Positions 1-46,400 of a stretch of 46,400 nucleotides of DNA are shown here, piece by piece (position 1 is the stretch's first letter; each line of letters begins with the position of its first letter). Source of the stretch: an uncultured bacterium (GTDB taxonomy: Bacteria > Bacillota > Clostridia > Lachnospirales > Lachnospiraceae); NCBI GenBank assembly GCA_947651225.1, contig CANSYK010000024.1, positions 1 through 46,400 of the forward strand. The letters run 5' to 3'. A program made the position numbers and the translations under genes. The notes beneath the pieces were generated by a model, which saw nothing but the letters and a program-made list of their open reading frames with translations, was not told the DNA's origin and did no database searches.

Positions 1-159
1 TTTGCCTTTCAGATAGCCCATAAAATTTGATATACTTATCTTCGGCGGGATACTTCTCCCAATATTTTCATCCCATCTATTTACTTTAACTGATTTGTCC
101 ATTAACTCCCAATCATGTTTGCAAAAACAGAAACGTACATAATTAATTATTAATCTCAC
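1..159 (-). pseudogene. IS200/IS605-like TnpA remnant, chimeric and running off the left edge
   Basis: A GTG start at 159 follows AAGGAG and opens a frame that stays open to base 1, so the C-terminus lies outside the window. Residues 38-53 read IPPKISISNFMGYLKGK, which matches the conserved centre of Y1 transposases of the IS200 type (single-strand transposition enzymes). The 35 residues before it, including CKHDWELMDKS, do not look like an IS200 N-terminus, which normally carries the HUH histidines. The simplest reading is a fusion of another gene's start to a truncated tnpA, so it is probably inactive. Without the rest of the gene I cannot exclude an unrelated protein. Confidence 0.5.
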
Positions 160-227
160 TAAACCACTCCTTATTTATATCCCTACACTTTCAACCAATA
201 GTTCCTAATACTTATATGAATGCATAA

Positions 228-512
228 TTAATTACTCATATCTCTCGCAATCTTCATATACTCATTCACTTTTCCATCTAATAACCTGTCTAACATGTTA
301 TGCATTAACCATAACTTCGATAATGCTAACTCATTATCTTTCTTTTTCTTCTCCTTTAATTTCTGCTGACGGATCAATTCTGCCCTTTGCTCTTCATTAG
401 GTAAATTGTTAAACCACTCTTCATACAAAAATCTCTTATACCAATTAATATAGTTTATATAAGGAATCTTCCTAAATTGAATAAACCATTTATAAAGCGC
501 ATACCAAGCCAT
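228..512 (-). CDS. hypothetical protein, 94 aa, Lys/Trp-rich
   Basis: Function not recognised. The ATG at 512 is preceded by AAAGGAG at good spacing. The protein is rich in aromatic residues at the N-terminus (MAWYALYKWF) and has a strongly basic helix in the middle (QQKLKEKKKKDNE) that could be a coiled coil. There is no signal peptide or membrane segment. The 20 bp spanning its start (501-520) recur exactly at 11609-11628, where only a dead fragment follows, so this gene belongs to a family that has been copied within the region. It lies downstream of the RadC-like gene and a 58-aa gene and could be transcribed with them. Confidence 0.55.
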   Translation of the reverse strand: MAWYALYKWFIQFRKIPYINYINWYKRFLYEEWFNNLPNEEQRAELIRQQKLKEKKKKDNELALSKLWLMHNMLDRLLDGKVNEYMKIARDMSN

Positions 513-577
513 AATTTTGCTCCTTTCGCTTGTAATAAAATAGCTATAACTCGCTTACTTTCCCTTGAAACTGCCAT
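455..577 (-). CDS. possible small ORF, 40 aa, overlapping the start of the next gene
   Basis: An ATG at 577 follows GGAAGGAAT and gives MAVSRESKRVIAILLQAKGA and 20 more residues, ending inside the 94-aa gene in another frame. The overlap would couple translation of the two. There is no homology I recognise and the overlap makes chance plausible, so this is a low-confidence leader peptide candidate. Confidence 0.2.
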   Translation of the reverse strand: MAVSRESKRVIAILLQAKGAKLWLGMRFINGLFNLGRFLI

Positions 578-627
578 ATTCCTTCCTCTGTCTATAAAAG
601 ATTAATTCCTTTATCAACTACACCAGA

Positions 628-804
628 TTACATATTATGATATCCTTTTGGCTCTTCACCCCTGCGACATAATTCCATACGGAGTGCTTCTACTGAAATA
701 CATCCAGGAACCGGCTGCCCGCACTCTGCTGCTAACCATACCCAATTCTTAATTGTATTTGTTTCCCAAGTTTCAATCATATCCATCCCCCAAAACTCAA
801 CCAT
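628..804 (-). CDS. hypothetical small protein, 58 aa
   Basis: Function not recognised. The start codon overlaps the stop of the RadC-like gene as TAATG, the classical arrangement for translational coupling. The protein begins MVEFWGMDMIETWETNTIKN and ends CRRGEEPKGYHNM. It is acidic and Trp-rich with three cysteines and no membrane segment. The sequence has the composition of a real protein rather than a shadow frame. Short JAB/RadC companions of this sort are common in mobile elements of Clostridia, but I cannot name the family. Confidence 0.6.
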   Translation of the reverse strand: MVEFWGMDMIETWETNTIKNWVWLAAECGQPVPGCISVEALRMELCRRGEEPKGYHNM

Positions 805-1262
805 TACATTTCCTTCTCCTTAAAACTGAAATATCCATCTCCCACAATAATACTATCCAGCAGCCGAATACCTATTAATCTGCCTGCTTCTTTAACTCTT
901 TTATAACTCTCTATATCCTCTTTAGATGGTACTGTTTCTCCCGAAGGATGGTTATGTGCCAAAATAATACATGCTGCACCGCATAGCAGTGCTCTTATAA
1001 ATAACTCCCTGGGATTGCAGACAGACTGATTAACTGTTCCATGAGACACTTCAAATACTCCCAAAGGCCTGTTTTTAGTATTAAATGCAATCATATACAC
1101 ATATTCTTCTGCAAGATTCTTAAGATTAAAAACAGCATTTAGCATATCAGTAACTGCTTTAGGATCTTTTAAGAATTCTATGGGATAGCTATAACAATTT
1201 TCCTTTACCAAAACGTTATGCTGGTTTTCATCAAGTTCTGTCCGATAAGTTTTAATTTGCAT
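804..1262 (-). CDS. RadC-like JAB-domain protein
   Basis: A JAB/MPN metalloprotease-fold protein of the RadC group. The JAMM zinc signature is complete: HNHPSGE, then S and D ten residues on (PSKED), preceded by the typical block NPRELFIRALLCGAACIILA and followed by GIRLLDSIIVGDG. It is about 152 aa and lacks the N-terminal helix-hairpin-helix of chromosomal RadC, as is usual for copies carried on plasmids and conjugative elements. I chose the ATG at 1262 because AGAGGAG sits six bases upstream; a longer frame to 1328 has no such site. Chromosomal RadC is not well understood, so the activity here is unknown. It heads a short run with the 58-aa and 94-aa genes. Confidence 0.85.
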   Translation of the reverse strand: MQIKTYRTELDENQHNVLVKENCYSYPIEFLKDPKAVTDMLNAVFNLKNLAEEYVYMIAFNTKNRPLGVFEVSHGTVNQSVCNPRELFIRALLCGAACIILAHNHPSGETVPSKEDIESYKRVKEAGRLIGIRLLDSIIVGDGYFSFKEKEM

Positions 1263-1353
1263 AACATACTCTCCTCTTAACATGGTCCACCTTCTGAACC
1301 ATGAAATGCACCCACTGGATATTTCCAATTCATTACATACATGTCCTCAACAG

Positions 1354-1387
1354 AAAAAGCGGCAGTCAAAACAGAATTGACTGCCGC
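1354..1387 (-). terminator. rho-independent terminator
   Basis: A perfect 11-bp stem (GCGGCAGTCAA with TTGACTGCCGC) with a seven-base loop and, on the minus strand, a run of five T. It would end transcripts from the genes above 1685; a foldback element has inserted between them. Confidence 0.85.
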
Positions 1388-1464
1388 CTTATCATCCCAA
1401 CGCACACAAGATTCAGCTTCTCCAATAAAATCATCCGAATTCTTTTATCTTGCATAAACACTTA

Positions 1465-1620
1465 GGAACTGTCGCAAAATAATTTGCTCTATTTCTTGTC
1501 TTTTTCTCTGACAGCACAAACCAAAAATCAGTTACATAGCCCACTATGCGCCCGATTTTTGTCCGGCACTGTCAAAGAAAAATCCTGCGAACTATCTGCA
1601 AATTATTTCACGACAGTTCC
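1465..1620. mobile_element. foldback (MITE-like) element, copy A
   Basis: A 156-bp non-coding element that is an imperfect palindrome along its whole length. The ends match for about 24 bases (GGAACTGTCG..AAATAATTTGC) and the centre is CATAGCCCACTATG. It is flanked on both sides by TTA, the 3-bp target duplication typical of IS5/PIF-Harbinger-type elements. Copy B at 6875-7028 has the same end sequence and the same central TAGCCCACTA core but diverged arms. It carries no transposase and would depend on one elsewhere. Confidence 0.75.
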
Positions 1621-1684
1621 TTATTCTTTCCTCTATAGTCTTTCAATAAAAATTCAAATACGAATTGTAACAAAACAGCAGATT

Positions 1685-2014
1685 TTATTCTCTAAAATCT
1701 GCTGTGGTTGCTGCCTGTGGAGCAATATTTGTGTAAAATATTGCTGATGCTAGTATATTCTTTTTTATTTCACCTTTTAAGGTTTCACATAAATCCTTCT
1801 TCATCCCACAGCAATCAATTAAATAATCAAATGCCGTATTAGCTATGCGCACTTCTATCCCAGGAATATTAAATTCCTCCCAGAGCATATTATAAAGGAA
1901 CTGTTTCTCTACACCATAATACTCAAGAATCGGCTTTATATCTTTAGACTTAACATCAAAGATAACATCAAATATTTTCACATTCAAGGGCAAAAACATA
2001 AACGCTTTTTCCAT
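1685..2014 (-). CDS. hypothetical protein, 109 aa
   Basis: Function not recognised. The ATG at 2014 is preceded by GGAGGTCAG, an excellent site. The protein has no signal peptide or clear membrane helix. Its C-terminal third (CCGMKKDLCETLKGEIKKNILASAIFY) looks helical, and there is a Cys-Cys pair. It starts 23 bases after the true end of the upstream frameshifted gene (2037), so the two were probably one operon. The foldback element follows directly and separates it from its terminator. Confidence 0.6.
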   Translation of the reverse strand: MEKAFMFLPLNVKIFDVIFDVKSKDIKPILEYYGVEKQFLYNMLWEEFNIPGIEVRIANTAFDYLIDCCGMKKDLCETLKGEIKKNILASAIFYTNIAPQAATTADFRE

Positions 2015-2036
2015 TCTGACCTCCTAAACAATTGTT

Positions 2037-2522
2037 TCAACGCACTTCATAAACACCAACAATTTCATACTTGGGCAATAACTTTCTTACCTTTTCCACG
2101 GCCTCCTTTTGATTTCCAGCAGATACAAATTGTTGTGCTAGTTTTTTTCAACAAGTCATCTTTTCTCTTCAAAGCTGTTTTCAGGCTACCACAAAAATAT
2201 CCCCATTTAAGACGCTCTCCTTTCTCACTAAATGGATAAACATCAACACCTTCCCATGTAAAATCATCAAGATTGACGTTAACATAAGCATATCCTTCGA
2301 TAATAAAATTTGCCAGCAAAGCAGCCATAACATGCATGGCATTATTACCTGTATACAAATTTTTAAAAGTGCCAATTTCATTTTTGCATCTTTCGCCATT
2401 AACAAAATATTCTATCCACAACTCCAAATAGATTCCTTCATTACTTCCATAATCCAAATTACTTTTCAAATCAAACTCACATGTCCGTATTGAAATCTAT
2501 TCCGCACATCTATAAATTCCAT
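2037..2522 (-). pseudogene. hypothetical protein gene with two frameshifts
   Basis: The longest open piece (2065-2469) is only the middle of a larger gene. After an A7 run at 2142-2148 the frame turns into a low-quality tail, whereas the +1-corrected frame reads KKLAQQFVSAGNQKEAVEKV and closes with YEIVGVYEVR and TGA at 2037. Upstream, MEFIDVRNR from an ATG at 2522 joins ISIRTCEFDLKSNLDYGS only after a second one-base correction near 2500. The repaired protein would be about 160 aa and soluble, with no family I recognise. Either the gene is dead, or the homopolymer shift is an assembly error or slippage. Confidence 0.6.
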
Positions 2523-2717
2523 AATACTAAATTACTAATTATTCTTCTAACAGACTCCAATCACTCCCTCAATAAAACCGCAATATGTCTGTATACCTGC
2601 CAATGCATCCACTCTCTTTTATTTTGACAGTTTATATCCCACTCATGAAAACCAATCTAATATCTAAAAATATTAAAACTGTGCCCGTTTTCAACATATT
2701 TTTCTCCATAGAACTTA

Positions 2718-3911
2718 CTAAAATGCTCCCATATTGCTAATAACATCTTTCTGATACTGATAACTCCACACTTTAGCACCGTTTTGAAAATCTTCAAAAA
2801 ACAGCCGTAACTCCTTTAATACTCTTATTCGTTCTTCCACGTCAAAATCCGTTAAAGAGGTATCTGTTCTGATAATTTTTTCCAAAGTCCCTAAGGACGG
2901 CAGGCTGTCTAACTTAATACATCCCTTGTCAGAAACACATTTTAATTGTTTAGATGTAATCTTGTGAAAGGAAGTAACCGGCATTTTAAGCAGCTCTTTC
3001 CCTTTTGGTAAAAACGAATTAGCAGTATTTTTATAAAACAATGAATTTCCTGAATCAAATACAGGGGCTATGGACTTCCACTGCAAACTTACAGGTTCCC
3101 TTAAAATACCAAAATTATTTAGATGTCTATCACTATTAGCAATTAAAAAATCAATGCATAACATTACATCCATAAAATGCTGTACATCCAATAAATGCTC
3201 ATTACATTTTTTAATAAAGTAACTATACCAGGATTCACTATTTGCTTTTTTCCCAATATTCACTATATCTATGGCTGGAATAAATTCAGAATCTAAAGCT
3301 GTAAAATTTTTGCATTTGCAGCCAAGCTTCTTTTCACCATTACAGGATACCCATGCAAAATGATATTTTACATAATTAATATCACATGTAGAATACATTG
3401 CAGCAGCTAATACTTCTGAAACGGACTGAAGAGCGTTTTGCAAATAACTGCCTTTCACCAAAATTCTATCTCCGTTGGAATCAATCATCCATTTCTTTGC
3501 AAGATCTCCTTTTAAGGAAGAACTAGGGACAAAATTTGTTTTGTAAGCAATTGTTTCTATTTCATCAAAATTGTCAAGAATTGTAGTTGACACAAAAGAA
3601 TTGTTATATAGATTTACTTCTTCCCAAGACAAAACCGCTCCTGCCGGACATGTCCAGTAACTGTCAGACAAAGACAACGAATCATTGTTTAATAAAAATT
3701 GTAACCGAGAAAAACCATTTCCAAGAGTTTCGTATCTTACCGTTGGAATTGCCCTGTCCTCTAACCAGTTTGCAAAACTTCCTAAATCATGTACACCGTA
3801 AGGTAAAATCTCACAACAGTCTTCATTGACTTTAAAACTTAAAACAGAATCATTATCTACAGCAAAAACAGCAATCCTGTCATTCCGATGCATCAAATAA
3901 AAAATATCCAT
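2718..3911 (-). CDS. HipA-like kinase-fold protein
   Basis: A 397-aa protein of the HipA/YjjJ-like kinase superfamily. Visible marks are the catalytic-loop motif FLIANSDRHLNNFGIL at about residue 260 and the metal-binding DFG equivalent in APVFDSGNSLF about 25 residues later; a Lys in RILVKGSY is a candidate for ATP binding. HipA proteins phosphorylate glutamyl-tRNA synthetase or other targets and act as toxins; the substrate here is unknown. It follows a 71-aa partner after 9 bases, as HipA follows HipB, but that partner has no helix-turn-helix signature. It ends TAG immediately followed by TAA. A second, divergent HipA-like gene lies at 9232-10065. Confidence 0.75.
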   Translation of the reverse strand: MDIFYLMHRNDRIAVFAVDNDSVLSFKVNEDCCEILPYGVHDLGSFANWLEDRAIPTVRYETLGNGFSRLQFLLNNDSLSLSDSYWTCPAGAVLSWEEVNLYNNSFVSTTILDNFDEIETIAYKTNFVPSSSLKGDLAKKWMIDSNGDRILVKGSYLQNALQSVSEVLAAAMYSTCDINYVKYHFAWVSCNGEKKLGCKCKNFTALDSEFIPAIDIVNIGKKANSESWYSYFIKKCNEHLLDVQHFMDVMLCIDFLIANSDRHLNNFGILREPVSLQWKSIAPVFDSGNSLFYKNTANSFLPKGKELLKMPVTSFHKITSKQLKCVSDKGCIKLDSLPSLGTLEKIIRTDTSLTDFDVEERIRVLKELRLFFEDFQNGAKVWSYQYQKDVISNMGAF

Positions 3912-3920
3912 AATGCCTCC

Positions 3921-4136
3921 TCAAAACAAACCCTCAAGTAATTTTTCTGCTTTTTGCTTTTTAACAACAGCTTCAATAAAAGCCAAAACAATAAGTTTTT
4001 TCATTGTTTCCGACTCTTTATCAAAATCTGTAACCTCTGTTGTTCCAATTCTATACTGTTTGGAATCATACACATAAAGAATCCCAGAATCTGACATCCA
4101 GTTGTAAAAGTATTCCTTCCCCTCAAAAGTTACCAT
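3921..4136 (-). CDS. small partner of the HipA-like kinase, 71 aa
   Basis: Function not recognised. The start at 4136 is supported by CAGGAGGGAG seven bases upstream; longer frames lack a site. The protein begins MVTFEGKEYFYNWMSDSG, is predicted to be mostly strand and then helix (MKKLIVLAFIEAVVKKQKAEKL), and has no helix-turn-helix that I can see. It precedes the HipA-like gene by 9 bases, which is the antitoxin position. In HipA family systems the N-terminal lobe can be encoded as a separate HipS-like subunit, so it may supply that lobe. The promoter at 4270-4298 drives both. Confidence 0.65.
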   Translation of the reverse strand: MVTFEGKEYFYNWMSDSGILYVYDSKQYRIGTTEVTDFDKESETMKKLIVLAFIEAVVKKQKAEKLLEGLF

Positions 4137-4269
4137 TAAGCTCCCTCCTGAATTCATGAGTCTGAACATAAAATAGCTATCCACACAAAGAAAATATTAT
4201 TCTTCCACTGCCTATTGGAAGCAAACAATCATTTATTGTCTATTTTCTCCTATTCACAATTTTTCATTA

Positions 4270-4298
4270 ATTGTACTACATTTTTATAATATGTGCAA
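4270..4298 (-). promoter_or_regulatory. sigma-A type promoter for the HipA-like pair
   Basis: Minus strand: TTGCAC (4293-4298), a 17-base spacer, then TACAAT (4270-4275), giving a 5' leader of about 130 bases before the ATG at 4136. The rest of the 4137-4422 gap holds no gene that I can support; a GCCTTAAGGC palindrome lies near 4370. Confidence 0.55.
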
Positions 4299-4422
4299 TC
4301 TGACAAGTGCTATATTCCAACTTTTCTTTATTCTAAACTTGAAGCCATGAGGTCGTTCTAAAGGTTTCGCCTTAAGGCAAAGGTTTTAACCCTCTTATGC
4401 AGACAATAAGCAATAATTTTTC

Positions 4423-4452
4423 AAAAAAAGAACAATCCTTTCGGACTGCCCT
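4423..4452 (-). terminator. rho-independent terminator after the DUF4869 gene
   Basis: A 10-bp stem with G-T pairs and a GAAA tetraloop (AGGGCAGTCC-GAAA-GGATTGTTCT) runs into seven T on the minus strand, 19 bases past the DUF4869 stop. Confidence 0.85.
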
Positions 4453-4470
4453 TCTAAACCAACTTCATAC

Positions 4471-4899
4471 CTATCTATGATATTTGACCATAAAATCTGT
4501 ATAACTGTGATACAATTCACCAGTTGCAGCATCTATAAAATCAAACTTAGTTTCAGGGAACCTAAAATAATGCTCTATGCTAATGGTCAGATCTTTAAGT
4601 TCCCCAATCTTTAAAAACCACTTGGCACAATTATTACCGCAAGCAGTTGCCCAAATCTCCCAATCAGTTTTTAATGCCAGAATCAATGCTTTCACACCAC
4701 CTGATAAACCACTTGGCGGAATCTGTCCAAGAACCGGGCTTTCAATACAGTAAGGGGAAAGAACCCTTGATTTATCTACATCTAATACCATTTCTTGAAC
4801 CAAAGGATCGTCAAACCACTCTTCCTCATAATTATTATCAAAAACAGATTCTACCAGCTCTATGGTGTCCTCAGTTGTTCCCCATCGAATACTTAACAT
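4471..4899 (-). CDS. DUF4869 family protein
   Basis: A 142-aa protein matching the pattern I know as DUF4869: N-terminal block NNYEEEWFDDPLVQEMV, then SPVLGQIPPSGLSGGVKALI, ATACGNNCAKWFLKIGELKDLTI and a final HSYTDFM. Proteins of this family are common in Lachnospiraceae and have no established activity. Its start overlaps the end of the P-loop gene by one codon region (4899/4900), so the two are translated together. The stop TAG is followed two codons later by TGA. The conserved pairing with an ATPase suggests a two-component system rather than an orphan. Confidence 0.75.
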   Translation of the reverse strand: MLSIRWGTTEDTIELVESVFDNNYEEEWFDDPLVQEMVLDVDKSRVLSPYCIESPVLGQIPPSGLSGGVKALILALKTDWEIWATACGNNCAKWFLKIGELKDLTISIEHYFRFPETKFDFIDAATGELYHSYTDFMVKYHR

Positions 4900-5853
4900 T
4901 TAAAATACCTCCATTCTATTCCCTTCTTCATTTATACAAATATCAGGCCTAAAAACGTGATGTTTGTATTCACAGGTATCTATTTGTCTGCAGGCGTTAC
5001 AGGAAGAATGCTGTTTTAAGCAATCTGGCAAATGACCTTTGTGGTAATTAATCCTATTCTTCAACTGATTTTCTGCGGCCTGCTCTAGACTTTCCCATTT
5101 CTTTCCAATCTCTTCCTGCGTCAAATTTATCAGAAATGGAGCCTGCGTAAGCACATAATGTTCAAATGAATACCAATCAAGTATCTGAACTCTTAACTTA
5201 CTTTCATCAAGCCATACATCTAAAGCTTCTTTCTGGTAAGCAAAAGCCGCTGCATCATAAACAATTAAAACATCGTTATATTCAGAATCCATTTCCACTA
5301 ACCGTTTTAAGCATCTAACAATTTCAGATTTAGACATTGCCGAAATAACATCCACATCAAAATGCTCTTGAAAAAACTCAAAACCGCTAACCTTGTCTTC
5401 AACCAGTATATGCCTTACTCTTGTAAAATTCTTTCTTCCGCTGACCGTGTATTTGGGTTGAATCCAATGCCTCCTGCCATCTGCTTGCATTTCATACAAA
5501 TTCTCAACACATAACGGCAGAAAGTCTAAATTTTTCCGGTAGATTATTATAAAATAATTGTCGGATTCCCGCAATATAAATGCAACATCAGGCTCCCTTA
5601 AAATCTTATAATTTTCATCTAATACTACTATTGAATTCCGTATAGTTTGCAAACCTTCTCCACTATCGAATGGCGCTATAGTTAGCACTGGTATATCGCT
5701 TTGAATCTTAATAGTTTTATCTCCTGTCAGACGTTGCTGTAACAACCTACACATATTAGTTTTTCCATTCCCACTGTCTCCTTGAATTACAGAATACTTT
5801 CCTTTTATGTCTAATTCATATTTTAGACGTTTTGATTCAATTTCTATATGCAT
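4900..5853 (-). CDS. P-loop ATPase coupled to DUF4869
   Basis: A 317-aa soluble protein with a Walker A motif near the N-terminus (QGDSGNGKTNMCRLL, about residues 23-37) and a hydrophobic strand ending in D (NSIVVLDE) that may be Walker B; a second VLIVYDAAAF strand follows. The C-terminus carries a cysteine cluster (CLKQHSSCNACRQIDTCEYKHH) that could bind metal. It is not an ABC protein, since no LSGGQ motif is seen. I recognise no characterised family. It lies directly upstream of, and is coupled to, the DUF4869 gene, and sits among toxin-antitoxin genes. A role in defence or regulation is inference from position only. Confidence 0.65.
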   Translation of the reverse strand: MHIEIESKRLKYELDIKGKYSVIQGDSGNGKTNMCRLLQQRLTGDKTIKIQSDIPVLTIAPFDSGEGLQTIRNSIVVLDENYKILREPDVAFILRESDNYFIIIYRKNLDFLPLCVENLYEMQADGRRHWIQPKYTVSGRKNFTRVRHILVEDKVSGFEFFQEHFDVDVISAMSKSEIVRCLKRLVEMDSEYNDVLIVYDAAAFAYQKEALDVWLDESKLRVQILDWYSFEHYVLTQAPFLINLTQEEIGKKWESLEQAAENQLKNRINYHKGHLPDCLKQHSSCNACRQIDTCEYKHHVFRPDICINEEGNRMEVF

Positions 5854-6441
5854 TTTGCCCCCTAAGTTTTCCCTAAGAAATTTACGTGATAAATATCTAT
5901 TCTAAACTATAAAACCAATTCAATATTCCGATTTTGCTTTTTGAATAATAGCGCTGGCAACATATTCATCTAACTCGAAAGAACAAATTAAGTCATCCAA
6001 AATATAGTTATCCGCAAGACCCTGTTTTAACTTATTAGAAACAAACCTAAGAGCCATCAACACTTCCCCCTCTTTTCTTCCTTCTTCTCTTCCTTCTTCC
6101 CTATTTTCTTCTGCAGTGCCTATCAATTTCTCTATGTTTATCCCTTCCATTATCATATTAGCAATCTCCCCTTCTCTTTCTCGCAAATAATCACTTAATA
6201 TGCCATATTCTTTGCATGACTTAATTGTTTCCATAACTGCTGTCTCAGTAGTTGCATAAATAGCCATATTCTTTTTTAACAAACGTATGAAACACAAATA
6301 TTCACCTAAAACGCTATTTTCATTGACCATCTCTTGCCGTAAAACCCTTACCTTCACTTCCATAAACTCTTTTATTTCAAAGGCATCTGATAAATACAAT
6401 TCAGAACCGTCAAATTTTTTGTCATCACCAGTGTACACAAC

Positions 6442-6461
6442 TTATCCCGATATCAGGATAA
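6442..6461. repeat. 20-bp near-perfect palindrome inserted in a coding frame
   Basis: TTATCCCGATATCAGGATAA pairs with itself except for one C/A position. It lies inside a 26-base segment whose removal joins the two halves of the Rpn-family gene in frame, and GTG occurs on both sides, as a short target duplication would. Confidence 0.55.
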
Positions 6462-6874
6462 TATCACATAAAACTCTGGAGATGGCAGTTTTATTAAACC
6501 ACGCCTATAAAGTTGCTTTTTTCTTTTTTCATCAGCAAACAAATACCTCTTCAATTCTTCAGCATAATACAATAATACTCTGACCGGCATATTTTTGTTT
6601 ACTGTGGACTGATGCTCTGTCAAAATAATTAATTTGCCCCTAACTAACATACCAAGATCGCTTATAATCCCTCCCGTGAGTATATTTGTAAGGGTAACAT
6701 TTCTAATATCTGCCAACCTCACAGACATATCTTCCGGATGTAGAATCTTATATAAATCCAACAAATTCTCTTGTGGCTTAAATAAATCGGTGAACATCGA
6801 ATCTTGAATTTTCCTATTAGTACCCTCCGTAGAATTAGAATAATTCTGATTATTTTCCATCTTTTTATCTCTTA

Positions 6875-7028
6875 GGAACTGTAAATAATTAAATTGAACA
6901 ACTTACTTGCCTGTTTTTTCGATTGCTGCATCAAAAAGCCTCGCCGTAGCCCACTACGCCTACGTTTTTTTCTTTGCACTCGGAAAAGCATTCTTCGTAA
7001 CTTGTTCATTTAATTTATTTACAGTTCC
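6875..7028. mobile_element. foldback (MITE-like) element, copy B
   Basis: A 154-bp imperfect palindrome with ends GGAACTGTAAATAA..TTATTTACAGTTCC, a centre TAGCCCACTACG, and TTA on both flanks. The design is that of copy A at 1465-1620, but the arms differ. It sits inside the 5' part of the Rpn-family gene and supplies a TAA that stops the truncated N-terminal frame. Confidence 0.8.
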
Positions 7029-7172
7029 TTACTTCAGAATTATCTTGATCATTTTCTTTTTTCACATTATTAAACAGACCCATTTCCTTTGTAGCCAAAT
7101 TACTTCTCCTTTCAACGTTCTACTATTTTAGCATTTTACAATAGTAATTTCAACACACTGCTATAGCTTGCT

Positions 7173-7513
7173 TTAATTACTTCTCTGTTTTATTGTTAAT
7201 TTAGGAGAAACATTAAGAGACTTCGCTACTGCATTTTCGGTTTCTTTTAGCTCCTTAATAATATGATGCCGCATCTGTGTAACTTCTTTTGAAACATCCA
7301 ATAAATGGTTAACCCATTCATCATAATCATTTTGTGATACCTCTATAGGATTTTGTAAAATTCCTCTAGAAGATAAAATTAAATGATATATGATATTTTA
7401 AGTTCTATTGATGCTATTTTCCCATTGTCATCTGCATGAACCTCTACATCTAATAAATCCATCTCTGTTAGTACCTCCTGTAAGGGTTTAGTATAAAATT
7501 CATTTAATATCAT
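7173..7513 (-). pseudogene. hypothetical protein gene, about 112 aa, with a two-base frameshift
   Basis: GGAGGAAATGTT precedes ATG at 7513, giving MILNEFYTKPLQEVLTEMDL and 24 more residues up to a TAA at about 7380. A sensible frame continues offset by two bases, reading LSSRGILQNPIEVSQNDYDE and ending LTIKQRSN at 7173. An extra AT in the CATATATCATTT stretch explains the shift. The repaired protein is soluble, acidic then helical, and unknown to me. Confidence 0.55.
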
Positions 7514-7623
7514 AACATTTCCTCCTATAACCTTTTAATCTCTGAAAATCTAATAACCACCTATTTCTTCCATCCAATAATACAATGTACCCTTTACCAC
7601 AAAATAATCATATTTAAATCATA

Positions 7624-7651
7624 AAAAAGAGCCAGCTTTTGTACTGACCCT
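7624..7651 (-). terminator. rho-independent terminator
   Basis: An 8-bp stem, AGGGTCAG with CTGGCTCT including G-T pairs, followed by six T on the minus strand. It ends the transcript of the 258-aa gene at 7658. Confidence 0.75.
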
Positions 7652-7657
7652 TCTCTC

Positions 7658-8434
7658 TTAAAACATTGTCATCTTGGCTGTCGGTTCTGCACCTGTATGT
7701 TGCCCGGATTGTCCGGCTTCCCTATTTGAAACTTGGTTTCTTAAACTCAGTTTTTCTTCGTTTCTCTCTGTAAAGAACCGCAGTATAGTTTCCGGGATAG
7801 TTGCAGTAACCTCTGTGCGGAGTAACCGATTGGCAAATGAAGCCTTTCGTACATTTTGAGTATTGGTTACTGCCTGACTTATTGGCGGGAAGCAAAAAAC
7901 ACAATCATACAAATTATCTTTAAGACTGTCCCTATATGCCTCAAACGCCATCACTGGTACAGGGATTACTAAAGAGTCTTGTCCAAGTATTTTCAGTAAC
8001 CGGAATCCTTTTCCCATCTCTCCAAATCTTCTTCTGACTTCATTCAATTTAATTGGATTGGCATGTATGCTAATCTGTAACATTTCACCTACAATAGGAA
8101 GCTTTACTATTGGCATTACAACTGCAGGTAACATTCCTTCAGCAAAAAGACTAAAAAATCTTTTTTCTGTCCAGCTGTCATTATCCCAATATTCTTGTAT
8201 AGATTCTCCGTGCGCAGGCATCCCTTTAAAAGAACGCTGTTCTTCCACATTTTCTTTCCAGACAATTTTTTCATTCTCATATTCCAGAAACATTACTGCC
8301 GAATCTACTACAAACTTTTGGAAGTTATCCATGTTTACCGGAAAACCGCTTTCTTTCACCGTATCGTATACATATGCCCCTACTACATCCCCACTTTTAT
8401 CTCTAAAATGGAATGACTCAGGATACCTCTTCAT
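7658..8434 (-). CDS. hypothetical protein, 258 aa
   Basis: Function not recognised. The ATG at 8434 has GGAGAGGAAG upstream. The protein has no signal peptide and no membrane helices. It has a central block of strands (MLPAVVMPIVKLPIVGEMLQISIHA) and a C-terminal tail rich in Gln, Gly, Glu and Thr that looks disordered. A hairpin at 8459-8486 separates it from the small membrane protein upstream, and a terminator follows it, so it is probably a single-gene unit. Confidence 0.6.
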   Translation of the reverse strand: MKRYPESFHFRDKSGDVVGAYVYDTVKESGFPVNMDNFQKFVVDSAVMFLEYENEKIVWKENVEEQRSFKGMPAHGESIQEYWDNDSWTEKRFFSLFAEGMLPAVVMPIVKLPIVGEMLQISIHANPIKLNEVRRRFGEMGKGFRLLKILGQDSLVIPVPVMAFEAYRDSLKDNLYDCVFCFPPISQAVTNTQNVRKASFANRLLRTEVTATIPETILRFFTERNEEKLSLRNQVSNREAGQSGQHTGAEPTAKMTMF

Positions 8435-8458
8435 AATGTCACTTCCTCTCCAAAATTA

Positions 8459-8486
8459 TGGGCAGCCAAAATTACTTTGCTGCCCA
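8459..8486 (-). terminator. hairpin terminator after the small membrane protein gene
   Basis: TGGGCAGC pairs perfectly with GCTGCCCA across a 12-base loop, followed by TAATTTT on the minus strand. It lies 30 bases past the stop at 8516 and just ahead of the next gene's ribosome binding site. Confidence 0.65.
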
Positions 8487-8515
8487 CTCACAACTTTTCC
8501 AAACCTCATCACTCT

Positions 8516-8689
8516 TTACTCAAAAAAGTCAGGATTAACAACATGCTTAACACAAACGGCGATGCCATCAGCGATATGATTTATGCAGATGACAACGCCA
8601 GCAGCTATTCCTACAACTACCACCATAACCATTCCAGCTACCGCAGTACCATTAAGCTTTGTCATAACCCCTTTTTTGTTATCTTCCAT
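8516..8689 (-). CDS. small membrane protein, 57 aa
   Basis: The start at 8689 is chosen for an almost perfect site, AAAGGAGGTGA, seven bases upstream. The protein begins MEDNKKGVMTKLNGTAVAG, continues with one strongly hydrophobic segment (MVMVVVVGIAAGVVICI, residues 20-36), and ends in a short His- and Val-rich tail (IADGIAVCVKHVVNPDFFE). It is predicted to be a single-span inner-membrane protein. It sits between two terminators as its own transcript. Size, single span and very strong translation signal resemble small stress or toxin-like membrane peptides, but I recognise no family. Confidence 0.6.
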   Translation of the reverse strand: MEDNKKGVMTKLNGTAVAGMVMVVVVGIAAGVVICINHIADGIAVCVKHVVNPDFFE

Positions 8690-8733
8690 GTCTCTCACCT
8701 CCTTTCCAGGCTGATTTGCTAAAACACAACAAA

Positions 8734-8764
8734 AGCGACCTGGCTTAACCAATACCAAGTCGCT
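8734..8764 (-). terminator. rho-independent terminator after the HipA partner gene
   Basis: AGCGACTTGG pairs with CCAGGTCGCT, followed by a TTTTGTTGTGTTTT tract on the minus strand, 35 bases past the stop at 8799. Confidence 0.8.
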
Positions 8765-8798
8765 CATCTATAAAAATTGCCATGCAAGAACCTGCACT

Positions 8799-9230
8799 TT
8801 AAAAACCATCTGCCTTTAGGCGTCCATCTTTCAACATCTGCCCTATTCTGTCATACAAAACCTTTGACTCTCTTACTGCCCTTTCCTCAATTTCCTTAAA
8901 AGTATAATTCTCCCCTTCCAGCTGAATCCACTCCATATCGGACACATTGTAACCATGGCTGTACTTAATAATCTGTTCTGGGTCGTAATAAGGAATTCCG
9001 GCTGCCAGCAGATACCACTGCAGGCCTGTCCTAGTTTCCGGCGGAAGCCTGTCCTCCAAGTATGACAGCAAAGCATCTTCTTTTGTTTTTGCCCACAAAA
9101 ACTCTATTGGACACTTATCAATATCAGTAAGAATTTCGCAGGCTTCAACAACATAATCCTCTATTACAAACTTGACCCGACATACATCTTTTTTCATTAA
9201 TATACCTGATAAATTACGTATACTGTCCAC
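8799..9230 (-). CDS. HipA-like kinase partner protein, 143 aa
   Basis: Function not recognised. A GTG start at 9230 lies immediately after the TAA of the HipA-like gene, so translation is coupled. The protein is acidic and mostly helical, with a conserved-looking block YSHGYNVSDMEWIQLEGENYTFKE and a basic C-terminus. It follows the kinase gene rather than preceding it, and it differs from the partner of the other HipA-like gene (3921-4136). It may be a substrate, an antidote or an accessory subunit. A terminator closes the pair at 8734-8764. Confidence 0.6.
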   Translation of the reverse strand: MDSIRNLSGILMKKDVCRVKFVIEDYVVEACEILTDIDKCPIEFLWAKTKEDALLSYLEDRLPPETRTGLQWYLLAAGIPYYDPEQIIKYSHGYNVSDMEWIQLEGENYTFKEIEERAVRESKVLYDRIGQMLKDGRLKADGF

Positions 9231-9231
9231 C

Positions 9232-10065
9232 TTATTCCACTCCCTTCAGATTAATTCCAAGTTCCATACATCTATTTCTCAAATAAGATCCAGCTTTTGG
9301 GCTTGGAATTTCCACATCTGCCAAATCCAAACATTTGGGAAGATATTGGCCTAAATCATATTTCTTCGCCACAAAATTAATTACTTTCTGGTTATCAGCA
9401 TGAAAAGGTTTAGAATACATCAGCTTTAAGCATTCTCTAAATGGCACGTGTTCATACTTTAAATCATGCTCAAACAAACCAAGCCCAAAATCAAACAGCG
9501 GGGGAATCTGAAAACCTGTGCCCCCCTGTAGTATACCAAAATTATTGATATGTCTGTCCTCATTACCTGTCAGATAATCAAGCAATGTCATGGTAATAAG
9601 GTAATCCGTATAATCAAGTCCAGAAAAACCTTGTACACTCTCCAGAACAAAATCCCATTTTTCAGCAATAGGTGCCCTTGTGTCGAAATAAGAATTCTGT
9701 ATATCTATAATTCTCTTAAACGAAACATATCTTAAATCAGGAGCAAAATCATAAGAGCATACACCATACTGCGTTCCCATCCAATCAGTAATTTTGCATA
9801 ACTGTTGCTGTAATACCTTTGCACACCCTGACGGAAGCTGTTTTCCAATTTCACTGGAGATTACCTCCACAAGATAATCTTTCCAATACTTACCTTGGTA
9901 GAAAAACTGTTCTTTAACATACATCCTCTCTTCCTTAACATACCATTTTCTCTGATTTCCCTTACTAGAGGAAATCAGCTGCAGTTCCGACATCTTCCCA
10001 GTCTCAAAGACAGGGATTACTTTCTTATCAAAAATCTTCATGCCGTGGATTTCATAATCTTTCAA
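9232..10065 (-). CDS. HipA-like kinase-fold protein, short form
   Basis: A 277-aa member of the HipA-like kinase superfamily. It shows the catalytic motif YLTGNEDRHINNFGIL at about residues 162-177 and the DFG equivalent PPLFDFGLGLFEHD about 10 residues later. The N-terminus carries RKWYVKEERMYVKEQ, a candidate ATP-binding lysine region. It is shorter than the 397-aa copy at 2718, which it resembles mainly around the catalytic loop. The ATG at 10065 is followed by KDYEIHGMKIFDKKVIPVFE. It is coupled to the 143-aa gene downstream. Substrate unknown; a toxin or signalling kinase role is family-level inference. Confidence 0.75.
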   Translation of the reverse strand: MKDYEIHGMKIFDKKVIPVFETGKMSELQLISSSKGNQRKWYVKEERMYVKEQFFYQGKYWKDYLVEVISSEIGKQLPSGCAKVLQQQLCKITDWMGTQYGVCSYDFAPDLRYVSFKRIIDIQNSYFDTRAPIAEKWDFVLESVQGFSGLDYTDYLITMTLLDYLTGNEDRHINNFGILQGGTGFQIPPLFDFGLGLFEHDLKYEHVPFRECLKLMYSKPFHADNQKVINFVAKKYDLGQYLPKCLDLADVEIPSPKAGSYLRNRCMELGINLKGVE

Positions 10066-10092
10066 GCAAACACTCCTCCGTCCATAACTATA

Positions 10093-10167
10093 TTACCACA
10101 CTAAAGCAGAATATCCCATAGCAAATACACAAGCACCAACTAGCAGGCAGTAAACAAGTAATATCAT
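10093..10167 (-). CDS. tiny hydrophobic peptide, 24 aa
   Basis: ATG at 10167 follows AAAGGTGAAATAC. Almost the entire peptide is one membrane segment (LLVYCLLVGACVFAMGYSAL). It lies between the AbiE-like pair and the HipA-like gene. It is in the same frame as the AbiEi-like gene, whose TAG stop at 10198 lies 10 codons upstream, so it could be either a separate peptide or a read-through membrane anchor on that protein. It is shorter than most annotated type I toxins, but the composition fits one. Confidence 0.4.
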   Translation of the reverse strand: MILLVYCLLVGACVFAMGYSALVW

Positions 10168-10197
10168 GTATTTCACCTTTAGAATAATCTCATACAG

Positions 10198-10623
10198 CTA
10201 ATCATCATAATCATTTCTTGCCTCCTCTAACCAGTACTCAAGAGTTCCACGGTCTAAACCAAAATGGCCGGCGACCTCATAAAGCTCTTTTTCATCCCAA
10301 AACTGCATTATATAATTTTTTAATCCCTCTATCAATAATCCTTCATCTACCCAATCCAAATGTTTAATGCACTCTACCAGCGCACGCTCCTTTGTTGGGA
10401 GCAGTAACATAGGATTAGATTTGGAAGGAGCCACTTTGTACCCATAATCTATTGTCTGGTTATACTTTAAAGTAATAAAATATAATTCACTATTATGCAA
10501 TAACTCCTCACTGGTTTGTAAAGTATAATGTGTAGTATTAAACATTATTAATCCAGCGAAAGAAAGGGCGGAGCTGCCACACAATACCGTTTTCTCTTCT
10601 ATTAAATCTTCAGCTGAAATCAC
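10198..10623 (-). CDS. AbiEi-like antitoxin candidate
   Basis: A 141-aa protein coupled to the AbiEii-like toxin: its GTG start at 10623 overlaps the toxin's end by 14 bases. The central KVAPSKSNPMLLLPTKERALVECI segment and the following helices (EGLLIEGLKNYI, ELYEVAGHFGLDRGTLEYWL) resemble the C-terminal domain of AbiEi, the regulatory partner of type IV toxin AbiEii. The N-terminal winged helix of full-length AbiEi is not evident. The order toxin then partner is the reverse of the textbook abiE operon. It ends with TAG; the frame stays open for 34 more codons, including a membrane segment. Confidence 0.6.
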   Translation of the reverse strand: MISAEDLIEEKTVLCGSSALSFAGLIMFNTTHYTLQTSEELLHNSELYFITLKYNQTIDYGYKVAPSKSNPMLLLPTKERALVECIKHLDWVDEGLLIEGLKNYIMQFWDEKELYEVAGHFGLDRGTLEYWLEEARNDYDD

Positions 10624-11449
10624 TTAAATCATGCCTCCATTTTTTTAAAACATCCCCGGATTTTATTGACAAAGAAATTGCATAATACCTTCCTAAAGCC
10701 ACATCAAATAACGGTTTATCTATTTTTGCACCTGTCTCAGCATTTACAAGTTCTAATTTATCCCATGCTATTTTATACTGCACAAGGACAGTATCGTTAA
10801 ATGGAATATTGTTCCACTCTGCACCGCCACGGATTTCAATGAAATCAGCCAATTTCTTTATATCAACATCAAAAAAATTTGTTATTGCATAAAAATCATA
10901 TAAATCTTTTGTCCTACGGAAACGCTTCCTTGTGGTGATGGCTATCAGCTTATCGGCAAGCATCCTTTCCACGGTGAAAGCATCAATATCTGTAAATTTC
11001 AAATCATAATGCTTTATGCCATATGAAATATCATGCAGGCCGACATCAACACCCAAAACTTTGTGCCCATCTTCTGCATAAAAATCTATCCCCCCTGACA
11101 TCCTTTCCTGAATCTCTTCTTTAATGGAATAACTTTCTACATAGCCCATATCTTTAAACTTCTCTGCTATTTTTTTAAGGATACTCTTTACACCCTCATA
11201 ATCACCTTTCCTGTCTACTGAAAAATCAATGTCATGTGTCATTCTGCTGTACCCGCCTAAAAGCTGGTTTAGCATGTAACCGCCTTTAAAAGCATAGCTA
11301 CAACTCATCTGGCGTGAGAGAACCAATACCATATAGTCTAAAAGTTCTGTTTCCGAAGCATCTTCTTTTAATGGCGGCATGGTATCTAAATCCTCATTAC
11401 CAACGTGCTTTTCGCCGCCAAAAATATTCATTACCTTCGTTTCTTCCAT
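10610..11449 (-). CDS. AbiEii/AbiGii-type nucleotidyltransferase toxin
   Basis: A 279-aa nucleotidyltransferase-fold protein of the AbiEii family. It has the expected motifs in order: FKGGYMLNQLLGG (motif I), MTHDIDFSV (the DxD metal pair, motif II), and ERMLADKLIAITTRKRFRRTKDLYDFYAI (motifs III-IV, about residues 177-205). AbiEii enzymes act as bacteriostatic toxins that transfer nucleotides to tRNA or proteins and give phage resistance by abortive infection. The ATG at 11449 has AGGAGGTTGCG upstream. It is transcribed first, with the AbiEi-like gene overlapping its end. Confidence 0.85.
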   Translation of the reverse strand: MEETKVMNIFGGEKHVGNEDLDTMPPLKEDASETELLDYMVLVLSRQMSCSYAFKGGYMLNQLLGGYSRMTHDIDFSVDRKGDYEGVKSILKKIAEKFKDMGYVESYSIKEEIQERMSGGIDFYAEDGHKVLGVDVGLHDISYGIKHYDLKFTDIDAFTVERMLADKLIAITTRKRFRRTKDLYDFYAITNFFDVDIKKLADFIEIRGGAEWNNIPFNDTVLVQYKIAWDKLELVNAETGAKIDKPLFDVALGRYYAISLSIKSGDVLKKWRHDLSDFS

Positions 11450-12029
11450 CGCAACCTCCTGTTATGTTTGGCCGTCGGATAAAAAACACACTGCTCCCTG
11501 TGCTATTTTGAACAACATAGACAAGAAACCCACAAAACACCACCCAACCCTGCTCTTTTTACTCAACCCGTCTGCTCTATGCAACACCCATAATTACTTA
11601 ACCCAGATATACCAAGCCATAATTTTGCCATTTTGCGCAAAATGATTGTTAATCACCTAATGCGCATTATCTAATAATCCTGTCAGCCTCTTCCCTAGAA
11701 ATCTGATATTAGCTCATAACCTCCATCCGAATCCAAACTGTTCTTTCTGCAGTCAGGAATACTTTCTGCTTTTGCACCCTCAGGTAACTGCACTCATATC
11801 CCCCACAGTATCCCTGGCAGGCTTATCCCCGCCAAAACAAACTATTTTCTGCAATTTATTTCTCCCTTTTACAACCTCTAACTGCTGATGCTTATTATAC
11901 CACTTCTAGTGCCAGCCTACAATATCCCGTCAAAATAAACTCAACTTCAATACAGGTTCACCGCCTCTGATAATGACTTAACCGGCTTATAAAACACAAT
12001 GATATCTGCCAGCCCATCAATAACAGCTA
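11450..12029. other. 580-base stretch without a supported gene
   Basis: I see no credible coding frame here. At 11609-11628 there is an exact 20-bp match to the start region of the 94-aa gene (501-520, ATACCAAGCCATAATTTTGC), after which the frame MAWYIWVK stops at once, so this is a dead fragment of a copied gene start. The rest is A+T-rich with no strong hairpin. Confidence 0.5.
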
Positions 12030-12266
12030 TCACTCAAGAACAAAACCAATAACATCCTTTTTAAACATCTCCCCAATCACTTCATCCTTGACATGCACAA
12101 CTACAGGAGTCTGCAGGTCTAAGCTAAACAGCCCCAGAACACTGGCCCCGTCAACCATAAATGCCCTGTTACGGTTCTGGACCATAATGTCGCAGTCATA
12201 CTTTTCTGCACAACCTGCAAATGTTTTAACATCCTCCACTGCCCTCAAATTAACTAAAAAACTCAT
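12030..12266 (-). CDS. HPr-like protein without the active-site histidine
   Basis: A 78-aa protein with the size and layout of HPr, the PTS phosphocarrier. The central ASVLGLFSLDLQTPVVVHVKDE block corresponds to the HPr region around Ser46 (SxxGxxxL). The N-terminal loop that should hold the phosphorylated histidine (GxHARPA) is replaced by RAVEDVKTFAGCAEKYDC. It therefore probably does not carry phosphate and may act as a regulator or decoy. The ATG at 12266 has AGGAGGTAGTTTA upstream. Similar proteins occur widely in Clostridia; the role is unknown. Confidence 0.65.
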   Translation of the reverse strand: MSFLVNLRAVEDVKTFAGCAEKYDCDIMVQNRNRAFMVDGASVLGLFSLDLQTPVVVHVKDEVIGEMFKKDVIGFVLE

Positions 12267-12381
12267 TAAACTACCTCCTGTTCGCTAAATAATCTACCTA
12301 ATGATACACATTAATAACTTGTACAAACCATCTCTTCCCTCGTAAAACTATGCAATACACAAATCACAAAATTCTGCATAC

Positions 12382-12410
12382 AAAAACACATGGCATGCTT
12401 TTCCATGTGT
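12382..12410 (-). terminator. rho-independent terminator
   Basis: ACACATGG and CCATGTGT form an 8-bp stem with a 9-base loop, followed on the minus strand by TTTTTG. It is placed to end transcripts from the Rpn-family remnant. Confidence 0.65.
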
Positions 12411-12451
12411 TATTACAATGAAATTTTTATTTTAGATCAGAAATAAAATAG

Positions 12452-12477
12452 GAAGGGCACAGAATTCCATACCCTTC
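12452..12477. terminator. bidirectional hairpin terminator
   Basis: GAAGGG pairs with CCCTTC around a 14-base loop, with T-rich sequence on both sides (TTTTATTT on the plus strand, TATTTTATTT on the minus). It lies between two remnants. Confidence 0.5.
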
Positions 12478-12528
12478 TTTTATTTACTTCTTGACGCTAG
12501 ATTTATTATCTGCCAACTACATCTTTTT

Positions 12529-13135
12529 TTAGTAACTGCACTTTTCCAATGACAGTCCAGAATATTCAACAATTTCCTCTAACGGCAACCTTCCGACTTT
12601 CAGCACCCTTATTGCTGTGAACTCCTTTTCTTCTTCTCTTCCTTCTTCTCTAATCCATTTTGATGGTCTTCCCATTTCTTTGTTTCCTCCTTGGCTTTAG
12701 ATTTTTTCATCTGCTCCATGTACTTAAAATCATCAATGACGCCATGCAACACCTATTAATAAAATTAACCAGATCGTCATCTGCTTTTACATTTTTCGAA
12801 AATCTGGGCAGGTAAGCCATCACCACGTGAAACAATGGCCTGCTAGGTCTCTCCAGATCTTCAGGTAAATTAAAATGTACTCTCGGTTCTGTTATTTCAT
12901 TCCCACTCACGTCCCACATTGAATACTGGGCAATTGTTTCTGTATATTTCTGCGGGGTATCTCTAATGATCCACACACTGTAAGCGGGATAAAGATTATT
13001 ATGCCCTTTCTGGCTCTTTCCAACTTTCACCAGCACAGAACTTAACATCCCTGCTACATAGTATTGTGCCCTGTAACAGATAGGATAAGCTGATTTTAAT
13101 TCCCTCTGCATTTCCAAATCAAACATAATCTGCAT
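12529..13135 (-). pseudogene. Rpn-family PD-(D/E)XK nuclease remnant
   Basis: Three pieces in different frames form the C-terminal two thirds of an Rpn/PDDEXK-type protein. The first (from 13135) starts inside the nuclease core with IMFDLEMQRELKSAYPICYR, so the N-terminus is missing. The frame breaks at a GG pair near 12752; the corrected frame gives NRVLHGVIDDFKYMEQMKK. A 48-codon piece from ATG 12675 supplies the typical tail WIREEGREEEKEF and LPLEEIVEYSGLSLEK. At least two frameshifts and an N-terminal truncation make it non-functional. Confidence 0.65.
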
Positions 13136-13229
13136 TTTCTTTTATTCCATGCCGGGGCCTGTCCACTCACCAAAGTATCAGGGTGCCTATTTAATTATTT
13201 TTTTACTCTTTTTTAATAATCATAAAAGT

Positions 13230-13409
13230 TCAATCATCAGTAATTGCCTCTCCATTATTAAATGATTCAATTAACATTTGTGCAATTTCTTTTTCATAAT
13301 TACCACATAGACAATTCATATCTACTATAACTCTTGAAAAGAAATCTTTGAATTTATCTGTTTTGAAATCAATTTCATATTCTTTTGGTATTTCTATAAT
13401 GATCTTCAT
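13230..13409 (-). CDS. hypothetical small protein, 59 aa
   Basis: A clean gene too short for usual cutoffs. The ATG at 13409 follows AAGGGGGC and gives MKIIIEIPKEYEIDFKTDKF, then a block with CLCGNYEKEIAQMLIESF. Proteins like this recur in Lachnospiraceae genomes next to mobile elements. The pattern of an N-terminal strand then helices, and the spaced cysteines, look conserved. It has no known function and no membrane segment. It is transcribed in the direction of its neighbours and may belong with the upstream 66-aa gene. Confidence 0.65.
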   Translation of the reverse strand: MKIIIEIPKEYEIDFKTDKFKDFFSRVIVDMNCLCGNYEKEIAQMLIESFNNGEAITDD

Positions 13410-13449
13410 AGATACAATGCCCCCTTAGTTGAAATGTCTCTTCCATTGG

Positions 13450-13650
13450 CTAAATATTGTCTTTTATATCCTGAATCTGCGGGCCTAACCTCAAAACTAT
13501 TTTGGAAAAACTGTTTGATATAAATGAAAGTTCAATGTTTGCTTTTGCAAAGCAATACCCATTAATCCTGTAAAAATAGCACGATTTGCAGGAGTTCCCC
13601 CGTGTATGTTCCGTTATGTGGCACGCTATGTTGGCCAAGTTATTGATCAC
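13450..13650 (-). CDS. hypothetical Cys-containing protein, 66 aa
   Basis: A GTG start at 13650 overlaps the TAA of the large upstream gene (GGTGATCAATAAC), which suggests coupling. The protein contains CHITEH and SCKSCYFYRINGYCF, a C-x2-C plus outlying cysteines that could bind a metal, and a helical tail ending PQIQDIKDNI. Evidence for coding is moderate: the start is GTG and the family is not recognised. Confidence 0.4.
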   Translation of the reverse strand: MINNLANIACHITEHTRGNSCKSCYFYRINGYCFAKANIELSFISNSFSKIVLRLGPQIQDIKDNI

Positions 13651-15124
13651 CTTCCTGTGCCTGCTGTTTCCCATCAAACAGGCTTTCCACCCATTCATAG
13701 AAATCATCATTCAGTAAATAGGCTTTAATCAGATGAATTAAGCTATCTGCCCCAAAATTCAACCGTACCATAGGATAATACCGGCTAAATGCCTCCTTCC
13801 TGCCGCCTATGTCAGAGAAAATTCTCTCCCAGTCACAATCCCGCAATAAGAATTGTCTATTCTGCCGAAGCAGAAAACCACAGCGCCTATCCGGATCATC
13901 TTCCAGCAATTCCTTGTAAGAATCCTCCTCCAGCACTTCATGATAAATCTTAAAGTTGCCTTTTATCCATTCTTCTCTTTTAGGCGGAATACGATCGCCC
14001 TTCTCATAATACAGGAAATCCTCCGGTTCAATACAGTCGTATTCTTTACGGAGTTCCCGTTCCGTTTCAGCAGACCGGTCGAGTGCCTCTGCTAACAAGC
14101 CAGCAGGATCTGATTTTACTTTCTCCTCTATGCTGTCTTCGTTCAACTCCTGCCCCTTGAGTTTCTCCAAAGAACCTTTTTCCTCTTCAAGATACTTATC
14201 TATATACCCACCCACATCAAATTCATCACCTATGCATTCACTCAATGTCTCTCTAATCTCCCCATACAAAGGCTTCCCGTCTTTGTCCTCAAGCTTGGTA
14301 ATCCTGTACAAATCTATTAAACCAAAGCCTGCAGTAAGATATTTTTTGAGGGTGCTTGAAAACCCTCTTGTTCCCGGCAGATAGGATAAAAATTTTTTCT
14401 CCCATCTCTCCCATACAACATCCTTCGGAAAATTCTTATTTACAAATTCATAAAACTCAGCATCATGTTCACCAAGATAATATTCTGTGAATAAATCCAA
14501 TTTCTCACCAGAGTTTAAAGGAAGTTTGGATATTCTTTCAAAAAACCGGTTAAGTTCACACCTTGCAGGTATGTCTATTGGCTTCTCAAGTACTTCGTTT
14601 GCAATACTTACTGCCTTTTTACACTGCCCCCTTGTAATATCACCAAAGACAAATGCTTTGTAACCGAGCCGGTCTTCCAGCAGACACGCAACGGCAAGTA
14701 TTAAATTATGGTAAGGCTCCCCCTGCGTCTTGGCATCCCATATAGACCATCCCTGCCTAAATCTTAAATCATCCTCTGGAAACCTCTCCCTGACCTCTTT
14801 TGGTATAAGGGCAAGAATAGCATCCTCCGCCTCTGGAACTATTTTGTCTTCTTTTACAGCATTACTCCACAGATAATATTCCTCCGCACATCTCCCTGTA
14901 CTATAATCGCCACAAGAACACCACCTTCTTGACTTTTCATCACCATTGACGTATTCCCTCTCCTCTGTTCTTACAAGGCAGATGCCCTTTTCGCCGCCAC
15001 GCGAGATTGTTCCGCACTCTGCAAAAGGAAGTTTCTCCATCAACAGCAAAGTTTCATCGTACACATTTTTCCATTCTTCCATTGTAATACTGTGTGACGT
15101 TGCTTCATAAATAAAAATACCCAT
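13640..15124 (-). CDS. large hypothetical protein, 494 aa
   Basis: Function not recognised. The ATG at 15124 is preceded by AAGGAGG at eight bases; the frame is open further up to 15286 but without a site. The protein is soluble, acidic and probably helical. Features seen are an N-terminal strand-rich region (MGIFIYEATSHSITMEEW), a cysteine-containing stretch SRRWCSCGDYSTGRCAEEYY, the block NFPKDVVWERWEKKFLSYL and an acidic C-terminal half (EEPEDFLYYEKGDR-like runs). There is no transmembrane helix. It sits in the accessory island. It could be an immunity or effector-like protein, but nothing in it proves that. Confidence 0.6.
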   Translation of the reverse strand: MGIFIYEATSHSITMEEWKNVYDETLLLMEKLPFAECGTISRGGEKGICLVRTEEREYVNGDEKSRRWCSCGDYSTGRCAEEYYLWSNAVKEDKIVPEAEDAILALIPKEVRERFPEDDLRFRQGWSIWDAKTQGEPYHNLILAVACLLEDRLGYKAFVFGDITRGQCKKAVSIANEVLEKPIDIPARCELNRFFERISKLPLNSGEKLDLFTEYYLGEHDAEFYEFVNKNFPKDVVWERWEKKFLSYLPGTRGFSSTLKKYLTAGFGLIDLYRITKLEDKDGKPLYGEIRETLSECIGDEFDVGGYIDKYLEEEKGSLEKLKGQELNEDSIEEKVKSDPAGLLAEALDRSAETERELRKEYDCIEPEDFLYYEKGDRIPPKREEWIKGNFKIYHEVLEEDSYKELLEDDPDRRCGFLLRQNRQFLLRDCDWERIFSDIGGRKEAFSRYYPMVRLNFGADSLIHLIKAYLLNDDFYEWVESLFDGKQQAQEGDQ

Positions 15125-15402
15125 AACGGAATCCTCCTTAAAAAGACAGAATGGCTTTTCAGCCACCCTCCCTGTTTTTATACTAAAAAGCCACCCGAAA
15201 GGCTTCAGATCCAAATCTGCTACCCATACCCTCCTTTCAATAATCTGCACAAAAATACATGGTTCTGGTAAGTCTTTTGTTAACACTTTTTTATAATCCT
15301 ATCATTATGTAAAAAGTGTTTTCATATCCCCAAAACAGCTGGCTAAACTTGATAAGGCCATCCTACCATTGATAGCTATCCCTTTCAACCCAACTATATC
15401 CT

Positions 15403-17063
15403 TTATAAACAGCAGACAACACCCGAATATTTGAAAATTTCTAACTTCCCTAAAAGCATTTGTGATTTCTTCAACAGGTCATCTGCACTGCTGTCCACAG
15501 TATGCATAAGTGCACTCAGCTCCTCTATAGAAGCATTTATCTCCTCTGTTGCTGCGGCATTCCCTTCTGCCACCCCATCAAGCTTTCTCATTTCTTCTTT
15601 AATGCTTTGAACCTCCGCCGCCATCTTTTCCACTGCGCATTCAATTTTTCCCACACTATTACTGGCACTGGCAATACCAATATTCAAAGAATCAAAAGAA
15701 TTAATAATCGACCGGATTCCTTTTGTATTATTTGTATTACTTTGGATAACATCCGTAATTACACCTAAACATTCAGCAAAATCATTTTTTATCCCAGAAA
15801 TGATATCCTTGATAACAGAAAGCTCCCCATCTGTACTTTGTGACAGTTCCTAGATGCTGCTGGCAACAACGGCAAATCCTTTGCCCTTCTCTCCGGCACG
15901 TGCAGCTTCAATAGATGCATTTAAGGACAGTAATTGTGTTTCTGATGCAATCCCCTCAATAGATGCGATAATATTAGTCATTTTTCCTACAGTTTCATTT
16001 GTCTTTTTTATTTTTCTCTCAATCTTGGTTACAGCAGTATCCATCCCTGTACTTGTATTCTGTACCTCTTTGATTCGTTCCTGCATCTGCCTGCTGTTTT
16101 GCTCCAGTGCCTTTGTCACCCTGGCAATTTCAGAAACCGAAACACCAACTTCAGAGGATGCCTCTGCCATTTTCCCAATGCTAAATGCTACTGCCTGTGT
16201 TGCTTGTGCCTGTGCAGTTGCTCCCTCAGCCACTTCCTCAATTGCCTTTGTTATCTCCCGTGAGGCGGCAGACACTGTCTCTGCTATACTCTTAAGTTTG
16301 CATGATGAATCGCTTACAGTGTACCCAACCTGAACAGAAGAGCCTATGATATTCCGTAAACTGTCAGAAATGCTTATTGTGGCATTTGTCATTTCTGCAA
16401 TCTCGTCTCTTCCGCTGGTCGCCTTAACAGCACAGATAAGATTCCCCTCAGCCACAGCTTCCACAGTTTTTGCAGCAATGCTTATCTGCTTTGCCATCCG
16501 ACCGGCAACAAAAAACACAATCACCGAAACTATGGCAAACGATATTATGCATACTGCCACAATAAATACTGTCATCTGCCGGATACTCTCTTTCACTTCT
16601 TTTTGCGGTATGCCTACAAACAACATCCTGCCTTCTATCGGCACATAATAAGCATAATAACTTTCACCCTGTACATCGACATCCCTGTCAAAATATTCTT
16701 CATTCCCTTCCAGCATTCAGGCAATAACTGCTTCCCTGCTTTTGTGCCTTCCACCCCTTCTATGGAGCTTTCTTTCCGTATATCACCCTTAAACACAGTA
16801 ATATCAATATTCTGCTCTTTGAAAGCATTTACATCCCCGGAAAATCTTTCTAATGCAACCTACAGCCTGTCTGAATTTTCCTTCTCCAGATTTGCTGCAG
16901 ACATTATCCCGGAGCAGACACCTATGATCACACTAACTGCAAACAAAGGGACTAAAACAAGCAGCAATAATTTCATTTTGATTTTCATTTCACTTACAGC
17001 CGGATTTTCATTAGCACCGGACTTTCCCCCTCTCTTCTCATAATTTAATATTTGCTTTAGCAT
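15403..17063 (-). pseudogene. methyl-accepting chemotaxis protein, broken
   Basis: One receptor gene is visible in three parts. The N-terminus from 17063 has a membrane helix (MKLLLLVLVPLFAVSVIIGV) and a sensor region that continues past a TAG at 16860-16862. A one-base shift and a TGA at 16717-16719 separate it from EYFDRDVDVQGESYYAYYVPI, a second membrane helix (VFIVAVCIISFAIVSVIVFF), HAMP, and the signalling domain with the hairpin tip LLSLNASIEAARAGEKGKGFAVVA. A second TAG at 15850-15852 falls inside the tip region (VVASSI-x-ELSQST), after which the same frame runs to 15403. Both TAGs fit CAG codons. As written it cannot signal to CheA and CheW. Confidence 0.8.
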
Positions 17064-17181
17064 GCACTAAAATGTTGCCTATGTAAAAAACATATTTTCA
17101 ATGTTTGCTAAAAGCCATGCTATCATGTGAAACAATAGCTGATGTACTCGATGCACCTTCTCTTAGATTATAAATTACAAC

Positions 17182-17215
17182 AAAAAAGCACTTACTTATT
17201 ATTAGTAAATGCTTT
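17182..17215 (-). terminator. rho-independent terminator
   Basis: AAAGCATTTACT pairs with AGTAAGTGCTTT around a short A/T loop and runs into T6 on the minus strand. It closes the Uma2 transcript. Confidence 0.75.
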
Positions 17216-17264
17216 AAATCTCTGTATAGCCCAGACGCTAAAATACTGAAATATTCTTCGCCCC

Positions 17265-17774
17265 TTACTCCACACCATCAAACAACTGCTCAAAATCAAT
17301 CTTAATGTGCGGAAAATGGATTAAATGGATTTCTTCCTTATTTTTACCTGTCACTGTATCAACTAAAAAATATTCAGGTTCACTATTTCTATAATCAAGA
17401 TCAAACATCTCAATAGTACGTTTTTGTATATCAATAATCCAATATTCTGGAATTTCCTCTTCCCGATATATTTCCTTCTTTTCTGTCCTGTCATATTTTG
17501 CAGTAGATGGTGACAAAACTTCTAAAACGAATTGCGGTGCATTTATAAAACTATTTCCTTTTCTGCTTCTGATCTGGCAATTTATAGACGCATCCGGAAT
17601 AACAACTTTTTCACTGTCATCACTCATTTTCCATCTATATTGTACATTATCCGGATATACCCTGCATGTACTATCTTTTAACTGATTATATACCATATTA
17701 ACAAAATTGGTTATAACTGTAGAGTGATCCGGCGTTGCACCTGCCATATCAGTTATCTGCAAGTCTAAACCCAT
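17265..17774 (-). CDS. Uma2-family (DUF820) PD-(D/E)XK nuclease-like protein
   Basis: A 169-aa protein with the Uma2 layout: VIPDASINC carries the first acidic residue, FVLEVLSPSTAKYDRTEKKEIYREEEIPEYWIIDI contains the E-x-K core and the conserved S-P-S-T and Y-R motifs (about residues 98-133). Uma2 proteins have a PD-(D/E)XK fold but their substrates are unknown; they are abundant in cyanobacteria and less so in Clostridia. The ATG at 17774 has GGAAGGAGGG upstream. It is a single-gene unit closed by the terminator at 17182-17215. Confidence 0.8.
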   Translation of the reverse strand: MGLDLQITDMAGATPDHSTVITNFVNMVYNQLKDSTCRVYPDNVQYRWKMSDDSEKVVIPDASINCQIRSRKGNSFINAPQFVLEVLSPSTAKYDRTEKKEIYREEEIPEYWIIDIQKRTIEMFDLDYRNSEPEYFLVDTVTGKNKEEIHLIHFPHIKIDFEQLFDGVE

Positions 17775-17857
17775 TATAATTTCCCTCCTTCCATATTCTC
17801 ATTGTATCAAAATTTATAATTTTTTCAAGCTGCTTTGATTCCTGCCAGCTTTGACGC

Positions 17858-18754
17858 TTAAATTTTATTTCTGATTCTTAAAATGCTGCACCCGGTCTGG
17901 TTCAGCGGTGCTTTTTCCTGCCATGCACAGAACACATGCAGCTGCTCCGGGAAGACAGTGCTAAAGAACAGGCGTCTGGAACCGCTGTCTTTTCCGGCTG
18001 ATGTTACGTATGCCAGGACTTCCCTTGCACCGAAGATATTTGTGAGGACACGGCGGACACCCGTGTAATACTCTCCGATTTTTTCATCGGAAAGGACAAA
18101 ATCATCCCAGACAGAAAGACGACGGCCATGTTTTGCAGGCCTTCCCCTTTTTCCGGTAGGTTTTGGTGCGGGGTCATAAATAACAGAATCACATCTGGCA
18201 TTACAGATAATATCCAGGTTGGAATAGTCATTTACAACGCAGACAAGGTCTTTCTTGGCATACCAGCTGTCACATAGGATAACCACATTTTTCTTTGTGC
18301 AGAATTCAGGCATAACCTGTCGGACCATGGATGCGGCTAGTTCCAGTTTGGACTTCTTTTTCTTCCACATGCGGTACCCTAAGGGCACAGCCTGGTAAAC
18401 CACTTTGCGGCCATTCCAGACAGGGATACAAAGCATCAGGCTTACAAAGCAATGCCCATTCAAATAGTTGGAGCCATTATGTGCAGCATGGTCAAAGAGT
18501 TTTGACGCATTTTCAAACTTTTTGCCAAACTTCGGAACCATGGTATCATCAATGCACAGAAAAACCGGCTGTGATTCCAGCAGTTCAGGAATTAGTTTCA
18601 GTGCCATGGAAGCTGTAACATTCATGAATCTGGAATAATCCACTTTGGCATAAGAGCAGGCATAATAGAATGCATTCAGGGATTTTTCTGTAATTCCGGA
18701 TAAAAAATGTCTGTATAAAGAACGGATGGAATGGGCGGATTCCATCGCCAGCAT
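17858..18754 (-). mobile_element. IS with DDE transposase, C-terminally truncated
   Basis: A 298-aa DDE transposase fragment of the IS4/IS701 type. It has the first acidic pair in PVFLCIDDTMVPKFGKK, the FDHAAHNGSNYLNGHCFVSLML strand, and the second acidic residue in VVILCDSWYAKKDL. The C-terminal part with the final E (the YREK-like region) is missing: after AWQEKAPLNQTGC the frame ends, so the element lost its 3' end. The open frame extends N-terminally beyond the ATG at 18754 (FETCPLPTAESLFLLVLS fits the family). The other end lies in the gap up to about 18948, where it truncates an array gene. Confidence 0.75.
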
Positions 18755-18948
18755 GGATAAAACCAGCAGGAATAAAGATTCTGCTGTAGGTAAGGGACAG
18801 GTTTCAAAATAACAATGAAAATATTGATAAAGTCTACCAATCAGGTTCTTTTTATTGTATAATAAATTTGACGTATGGGATCACTTTCCTTTGTAATGTG
18901 TTTTAGCAAGTTCATTATACAACAAAGTATCCTGTACGTTATTCTTTT

Positions 18949-19197
18949 TTACAAAAAACTTGTAAAGTGGTGTACAGTAATAGATGAATTATTTTCTATA
19001 TCAACACCAGAACAAATTGCAATATCCCCCGTTTCTTCATCAGAGCCATGCAAAATGGCTGTTGAAGTCTGTCTTATTGTCTGCGCCGCTTCTGCCACTT
19101 GTTTTGCAAAGTTTCCTCCTGCAACATTTCATTCTGTCTTTCTTGTACCATCCCTTGCTATCGGATAGTCTGTTGTTCCAATTCCACTAACACTCAT
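18949..19197 (-). pseudogene. DUF6033-like array member, dead
   Basis: From ATG 19197 the frame reads MSVSGIGTTDYPIARDGTRK, a typical start of the Lachnospiraceae family I know as DUF6033 (name from memory). It then meets TGA after KTE, and continues in frame as NVAGGNFAKQVAEAAQTIRQ. The TGA stands where relatives have Arg. The 3' part is lost where the IS begins, near 18950-18960. It has the same stem-loop leader as the intact members. Confidence 0.65.
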
Positions 19198-19231
19198 TTT
19201 TTAATTTCTCCATGGTTATCATCATTTTATT

Positions 19232-19259
19232 GGTAGTTCTTCCGTCATTCAGAACCACC
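19232..19259 (-). promoter_or_regulatory. array leader stem-loop, copy 1
   Basis: Minus strand GGTGGTTC..GAACTACC, an 8-bp stem with one G-T pair. The intervening loop reads TGAATGACGGAA. It lies 35 bases before the ATG of the dead member at 19197. Confidence 0.6.
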
Positions 19260-19296
19260 CATGCCATATAATTCTGATGAATAGTCCCTGCCAAAT

Positions 19297-19775
19297 TCAA
19301 AACGTTTGAGAACTAGCTGCCTGTGCAATTTTTTTGCTTTTTTCACTTCCTATTTCATTTGGATAACCTTCAATCCAATAGAGTGTTCTACCATCTGGAT
19401 ATACAATCATGCCTGCGCTTTTCACAGGCGCTGTAAAGCTCTTATCGCAGCCTGGTTCTCTGGACTACAAAACTCCTCTATGTCATTCAGCACCTTTTCT
19501 TTCAAAACAGGATTATTTTCCATTTTTGACAAAGCAGCCGGAGAAATTATGACGTGGTTTGTACCTCTCGAATCATTCGTCTCAAGAAACTGGTCACAAT
19601 TTACTACGTTGCCTACATTCAATGTTACATCATAGTTATCACGAATTTCTCTTGCCAACTCCCCTCCTGTGATTTTTTCAAATAATTGCCTAAAGTTGCT
19701 TTCTGCATTTTTTACTGTTGTAGTGTTTCCTTGAATCGTGGCATCTTTTAATATCCCAAGCGACTGTATATCCAT
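19297..19775 (-). pseudogene. array protein with MDIQ start, frameshifted near its end
   Basis: From ATG 19775 the frame gives MDIQSLGILKDATIQGNTTT and the array core NHVIISPAALSKMENNPVLK. At an AAA run (19435-19437) the frame slips into an early TGA at 19422. The one-base-corrected frame continues with PVKSAGMIVYPDGRTLYWIE and ends AQAASSQTF at 19297, giving the G.IVYPDG strand that every member has. Repaired length is about 159 aa. The first codons overlap the end of the gene upstream. No signal peptide. Confidence 0.6.
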
Positions 19776-19780
19776 ATTCC

Positions 19781-20317
19781 TCAAAAACCTCCCTTTTTCT
19801 TCTTAATATTAAAATTTGCCCCCACCAAAGAAAGTAAAACCTCTGTCTGAAATCCCGCATGGTCAGATTCATCACATGCCGAAATATTTAGATTTTTTAT
19901 TTCTGAACTATCAACGTACAATAACATTGTTTTTTTTGACTTTGGTTTTTCTTCTTCATCATCTTCCCAACCAAAATCCAAATAGTAGCCTCCTGTACCA
20001 TCTTCATGTATAAACACACCATTACTACCTTTTCCAGTGAATTTACCTGACCACGGTATATCCTCGATTGACTTATACACCTTCTGCCTGAAGGCACTAT
20101 CCTTTTTCATCCTTAATAAGGATTTCTTTGAGATAATCACATTCCTCCCACCATGTAAGTCATATTTTTCCAGCATTGCGGTATCATACATTTCTGCAAT
20201 ATCTGCGTTTTCATTCACCCGCTGTAAAATTTTCTCAAACTCATCTCCACACTTTATGCTGTTATTCGATAAATTCACAGCATTATTAATTTGTGGCAAA
20301 ATTGCCTGAATATCCAT
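19781..20317 (-). CDS. array protein with MDIQ start, 178 aa
   Basis: Function unknown. It carries the array core (RNVIISKKSLLRMKKDSAFRQ, then GSNGVFIHEDGTGGYYLDFG), followed by an acidic-basic patch (WEDDEEEKPKSKK) and a C-terminal helix region. The ATG at 20317 has AAAGG upstream and leader copy 2 before it. It is the likely sister of the next gene down, which also starts MDIQ. No signal peptide or membrane helix, so it is cytoplasmic or exported by a specialised route. Confidence 0.65.
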   Translation of the reverse strand: MDIQAILPQINNAVNLSNNSIKCGDEFEKILQRVNENADIAEMYDTAMLEKYDLHGGRNVIISKKSLLRMKKDSAFRQKVYKSIEDIPWSGKFTGKGSNGVFIHEDGTGGYYLDFGWEDDEEEKPKSKKTMLLYVDSSEIKNLNISACDESDHAGFQTEVLLSLVGANFNIKKKKGGF

Positions 20318-20356
20318 ACTACCAACCTTTCTGCATATGTTATCAATTTTAACCCG

Positions 20357-20382
20357 GCGGCTCCTCTGTCACTCAGAGCCAC
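20357..20382 (-). promoter_or_regulatory. array leader stem-loop, copy 2
   Basis: Minus strand GTGGCTC..GAGCCGC, seven pairs including one G-T, loop TGAGTGACAGAG. It precedes the ATG at 20317 by 40 bases. The middle base pair is C-G here and T-A in copies 4-6. Confidence 0.7.
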
Positions 20383-20532
20383 TCTGCTCCCCCATTCCTA
20401 TATCTGCCGGAAACCTGCCCACCTGTACCTTATTAGCGATATAGTAATTATTTATTCAGATATCCTGCTTTTCTTCGTCAGACCATATCTGTTCATAACA
20501 GCTACCAATACTCTTAAAGTTATTCACATCTT

Positions 20533-21624
20533 CTAAGCCACAGTTGAAATATTTGATATTTCATCCGATACTGTATCCATTTCAGCATCAGCAGAAGGCA
20601 TATTATTATCGGCATCCTGCTCTGAATTTTCATTTGGTGCTTCTGTTGGCTTAGAAATTTCCAAACTCATGGTAGTTTCCATTCCTCCGATACTCATTGT
20701 CATCATAAGCACTCTTGAACCATCTGGCTTAACAATAATCTCTGTTGTTGTTTCAGATTCCTGGCTACCTGCCTGTTCCAATTCCTCGTTGTTCTGTAAC
20801 CAGCCGAAAATTGCTTTATAAATATCTTCTGAAAACCGAACACTCCAATTATTCTTATAATTTTCATTGTCATTATAGGACATGCCATCAAATCCCATAG
20901 AAATAATCCCATTATCCGTGCGCTGTGCCAGCCCTTTTATTTCCAAATCAGCCCATATGTAAGCGGCATTTTTATCATGTATCAGATTTGGATATTTATT
21001 GAAGTAGGTTTCCGCCAACGCTTCATACTTCTTTATATCCGCCTGGCTCTGTAAAAGGACTTTGCCACCACGACCTTCCTCTCCTGCCCGCACAAGATAC
21101 TGTATGCCCGTACCGGAATGTGTCCTTAAGGTAAATCCCTGCAATTCCTCCGTTTCCAGCGTTTCAACACCCATAACATTCTGCAGTGCATCTTTCAGTT
21201 CGCCGTCCATCACCATAGCATCATAACTCATGGTTCCATGCTCCGAAATCAAAAACTGTTTACCTGTCGTGCTGTCCTGCCTGACCTTGATATCTGAATA
21301 TTCAAAAGCGCCTATCCGTTCTCCCTGCTTATTGTAGATGTCAAAGCAGCCAGCCTCATTGTCCGGCACAATCCTGTAATTCTCAGATTCATATGTTTCA
21401 TAGGCAGGCTTTACATTACGTACCGTCGATGCTACCGATGCACGATATGCCTCCAATGCAGAATTTTGTCCTGTCCCCCTCACACCAACTCTTTGAGGAA
21501 GAACACTCCCCACCGTATCTACACCAACCATCTTGTTTGCAAAGCCTGTTCTCGAACCATTCTTCTGCACCTTTTCTGTTTCCTGCCATGCAGAATAACC
21601 CACTCCAATTCCATTTATGCTCAT
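20533..21624 (-). CDS. large array protein starting MSINGIG, 363 aa
   Basis: The longest member. It begins MSINGIGVGYSAWQETEKVQ, the family start. A central region holds FDIYNKQGERIGAFEYSDIK and KNAAYIWADLEIKGLAQRTD, and a C-terminal strand IIVKPDGSRVLMMTMSI corresponds to the PDG strand of the others. It ends in an acidic, Asn/Asp/Glu-rich tail. It has no signal peptide or membrane helices. GGAGGAATAG precedes ATG 21624, and leader copy 3 lies upstream. The stop is TAG with TGA three codons later. Role unknown; the family is found in motile Lachnospiraceae. Confidence 0.65.
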   Translation of the reverse strand: MSINGIGVGYSAWQETEKVQKNGSRTGFANKMVGVDTVGSVLPQRVGVRGTGQNSALEAYRASVASTVRNVKPAYETYESENYRIVPDNEAGCFDIYNKQGERIGAFEYSDIKVRQDSTTGKQFLISEHGTMSYDAMVMDGELKDALQNVMGVETLETEELQGFTLRTHSGTGIQYLVRAGEEGRGGKVLLQSQADIKKYEALAETYFNKYPNLIHDKNAAYIWADLEIKGLAQRTDNGIISMGFDGMSYNDNENYKNNWSVRFSEDIYKAIFGWLQNNEELEQAGSQESETTTEIIVKPDGSRVLMMTMSIGGMETTMSLEISKPTEAPNENSEQDADNNMPSADAEMDTVSDEISNISTVA

Positions 21625-21652
21625 TTTTCTATTCCTCCATTATTTTTAATCT

Positions 21653-21706
21653 GGCGGCTCCTCTGTCATTCAGAGCCGCCATGCCCACTATAGTAAGTTC
21701 GGGCAT
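21653..21706 (-). promoter_or_regulatory. array leader, two stem-loops, copy 3
   Basis: Minus strand first ATGCCC..GGGCAT, then GGCGGCTC..GAGCCGCC (8 perfect pairs, loop TGAATGACAGAG). It sits 29 bases before the ATG at 21624 and after the stop of the upstream member. Confidence 0.75.
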
Positions 21707-21714
21707 ATCCTGTT

Positions 21715-22437
21715 TTACTCCAAAATACCCGCTGCTTCCATAATGTTCTGTTCATATGCCGCAATCGCAGACCCCATAACTTCTGGCATAGCCGTAAATG
21801 TATACATATTTATATCCATTGTACGGTTAGCAAGAGCCTCTGCCATAGTCTGCTTTTTATAAGCTATCTCAATCTGCCGTCTCCGTTCCTCTGCTGCTTC
21901 ATGACTGCGTTCCAGACTTGCTTTCCGCTGTGCCGCTTCTTTCTCCCGTTTTGCTTTATTGATTTCATTAACCTCCCTTACCCGTTCTGGTGAATCACTG
22001 CAGCCACCGATATACGTTACACTTCCATCTTCATGGACTACCACACCGCCCGGTTCATAGACAAGTCCCTTTGCCGCAAACGAAGCCGTCAACATTGGAG
22101 TGGCATTGAAGAAATCATCTATCTTGCCCTCATAATAAGCTGCCTTTTCCGGATCATTTGCCATCTGCTCCACTATGTTTGGTGCAATCACAACATCACT
22201 TCCACTCATACTCTTTCCAATTCTGTCAAGACTTTGCTGATCTTTCCCAACACTCTGGATTCTCACGTTACCATACTTTGACTTTAAATATTCTGTATAG
22301 GCATCTACCTTTGATGTGCCTGTTTTCTGCAACTTGTCTATAAAATTAGTCCCATTTGTATCTGCTTTATTAACATCTTTTGACACTGCATACTGATATG
22401 CACCTGCCAAAGCTCCATTCACTCCAAAAATGCTCAT
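21715..22437 (-). CDS. array protein starting MSIFGVN, 240 aa
   Basis: It begins MSIFGVNGALAGAYQYAVSK, nearly identical to the neighbour at 23275, so the two are a recent duplication. The core reads DVVIAPNIVEQMANDPEKAA followed by VYEPGGVVVHEDGSVTYIGG. A basic coiled-coil region (KAKREKEAAQRKASLERSHE) leads to the end NIMEAAGILE. AAAGGAGAG precedes ATG 22437 and leader copy 4 lies upstream. The product has no signal peptide. The conserved C-terminal YEQNIMEA element recurs in four members. Confidence 0.7.
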   Translation of the reverse strand: MSIFGVNGALAGAYQYAVSKDVNKADTNGTNFIDKLQKTGTSKVDAYTEYLKSKYGNVRIQSVGKDQQSLDRIGKSMSGSDVVIAPNIVEQMANDPEKAAYYEGKIDDFFNATPMLTASFAAKGLVYEPGGVVVHEDGSVTYIGGCSDSPERVREVNEINKAKREKEAAQRKASLERSHEAAEERRRQIEIAYKKQTMAEALANRTMDINMYTFTAMPEVMGSAIAAYEQNIMEAAGILE

Positions 22438-22473
22438 ATCAAATTCTCTCCTTTACAATCAATGCTTTCTGTT

Positions 22474-22530
22474 GCGGTTCCTCTGTCAGTCAGAACCGGC
22501 TACGCCCCCTTAATAATAAGTCCGGACATA
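22474..22530 (-). promoter_or_regulatory. array leader, two stem-loops, copy 4
   Basis: Minus strand TATGTCC..GGGCGTA (with G-T pairs), then CGGTTC..GAACCG, loop TGACTGACAGAG. It precedes the ATG at 22437. Confidence 0.75.
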
Positions 22531-22537
22531 TAATTTC

Positions 22538-23275
22538 TTATTCTAAAGTATCTGCTGCCTACATGATATTTCTCTCATAAGCCGCAACTGCCGCACTCAT
22601 AATCTCCGGTATCTCCGGTGTACCTATATATGTAAACTTGCTCATATCTGTAGTATGATTAGCAAGAAAGCCCGCCACACTTTGTTTCTTATAGAGCAGT
22701 TCCATTTGCTGTTTCCGTTCTTCTGCTGCTTTCTGGCTATGTTCCTGATACTGTCTTTTCCTTTTTGCCTTTTCTTCATCCTCGGCTTTCATTTTGGCCT
22801 CTATCTTTGCCCTTACTTCCGGTTTTAAGTCACCACTGATATAGTGTGTTACAGTACCATCCGGATGAATGACTATACCAGAGGAATGAATTTCATGCCC
22901 CATTGCTGAAAGCTCTGCCTGATACCTCGGCACTGAATTAAAATAATTCTGTATCTTTCCTTCGTAATAGGCTGCTTTCTCTGGATCATTTGCCATCTGT
23001 TCCAAAATATTCGATGCAATCACAACGTTTCCAGTTCCTGCTGTTCCTGCACCAATGCGGTCTATGCTACTTTGGTCTTTCCCTACATTCTGAACGGATA
23101 CACCTGCACCGTATCTCTGCTTTAGATATTCTGTATAGGCATCTACCTTTGACGTACCTGTTTTCTGCAACTGGTCTATAAAATTTGTCCCATTTATATC
23201 TGCTTTATTGACATCTTTAGATGCTGCATACTGATATGCACCAGCCAAAGCTCCATTTACTCCAAAAATACTCAT
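22538..23275 (-). CDS. array protein starting MSIFGVN, with in-frame TAG near the end
   Basis: The sister of the 21715 gene: same start, core NVVIASNILEQMANDPEKAA and SSGIVIHPDGTVTHYISGD, basic coiled coil, then ERNIM. A TAG at 22559-22561 follows, but the frame continues AADTLE and stops with TAA at 22538, exactly matching the sister's NIM-E-AAGILE. So TAG stands where the sister has Glu, and Gln would fit. With termination at TAG the product is 238 aa; with read-through it is 245. Start supported by AAAGGAGAG. Leader copy 5 lies upstream. Confidence 0.7.
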
Positions 23276-23313
23276 ATTAAATTCTCTCCTTTACAATCAA
23301 TACTTTCTGTTGC

Positions 23314-23367
23314 GGTTCTTCTGTCAGTCAGAACCGATTATGCCCCCTTACAATAAGTCCGGGCATA
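23314..23367 (-). promoter_or_regulatory. array leader, two stem-loops, copy 5
   Basis: Minus strand TATGCCC..GGGCATA (perfect), then CGGTTC..GAACCG, loop TGACTGACAGAA. It precedes the ATG at 23275. Confidence 0.75.
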
Positions 23368-23383
23368 TTTATCATAGTCCCCC

Positions 23384-24187
23384 TTATGCTTCCACAAAGT
23401 TCTTCTCATAAGCCGCAGAAACCGCTTCCCTTGCTATGCTAGTCGTCTTATAATATCTTTCATCTTCCTGCTGCTCCCGTAATTTCCGCTTGATTGCGTT
23501 TTCTTCGGCAATCCGTTCATATTCTGCTGCTTTTTCTTCCTTTTCCCGTTTCCGTTCTGCAAGCATACGCAATTCTTTTTCAGACGGTCCCATAAAGCCG
23601 CCCTCTGTGCAGGTAGTCCAATTTGCAATTTCTCCATTTTCATCTAAACTAATCAAAACAGAAACAGCTCTAGGCGGCATTTGAGATTGTTGTATAAATG
23701 CGTCTACAGTATTTGCCACTTTTTGTGCCAGCGCAGGGTCATTGTCCATTTTTTCCTGTAAAGCAGGGGGCACAAGAACTGACTTTTTCCCGAATGTAGA
23801 TTGATACCTTGCTTGACACTCCTTACTATTCATTGCCGGCGCTGCACCGCTCGGCTTCCAGTTTACCACTTTATCATAATCTACATTATCATCAAAAAAC
23901 TTTTCAAAAGGGAAATCAGTCCGACACCATATGCCAGACGGAATTTTTGAGGCGTCCACTTGATGAATTTTCATTTCGGGATATTTCCCCTTCATCATTT
24001 CCTCAAAACCCTGTCCTGTTACAGTTCCCGCTGCTTTTGTCGCCGCAAGTTCCGCAAAGTTCACGCCGCCGCTTTTCCCTGTTTCCTGCAACTGCTCCGT
24101 AAAACTTGTTCCACTTGCGGCTGCTTTTTGTGTCCTGTTTGCATATTGGTATGCACCCAAAACATCATTAACTCCTAAAATACTCAT
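23384..24187 (-). CDS. array protein starting MSILGVN, 267 aa
   Basis: It begins MSILGVNDVLGAYQYANRTQ. The middle has SGIWCRTDFPFEKFFDDNVDY, shared with the next member (NWQRNDFPFWKYFDKN), and the core KSVLVPPALQEKMDNDPALA with the strand VSVLISLDENGEIANW. A charged coiled coil (RKREKEEKAAEYERIAEENA) and AYEKNFVEA end it. It differs from the MSIFGVN pair by the extra DFPF region and forms a second subgroup with the 24309 gene. Leader copy 6 lies upstream. Confidence 0.7.
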   Translation of the reverse strand: MSILGVNDVLGAYQYANRTQKAAASGTSFTEQLQETGKSGGVNFAELAATKAAGTVTGQGFEEMMKGKYPEMKIHQVDASKIPSGIWCRTDFPFEKFFDDNVDYDKVVNWKPSGAAPAMNSKECQARYQSTFGKKSVLVPPALQEKMDNDPALAQKVANTVDAFIQQSQMPPRAVSVLISLDENGEIANWTTCTEGGFMGPSEKELRMLAERKREKEEKAAEYERIAEENAIKRKLREQQEDERYYKTTSIAREAVSAAYEKNFVEA

Positions 24188-24223
24188 ATTAAATTTTCTC
24201 CTTTACAATCAATACTTTTGTTG

Positions 24224-24279
24224 CGGTTCCTCTGTCAGTCAGAACCGACTATGCCCCCTTGATAATAAGTCCAGACATA
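24224..24279 (-). promoter_or_regulatory. array leader, two stem-loops, copy 6
   Basis: Minus strand TATGTCT..GGGCATA, then CGGTTC..GAACCG, loop TGACTGACAGAG. It precedes the ATG at 24187. Confidence 0.75.
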
Positions 24280-24308
24280 TGTTTATTATTTCTTAGAAAC
24301 AAGGTTCC

Positions 24309-25289
24309 TCATAATTCCATAATATTCTTTTCATACGCATTGAACACTACCTGATTTACCAAGTTTCTCTTATAGCATCGTTCTTCTATCTCCTGCTCCA
24401 ACATCTTCCGTTTCAAAGCACTTTTCTCCGCCAATTTCTCATATTCAGCGCACTTTGCTTCTCTCTTTTTGCGTGCCTCTACAAATTCAGATGATGAAAC
24501 GGTAATCCGTCCGGGACCGGTAACAGTGCAGTTCCGCACATCCCCATTTTCATCCAAATCAAATACATAGCTTTTTCCTGCCTGATGTTCTGCTACGTTA
24601 TAACCATAAGATGCTGCCACTGTGTTATCCCATCGGTCATAATCCTCCTTCCATGCCTGCAGCTTTGCCATTATCTGCCGGGCATACTCAGGATCTGCAT
24701 CCATCTTCTGCTGCAAACTCTCTGGTACAAGGATTGCAATCCGTCCAGAGCCTACACTATTATAATTCCTTTGCAAGTCACTACGCATCTGCGATGGATT
24801 TGCTCCTTCAGGTTTCCAATCATTCAAAGCATCCGCACTTGTATTCTTATCAAAATACTTCCAAAACGGGAAATCATTTCTCTGCCAGTTGCCGGAAGAA
24901 ATATTGGCATTTCCCACATGGGTTATAACATCGTATTGTGGAAAAGCATCTTCAAAATTCGTTGCACCTGCTTTTCCAGTGCTGTATGCCTTGCTAATAG
25001 TTGAAATATAATCTGTAGCACCTGCCATTTTCTTTGCATAAGCTGTCTGAAAAGCACTTGCTGCCGTTTTATCCGTTATTTTACTTATACGTTCCTCATA
25101 AGACTCACCCATATAGTGATTGGCGCCAGTTGTCCTCATTTCATTAACACTTCTCAATGAGGCCTCCTTCTCTGCTGCTTTTGTCGCTGCAATTTCTGCA
25201 AAACTTCTGTCTGCATTCTTTTCTTTCATTGTACTGGTACGGCTGCCTATACCATACTCCCACAATTTACCTGTCACTCCAAAATCCAT
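24309..25289 (-). CDS. array protein, first after the kinase gene, 326 aa
   Basis: The start is placed at ATG 25289 (MDFGVTGKLWEYGIGSRTST) because AAAGGGGG lies seven bases before it. It overlaps the end of the histidine kinase gene, so it is in that operon and has no leader stem-loop of its own. It contains the DFPFWKYFDKN region, the core GRIAILVPESLQQKMDADPE and KSYVFDLDENGDVRNC, a basic coiled coil, and ends NAYEKNIMEL. It has no signal peptide. It is the link between the two-component genes and the array. Confidence 0.65.
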   Translation of the reverse strand: MDFGVTGKLWEYGIGSRTSTMKEKNADRSFAEIAATKAAEKEASLRSVNEMRTTGANHYMGESYEERISKITDKTAASAFQTAYAKKMAGATDYISTISKAYSTGKAGATNFEDAFPQYDVITHVGNANISSGNWQRNDFPFWKYFDKNTSADALNDWKPEGANPSQMRSDLQRNYNSVGSGRIAILVPESLQQKMDADPEYARQIMAKLQAWKEDYDRWDNTVAASYGYNVAEHQAGKSYVFDLDENGDVRNCTVTGPGRITVSSSEFVEARKKREAKCAEYEKLAEKSALKRKMLEQEIEERCYKRNLVNQVVFNAYEKNIMEL

Positions 25290-26767
25290 CTTCATTCCCC
25301 CTTTCATTTTTCATCATCATGGACAGAATGAACACCCTGCCCTTGACCATATAATCCATTGTCCCATGATACTTCTCTACCGTATTTTTAATGTTTGCAA
25401 GCCCCATCCCATGATTTTCCTTATCCGGTTTATCTGTCACTGGAAATTCCTCCCGTGGCCTCCTCACCAGTTTCCCATCAATGCTGTTCTCCACCTTCAG
25501 TACAAGAAGATTTCCTTTCTGCAAGGTCACGAACCGGATAAAAGCATCCGCTCCAGGTTCCTTTTCTTTCAGTTTCCTGCACGCCCGAACGGCATTGTCA
25601 GCAGCATTGCCAAGAATAATCCCTATATCGTAACTGTGGATTTTCAAATCCTGCGGAAACACCAGCTTATCCGCATCCATCTCCAAGTCCGGAACAAGCC
25701 GCACCGCCTCATGGTATTTCATGTTAAGCAGAGTATCCGCCACTGTATTCCCTGTGCGAAAACGCATATCTAACCGGTCAAAGGTCTGGTTCAAATCAGC
25801 CAAATATTCCTGCAGCTCCCCTTTTTTCCTCCATAGAAAGCTGCCCAATCACGGCAAGGGTGTTTTTCATGTCATGTTTCATGCCCCGTATCGCAGAGTA
25901 GATACGTTCCATTTCTTCCATATGTTCCTGCAGGCTTCTTACCTGGTTTTTCAAGATAACCCTCTCACTTTTTGCCTTGTTCCGGTAAACCATATCCTGA
26001 AACAGCTTTACTCCATACAGAATAGAAAGCAGAGACAATAGCAGGATTGCCGGAAGTACGATGGTCAGTATGGGATACCTGTCATACAGCATTTTCGGTA
26101 CATTATCCTCCAGTGTCACCATGATAATCCGCAACAGTACACAAATAAGAAGCCCCGCTGCTGCCGGGATAAGAAGAAACATCAACTCTGTCCTATGAAT
26201 TTTATAATCCTTTTCCTTAAAATCCCTTACAATCTTTCGCAACGATATAAATAACAGCATGGCAATTACCAGATATTGAAAAATCTGCACTGCCAACATA
26301 CTGCCGTTCAGTGTCATCATAAGAGCCCTGTCTGACTTAAAAAGCCCTTTCTCTACACACCGATTCCATATAGCAGCCACGCCATCCCCCATTATAGCCA
26401 GCAGGATAACGGCGGCGTATTTGCTAATATCTGCAACTGCCTGAAAAGCTACTACAAGAAAAACTGTAATCAGACGGAATGCTTTGTAAAAGCACAGGGC
26501 AAGAACAACTAAAATGCAAAGCGACAATGCCAGTTTCCATACCGCCTCTCTGTAACCGTTATATCCCGTACCCAAAACTTGATTAAACATCCCTGATATT
26601 CCATACAGCCCTGCCGCATACAAAACTGCCACACACAGGCCATTCCACCGGCTTTTCCATCTGCTTTCCAAAAAGCTCCCCAAAAAATACTGCAGGCAGT
26701 ATCCTTGAAACAAAACTACAGCCATATATAACAGTTCCACCATTTTATACACCGGGTATCCCTCCAT
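25267..26767 (-). pseudogene. GHKL histidine kinase (Agr/Lyt type), frameshifted
   Basis: An AgrC/ComD-like sensor kinase. The N-terminal half has about six membrane helices (ELLYMAVVLFQGYCLQYFL onward) and the dimerisation segment with the phospho-acceptor IRGMKHDMKNTLAVIGQLS. The frame then breaks at a six-A run (25822-25827). The corrected frame gives the ATPase domain: GIILGNAADNAVRAC (N box) and NHGMGLANIKNTVEKYHG (G box). It overlaps the response regulator upstream and the first array gene downstream. The shift could be a real inactivation or an assembly error in a homopolymer. No AgrB or AgrD gene is nearby. Confidence 0.75.
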
Positions 26768-27362
26768 TCTGCAGGTACCACATATATGCCTTTACAAAAT
26801 CCCCATACCTCTTCTTAGTCAGATAAACTTTATCGCCGTTTGTAATGGTTATACTGTCATTGTCATATTCCGTGATATGTGCCATGTTCACAATATAGGC
26901 CCGATGGCAGCGGTAAAAATCTTCCCCAAGCTACCCCTCCAGTTCTTCCATTGTTGCATAGATTTCTATAATGTCCTTTGACCTGGCAGTATGGATTTCC
27001 ACCTTTTTTGCCACTTCACCTGCTGCCCGTTCCAGCACTTCCTTGAATTTGTTTTCATCCACAGGCTTTAACAGGTAATGAAAAGCATACAGGTCGAGAG
27101 CATCAAACACATACTCCCTGTTACCCGTGACAAAGATTAAAACAATATCATCCTGCTTTTCCCGCAGCCTCCTCGCCGTCTCAATTCCATCCATGCCATC
27201 CATCTGTATGTCAAGAAAAACGATATCTAACCGTTTTCCTGCCCCAAGCACCTCCTATCCTGTGGCATAGGTGTCCAGACAGCAGTCCGGCATCTGCTTT
27301 CTGACCAGCCTGCTGATCTGATCCAGTATCACTTTTTCATCATCTACGACTGCGATATTCAA
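26745..27362 (-). pseudogene. LytTR response regulator with two in-frame TAG codons
   Basis: A TTG start at 27362 after GAGGTGATAAATT gives NIAVVDDEKVILDQISRLVR. TAG at 27255-27257 follows DTYATG, then EVLGAGKRLDIVFLDIQMDG holds the phospho-acceptor Asp, and the REC domain is complete (VTGNREYVFDALDLYAFHYL, LLKPVDENK). TAG at 26931-26933 follows MEELEG, and the LytTR DNA-binding domain continues intact as LGEDFYRCHRAYIVNMAHIT to TAA at 26745. There is no frameshift; both TAGs fit CAG. Read through, it is a 205-aa AgrA-type regulator that should control its operon and the array. Confidence 0.8.
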
Positions 27363-27500
27363 AATTTATCACCTCAAATTCTATAATGGCATCTACTTGT
27401 TATATCGACAAAAAAAATCCGTTTTGGGGACGTATGGAGTGAATCGCCTGCTTTTCGGGAACGAAAGGAAAAAACTTTTTCAAAAAAATCTTAAACACTC

Positions 27501-27527
27501 TAAAGTTTTTCATACTTTATCCGATAT
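27501..27527 (+). promoter_or_regulatory. consensus sigma-28/sigma-D promoter
   Basis: TAAA (27501-27504), a 16-base spacer, CCGATAT (27521-27527) matches the flagellar sigma-D consensus exactly. It points right, away from the kinase operon, into a gene-free region that ends in a terminator at 27593-27631. The 27363-27500 stretch beside it holds only the regulator's leader. Confidence 0.55.
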
Positions 27528-27592
27528 TAACTATTTCCACAAAAACCAGAAGTATGATATAACACTATGAATACATGTTTGCTATCAATAAA

Positions 27593-27631
27593 AAATCGTC
27601 GCTATGGTGATTATCCCATATACGACGATTT
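27593..27631. terminator. bidirectional terminator
   Basis: AAATCGTCG and CGACGATTT form a 9-bp stem, extended by TATGG/CCATA. The minus strand continues TTTTTTATT (end of the ybaK transcript). The plus strand lies about 70 bases after the sigma-28 promoter. Confidence 0.75.
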
Positions 27632-27639
27632 CCGCTCTT

Positions 27640-28107
27640 TTAATACCCTTTGCAGACATCCACCCATTCCACATATCCTGAATATTTCTCCAGTTCCGGA
27701 ATGGTAAGCTCTATCGCACTGTTGGAACTACCACAGGCAGGAAAAACTGTATCAAAGCGTTTTAATGATACGTCCAGATATACCTTCACACCCTCATTTA
27801 CCGCAAACGGGCAAACTCCGCCCACTGCATGTCCCACCAATGTTTCCACCTCATCCATTGAAAGCATTTTTGCCTTTTTCCCAAATTTTCCCTTATATTT
27901 TGGATTGTCGATCTTCGCATCCCCAGCCGCCACAATCAGCACCGCCTCATTTTCCAGCATAAAAGAAAGTGTCTTTGCTATCCTCTGAGGCTCACAGTGT
28001 AATGCTTTGGCGGCAAGCTCCACTGTTGCACTGGACTCATCAAATTCCTGAATCCTTTCCTCCATGCCATTTTCCCTGAAATATGCCTTTACCTTTTCGA
28101 TTGCCAT
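27640..28107 (-). CDS. YbaK/EbsC family aminoacyl-tRNA deacylase
   Basis: A 155-aa protein of the YbaK/ProX editing family, which hydrolyses mischarged aminoacyl-tRNA such as Cys-tRNA(Pro). It has the family's HCEPQRIAKTLSFML segment with the catalytic Lys region, VLIVAAGDAKIDNPKYKG, VGGVCPFAVNEGVKVYLD and the final GSSNSAIELT. Length is typical. The ATG at 28107 has AAAGGAGGAGAACA upstream. It is the last gene of a run that includes XRE-cupin and DUF2000 genes and is followed by a terminator. Confidence 0.9.
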   Translation of the reverse strand: MAIEKVKAYFRENGMEERIQEFDESSATVELAAKALHCEPQRIAKTLSFMLENEAVLIVAAGDAKIDNPKYKGKFGKKAKMLSMDEVETLVGHAVGGVCPFAVNEGVKVYLDVSLKRFDTVFPACGSSNSAIELTIPELEKYSGYVEWVDVCKGY

Positions 28108-28119
28108 TGTTCTCCTCCT

Positions 28120-28677
28120 TTAATTGTCTGGATAAAAAATTACGTTGTAAACAGTACACACTTCATCTGAAACATTATGGTATGCGTGGGGGACATCCGC
28201 CCCAAACCGTATGGACTGCCTTTTCTGCAAAAACACTTCTTTCTTACCTATTACCATTTTCAAAGTCCCCTGCACCGGCAAAATATATTCCTCCACTCCC
28301 GCCACATGGGGAAGGGAACCATGCGTTACCCCTGCATCAAACTCAATATAAAATACTTCCAGATTCCTTGCCGGATCAAAAGGAAACAGCGGGTATGCCC
28401 TCATTCCCCCATCTTCCTCCGTAATCATTTCTTTTTCCGAAAGACCGGCAACTGTATACTCCGTTTCTGGCTGTCTGCAAAAAAAGGATAACGGTATCTT
28501 CAGCCCTGTTGAAATTTTCCACAGTACGTTAATGGTAGGCGAGGACTGCCCCCGCTCAATCTGCCCTAACATCGGCTTGCTCACTCCCGTCAGCTCCGCA
28601 ACCTCATCCAGCGTAAGATGCCTTGTGTTACGGATTTCTTTCAGACGTTCTCCTATCTTTAATGAAACCTGTTCCAT
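28120..28677 (-). CDS. XRE-cupin transcriptional regulator
   Basis: A 185-aa regulator with an N-terminal helix-turn-helix (LTLDEVAELTGVSKPMLGQIERGQSSPTI, about residues 22-51) and a C-terminal cupin domain (EEYILPVQGTLKMVIGKKEVFL, then VPHAYHN). Such SinR/PuuR-like proteins bind DNA through the HTH and sense a small molecule in the cupin barrel. The ATG at 28677 opens MEQVSLKIGERLKEIRN. It ends 13 bases before ybaK and probably controls this run, possibly including the EamA exporter. Confidence 0.9.
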   Translation of the reverse strand: MEQVSLKIGERLKEIRNTRHLTLDEVAELTGVSKPMLGQIERGQSSPTINVLWKISTGLKIPLSFFCRQPETEYTVAGLSEKEMITEEDGGMRAYPLFPFDPARNLEVFYIEFDAGVTHGSLPHVAGVEEYILPVQGTLKMVIGKKEVFLQKRQSIRFGADVPHAYHNVSDEVCTVYNVIFYPDN

Positions 28678-28748
28678 GACGCCTCCTTTGTCTGTTTTTA
28701 CATATTAAATATATTATAACATACACGCAGACGAAAGGAAAGAATTTC

Positions 28749-29171
28749 TTATCTCAACAATGCCATACTTCCGGTTAATTTATTGACCTTCTTTTTCGGC
28801 CCACAGATGGCAATCCCCAAATAATTCAGCTCCGTTTCTGATATATCTTTCATTTTTTCGATAAATTCATCATAGGTTTTACACCCCTGCGCCAAGTCCG
28901 AGAAGTCCACCACCGTCAAATCGGAAAATTCCGGTTCATACAGCCTTTCACGGATCGTCTTGATGACCTCCCCGTTTCCCTTTAAGATTGGCACCGGAAA
29001 CCTGGTAATCCCCAAATGTTCATTTCCTGTCCTGTCATATACATCCGCACCGACAACCTCCGGCATCTGTTTCCCCATCGTGATTCCCATAATCGCTGCC
29101 GTGTTTGCAATGATACCAAGCGGCAGGTTTTCGTCAATTACCATGACGCATTTTTCATTCTGTAAATCCAT
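28749..29171 (-). CDS. DUF2000 family protein
   Basis: A 140-aa protein of the DUF2000 family, which has a fold related to peptidyl-tRNA hydrolase 2. It opens with KCVMVIDENLPLGIIANTAA, then VGADVYDRTGNEHLGITRFPVPIL, and ends GIAICGPKKKVNKLTGSMALL, which are the family's characteristic blocks. Activity is not established. DUF2000 genes are often near YbaK and DMT transporters, as here. It starts just after the GNAT-like gene ends (overlap region 29171-29175). Confidence 0.8.
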   Translation of the reverse strand: MDLQNEKCVMVIDENLPLGIIANTAAIMGITMGKQMPEVVGADVYDRTGNEHLGITRFPVPILKGNGEVIKTIRERLYEPEFSDLTVVDFSDLAQGCKTYDEFIEKMKDISETELNYLGIAICGPKKKVNKLTGSMALLR

Positions 29172-29174
29172 TTC

Positions 29175-29855
29175 TCAATCCTCCTGGTTTTTTCGGGAGG
29201 ATTTCTCCTCCTGTTTTTTGGAGGATTTCTCCTCCTTTTGATAGCAGCGGTAAAGATAGGCTTTAGAAAAGCCTGCCCGCTTATATTGTTCCGGCAGTTC
29301 TTCCCGTCCCGGAATATCTGCCAATATCTGTGTAATCCCATTTTCCACCCCAAACTGCAAAATTTCCTCTAAGTCAGTGCCGTCCGGTAAATTCCCATCT
29401 GGCAGAAATAGAAGGTTCTGCCTTTTTATCCCGACGGTTATATCATGCTCCGCCATAACATATTCCACCGTTTCCGTACCCTTTCCTTGCTTTAGGAACA
29501 GCCTGCACTTCTGCATTTCGGATTCATATAGGCAACTGCCTTTTTCCAACAGATACAGCTCGCCAACCACGCAGCATTTCTCTACTCTATATCCATTATC
29601 AGCAAGTACAGAACTTAGATAATAATTTGTATACTCAACGATACGAAACATACAATTCAGGCTGCCCTGACAACTGATTTCCTCGCATTTATGTATGTTG
29701 TCAAGAATATTCATCTGAGAACAATTACCATATAGTGGATAAACCAAAAGATACCTTCCCATTTTTTTCAGTATCCATCCCTGGCAAATCTCCGTTTCCC
29801 ATTCAGAAAATAAACTGATAACCTGTTCCTCCAGCCTTACCGCTGATTCATTCAT
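29175..29855 (-). CDS. GNAT-like acetyltransferase candidate
   Basis: A 226-aa protein; the start ATG at 29855 (MNESAVRLEEQVISLFSEWE) overlaps the EamA stop. The pattern FRIVEYTNYYLSSVLADNGYRVE in the middle and ILADIPGREELPEQYKRAGFSKAYLYRC near the end (acetyl-CoA pocket-like helix, then F-x-K) suggest a GNAT fold with weak motif A. The C-terminus carries a short repeat EEKSSKKQEEKSSRKNQED that looks disordered. Function not proven. It shares an operon with EamA and DUF2000. Confidence 0.6.
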   Translation of the reverse strand: MNESAVRLEEQVISLFSEWETEICQGWILKKMGRYLLVYPLYGNCSQMNILDNIHKCEEISCQGSLNCMFRIVEYTNYYLSSVLADNGYRVEKCCVVGELYLLEKGSCLYESEMQKCRLFLKQGKGTETVEYVMAEHDITVGIKRQNLLFLPDGNLPDGTDLEEILQFGVENGITQILADIPGREELPEQYKRAGFSKAYLYRCYQKEEKSSKKQEEKSSRKNQED

Positions 29856-30747
29856 CCGGCTCACGCCCCTTTCCATGATACTCAGAAAGGGAAAGCCCTG
29901 CGACTGCTAAAACCGTTCCTACTACGGAAACCCATGTTACCGGCTCTTTCAGCACAAGCACGGATGTCACAACCGTTATCACGGGAACCATATAAATATA
30001 AACACTTGTCTTAACTGCACCCAGCATTTTTACCGCAACATTCCATGTGACAAAACAGAGCGCCGATGCCCCAAGCCCCAGATACAGAAAATTAAACAGA
30101 ACCGTCATATCTGTAAACCGTTCCACTCCAACCTTAAAGTCAAAAAAGAACAATGCCGGAACCATGAAAAGAATGCCGTAAAAGAATGTCCTGCGTGTGG
30201 TAAGAATGACCGGATAGCCAAAACTGCTGATTTTCCTTGTGAGTATGGAATAACATGCCCACACAAAAGCTGCCAGAACCGCCAGTATATCCCCTATGGG
30301 GTTCAGCTCCAACTCCCGGCCGTTAAAACTGATAAGGGAAACACCAGCCATCGCCACCACAAAACCAATAAAGAAATTTATCCTTAATTTCCCTTCCGAC
30401 TTCATGAACAGATGTGACAACACCGCTGTAAAAAATGGTGCAACTGATATGATGACGCCCACATTAGAAGCCATTGTATAGGTGAGGGCGATATTCTCCA
30501 GCAGATAATACAGGCAAACCCCACACAGCCCTGCCAGAACGAAAGTTATCTCCTGCCTGTGGTCCGCAGTTTTCAGCCGGTGCGGGCAGACCAGAAACAA
30601 TGCTACAAATCCCATTACAAAACGGAAAAACAGAATTTCCACCGGCATAAAATCTTCCAGCAAGACTTTGGTGGATATAAAGGTCGTTCCCCATATAAGT
30701 ATGGTAAACACTGCTGCCAAATGCCCGGCTATTCTCCTATTTCCCAT
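29848..30747 (-). CDS. EamA/DMT superfamily transporter
   Basis: A 299-aa membrane protein with about ten transmembrane helices in two EamA repeats. It starts NRRIAGHLAAVFTILIWGTT, has the family's WGTTFISTKVLLEDF and RFVMGFVALFL, and a second repeat with EPVTWVSVVGTVLAVAGL. DMT proteins of this kind export metabolites or amino acids. I use the ATG at 30747 because it overlaps the stop of the AraC gene (ATGGGAAATAGG), and the upstream residues are not helix-like. It is probably activated by that AraC regulator. Confidence 0.88.
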   Translation of the reverse strand: MGNRRIAGHLAAVFTILIWGTTFISTKVLLEDFMPVEILFFRFVMGFVALFLVCPHRLKTADHRQEITFVLAGLCGVCLYYLLENIALTYTMASNVGVIISVAPFFTAVLSHLFMKSEGKLRINFFIGFVVAMAGVSLISFNGRELELNPIGDILAVLAAFVWACYSILTRKISSFGYPVILTTRRTFFYGILFMVPALFFFDFKVGVERFTDMTVLFNFLYLGLGASALCFVTWNVAVKMLGAVKTSVYIYMVPVITVVTSVLVLKEPVTWVSVVGTVLAVAGLSLSEYHGKGREPDE

Positions 30748-31600
30748 CAGATCTATTCTTCCTTTCCATCTGTCCACCATCCCCATCCTTTTCCGAAAAA
30801 ATTTCACGGTAAATGCCCGGAGCAAGCCCGATAAACTGGTTAAAATAGTTCGTGAAATGGCTCTGGTCTGAAAAGCCCGTCCAGATAGCCACCTCCACAG
30901 GCGGCACTTCCTCTGCTAACAGTCTTTTCGCCTCATTGATACGGATTGTTTCAAGATAACGGTATGGCGTGATGCCCTTTGATTTCGTAAAGGCACGCAG
31001 CAGCGTTGATTTGCTAAGCCCCGCATAACTGCATATCTGATCCGGATAGATACGCTCTGTAAAATGCTGCTCCATATACTCACAGGCTTTTTCAATCTCC
31101 CCACTGCACTCCGGGATACAATTTTCAAAGGGCTGCCCATAATTTTGGATAAGCATTGAAATCAGGAACAGTAAAGTTTCCTCTTTCCCAAAATCATCAT
31201 TTCCTTTCATAACCATCTCATGCAGCCGCCTCAGATAGAAGGCAGCTTCATCATCATAAATGATATTCTCTGAAAAGCCCGGAAGCTGCCGTTTCCCGCT
31301 GACTTCCTCTGCCAGATCAAGCATGACCTCTTTTGCAATATTAAACCCACGGTAATCAAATGTACCATCATCACTCTGCACACAGGCATGATTGTCCCCC
31401 GGATTGAAAAGCACGATGCTACCTTTTTCTATGGAATATTCCCTATTCCTGCAGGAAAGCCTGCGTGTGCCATCCTCCACGAACCCTATCACATAATGTT
31501 CATGGAAGTGGTTGGGAAACGACTGCCGGGTCCCCTCAAAATGGTATGCCTCCAGCCTTAACCCATCATCATACACCACTGTCCTTGTTTCCTTTTTCAT
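30737..31600 (-). CDS. AraC family transcriptional regulator
   Basis: A 287-aa AraC regulator with an N-terminal cupin sensor (HFHEHYVIGFVEDGTRRLSC, then FNPGDNHACVQ) and a C-terminal double helix-turn-helix (YPDQICSYAGLSKSTLLRAF, then VAIWTGFSDQSHFTNYFNQFIGLAPGIYR, about residues 235-270). The gene ends with TAG overlapping the start of the EamA gene, so it is a normal use of TAG as stop. It likely activates the downstream transporter in response to a ligand. Confidence 0.9.
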   Translation of the reverse strand: MKKETRTVVYDDGLRLEAYHFEGTRQSFPNHFHEHYVIGFVEDGTRRLSCRNREYSIEKGSIVLFNPGDNHACVQSDDGTFDYRGFNIAKEVMLDLAEEVSGKRQLPGFSENIIYDDEAAFYLRRLHEMVMKGNDDFGKEETLLFLISMLIQNYGQPFENCIPECSGEIEKACEYMEQHFTERIYPDQICSYAGLSKSTLLRAFTKSKGITPYRYLETIRINEAKRLLAEEVPPVEVAIWTGFSDQSHFTNYFNQFIGLAPGIYREIFSEKDGDGGQMERKNRSDGK

Positions 31601-31699
31601 ATGGATTTCCTCCTTGTCACACCCATTTTACCCCTTATTATGAACTGCGTCTTGTAAAATATCTTCATTTTTCATTTTCTGAAAAAACCATAATACAAA

Positions 31700-31733
31700 T
31701 AAGGAGTAATTCCCTCCACAAAATCACTCCTTA
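31700..31733 (-). terminator. rho-independent terminator
   Basis: TAAGGAGT pairs with ACTCCTTA, followed by TTTGTATT on the minus strand. It ends the two-gene unit at 31787-32691. Confidence 0.6.
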
Positions 31734-31786
31734 ATCAATTCCACTTATTCCATTTTCACTGTTTCTGCCATCTGCACCACATCTTA

Positions 31787-32131
31787 TTACCCTATCCGAA
31801 CCGTTCCATTCATCAGAATGTCAGCCCGTTCCTCCGGTGTCATTTCTCTGCTCATTAAAATCTGAAAAAACAACTGCATCCTTTCATCAGATTCAACGGT
31901 ATAGTATTCATGTGAATTGCGGTGGATCACATCAAATATATTATCCAGCTTGATAAAATCCCCGCTGGCATGGCCGTGTCCGGCAAGCTGTTCCAGTGCT
32001 TTATCCATGTTATGCAGCTCATCCTCCACCTCTATCAGTAATGCCATATCCTTTCTTTCCAAAACATATCCCCCCCTGTAGAATAATTGTTTTCTCCCAT
32101 TTTTGACTGTAACTGTATAATTCCCGCTCAT
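31787..32131 (-). CDS. hypothetical protein, 114 aa, MTPEERA tail
   Basis: Function not recognised. The ATG overlaps the stop of the upstream gene as ATGA. It begins MSGNYTVTVKNGRKQLFYRG, is helical in the middle (ERKDMALLIEVEDELHNMDK) and ends REMTPEERADILMNGTVRIG. The upstream gene ends with a related PGMTPEERAEKLAG, so the two proteins share a C-terminal motif and probably act together. No signal peptide. Confidence 0.6.
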   Translation of the reverse strand: MSGNYTVTVKNGRKQLFYRGGYVLERKDMALLIEVEDELHNMDKALEQLAGHGHASGDFIKLDNIFDVIHRNSHEYYTVESDERMQLFFQILMSREMTPEERADILMNGTVRIG

Positions 32132-32691
32132 ACCCCAACAGCCCCTGCCAGCTTTTCCGCACGTTCTTCCGGTGTCATCCCCGGATTATCCAGAATATCT
32201 GTCAGGCATTCATACATTTCATCCTCCCCACGCATCCTGACCTCAGCACAGGCGCCATCCTCTATCACATCACACACCCGATCCAGTACACCCAGTATCC
32301 CGCCGTCCCTGCCATGTATCTCCCACTCCCCAAGCAGGAGTTTATTCAGTTTCCTTATAGCATCATACAGATAAATCAGATGTGTCATATCCTTAACAGA
32401 GAGAACAGAGCCATTCGCCCTTATCTTACGTTCTGAGGCTACCTGCACGCCATCTTCAAAGCCCAGGCGGTATGCCTCGTCCCCATACAGGATATTATAC
32501 TTTGTCCATTCATCTTCCAGTATATCATATAGTTTCCAACACCTCTTTGACATGCCGGAACCTTTTGAAAATGCTTTCGACGCCTCGTGAAGTGCTTTCA
32601 TCTGTTGCTGAAATTTCTCACTGCCACGCAGCCTTGCCTCCAGAACTTCCCCAGTACGGGCAAGAATAAATTCATCTGTTACAAAATCCAC
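32128..32691 (-). CDS. hypothetical protein, 187 aa, MTPEERA tail
   Basis: Function not recognised. A GTG start at 32691 has AAAGGGGAGG upstream. The protein is acidic-basic and helical, with a segment LHEASKAFSKGSGMSKRCWK, an internal VSERKIRANGSVLSVKDMTHLIYLYDAIRK that resembles a region of the downstream partner, and the tail PGMTPEERAEKLAGAVGV. It lies directly after the broken Ig-like gene in the same reading frame, separated by its TAG and seven codons. Confidence 0.55.
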   Translation of the reverse strand: MDFVTDEFILARTGEVLEARLRGSEKFQQQMKALHEASKAFSKGSGMSKRCWKLYDILEDEWTKYNILYGDEAYRLGFEDGVQVASERKIRANGSVLSVKDMTHLIYLYDAIRKLNKLLLGEWEIHGRDGGILGVLDRVCDVIEDGACAEVRMRGEDEMYECLTDILDNPGMTPEERAEKLAGAVGV

Positions 32692-32709
32692 GGTTTCCTC
32701 CCCTTTCTG

Positions 32710-33641
32710 CTATTGGTAAAAATAATTCAGGTCTATGAGATTTTCTTTTGCCACTTTTTCCAACGCCTCCCCGCTAATCTCATACATTGTGTATCTCCGT
32801 GGCTGCGGCTCATTATATCCAGTAATTATCATATAAAATTTACCATCAGCAAAGAGTTGTTATTGTATAATTCATAATCAGAGGTTGTACTGATATACCA
32901 TGCTGCCTTTTCTGCTTTTTCCTTTTCTGTCATGGAAGGGGTAATATACTGTTTCTCAAAGTCCGTAAATACCGTATCTATGTAAATATTCAGTTCTGAA
33001 TATGCCCTCACTGCTGCCGTCAGTTTTCTTCCATCCTCCAGAATGGCGGTCACTGTTGCTGTCACACACGGGCAGGCATAGGCAGGCTCCCAATCCATCT
33101 GCAACAGCCCATAATCTGTAATACTGAAATAATCCGCTCCTTCCCTAGTTATCTTCCAGTCCCTTACTTCTTTCTTTGTGCCGGACACCCGGAAACGAAA
33201 TTCCCTCATATGGCTTTTGTCATATTTTATGTAATCCTTATATGTTTCAGAAAGATAATACAATGTTACATCTTTACTGTTTAATGTCGGATTATCTGCT
33301 GTAGCTTTTTCCTTCTTCTTTGCCTTAACTGTTATTTTACACTTATACTGCTTTTTCTTATAAGTGGCTGTAACCACTGCTGTTCCCTTTTTCTTTGCTT
33401 TGAGGGTAACTGTATTTCCTTTTTTCTTAGCAATGGAAACGACAGATTTTTTACTGGTTTTCCATTTCACTTTTGCTTTAGCAGACACACCTTTTAATTT
33501 CAACTTGTAAGTCTGCCCCACTGTCATTGTCTTTTTATTTGCCGCCAGTTTTGGCTTTGTTTTCGCCTCTGTCTCCATGCCGGGTATCAGTAATGTCAGT
33601 ACCAGGGCAAAGAGAATTATAATAGTATTTTTTCTTCTCAT
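32710..33641 (-). pseudogene. secreted Ig-like (Big_2) protein, damaged C-terminus
   Basis: The N-terminus is a clear signal peptide (MRRKNTIIILFALVLTLLIP, cleaved near TEAKT). A Lys-rich bacterial Ig-like domain follows (LAANKKTMTVGQTYKLKL to VVTATYKKKQYKCKITVK), then a region that ends PSMTEKEKAEKAAWYISTTS, the usual entry into a transglutaminase-like domain. The frame breaks at a short A run on the plus strand (32851-32853). The other frame continues ADGKFYMIITGYNEPQPRRY and ends KENLIDLNYFYQ with TAG at 32710. The catalytic core expected in between seems to be missing. So it is either frameshifted or internally deleted. Surface protein by origin. Confidence 0.65.
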
Positions 33642-33708
33642 AATATCTGCCTCCTCGTAAACCGTATGTGATATTCTAAAAATAGCATGCTTATCTTTAT
33701 TTATTATA

Positions 33709-33737
33709 ATTATACTGCGCTCATTTTCATAAGTCAG
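33709..33737 (-). promoter_or_regulatory. sigma-A type promoter for the Ig-like gene
   Basis: Minus strand CTGACT (33732-33737), 17-base spacer, TATAAT (33709-33714), about 68 bases before the ATG at 33641. Confidence 0.55.
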
Positions 33738-33809
33738 CCTGTTTTTGAAAAACTTTTCATTTCCATTTCCGTTTCTAAAACTCCCATACTGCCATCATTT
33801 TAACTGAAA

Positions 33810-33846
33810 AAAGACAGAAAAACCCCCTTTTGAAGTTCCTGCCTTT
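33810..33846 (-). terminator. rho-independent terminator after the radical SAM pair
   Basis: AAAGGCAG pairs with CTGTCTTT (one G-T) and continues T-rich on the minus strand, 18 bases past the stop at 33864. Confidence 0.55.
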
Positions 33847-33863
33847 TTATCAAAATTATCTTT

Positions 33864-34745
33864 TTACCCTAATGATTTCAGCCCTGCCCTGTATGCCGTC
33901 ATCTCCTCCTCACTGTGGTGGTCCATCACATATTGCAGCTCTAAAATGGCGCTTTCCCTTTCTTTTGGGAGATAAACAGATAATGGATAAAAATTTGAGG
34001 AAGAATTGGCAAACAAATGTGTCCTGATCTGCAAATTCTGAATAAACACCTGTAACTCCTGCAGTCTCTCTTTCTCCCCTGCTGGGACAAAACTGCCCGT
34101 TCCTGCCATATCATAAAGTTTGGTATTAGGAAATAATGTCAGTGCATCCACAGAAACAAAGTATGGATTCAGCCTGCTAAACAGTCTGGCACTGTTTACT
34201 GCATTGCGGGTTCCGCCTCCCTTTCCTGCCAGCCCGGTCATATATACAAAATAATATTCTATCCCTGCCTCATCCAGTTTCCGGCACTGCTTTAGAATAT
34301 CGTCTGCCGTGTAACCTTTCCCGGCAAGGGCAAGGGTGTCATCATCCCCGCTTTCCGTCCCGATACTCAGGCCATTCACTCCCATTGCCCGCAATTTCCG
34401 GAGCTGCCATACCTCCTTATTCTGAATATCACGGATACTGGCAAACATAGCAATGGACTGGCATTTAATCAGGTAATCCCTCACTGTCAGCACATAAGGC
34501 TTTAACCGTTCATAGGACAGCGCAAAGGGATTTGCCCCTGTCAGGAACAGCCGCCTTGTATGGGGCTGATAATCCTTGATTTCCTGCAAATCTTCCTCAA
34601 ACTGTTCCAATGAAACCATCCGAAAGGGCCAATCCTCATACAGATTGCAAAAATTACATTTCCCATAGGTACATCCCGCCGTCAGCTCAATAATACAGGA
34701 ATCCGCCTCATAATGCGGCCTCCATGTCCGTCCGCTAAAGTGCAT
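33864..34745 (-). CDS. radical SAM protein, paralogue 2
   Basis: A 293-aa radical SAM enzyme. The cluster motif near the N-terminus is TAGCTYGKCNFCNLY, i.e. C-x4-C-x2-C. Other marks are FLTGANPFALSYERLKP, the SAM-contact strand GLSIGTESGDDDTLALAGKGY, and the C-terminal helix region. I start at ATG 34745 (MHFSGRTWRPHYEADSCIIE) because GGGGGAGGA precedes it and it matches the paralogue upstream. The two genes are 13 bases apart. Substrate unknown. Confidence 0.8.
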   Translation of the reverse strand: MHFSGRTWRPHYEADSCIIELTAGCTYGKCNFCNLYEDWPFRMVSLEQFEEDLQEIKDYQPHTRRLFLTGANPFALSYERLKPYVLTVRDYLIKCQSIAMFASIRDIQNKEVWQLRKLRAMGVNGLSIGTESGDDDTLALAGKGYTADDILKQCRKLDEAGIEYYFVYMTGLAGKGGGTRNAVNSARLFSRLNPYFVSVDALTLFPNTKLYDMAGTGSFVPAGEKERLQELQVFIQNLQIRTHLFANSSSNFYPLSVYLPKERESAILELQYVMDHHSEEEMTAYRAGLKSLG

Positions 34746-34758
34746 CATTCCTCCCCCT

Positions 34759-35655
34759 TTACAAATGCCGGAGATTTTTACGGTAATGCTCCAGCTCTTT
34801 CTCATCCATACTGCCCGTAATCTCATCCAGAACAGCCAGCAGCTTTGCTTTATCCTTTGGGAGAACCCCATATAACTGTACCGCATTGGAGGCTCCCATT
34901 GCCGCAAATTCCGTCTCTATGGCAAGGTTTTCAACCAGTGTTTTCATTTCCATGTACTTTTCTTTTTCGCCCTCTGGCTGCCAGTTCCCTTTCCTAATCT
35001 CCTGATACAATCCAGAGTCCTTATAAATTGTCAGCATATTGGCACCGACCAGTTTTGGGTGCAACTGGTTACATACCTCTGCGGTCACTTTTGCCCCCTC
35101 TGCTCCCCTGCCTTTCCCTGATATGCCCACCAGATAGAAAAATTTATAGGATATGCCTGCCTTATCCAGACGCCTGCACTGCACCAGAATATCATTTTGC
35201 CTATATCCCTTATTCATAAACTGCAGCGCCTCCTCATCTGCCGTTTCCATGCCTATCGTCAGTCCGTCAAACCCTGCACTTTTTAACCGCTGCAATTCTT
35301 CATCTGATTTCAGCCCAATATCGGTAATCCTTGCAAAAGAGCCAATGCTTTCACATGATGGAAAATACCTCTTTACCAAAGCAGAAATTTCCATTAGTAA
35401 ATCGAATTTCAAAACAAACGGATTCGCTCCGGTCAGAAATACACGCCGGCATTCCCATCCCCACATCCGGTTCCTCTTTGCCGCCTCCTGCAAATCCTCC
35501 TCGATATCCTCTAATGGCGACATACGAAAAGAAAAAGGCAGATCATTGTATAATGTGCAGAATTTACATTTATGATGGGTACATCCTGCTGTCGCCTCCA
35601 GCAGTAACGAGCCTGCCTCATAAGGCGGCCTCCAGATCGTTCCTGTATAGTGCAT
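34759..35655 (-). CDS. radical SAM protein, paralogue 1
   Basis: A 298-aa enzyme, sister of the next gene. It begins MHYTGTIWRPPYEAGSLLLE and has the cluster TAGCTHHKCKFCTLY (C-x4-C-x2-C), RVFLTGANPFVLKFDL, and GLTIGMETADEEALQFMNKGY. Tandem copies of this family, which are common in Clostridia and Bacteroides, have no assigned reaction. GGGGAGGAAAG precedes ATG 35655. The divergent HxlR regulator at 35826 shares the intergenic region and may control the pair. Confidence 0.82.
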   Translation of the reverse strand: MHYTGTIWRPPYEAGSLLLEATAGCTHHKCKFCTLYNDLPFSFRMSPLEDIEEDLQEAAKRNRMWGWECRRVFLTGANPFVLKFDLLMEISALVKRYFPSCESIGSFARITDIGLKSDEELQRLKSAGFDGLTIGMETADEEALQFMNKGYRQNDILVQCRRLDKAGISYKFFYLVGISGKGRGAEGAKVTAEVCNQLHPKLVGANMLTIYKDSGLYQEIRKGNWQPEGEKEKYMEMKTLVENLAIETEFAAMGASNAVQLYGVLPKDKAKLLAVLDEITGSMDEKELEHYRKNLRHL

Positions 35656-35739
35656 AATCTTTCCTCCCCTGAAAAATATTCTGCTATAAGGTTACACAAA
35701 CCGGGGAGGATTCCACAAGTCCTGTCTTTTCTTAGTGAT

Positions 35740-35757
35740 AGTACCTTTTTTTGTACT
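35740..35757. promoter_or_regulatory. putative HxlR operator
   Basis: AGTAC-N8-GTACT is an exact inverted repeat in the region between the divergent radical SAM and HxlR genes. HxlR (DUF24) regulators bind such GTAC dyads, so autoregulation is plausible. A weak plus-strand promoter with TATACT near 35803 follows it. Confidence 0.4.
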
Positions 35758-35825
35758 TAGTAGCAAAAAAGTCAGTTCTTGTTTTTTTATACAGTGTATC
35801 CTATACTAATGGTGAGGTGAGAAGA

Positions 35826-36194
35826 ATGGCAGACAACAAATTCAGTGAAGAAAAACAGCTTGCCCGCTGTGAGCCAATGAGCAGGCTCCAGTCCTATATT
35901 GCGGGCAAATGGAAAATCCTGATATTATGGTATATATCTTTTTACAAAGTACAACGGTTTGGAGAACTGGTGCGGCGGTTAGACGGCATTACGCAATCCA
36001 CCCTGACAAAACAGCTCCGTGAACTGGAAAAGGACGGATTTATCCATAGAAAGATATATGAGGAAATACCTCCTAAAGTGGAGTACACCCTGACGGAGTT
36101 AGGGCAGAGTTTCCTTCCTGTACTGGAAACCATGTTTGAGTGGAGTGAGAAATACCTCTGCCCGGATTATGTAAATCCATATAATAAAGAATAG
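35826..36194 (+). CDS. HxlR (DUF24) family transcriptional regulator
   Basis: A 122-aa winged-helix protein with the family layout: CEPMSRLQSYIAGKWKILILW, then FGELVRRLDGITQSTLTKQLRELEKDGFIHRK and the wing VEYTLTELGQSFLPVLETM. The start ATG at 35826 follows GAGGTGAGAAG; the frame is open further back but lacks a site. The Cys near the N-terminus is where redox-sensing members (YodB/HypR) carry their sensor. It is divergent from the radical SAM pair and ends at a hairpin shared with the nitroreductase gene. Confidence 0.88.
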   Translation: MADNKFSEEKQLARCEPMSRLQSYIAGKWKILILWYISFYKVQRFGELVRRLDGITQSTLTKQLRELEKDGFIHRKIYEEIPPKVEYTLTELGQSFLPVLETMFEWSEKYLCPDYVNPYNKE

Positions 36195-36247
36195 GCTGAA
36201 ACTTTATTCTTAAGGTATGTCCTTTCCTTAGAATAATTTCAGCCTAT
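36192..36247. terminator. bidirectional terminator between convergent genes
   Basis: TAGGCTGAAA..TTTCAGCCTA and TTCTTAAGG..CCTTAGAA form one long stem between the HxlR stop and the nitroreductase stop, with T-rich flanks. Confidence 0.85.
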
Positions 36248-36268
36248 CCGTATTTTTTTCGTTTTATC

Positions 36269-36781
36269 TTATTTGTACTGCACTAACTTATCCATCGGTA
36301 TTCTCGTCTGGCTGTGCCTGTCTTTGTCTGCCTCCGGTTCTGCTGAATATCCTAATGCAAGGATATTTATCGGCTCCAGATTTTCCGGCAGACCTAACCC
36401 CTGTTTCAGTACATCCGGCTTAAAATAACAAATCCATACGCTGCCAAGTCCCAGCTCCGTGGCCATAAGCATCATGTGGTCAGTCAGAATGGAGGCATCA
36501 ATATCTGTCGTTACCATGCCGTCAAATGGGCGTGTCCATGCCTTGCTTTTATCTGCACATACCACAACCGCTACCGGGGCACTATAAATATTTGCCGATT
36601 CTGAAACTGCCGCCAGTCCCTCTCTGTTCCTCACAACAATCAGCCGTACCGGCTGCATATTTGCCGCTGTTGGCGCTACATGGGCAGCCTCTAAAATCTT
36701 TTGCAACTTTTCTTCCTCCACTGCCTGCCCTGTATAGGCACGGACAGAAGAACGTGCCTTTGCTGTATCTAATACTGACAT
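36269..36781 (-). CDS. nitroreductase family protein
   Basis: A 170-aa FMN-dependent nitroreductase-fold protein: ARSSVRAYTGQAVEEEKLQKILEAAHVAPTAANMQPVRLIVV is the FMN-binding N-terminus, and LMATELGLGSVWICYF with the final GYSAEPEADKDRHSQTRIPM is the C-terminal half. Such enzymes reduce nitro groups or quinones with NAD(P)H. I chose ATG 36781 (MSVLDTAKARS), with AAGGAATG upstream. A HxlR regulator lies divergent, the common arrangement in which the regulator senses the electrophile that the reductase detoxifies. Confidence 0.88.
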   Translation of the reverse strand: MSVLDTAKARSSVRAYTGQAVEEEKLQKILEAAHVAPTAANMQPVRLIVVRNREGLAAVSESANIYSAPVAVVVCADKSKAWTRPFDGMVTTDIDASILTDHMMLMATELGLGSVWICYFKPDVLKQGLGLPENLEPINILALGYSAEPEADKDRHSQTRIPMDKLVQYK

Positions 36782-36829
36782 TTTCGTATCATTCCTTTCC
36801 TTCTTGAAAATTTGACCGGTCATAGTATA

Positions 36830-36892
36830 ATTATATCAGGCACAGATAAATAGACAAGAATGCACTTTTTAGGTATATACTTCCCAAAAAGT
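36830..36892. promoter_or_regulatory. divergent promoter pair with dyad operator
   Basis: Minus strand: TTGTCT (36852-36857), 16 bases, TATAAT (36830-36835). Plus strand: TAGACA (36851-36856), 17 bases, TATATA (36874-36879). A dyad ACTTTTT..AAAAAGT with a GTATATAC centre (36864-36892) overlaps the plus-strand -10. It is well placed for the HxlR protein to repress itself. Confidence 0.5.
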
Positions 36893-36917
36893 AAGTAAGG
36901 AATAAAGGAGATAAAAC

Positions 36918-37262
36918 ATGACAGAACAATGCAGCGGATTTACCTGCCCCGTGGAGGCAACAATCTCCCTGATCGGAGGCAAATACAAGGCAGTCATATT
37001 GTGGCATCTGATGAATAATACCCTACGGTACAGCGAACTGCACCGCAAAATGCCAAAGGCAACGGATAAAATGCTTGCCCAGCAATTAAGGGAACTGGAA
37101 AAGGACGGCCTGATCAACCGTGTGGTCTATCCTGTCGTGCCGCCAAAGACGGAGTACAGCCTCACGGAATATGGTAAAACACTTGCCCCGATACTGGATG
37201 CCCTGTGCGACTGGGGCGAAAACTATTTATCCGAAACACAAAACTGTAAGAACTGCCAATGA
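36918..37262 (+). CDS. HxlR (DUF24) family transcriptional regulator
   Basis: A 114-aa winged-helix regulator: CSGFTCPVEATISLIGGKYKAVILWHL, then YSELHRKMPKATDKMLAQQLRELEKDGLINR and the wing VPPKTEYSLTEYGKTLAPIL. It has an N-terminal Cys (CPVEA) and a C-terminal pair near CKNC, both candidate redox sensors. AAAGGAG precedes ATG 36918. It is divergent from the nitroreductase gene and is likely its repressor. Confidence 0.88.
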   Translation: MTEQCSGFTCPVEATISLIGGKYKAVILWHLMNNTLRYSELHRKMPKATDKMLAQQLRELEKDGLINRVVYPVVPPKTEYSLTEYGKTLAPILDALCDWGENYLSETQNCKNCQ

Positions 37263-37285
37263 ATACTTCTACAAGACCTGTATGA

Positions 37286-37313
37286 AAAAATGGTCTCAAA
37301 AGGACATTTTTAT
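37286..37313. terminator. bidirectional hairpin terminator
   Basis: AAATGGTC and GGACATTT form an imperfect stem with T-rich tracts on both sides, between the convergent HxlR and MerR genes. Confidence 0.5.
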
Positions 37314-37314
37314 T

Positions 37315-37674
37315 TCATGCCAAACCATCAATAGAATCCTTATAAAAAACAATCTTATCATCCAGATTGCTTAGATATTCCGCCCATTTCTTCTGCTGCT
37401 CTAACACATACTCTCTATGCTTTTCAAGCATTTTCAGACGTTCCGGCATAGTGGCGTTTCCCTCATACCGCAGCCTTGAATATTCCTTAATATCCTTTAG
37501 CAGCATACCAGTGTCTTTCAGGCGTTTGATAAATTTTATCCATTCAATATCGTTTTCATCATAACAGCGTCTGCCGGCATCATCCCGCCTTACCCGGATC
37601 AACCCTTTCTTCTCATAATACCGCAGGGTATATTCACTAATCCCGGCTGCTTTTGCCATCTCTCCAATCCTCAT
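37315..37674 (-). CDS. MerR family transcriptional regulator
   Basis: A 119-aa MerR regulator. The winged HTH is at the N-terminus (MRIGEMAKAAGISEYTLRYY, then EKKGLIRVRRDDAGRRCYDENDIEWI), followed by the dimerisation helix (EKHREYVLEQQKKWAEYLSN). It resembles the stress-type MerR proteins that control carboxymuconolactone decarboxylase and aldo-keto reductase genes. The start ATG 37674 has GGAGTGG upstream. It is divergent from the decarboxylase-like gene at 37761 and should regulate the promoter between them. Confidence 0.88.
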   Translation of the reverse strand: MRIGEMAKAAGISEYTLRYYEKKGLIRVRRDDAGRRCYDENDIEWIKFIKRLKDTGMLLKDIKEYSRLRYEGNATMPERLKMLEKHREYVLEQQKKWAEYLSNLDDKIVFYKDSIDGLA

Positions 37675-37697
37675 AAAAACCACTCCTGAAAAAGTTC

Positions 37698-37726
37698 TTG
37701 ACTTACACTATACTCTAAGTAATATG
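37698..37726 (+). promoter_or_regulatory. candidate MerR-controlled promoter
   Basis: TTGACT (37698-37703) is followed by CTTACACTATACTCTAAGT, an imperfect dyad, and then TAATAT. MerR promoters have the operator within a long spacer like this. It drives the decarboxylase-like gene and perhaps, in reverse, the MerR gene. Confidence 0.45.
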
Positions 37727-37760
37727 CCCTTATTGTAATCAAAAAAGGAGGCAAAATCAA

Positions 37761-38045
37761 ATGGAAAACACAAGGTTTACACAAGGCATGGAACAGTTAA
37801 AAGCGATTGACGGCAAAGGAGGCGAAAATGTCATAAAGTCCCTTGAGGACATAGCACCCGATTTAGGAAAATTCATTATTGAGTTTGCTTTTGGCGATAT
37901 TTACACAAGGGAAAGACTGACAACAGAAGAACGGGAAATGATAACCCTGTCCAGCCTGCTTACTGCCGGAGGGTGCGAGCCACAGTTAGAGGTACACATC
38001 AATGGCGCATTAAATGTAGTTGTCAAAATCGAAAATTGTATATAA
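37761..38045 (+). pseudogene. carboxymuconolactone decarboxylase family, 3' truncated
   Basis: The first 83 residues are typical: RFTQGMEQLKAIDGKGGENV, FAFGDIYTRERLTTEEREMI and SSLLTAGGCEPQLEVHINGA, which contain the C-x-H-type active-site region. After ALNV the frame runs into unrelated residues (VVKIENCI) and stops, whereas the family goes on for another 30-40 residues (P-E-E-I-V-E-A-I-L type helix). So the 3' end was lost by deletion. GGAGG precedes ATG 37761. A MerR regulator is divergent. Confidence 0.7.
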
Positions 38046-38068
38046 ATTATGCTATTTTCAAGAAAAAC

Positions 38069-38096
38069 AGCGGTAAAACAGCAATGTTCTACCGCT
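38069..38096 (+). terminator. hairpin terminator
   Basis: AGCGGTA pairs with TACCGCT, with an inner AACA/TGTT. It follows the truncated decarboxylase gene. The T tract is weak on the plus strand and stronger on the minus. Confidence 0.45.
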
Positions 38097-38164
38097 TATC
38101 TTCCACAATTCAATAATCATATTCTGCCTTAATGTTGTTGGCAATAAGTCAGACTGATAAATCG

Positions 38165-38635
38165 TTATGATTGCAACTTTGTACCAAGTTTCTTTACACA
38201 TATAAAAACTACTACGGCAGTCTCTATAAGAAATTCTGCAAAAAGTATCTCTTGACCACCTAATACATCTAGCTCATGGAAGAAAAAACGCTCAATGAAA
38301 CATACCGCAAAGAATACCAAATATACTACAACCGAATACATAATACAGATAAAAACCTGCCGCTGTTTTTGTTCCCGACCAAGCATCATCTGCTGCTGTT
38401 TTTCCAGCATTTCCGTTTTTACTGACAAGTCGTCTATTTCCGATGACTTTAACAGATAATCAGTCGTAACATTAAAAACTGTGCTCATTGCCACTATTTT
38501 TTCTAGTTCAGGAGTTGCCTGCCCACTTTCCCATTTTGAAATGGACTGCCTTGAAACATTGAGTTTTTCAGCAAGCTGCTCCTGTGTCATGTCATTGGCT
38601 TTCCGCAAAGTTAATAGTTTTTCTGAAAAATCCAT
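38165..38635 (-). CDS. XRE regulator with membrane helices
   Basis: A 156-aa protein with an N-terminal helix-turn-helix ([29 protein letters not shown]) and, after a Gln/Glu-rich linker ([17 protein letters not shown]), two membrane helices ([20 protein letters not shown] and [13 protein letters not shown]). Membrane-attached XRE regulators of this kind occur in Clostridia beside transporters. I use the ATG at 38635 ([13 protein letters not shown]). Confidence 0.8.
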
Positions 38636-38780
38636 AATATCCTGTCCTCCTTGTTTTTGATACCTAAACAATATCAAAAACCCTGGTTGCCCTCAATATA
38701 GTTTCCTACACATCTGTGCAACCAGTGGTAGAAATACAAAAACATTTTGCAGAACCATGCAAATGTAAGCCGAAAGCTGC

Positions 38781-39200
38781 CTACTGCTTTGTGATTTCTA
38801 AAATATATTGGTATGCAAATTCAATTCCATTACAAGTCAGATTTTCACACATATGTGGTGGATCGCTTTCTGAAAAACCTGTAGGACGTAGTTCAAAACA
38901 CCTTAACGAACCAAATGATTTATCAAAAGCAGACGCAAAATTATAACATGCAGATACAATTTCATCTTCTGTTTTTCCTAAGATATGAAAATAAATTCCT
39001 ATAAACATAAGTGTACCTTCAATTAAACCACACTGCGCCCTATAGCCGGCGGCACCATGCAATCCAACCGCAGACCAGATTGTTTGCGGTTCAACAGTAA
39101 TTTCAAATAATTCACTCAAACAAATGATTGCCGTTCTCGCACAATTTATATCATCATTCCAGTACAATTCATGTACTCGATTCATTATATAGTCTTTCAT
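38781..39200 (-). CDS. C_GCAxxG_C_C family redox-like protein
   Basis: A 139-aa protein resembling the C-GCAxxG-C-C family (putative redox-active proteins). The cysteines are in INCARTAIICL, AQCGLIEG, LRCFEL and CENLTCNG, with the LHGAAGYRAQCG segment taking the place of the GCAxxG core. The signature is not exact, so the family call is moderate. The stop is TAG without a nearby second stop. It is separate from the 4-oxalocrotonate tautomerase-like gene downstream by about 50 bases. Confidence 0.6.
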   Translation of the reverse strand: MKDYIMNRVHELYWNDDINCARTAIICLSELFEITVEPQTIWSAVGLHGAAGYRAQCGLIEGTLMFIGIYFHILGKTEDEIVSACYNFASAFDKSFGSLRCFELRPTGFSESDPPHMCENLTCNGIEFAYQYILEITKQ

Positions 39201-39249
39201 TATGTATTATCTCCATGACTTCTGATTTTCCATCCAGACAAGTTGAAAG

Positions 39250-39459
39250 TTATTGTTGTTTCTCCATGTATTCCTTTTTTACTTTATCAATCGTTTTTCC
39301 GCCGATACCAAAATTTTTATCTGATACTTCCTTAATTGTGGTTACAAAAAATTCCTGTGGCACTTGCATAATTTCGGAAGATATTTCTGTCAATCGTTTA
39401 ATCAATTCCTCTTTTTGTTCATCTGATAATGCACCACTCTCAACTGTAATATATGGCAT
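39250..39459 (-). CDS. 4-oxalocrotonate tautomerase family protein
   Basis: A 69-aa tautomerase. It starts MPYITVESGALSDEQKEELI, so Pro-1, the catalytic base, is present after Met removal. The rest (EISSEIMQVPQEFFVTTIKE) is the normal small 4-OT fold, a beta-alpha-beta unit that forms hexamers. Its substrate in Clostridia is unknown. AAGGAGAAG precedes the ATG at 39459. Confidence 0.85.
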   Translation of the reverse strand: MPYITVESGALSDEQKEELIKRLTEISSEIMQVPQEFFVTTIKEVSDKNFGIGGKTIDKVKKEYMEKQQ

Positions 39460-39544
39460 CTTCTTCTCCTTTCAAATTTATCCAACTCTAAAAATTCTAT
39501 TTTATTGTACCATAATATCTTTTATCAAACAATAAACGGATATT

Positions 39545-39829
39545 TCAATCCATATGCGACGGTTCTTTTGACCTACAGAACGAAAACTGATTTATAACCA
39601 ATGCAATCGCAATACCAACCGTGGTATCTATAATCCTTGCGATACCAAAAGCCAAAGGATTCCCATCACTTCCATGTGTCACGGTAATGCAAAGGAAAAC
39701 AACACACATAAGGAAAGTTCCCTTTTCCTGTTTTATCAGGACTGAAAAATTGATAATGGGAATAAGCAGAACGGATAATAAAAGGCATCGTAACACTTCA
39801 TATGGGACTTTCAGACCGCTAATTTTCAT
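39545..39829 (-). pseudogene. FUSC/aromatic acid exporter remnant
   Basis: A 94-aa protein that corresponds to the C-terminal part of short FUSC proteins: LLSVLLIPIINFSVLIKQEK, FLMCVVFLCITVTHGSDGNP and IARIIDTTVGIAIALVINQF. Family members have about 60 more residues at the N-terminus. Here MKISGL joins directly to that later region, so an internal deletion is likely. It overlaps the stop of the PEBP gene. Probably not functional. Confidence 0.55.
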
Positions 39830-40322
39830 ATATGCCTTTCAGGGTATACTGCTCTAAGATATGCCCACCCATCTGATGGTAAAGCTCATTTAACAGAAAG
39901 CCCGGTTCCAAATCAAGCATTTTATCCAAAGCATATACATGAAGTTCATATATGTGTGGTTTATCGGGTGGTGTCATTCCGCCATAATAGGAAGAAAGCT
40001 CTGCGGACTGTTCACCGCCCTGTATGCTTGTCCAGCTATTCCGTCCCTGCACAAAATCATCTGCCGTCTGGCTCTCATTCTCTTTGATTTCAAAACGTGT
40101 TATGTTTGCCGCCAGCCAGTGTATCCATGCAAATCCCCCTGTCACTGGATAAGCATCCTTATCCTCTAAGACAATGGCAAGCGATACTGTTTCCTGTGGT
40201 GCATTTTCCACTGTAAAAGGCAACGAATAAGTAGGGATACCGTTTTCATTAAACTGTGTCCCATGCCCGCCATACTGAGGCTCAATTACCCCGCCTATAA
40301 TACCACTGCTTGTAACATTCAT
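39819..40322 (-). CDS. PEBP (YbhB/YbcL) family protein
   Basis: A 167-aa phosphatidylethanolamine-binding-protein-like product. The PEBP pattern is clear: SLAIVLEDKDAYPVTGGFAWIHWLAANI (D-P-D-H ligand pocket equivalents), then SSYYGGMTPPDKPHIYELHVYAL (GGxxPP-x-x-H-x-Y motif). I chose ATG 40322 (MNVTSSGIIGGVIEPQYGGH) with GGGAGG nine bases upstream. Bacterial PEBP proteins are of unclear function. It lies downstream of a broken HxlR gene. Confidence 0.82.
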   Translation of the reverse strand: MNVTSSGIIGGVIEPQYGGHGTQFNENGIPTYSLPFTVENAPQETVSLAIVLEDKDAYPVTGGFAWIHWLAANITRFEIKENESQTADDFVQGRNSWTSIQGGEQSAELSSYYGGMTPPDKPHIYELHVYALDKMLDLEPGFLLNELYHQMGGHILEQYTLKGIYEN

Positions 40323-40405
40323 CTTCAATAACCTCCCATTCGATTTTCTGACAATATTATAAACAGTGGTTACCAAACAGTAAATTACCCACTTTTTCAT
40401 GGGTA

Positions 40406-40772
40406 CTAATCCGGGACTACCCCTTTTTCCTGCAATATGTGTTCCATACCATTTGCCTTCAGATAATCAATCCCTATATGCTGCATGATCCTTAATGCCT
40501 CCAGTATTTCCATGCCCATATCGTTTGTGAGGGAATATTCTACATGAAGTGGGTATCCCTCATAAGATTTCTTTTCAACAAATCCATATTCCGTTAATTC
40601 TTTTAGCTGCTCTAACAGCATTTTTTGTGTAATGCCGTCTATATCACGTTCCAGTTTCGCTAAATGATGTAGCTCCAAGACGCAGCCGCCATAGAATGAT
40701 AGGTTTCCATTTTCCCTTAATCATGTCATGTACCAGTTCCAAAGGGCATGTATATTCTGTGCGTATTTTCAT
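40406..40772 (-). pseudogene. HxlR family regulator, frameshifted
   Basis: From ATG 40772 (GAGGAG upstream) the frame gives MKIRTEYTCPLELVHDMIKG and WKPIILWRLRLGATSF, the first half of HxlR. At an AAA run (40655-40657) an extra base sends it to TGA. The corrected frame reads LERDIDGITQKMLLEQLKEL and the wing VEYSLTNDMGMEIL, ending at 40406. Both halves are well preserved, so the loss is recent or the extra base is an error. It is next to two PEBP genes. Confidence 0.75.
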
Positions 40773-40883
40773 AGATAAACACTCCTCGCTTTCTCAGATA
40801 CTAAAAAAGGGAACTTCTGCCAATACACGAGAAGTTCTCCTTTTACTCCCTATCTATAAAGAGCAGAACAATTTGTCATTGCT

Positions 40884-41351
40884 TCATTCAAATTCTCCTG
40901 TTATACTGCCCTTTTGAAGAATATGGCCCTGCGCTTTTTTCAGAAAAGTCTTTTTCAAAGAGTTAGCACTCAAATCAATCTCACAGTCCAGTGAGTAAAT
41001 GCTGAATCGGTAAATATGCTTTTTACCTTTTGGCGGTTTCGGCCCTGCATACCGATGAAAGCCATACCCGATACCCTGTCTGGCATTTCCCAATGCCGGA
41101 ACTTCTTTTCCTGCCCCAATTCCCTTTTCTATCCTGTCAGCTGCCGGAATATTCCAAATAATCCAGTGTGTAAAGTTTTTGACGGGATGTGACAAATCTT
41201 CCAGCGTAACAGCAAGTGTTTTTGCCTTTGAAGAAAGGTTCTTAATCACAAATTCTGGTGATATATCCCGTCCCCGGCCAGTATTTGCAATCGGAATTTT
41301 ACCACCATCTTCTATGCCAACACACTCAAACTCTAAAAGACTGCTTTCCAT
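40884..41351 (-). CDS. PEBP (YbhB/YbcL) family protein, second copy
   Basis: A 155-aa PEBP-like protein, only distantly similar to the copy at 39819. It has DISPEFVIKNLSSKAKTLAVTLEDLSHPVKNFTHWIIWNIP (the DISPxF, D-x-x-P and H-W-x-x-W-x-I-P motifs) and GYHRYAGPKPPKGKKHIYRF-like P-P-x-x-x-H-x-Y. The two PEBP genes and the broken HxlR lie on the same strand. ATG 41351 opens MESSLLEFECVGIEDGGK. Function unknown. Confidence 0.82.
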   Translation of the reverse strand: MESSLLEFECVGIEDGGKIPIANTGRGRDISPEFVIKNLSSKAKTLAVTLEDLSHPVKNFTHWIIWNIPAADRIEKGIGAGKEVPALGNARQGIGYGFHRYAGPKPPKGKKHIYRFSIYSLDCEIDLSANSLKKTFLKKAQGHILQKGSITGEFE

Positions 41352-41434
41352 ACTGCCTCCAAAACCAACATCTAATATTATTTATGTTTACAGATAATAT
41401 TTCCATGAAAAGATTTTCTTGTCCATAAACAGTT

Positions 41435-42082
41435 TTATATCTGTAAATCCAATGAACTGCCAACACTCTTTTCAGCAGTTGATTTTGCGCTCCCATTAGC
41501 AGATAAATCAGACTCTATCTGTTGATATGATACTGTTCCTTTTGCATTTTCCCCATACTCTTCTTTCAGACGAGCCAGCTCATCATTGTAGATAGAAGTA
41601 AACAGTCTTGCCCTCGCAAACTCTTCATCTGTACTTATAGCTTTCCAATTCCTTGATTCCGGATTATAAGACAGCGTTTTATTGCCTTTTGAATCCCAAA
41701 ACATACAGGCAGCATTCATTTTGCCTCCGGTTTTTTTCATACTGGATTCATAAATTGCCTTACGATCTGGAGACACCGTTTCCCCATGTTGCATACACAG
41801 TTTACGGTATGCCTGATCGTCTCTTTTTCCAGTAGCAAATTCTTTTCTCGCAAGTTCCTTTATGGCTTCTTCAAATTCTTCTTCTGACATCGCAGGTTTA
41901 TCGCACTTTGTCATAATATTATCCCAGTTTGGTTTTGTAAAACTAATATCAACTGGCTTAAAACGCAAAGCAAAATTGCCATAATCGCATTGCGCCAGCG
42001 CATCACTTGATTTTTTCTTATTACCTGCCATCTGTTGTACCAAATTAGAATAATATGAATAGTTGTCTCTGTTTATCTGCAT
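41435..42082 (-). CDS. module protein starting MQINRDN, 215 aa
   Basis: Function unknown. It begins MQINRDNYSYYSNLVQQMAG, a start pattern seen in a family of Lachnospiraceae proteins that I associate with DUF3879 (from memory). It has a helical, acidic-basic body and NAACMFWDSKGNKTLSYNPE. It ends VGSSLDLQI, identical in its last seven residues to the upstream gene's tail, and 28 of 29 DNA bases at the two 3' ends are the same. It is the last of three genes of one strand. No signal peptide. Confidence 0.6.
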   Translation of the reverse strand: MQINRDNYSYYSNLVQQMAGNKKKSSDALAQCDYGNFALRFKPVDISFTKPNWDNIMTKCDKPAMSEEEFEEAIKELARKEFATGKRDDQAYRKLCMQHGETVSPDRKAIYESSMKKTGGKMNAACMFWDSKGNKTLSYNPESRNWKAISTDEEFARARLFTSIYNDELARLKEEYGENAKGTVSYQQIESDLSANGSAKSTAEKSVGSSLDLQI

Positions 42083-42210
42083 GTTGTTATCCCCCTTAAT
42101 ATAAACTGAAAAAAATCGTTTCTTGACATATAGTCTTCAATTTCCACTGCTGCCACTCCTTTGAAACCGTTTTTATTTCTTTCAGATGGTTCTATCAAGC
42201 TGAAAAAATT

Positions 42211-42876
42211 TTATATTTGTAAATCCAATGAACTGCCTGAAACAGACGACCTTTTCACAAGTTCACTTCCTGACTTCACAAGTGCGCTATCAATAGACTC
42301 TCTTGTAATGCCATCTAAAGCACCATCCGGAATCGGTTTACCTGGTTCCCACTTCGGATTTATCTTTTTTACTGCATCAACAAAGGCCTGTGTATACGCA
42401 CGTTCATATTGTTCTAAGGTATGCCCTGCTGCTAATCTGTCATTTTTATTCATCTTTCTATACAAATTCATATAGACATCAGTACGTTTTGTTGTATCTC
42501 CATTGGCAACACCGTTTTCCCTTAGAAATTCCTTTTTGGTCAGCTCAAACATCTCATCTCTGCTACTCTCAGGAATAGAAATAATTTTATTCTTGCTTGC
42601 ACGGTTTTTATCTGTCACGACCAACCCCGCCATCCCTGTTAAAGGACTGACATAATCACCATCTTTATCATACCGACTCATTCTGTTTTTAATTGCTGAA
42701 ACAGTCGTATAGCCAACACCATGACTTGCAGATGACATACTTTGCATTACTGCCTGATATTGTTTGCTATTTGTGTCAATTCCTGCTTTTCTCAATATGT
42801 CCTTCCCACCTTTACTATTGATGGGCATTCCTGACATCTGCTGAAATCTATTACTAAAATCTCTTATTATAAGCAT
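42211..42876 (-). CDS. module protein starting MLIIRDFS, 221 aa
   Basis: Function unknown. The start ATG 42876 follows GAGGAGG. It begins MLIIRDFSNRFQQMSGMPIN, has YDKDGDYVSPLTGMAGLVVT in the middle and ends VSGSSLDLQI. The tail is shared with the next gene. It starts 14 bases after the third module gene stops, so the two are in one operon. Like the DUF6033-type array, these proteins lack export signals. Paralogy with the neighbouring module protein is limited to the ends. Confidence 0.6.
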   Translation of the reverse strand: MLIIRDFSNRFQQMSGMPINSKGGKDILRKAGIDTNSKQYQAVMQSMSSASHGVGYTTVSAIKNRMSRYDKDGDYVSPLTGMAGLVVTDKNRASKNKIISIPESSRDEMFELTKKEFLRENGVANGDTTKRTDVYMNLYRKMNKNDRLAAGHTLEQYERAYTQAFVDAVKKINPKWEPGKPIPDGALDGITRESIDSALVKSGSELVKRSSVSGSSLDLQI

Positions 42877-42889
42877 AGCATATACCTCC

Positions 42890-43681
42890 TCACGCTTTAT
42901 TGCTAATACGGAACATATCATTCAACATAGATAAAACCTTTTCCATTCCGTTATCTTTAGAACCGGAAACCTGATAAGCCTCTTTCCATGCCTGTGCCAA
43001 TGTAACCATTTTCTGTCCAATATTATCCTGTCCGGTTTCATTTTCCACCTGCTGTGTTTTATTGGAATCAGTAGCTGATGTTCCTGCGCCTTTTACTTTA
43101 GATATCTTTGCCATACCTCCCTCAATAATCTTTAACGCTTTCCTATCAGTTTCTGCCTTGTCTGTTGCTGCTTTGTATGCTTTGTCCAAACTACTCAGTT
43201 CTTCTTCCATAGTCAACTGCCGATAACCTGTTTCAGAGTTTTCATCCTCCACATAAAAATGCCTTGTGCCATCTTTATAACCCTGCACAATTTCATCATA
43301 AAGATTTCCATATGCTTTCACATAGTCCTCTGCTTTGTCTGCAAGGCTGTATGTGCTGCCGCTTTCCCGCTGTCCTTTCAGCTTTCCCACTTCTTCGGCT
43401 AACTGCCCATGATAATTCACTATTATGGACTTTGATGCCTGTTTTATAGAATTGCGTCTATTTACCACATCTTCATAAGACTTTGCTTTCATGCCACTTC
43501 CCTGAATCTGTTTCTGATAACTGTCAATCCCCTCCGATGAGATTGTAAGTTTTATCCCCTGATCCGCATCCGATGGCACTGTGTCCACTGCTTTTTCATT
43601 GGACTGATTAACCTTCATATTCTGAAACCAATCTTTTGCTGCTCCAGCCTGTTGTATGTTTCCATTTACATTCATTGCCAT
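42890..43681 (-). CDS. module protein starting MAMNVNG, 263 aa
   Basis: Function unknown. AAGGAGG precedes ATG 43681. It begins MAMNVNGNIQQAGAAKDWFQ, has IKLTISSEGIDSYQKQIQGS (a motif also seen in flagellar-related Lachnospiraceae proteins), RHFYVEDENSETGYRQLTME, a helical region KAYKAATDKAETDRKALKII and a C-terminal MLNDMFRISNKA. It is the first gene of the module. An XRE regulator is divergent from it at 43857. Confidence 0.6.
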   Translation of the reverse strand: MAMNVNGNIQQAGAAKDWFQNMKVNQSNEKAVDTVPSDADQGIKLTISSEGIDSYQKQIQGSGMKAKSYEDVVNRRNSIKQASKSIIVNYHGQLAEEVGKLKGQRESGSTYSLADKAEDYVKAYGNLYDEIVQGYKDGTRHFYVEDENSETGYRQLTMEEELSSLDKAYKAATDKAETDRKALKIIEGGMAKISKVKGAGTSATDSNKTQQVENETGQDNIGQKMVTLAQAWKEAYQVSGSKDNGMEKVLSMLNDMFRISNKA

Positions 43682-43856
43682 ATGCCATATCCTCCTTGAT
43701 ATAAATAAAAATCCATTTCCTACCATTCGTCTTATCTTTTATATCGTCACATCCATTACAATTATTTATAGAAAATTGCATTATTTTATCTGTTTGCACT
43801 TTTAAGTCATTACAATATAGTCGGATTGCACATACAATCTACAGAGAGGTGACGAT

Positions 43857-44186
43857 ATGATAGATTATAAAATCATAGGTAGCAGAATCCGAAAAAAGCG
43901 GTTAGAGCACAACCTTTCCCAAGAACGGCTGGCAGAATTATGTGAAGTCGGCACTACCCATATATCACATATAGAAACAGGCAACTGTATTCCAAGCCTA
44001 AAAGTGTTCATCACAATTCTTAATTCACTATCCTGCTCTGCGGATGAACTGTTATGCGATGAATTGCAAAATGCAGAACACACTTATTGCAGCCAAATTG
44101 CAAGTCTGCTTGAAGATTGTACCAGCCACGAACTAATGATTATTACAGATACCATACAAGCCTTAAAAGCATCACTGCGAAAATAG
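43857..44186 (+). CDS. XRE family transcriptional regulator
   Basis: A 109-aa regulator: GSRIRKKRLEHNLSQERLAELCEVGTTHISHIETGNCIPSLKVFI is a complete helix-turn-helix, followed by SADELLCDELQNAEHTYCSQ and a helical tail. GAGAGGTGACG precedes ATG 43857. TTGCAC-N16-TATAGT upstream is a usable promoter. It is divergent from the three-gene module and may control it. The stop is TAG. Confidence 0.85.
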   Translation: MIDYKIIGSRIRKKRLEHNLSQERLAELCEVGTTHISHIETGNCIPSLKVFITILNSLSCSADELLCDELQNAEHTYCSQIASLLEDCTSHELMIITDTIQALKASLRK

Positions 44187-44249
44187 GGCATTAAAGTTTC
44201 AACACTTACTGTTTTCACACAGTCTATAATCCAAACACATAAACGACAG

Positions 44250-44287
44250 ACCGCTGTATATGGCATAAATCCATTACAGCGGTTTTC
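44250..44287 (+). terminator. rho-independent terminator
   Basis: ACCGCTGTA pairs with TACAGCGGT, with ATGG/CCAT inside, then TTTT. It ends the XRE gene transcript. Confidence 0.75.
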
Positions 44288-44329
44288 ACATCATAAATTA
44301 TTCCATGTATTCTTCTCCAACAATCCCGA

Positions 44330-45109
44330 TTAAATATGTATTTGAAAATCTTCAAAATCAAATACGCCATTTCCCTGCTTTAACTTTCCTTCATCTGATA
44401 ATTTGCTAAATCCATTTTCAATCCTGCCAATTATATTAACAGGAATGTTCAACTGATGATGTCCGGGTAATACTCTGCTTATACTTAAATGCTGTATTTT
44501 CCTAACAGACTGTAAAAACAACTGCGGATCTGTAGTAGGATAAAATGCGTCAAGACAGCCCTGATATATTAAGTCGCCAGAAAACAAATATTTTCTATCC
44601 AGTTCATAAAAGCAACAATGCCCCGGTGAATGTCCGGGCGTATGGATAACCGTCAGCTTTCTATCCCCTAAATCCAGACAGTCCCCATCATACAAAATCC
44701 TCTGAGGTGTTCCATTGAAAATTTGATATTCCTCAATGTTAAAGTTTTTCGGAAAATCACATGGTTTGCACATCAGATTGCTTTTTACTGCCTGTAAAGG
44801 GATTGGAAACTGAACCGATAACCAGTCTTTTTCCTTTTCATGCACTGCAATGTCCTTAAAATGTTTATGCCCGCCAATATGGTCCCAATGGATATGTGTA
44901 GTAACTACCATTACAGGTAATGATGTTAAACTATCTACAATTCTCTTTATATTGTCAACTCCTAAGCCAGTATCAATCAAAACAGCTTTTTCCGTCCCAC
45001 ACAATAGATAGCAATGAGTTTCTTCCCAATGCTTATATTCACTGATCGCAAACGTGTCACGGTCAATCGTTTCTATTGTAAACCAGTCTGTCATATTCAC
45101 ATCATGCAT
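44330..45109 (-). CDS. MBL-fold metallo-hydrolase
   Basis: A 259-aa metallo-beta-lactamase-fold hydrolase with all metal ligands: THIHWDHIGG (HxHxDH), HTPGHSPGHCC, FSGDLIYQG and LPGHHQL. It is cytoplasmic (no signal peptide) and could be a glyoxalase II-like or lactonase-like enzyme, but the substrate cannot be told. GGAAGG precedes ATG 45109. It follows the AlbA_2 gene's read-through tail, whose TGA at 45152 lies 43 bases before the start. Confidence 0.88.
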   Translation of the reverse strand: MHDVNMTDWFTIETIDRDTFAISEYKHWEETHCYLLCGTEKAVLIDTGLGVDNIKRIVDSLTSLPVMVVTTHIHWDHIGGHKHFKDIAVHEKEKDWLSVQFPIPLQAVKSNLMCKPCDFPKNFNIEEYQIFNGTPQRILYDGDCLDLGDRKLTVIHTPGHSPGHCCFYELDRKYLFSGDLIYQGCLDAFYPTTDPQLFLQSVRKIQHLSISRVLPGHHQLNIPVNIIGRIENGFSKLSDEGKLKQGNGVFDFEDFQIHI

Positions 45110-45151
45110 TTACCTTCCATCCTCCGTTCACTAAAATACATTGTATTTATG

Positions 45152-46339
45152 TCATATTTCCCATTTCCATTCTTCATAATATTTTCGGTGGGTTTCATTA
45201 CACCACTGCTCATAAATTTTAGCAGTCTTGGCAACTTGAAAAACAGAATAAACCCCACCTCCCAATTCATTTCTATCCTCCTCTTGTATATAAAATTGAT
45301 ACTCCTCCTGAATTTCTTCATCAGTAAAATCTTCAAAATGTTCCTAAAAATAAATCTCAAATTCTTCTCTATCCTCTTTATCCTTGAATATCAGTATTTG
45401 ATTTCTGTTTGCCTCCCGACTAGAAATGTTACATTTTCCATGAGTAAAAATTTTCAAAAGTTTTCCTTCGATTTCGCTCAAGTCATAATAAGTATACCAA
45501 TAATCCATTTTGAATTTCGGCACAGTATCTTTTGCCTCCGGCAAATATCTCCTATACTCATCAAAGCTCCACATATTTGTTTCATAAATGATAGTATTAT
45601 GATAGAGAATATTTAATTTTGCCCAATAAAAAACTGGATGTGCATAAAATGCCGTAGCCGGAACCCATCCCTGCCGAAAATCATCCTCCAATTCCATACG
45701 AAACTCTGGAAAATCCATATGATATGCATACTTCTTATTACCCCAGTCAAACTGCCACCGATCATATTCTTCCAGACGCATATTCAACCTCTGCATTATA
45801 GATAACTCTATTCCAAATCGCTTTTTCCAAAGGTGCTCTATACAAGAATATGGCGCCGCCTCACTTGTTCCTGCTTTCCTATCATTCAATCTTACATATA
45901 TCTCGCCATGAATAACTTTCTTTTCGCCATCAACAAAATCATTTTCAATGTAATATGGCGTATGATTTGTATTGAATACTGTCAATACATCAACCTCGTG
46001 TCCTTCTAATATAATTGTCTGTAAATCAATCTCTGGAACATACACAGAAAAGTGTTTTCCAGATAAAAATTGTGATAACTGATTTAATCTTAGTCTATGG
46101 GTATCCTTTTCCACCCCGACTACTTTCATTGTATAATCTTCAATTCCATAAATTATATAGGCATCCCTGTCCTCCTGATTATTAGCCATACAGATTATAT
46201 CCAATAACAGTTCAGCCTTATTTGATGAATAGACTTTCTTAAAATCCCAATAAGAACCTTCCCTGCCTAATTCTCTAAGTTTCTGCACAAGGATTATTAA
46301 ATCCTCTGAATTATTATTCAACGACATTTCCTTTATCAC
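45152..46339 (-). CDS. Schlafen AlbA_2 domain protein with in-frame TAG
   Basis: The N-terminal domain is AlbA_2: YWDFKKVYSSNKAELLLDIICMANNQEDRDAYIIYGIED, about residues 35-73, the DNA/RNA-binding or nuclease fold of Schlafen-like proteins. A long C-terminal region rich in aromatic residues (WVPATAFYAHPVFYWAKL) follows. At 45344-45346 a TAG follows FEIYF, but the same frame continues 63 sensible residues (EHFEDFTDEEIQEEYQFYIQ, then KTAKIYEQWCNETHRKYY) to TGA at 45152. If TAG stops translation the product is 331 aa. A GTG at 46339 or ATG five codons later starts it; TTGACA lies upstream. Confidence 0.75.
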
Positions 46340-46400
46340 TCTTACACCTTCCTATAATGTCAAGCCCTAAATCATTGATTTTTCAGGCTTTTTCTTTAAA

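Follow-up and report, generated by a model that had tools for sequence, protein, structure and literature searches.

In a contig from an uncultured Lachnospiraceae bacterium (CANSYK010000024.1, assembly GCA_947651225.1), positions 1 to 46,400 of which form the window analysed here, a tandem gene array carries similar leaders six times, raising the question of what this leader is, where else it occurs and what it might do for the genes behind it.

Six leaders in the window share two hairpins

The original prediction described six leaders with an invariant core, and all six were located, with TCTGA-N-TGAC-[AG]-GA present in 6/6. A search with the 18-base core, allowing up to three mismatches, returned seven matches in the window, six of which are the six leaders, far above shuffled sequences (mean 0.63, maximum 3). 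The core belongs to hairpin 2, whose stem shows the compensated changes that had been described, namely GGCTC/GAGCC in copies 2 and 3, GGTTC/GAACC in copies 4-6 and, in copy 1, GGTTC/GAACT including a single G-T pair. The additional hairpin reported for copies 3-6, termed hairpin 1 here, is clear in those copies in the alignment, and copies 1 and 2 keep a degenerate form of it.

The leaders and the genes behind them all lie on the minus strand, and each leader was scored with R1, a model whose training set includes window copies 4-6. Copy 1 (19233..19296), with an intact hairpin 2 and a degenerate hairpin 1, scores 29.4 bits and precedes a gene remnant (19129..19197) that by translation stops after 22 codons. 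Copy 2 (20357..20416; 27.7 bits), also with hairpin 2 intact and hairpin 1 degenerate, precedes a gene of 178 aa (19781..20317), and copy 3 (21654..21708; 50.6 bits), with both hairpins, precedes one of 363 aa (20533..21624) with the N-terminus MSINGIG; neither protein has a Pfam or NCBIfam match. Copies 4 (22474..22531), 5 (23312..23368) and 6 (24223..24280) each have both hairpins and score 80.0, 79.3 and 78.9 bits, respectively, as matches to their own training sequences. The genes behind them, at 21715..22437, 22559..23275 and 23384..24187, are assigned to DUF6033 by Pfam (E 1.8e-30, 8.2e-26 and 7.3e-6, respectively), the first encoding the motif F32-I-D-K-L36. Of the six tandem paralogues originally described, five are intact and three carry the Pfam name. 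DUF6033 is also found in a leaderless neighbour gene (24309-25307). The predicted fold of a DUF6033 protein (pLDDT 74, low at residues 1-31) gave no useful structural match.

The distance from the preceding gene to the leader ranges from 6 to about 125 bases, and in the folds of copies 4-6 the Shine-Dalgarno sequence is free and unpaired with the leader. Single-sequence folding is unremarkable for most copies (z is -4.16 in copy 3 and between -2.0 and +0.4 in the five others), and the evidence for structure is thus comparative rather than thermodynamic.

Covariation supports a structured RNA

Aligned leaders define hairpin 1 as GCY-GGA-CC...GG-R-RGC and hairpin 2 as a freely varying stem under a loop of the YGA-N-YGA-Y-NGA-N type. 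In 20 flgE leaders the loops are near-invariant (GGACC; GA, TGA and GA of hairpin 2) and the arms vary freely, with three of five covariation measures beyond all shuffles. Among the sites listed by a pattern scan, hairpin-2 arm pairing likewise far exceeds shuffles at 117 distinct sites, a set that includes a few chance sites; the two tests overlap, since at least four scan leaders (L188, L201, L208 and L268) are identical to leaders of the 20-sequence set. It had been considered that the covariation might vanish with more sequences or that matches might be confined to this locus; instead, arm pairing stays far above shuffles and matches occur in many other genomes, in support of the proposed RNA structure under selection reaching far beyond the window. 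Across many genomes the compensatory changes exceed chance, and the position before homologous genes is constant (108/120 sites listed), as expected of a cis-regulatory structured RNA. The comparisons thus establish a structure, by covariation, along with the genomic placement of the element and its co-occurrence with TIGR02530. The window leaders are diverged copies of the two-hairpin RNA of the flgE leader.

The main home of the element is the leader of flgE

R2, a model built for the flgE form, had matches at E<=1e-3 in 106 of 245 genomes of Lachnospirales, the order of the window, at least four of which (G000, G039, G145 and G302) supplied R2 training sequences; at E<=0.01 the flgE-form model matched 112 of 393 genomes of Clostridia, the class of the window. 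Most matching genomes have a single match. At E<=0.1 the counts are 133/397 genomes for R1 and 121/245 for R2, of which a share is expected by chance, so that our conclusions rest on E<=1e-3 or 0.01.

The pattern scan, with hairpin-2 arms almost free, gave at least 120 sites in named genomes, some of them Bacilli; its counts are to be read as a sample, and it favours the flgE consensus loops. Among the 120 sites listed, 108 precede a FlgE/F/G-type gene, with a median of 40 bases from the hairpin-2 loop to the start codon, and in 89 the first base of the upstream stop codon is 5-9 bases ahead of GGACC. The script left 10 of the 120 unassigned to FlgE/F/G/K; by eye, L206, L234, L253 and L261 are chance sites, L256 (two sites) and L266 are followed by genes for other proteins and the L228 gene is flgE-like, while L180 and L207 have TIGR02530 upstream with no gene picked by the script. 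These placements identify the leader of the flagellar hook gene, flgE, as the main home of the two-hairpin RNA. The stretch of the rod/hook operon from TIGR02530 to flgE is the likely ancestral site, and there hairpin 1 usually starts at or near the TIGR02530 stop codon. Three pattern matches were also seen in viral contigs. The original prediction had made no link between the leaders and the flagellar hook.

No known RNA family accounts for the leader

The suggestion of a new regulatory RNA gained support. No Rfam 15 family fits: the window and eight loci gave no match at gathering score. With E up to 10, six matches in window positions 19100-24400, two in the flgE leader L018 and four in the flgE leader L181 all fell far below gathering, the best for L181 being a Tetrahymena snoRNA model (E 0.0086; 22.5 of 75 bits). 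By their names, Termite-flg RNA (RF01729) and flg-Rhizobiales RNA (RF01736) are likewise candidate structured RNAs linked to flagellar genes, recorded in the available text of PMC2864571 from termite gut only and from Rhizobiales, respectively; both are absent at E up to 10 from L018, L181 and window positions 19100-24400. They are the only flagellar motifs named in the available text of that survey, and the available main text of two other structured-RNA surveys carries no mention of flgE, flagell- or hook.

Mini-ykkC (guanidine-II) and TwoAYGGAY RNAs also consist of two small adjacent hairpins with conserved loops, the loop sequences differing from those of the present element. In the literature searched, which leaves most subscription papers outside its scope, no paper names DUF6033 or TIGR02530, and no title among the matches listed concerns this leader. 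Within that literature, the two-hairpin hook-gene leader is apparently undescribed so far. Although few bacterial operons have been studied as thoroughly as the flagellar operon of Firmicutes, a conserved structured RNA immediately preceding the hook gene in a broad set of these bacteria appears to have escaped description; it offers a handle on the old question of how the cell adjusts its supply of hook protein to export and assembly, and a testable role for TIGR02530.

An export-like motif in half of the window-type targets

The identified targets are flgE, flgG-like and flgK-like genes and genes for proteins with export-like N-termini. For the leader-bearing proteins other than FlgE, 61 were picked (at least 120 residues, duplicates dropped) and 60 used, one short protein being left out. 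Early flagellar export substrates carry an N-terminal hydrophobic signal and a gate recognition motif about 24 residues apart, according to the available text of PMC8983047. Among window-type targets, FxxxPhi occurs at residues 25-40 in 24/48 (3.3 in shuffled sequences), and a small hydrophobic residue at 3-6 in 48/48, a count without a control. Half of the window-type targets thus carry a motif resembling that of early export substrates, and DUF6033 and its leader-bearing neighbours are predicted to be exported flagellar proteins. In the window, the leader has spread to this flagellum-linked gene set.

TIGR02530 is the best candidate partner

TIGR02530, described in family libraries only as a flagellar protein, is encoded just upstream of flgE and is present in 106/106 element genomes of the 245-genome Lachnospirales set. 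Conversely, the element at E<=1e-3 is found in 0/113 genomes without TIGR02530, 29 of which were shown to have FlgE/F/G, all 29 with csrA. The FlgE/F/G search covered 44 chosen genomes of the 245, all positive (44/44), and left out 84 genomes without TIGR02530 and csrA. Three of those 29 TIGR02530-less genomes have weak R2 matches (E 0.005-0.08), and the best R1 match among the 29 is at 0.076.

The TIGR02530 N-terminus carries a motif in which F is invariant (60/60; median residue 36) and L follows four residues later in 56/60. Its predicted fold weakly resembles RelE/ParE, from which it differs by an extra N-terminal arm with the invariant F, and the TIGR02530 loci read show no sign of a toxin-antitoxin pair; against the sequences of solved structures TIGR02530 has no match at E up to 1. 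A literature listing suggests that TIGR02530 is also present in Geobacter. Co-occurrence points to TIGR02530 as the likeliest partner of the leader.

A proposed role for the leader and its alternatives

The most likely role of the leader is to control hook-type exported proteins post-transcriptionally, probably setting how much of them the cell makes. We give about even odds (roughly 0.5) to the reading that the six window leaders are instances of a conserved, structured RNA found in leaders of the flagellar hook regulon, and that this RNA, as part of the mRNA, is where a flagellum-specific protein binds, most plausibly TIGR02530; here we infer binding, the partner's identity, the direction of control and the coupling to export. 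The RNA's original place would have been the TIGR02530-flgE junction of the rod/hook operon, and in Lachnospiraceae it also precedes genes for flagellum-linked proteins, DUF6033 among them, that resemble hook-type export substrates. Acting upstream of the Shine-Dalgarno sequence, it would be bound by the flagellum-specific protein, which would set translation or stability of these mRNAs, and TIGR02530 may suit this role, being small, its predicted core RelE/ParE-like and its N-terminal motif reminiscent of an export-gate signal. More tentatively, and as a lesser possibility, TIGR02530 could be a flagellum-specific RNA-binding regulator with a RelE-like fold. It would recognise this leader wherever a hook-type mRNA carries it and, by way of its own motif resembling a gate-recognition signal, sense whether the export gate accepts hook protein, restricting synthesis of the latter to that period. 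In this reading it would be the counterpart of FlgM at the post-transcriptional level, and in Lachnospiraceae its regulon would have been enlarged by a family of exported proteins.

CsrA, the binder suggested by the original prediction, acts with FliW on the flagellin leader in Bacillus subtilis and is predicted to act on that of C. difficile, per the available text of PMC8523840. Those leaders (hag, fliC; Firmicutes) resemble the present one as structured leaders of a flagellar axial protein gene under likely post-transcriptional control of an exported subunit, but they precede the filament gene rather than the hook gene and have different loops. A GGA is kept in hairpin 1 in most aligned copies and csrA is found in 103/106 element genomes, both of which favour CsrA; against it, three element genomes show no csrA, though these may be incomplete, two of them being only 93-94% complete. 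No GGA is conserved where loop and stem of hairpin 2 meet, the last loop position being G 47, A 34, T 23 and C 13 times among the 117 distinct sites, and the loop of copy 5 ends in AGAAGA, thus having no GGA there. The hairpin-1 GGA sits at the stem edge and so departs from what is expected of a CsrA site, where a small hairpin presents the GGA in its loop, in the form of an ANGGAN hexaloop or RUACARGGAUGU (available text of PMC7652899). Moreover, the distribution tracks TIGR02530 more closely than csrA, the element being found at E<=1e-3 in 0/29 genomes with csrA and FlgE/F/G but without TIGR02530. A CsrA site is accordingly quite unlikely.

Somewhat less doubtful, though still unlikely, is a leader with no dedicated protein, which would set the ratio of hook to rod proteins made from the long operon transcript by translational coupling, ribosome standby, or mRNA processing or stability. 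The stop codon in or beside the hairpin-1 5' arm means that a terminating ribosome would open hairpin 1, and the unpaired Shine-Dalgarno sequence and the start-codon spacing suit such an element; yet near-invariant loops on freely varying arms resemble a recognition site, and the variable distance of the window copies from the preceding gene argues that coupling to its stop is not needed. The identified targets, as plausible flagellar export substrates, would also suit an mRNA zip code bringing hook-type mRNAs to the export gate, which is improbable given that the single match in most genomes leaves flgD, fliK and other early operon substrates seemingly without a copy. More improbable still is a sensor of motility status that responds to a small molecule, such as a riboswitch: the compact build of two hairpins, the conservation of both internal and apical loops, a broad distribution and no Rfam match at gathering score would fit, but no expression platform is visible, the Shine-Dalgarno sequence being unpaired in the folds of copies 4-6, and the identified targets are axial genes of the flagellum or encode flagellum-linked proteins rather than metabolic functions. 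Although the inverted repeats exist in DNA as well, a DNA-level operator is close to negligible, as the element lies mostly within an operon, keeps a constant distance to the start codon, tolerates G-U pairs and combines conserved loops with freely varying arms, the opposite of operator dyads.

Structure of the two-hairpin leader

The window's genes between 19.1 and 25.3 kb are encoded on the minus strand, and copies 1 to 6 of the leader precede, on that strand, the genes at 19129-19197, 19781-20317, 20533-21624, 21715-22437, 22559-23275 and 23384-24187, respectively. The original prediction of six shared leaders with a common core holds, the core pattern being far commoner in the window than in shuffled sequence, and the compensated stem changes among the six copies are as it had described them. 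The gene behind copy 1 (19129-19197) is only a remnant, reaching a stop once 22 codons have been read; close to it, 17858-18754 encodes a DDE transposase. No leader is seen at the array's last paralogue (24309-25307): a search of the window with the covariance model R1 lists no match ahead of this gene.

Hairpin 1 is composed of an outer stem, a 5'-side GGA facing one or two 3'-side purines, and an inner stem, which is CTTA/TAAG in window-type copies and CC/GG in flgE-type copies. In hairpin 2, a stem of 5-8 pairs carries a 12-base loop; the loop is UGANUGACRGAR in the window and is relaxed elsewhere to YGA-N-YGA-Y-NGA-N, and its G-A steps could, at a guess, form sheared pairs. The loop AGA lies a median of 40 bases upstream of the start codon (108 listed pattern sites), and the Shine-Dalgarno sequence is unpaired in the predicted folds of window copies 4-6. 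At 89 of 120 listed pattern sites (flgE junctions L160-L278, loci in other genomes), the upstream gene's stop codon starts 5-9 bases before GGACC, which places it within the 5' arm of hairpin 1 or next to it.

An alignment of 20 flgE leaders argues for RNA structure: standard pairs occupy 92.3% of pair cells, with 65 double changes, and neither these two values nor the covariation score was reached by any of 500 shuffles, and all slid versions are far worse. All seven hairpin 2 pairs show changes on both sides. Two cruder measures are not clearly past the shuffles, i.e., pairs with a double change (142/500) and pair types (36/500). Across 117 distinct listed sites, the search pattern fixed the loops, yet just one base of the hairpin 2 arms; the five inner positions of hairpin 2 are all paired in 86% of these sites, with shuffles well below. 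In hairpin 1, excess pairing is seen at positions 4 and 5 (86 and 83% vs 60 and 44%), the inner positions being set by the pattern or nearly constant. Pairing counts from these related sequences are non-independent events, yet the arms differ widely from family to family. No Rfam 15 family fits the window or flgE leaders, and no description of the element was found in Rfam 15 or in the literature searched, which had limited coverage.

The element mainly precedes flgE

The exact core pattern has 7 sites in the window's own genome; with that genome counted, 13 of 61 relatives have matches, many of which look like chance. One match, in a different family of the same order (L018), lies downstream of flgD, between flgE and the gene for TIGR02530, a flagellar protein family. 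R1, built on 10 sequences including window copies 4-6, detected 9 copies in the window's genome, one of them at its flgE (C3:51868), and matched 133 of 397 Lachnospiraceae genomes at E<=0.1. In 73 examined sources (the window and loci picked from R1 matches; 107 matches in total), 20 matches from 20 genomes stand before flgE, and many others before short proteins beginning M-[SN]-[IV]-x-G-[IV].

A second covariance model, R2, trained on those 20 flgE leaders, matched 121 of the order's 245 genomes at E<=0.1 and 106 at 1e-3, as well as 112 of 393 genomes of the class at E<=0.01, mostly once per genome. Named genomes among the matches listed in a pattern scan include Lachnospiraceae, Clostridium, Moorella, Desulfotruncus, Sporomusa, Tindallia and Caloranaerobacter, and, from Bacilli, Alkalibacillus, Cytobacillus, Aquibacillus, Trichococcus, Peribacillus and Halalkalibacter. 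Outside Firmicutes, a Caldithrix MAG (L184) has the element, TIGR02530 and flgE together, which may be a binning error; three further pattern matches (L307-L309) are on IMG/VR viral contigs.

A FlgE/F/G-type N-terminus, by eye mostly FlgE, is encoded downstream of 108 of the 120 listed sites; ten others have no gene-type assignment and one runs beyond the contig end. The gene after the element looks like FlgG, not FlgE, at L222, L227 and L260, and is FlgK-like at L187 (1 of 120).

Co-occurrence with TIGR02530 points to a candidate partner

Of the same 245 genomes, 132 carry TIGR02530 and 157 carry csrA. Genomes with the element at E<=1e-3 carry TIGR02530 in 106 of 106 cases and csrA in 103 of 106; the three without csrA (L290-L292) also read as the element, the loop being changed in two. 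None of the 113 genomes without TIGR02530 has the element at this limit; 3 do at E<=0.01 and 8 at E<=0.1, perhaps as chance matches. Twenty-nine of the 113, from eight of the order's families (f1, f2, f5, f13, f16, f17, f19, f20), carry csrA, and all 29 have FlgE/F/G, so the absence of the element is not merely loss of flagella; the best R1 E-value among them is 0.076. Conversely, 26 TIGR02530 genomes have no match at 1e-3, and in 16 of the 17 junctions examined we recognized by eye hairpin 1, an ordinary hairpin 2, or hairpin 1 together with an altered hairpin 2, either the shorter loop of f17 or the mirrored GA units of L287; at L281 neither hairpin was seen. In f17 (L280, L285, L286, L295), hairpin 1 is retained and the hairpin 2 loop is short and YYGAAGY-like; R2 gives members of this variant class low scores or does not pick them up. 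At L287, a normal hairpin 1 is followed by AGA ... UGA in hairpin 2.

The main caution is physical linkage, as a TIGR02530-type C-terminus is encoded immediately upstream of 108 of the 120 listed sites. Unlinked copies help the case despite this: where the leader stands at flgG (L222, L260), flgK (L187) or other genes (L256), TIGR02530 is on a different contig of the genome, and in the L187 genome TIGR02530 itself has its own element downstream. In the MAG containing L227, with the leader at a flgG-like gene, no TIGR02530 was found.

Most likely, and well supported by comparison, a protein would bind the two-hairpin leader of hook-type mRNAs and thereby set their translation or stability, and TIGR02530 is, as a fair inference, the first candidate. 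Should the N-terminal motif of TIGR02530 dock at the export gate, hook synthesis could track the state of the gate; this coupling, like the direction of control, is speculation. The proposed coupling may be likened to the freeing of the flagellar sigma factor by export of FlgM.

Window-type targets as predicted export substrates

Among 60 leader-bearing non-flgE proteins, DUF6033 occurs in 19 and no other Pfam family was found. The leader is not on every DUF6033 gene: in the own genome, no R1 match is listed at the DUF6033 loci on contigs C40 and C79, and that on C160 has no clear leader (best R1 match 17.1 bits). A small hydrophobic residue at 3-6 is shared by all 48 non-redundant N-termini (a raw count). 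FxxxPhi beginning at 25-40, the feature compared with shuffles, is in 24, against 3.3 for shuffled sequences and no more than 11 in any of 1000 shuffles. Of the 161 genomes carrying TIGR02530 or csrA, 61 have DUF6033; of the 84 lacking both, a set defined by those two genes and not by FlgE, none does. From these motifs and this co-occurrence, we predict that the window-type targets are flagellar export substrates. Long proteins of about 440-570 residues, with no Pfam match on scanning for those of L057, L058 and L099, follow the element at these three loci and at L256 and L266, sometimes in tandem.
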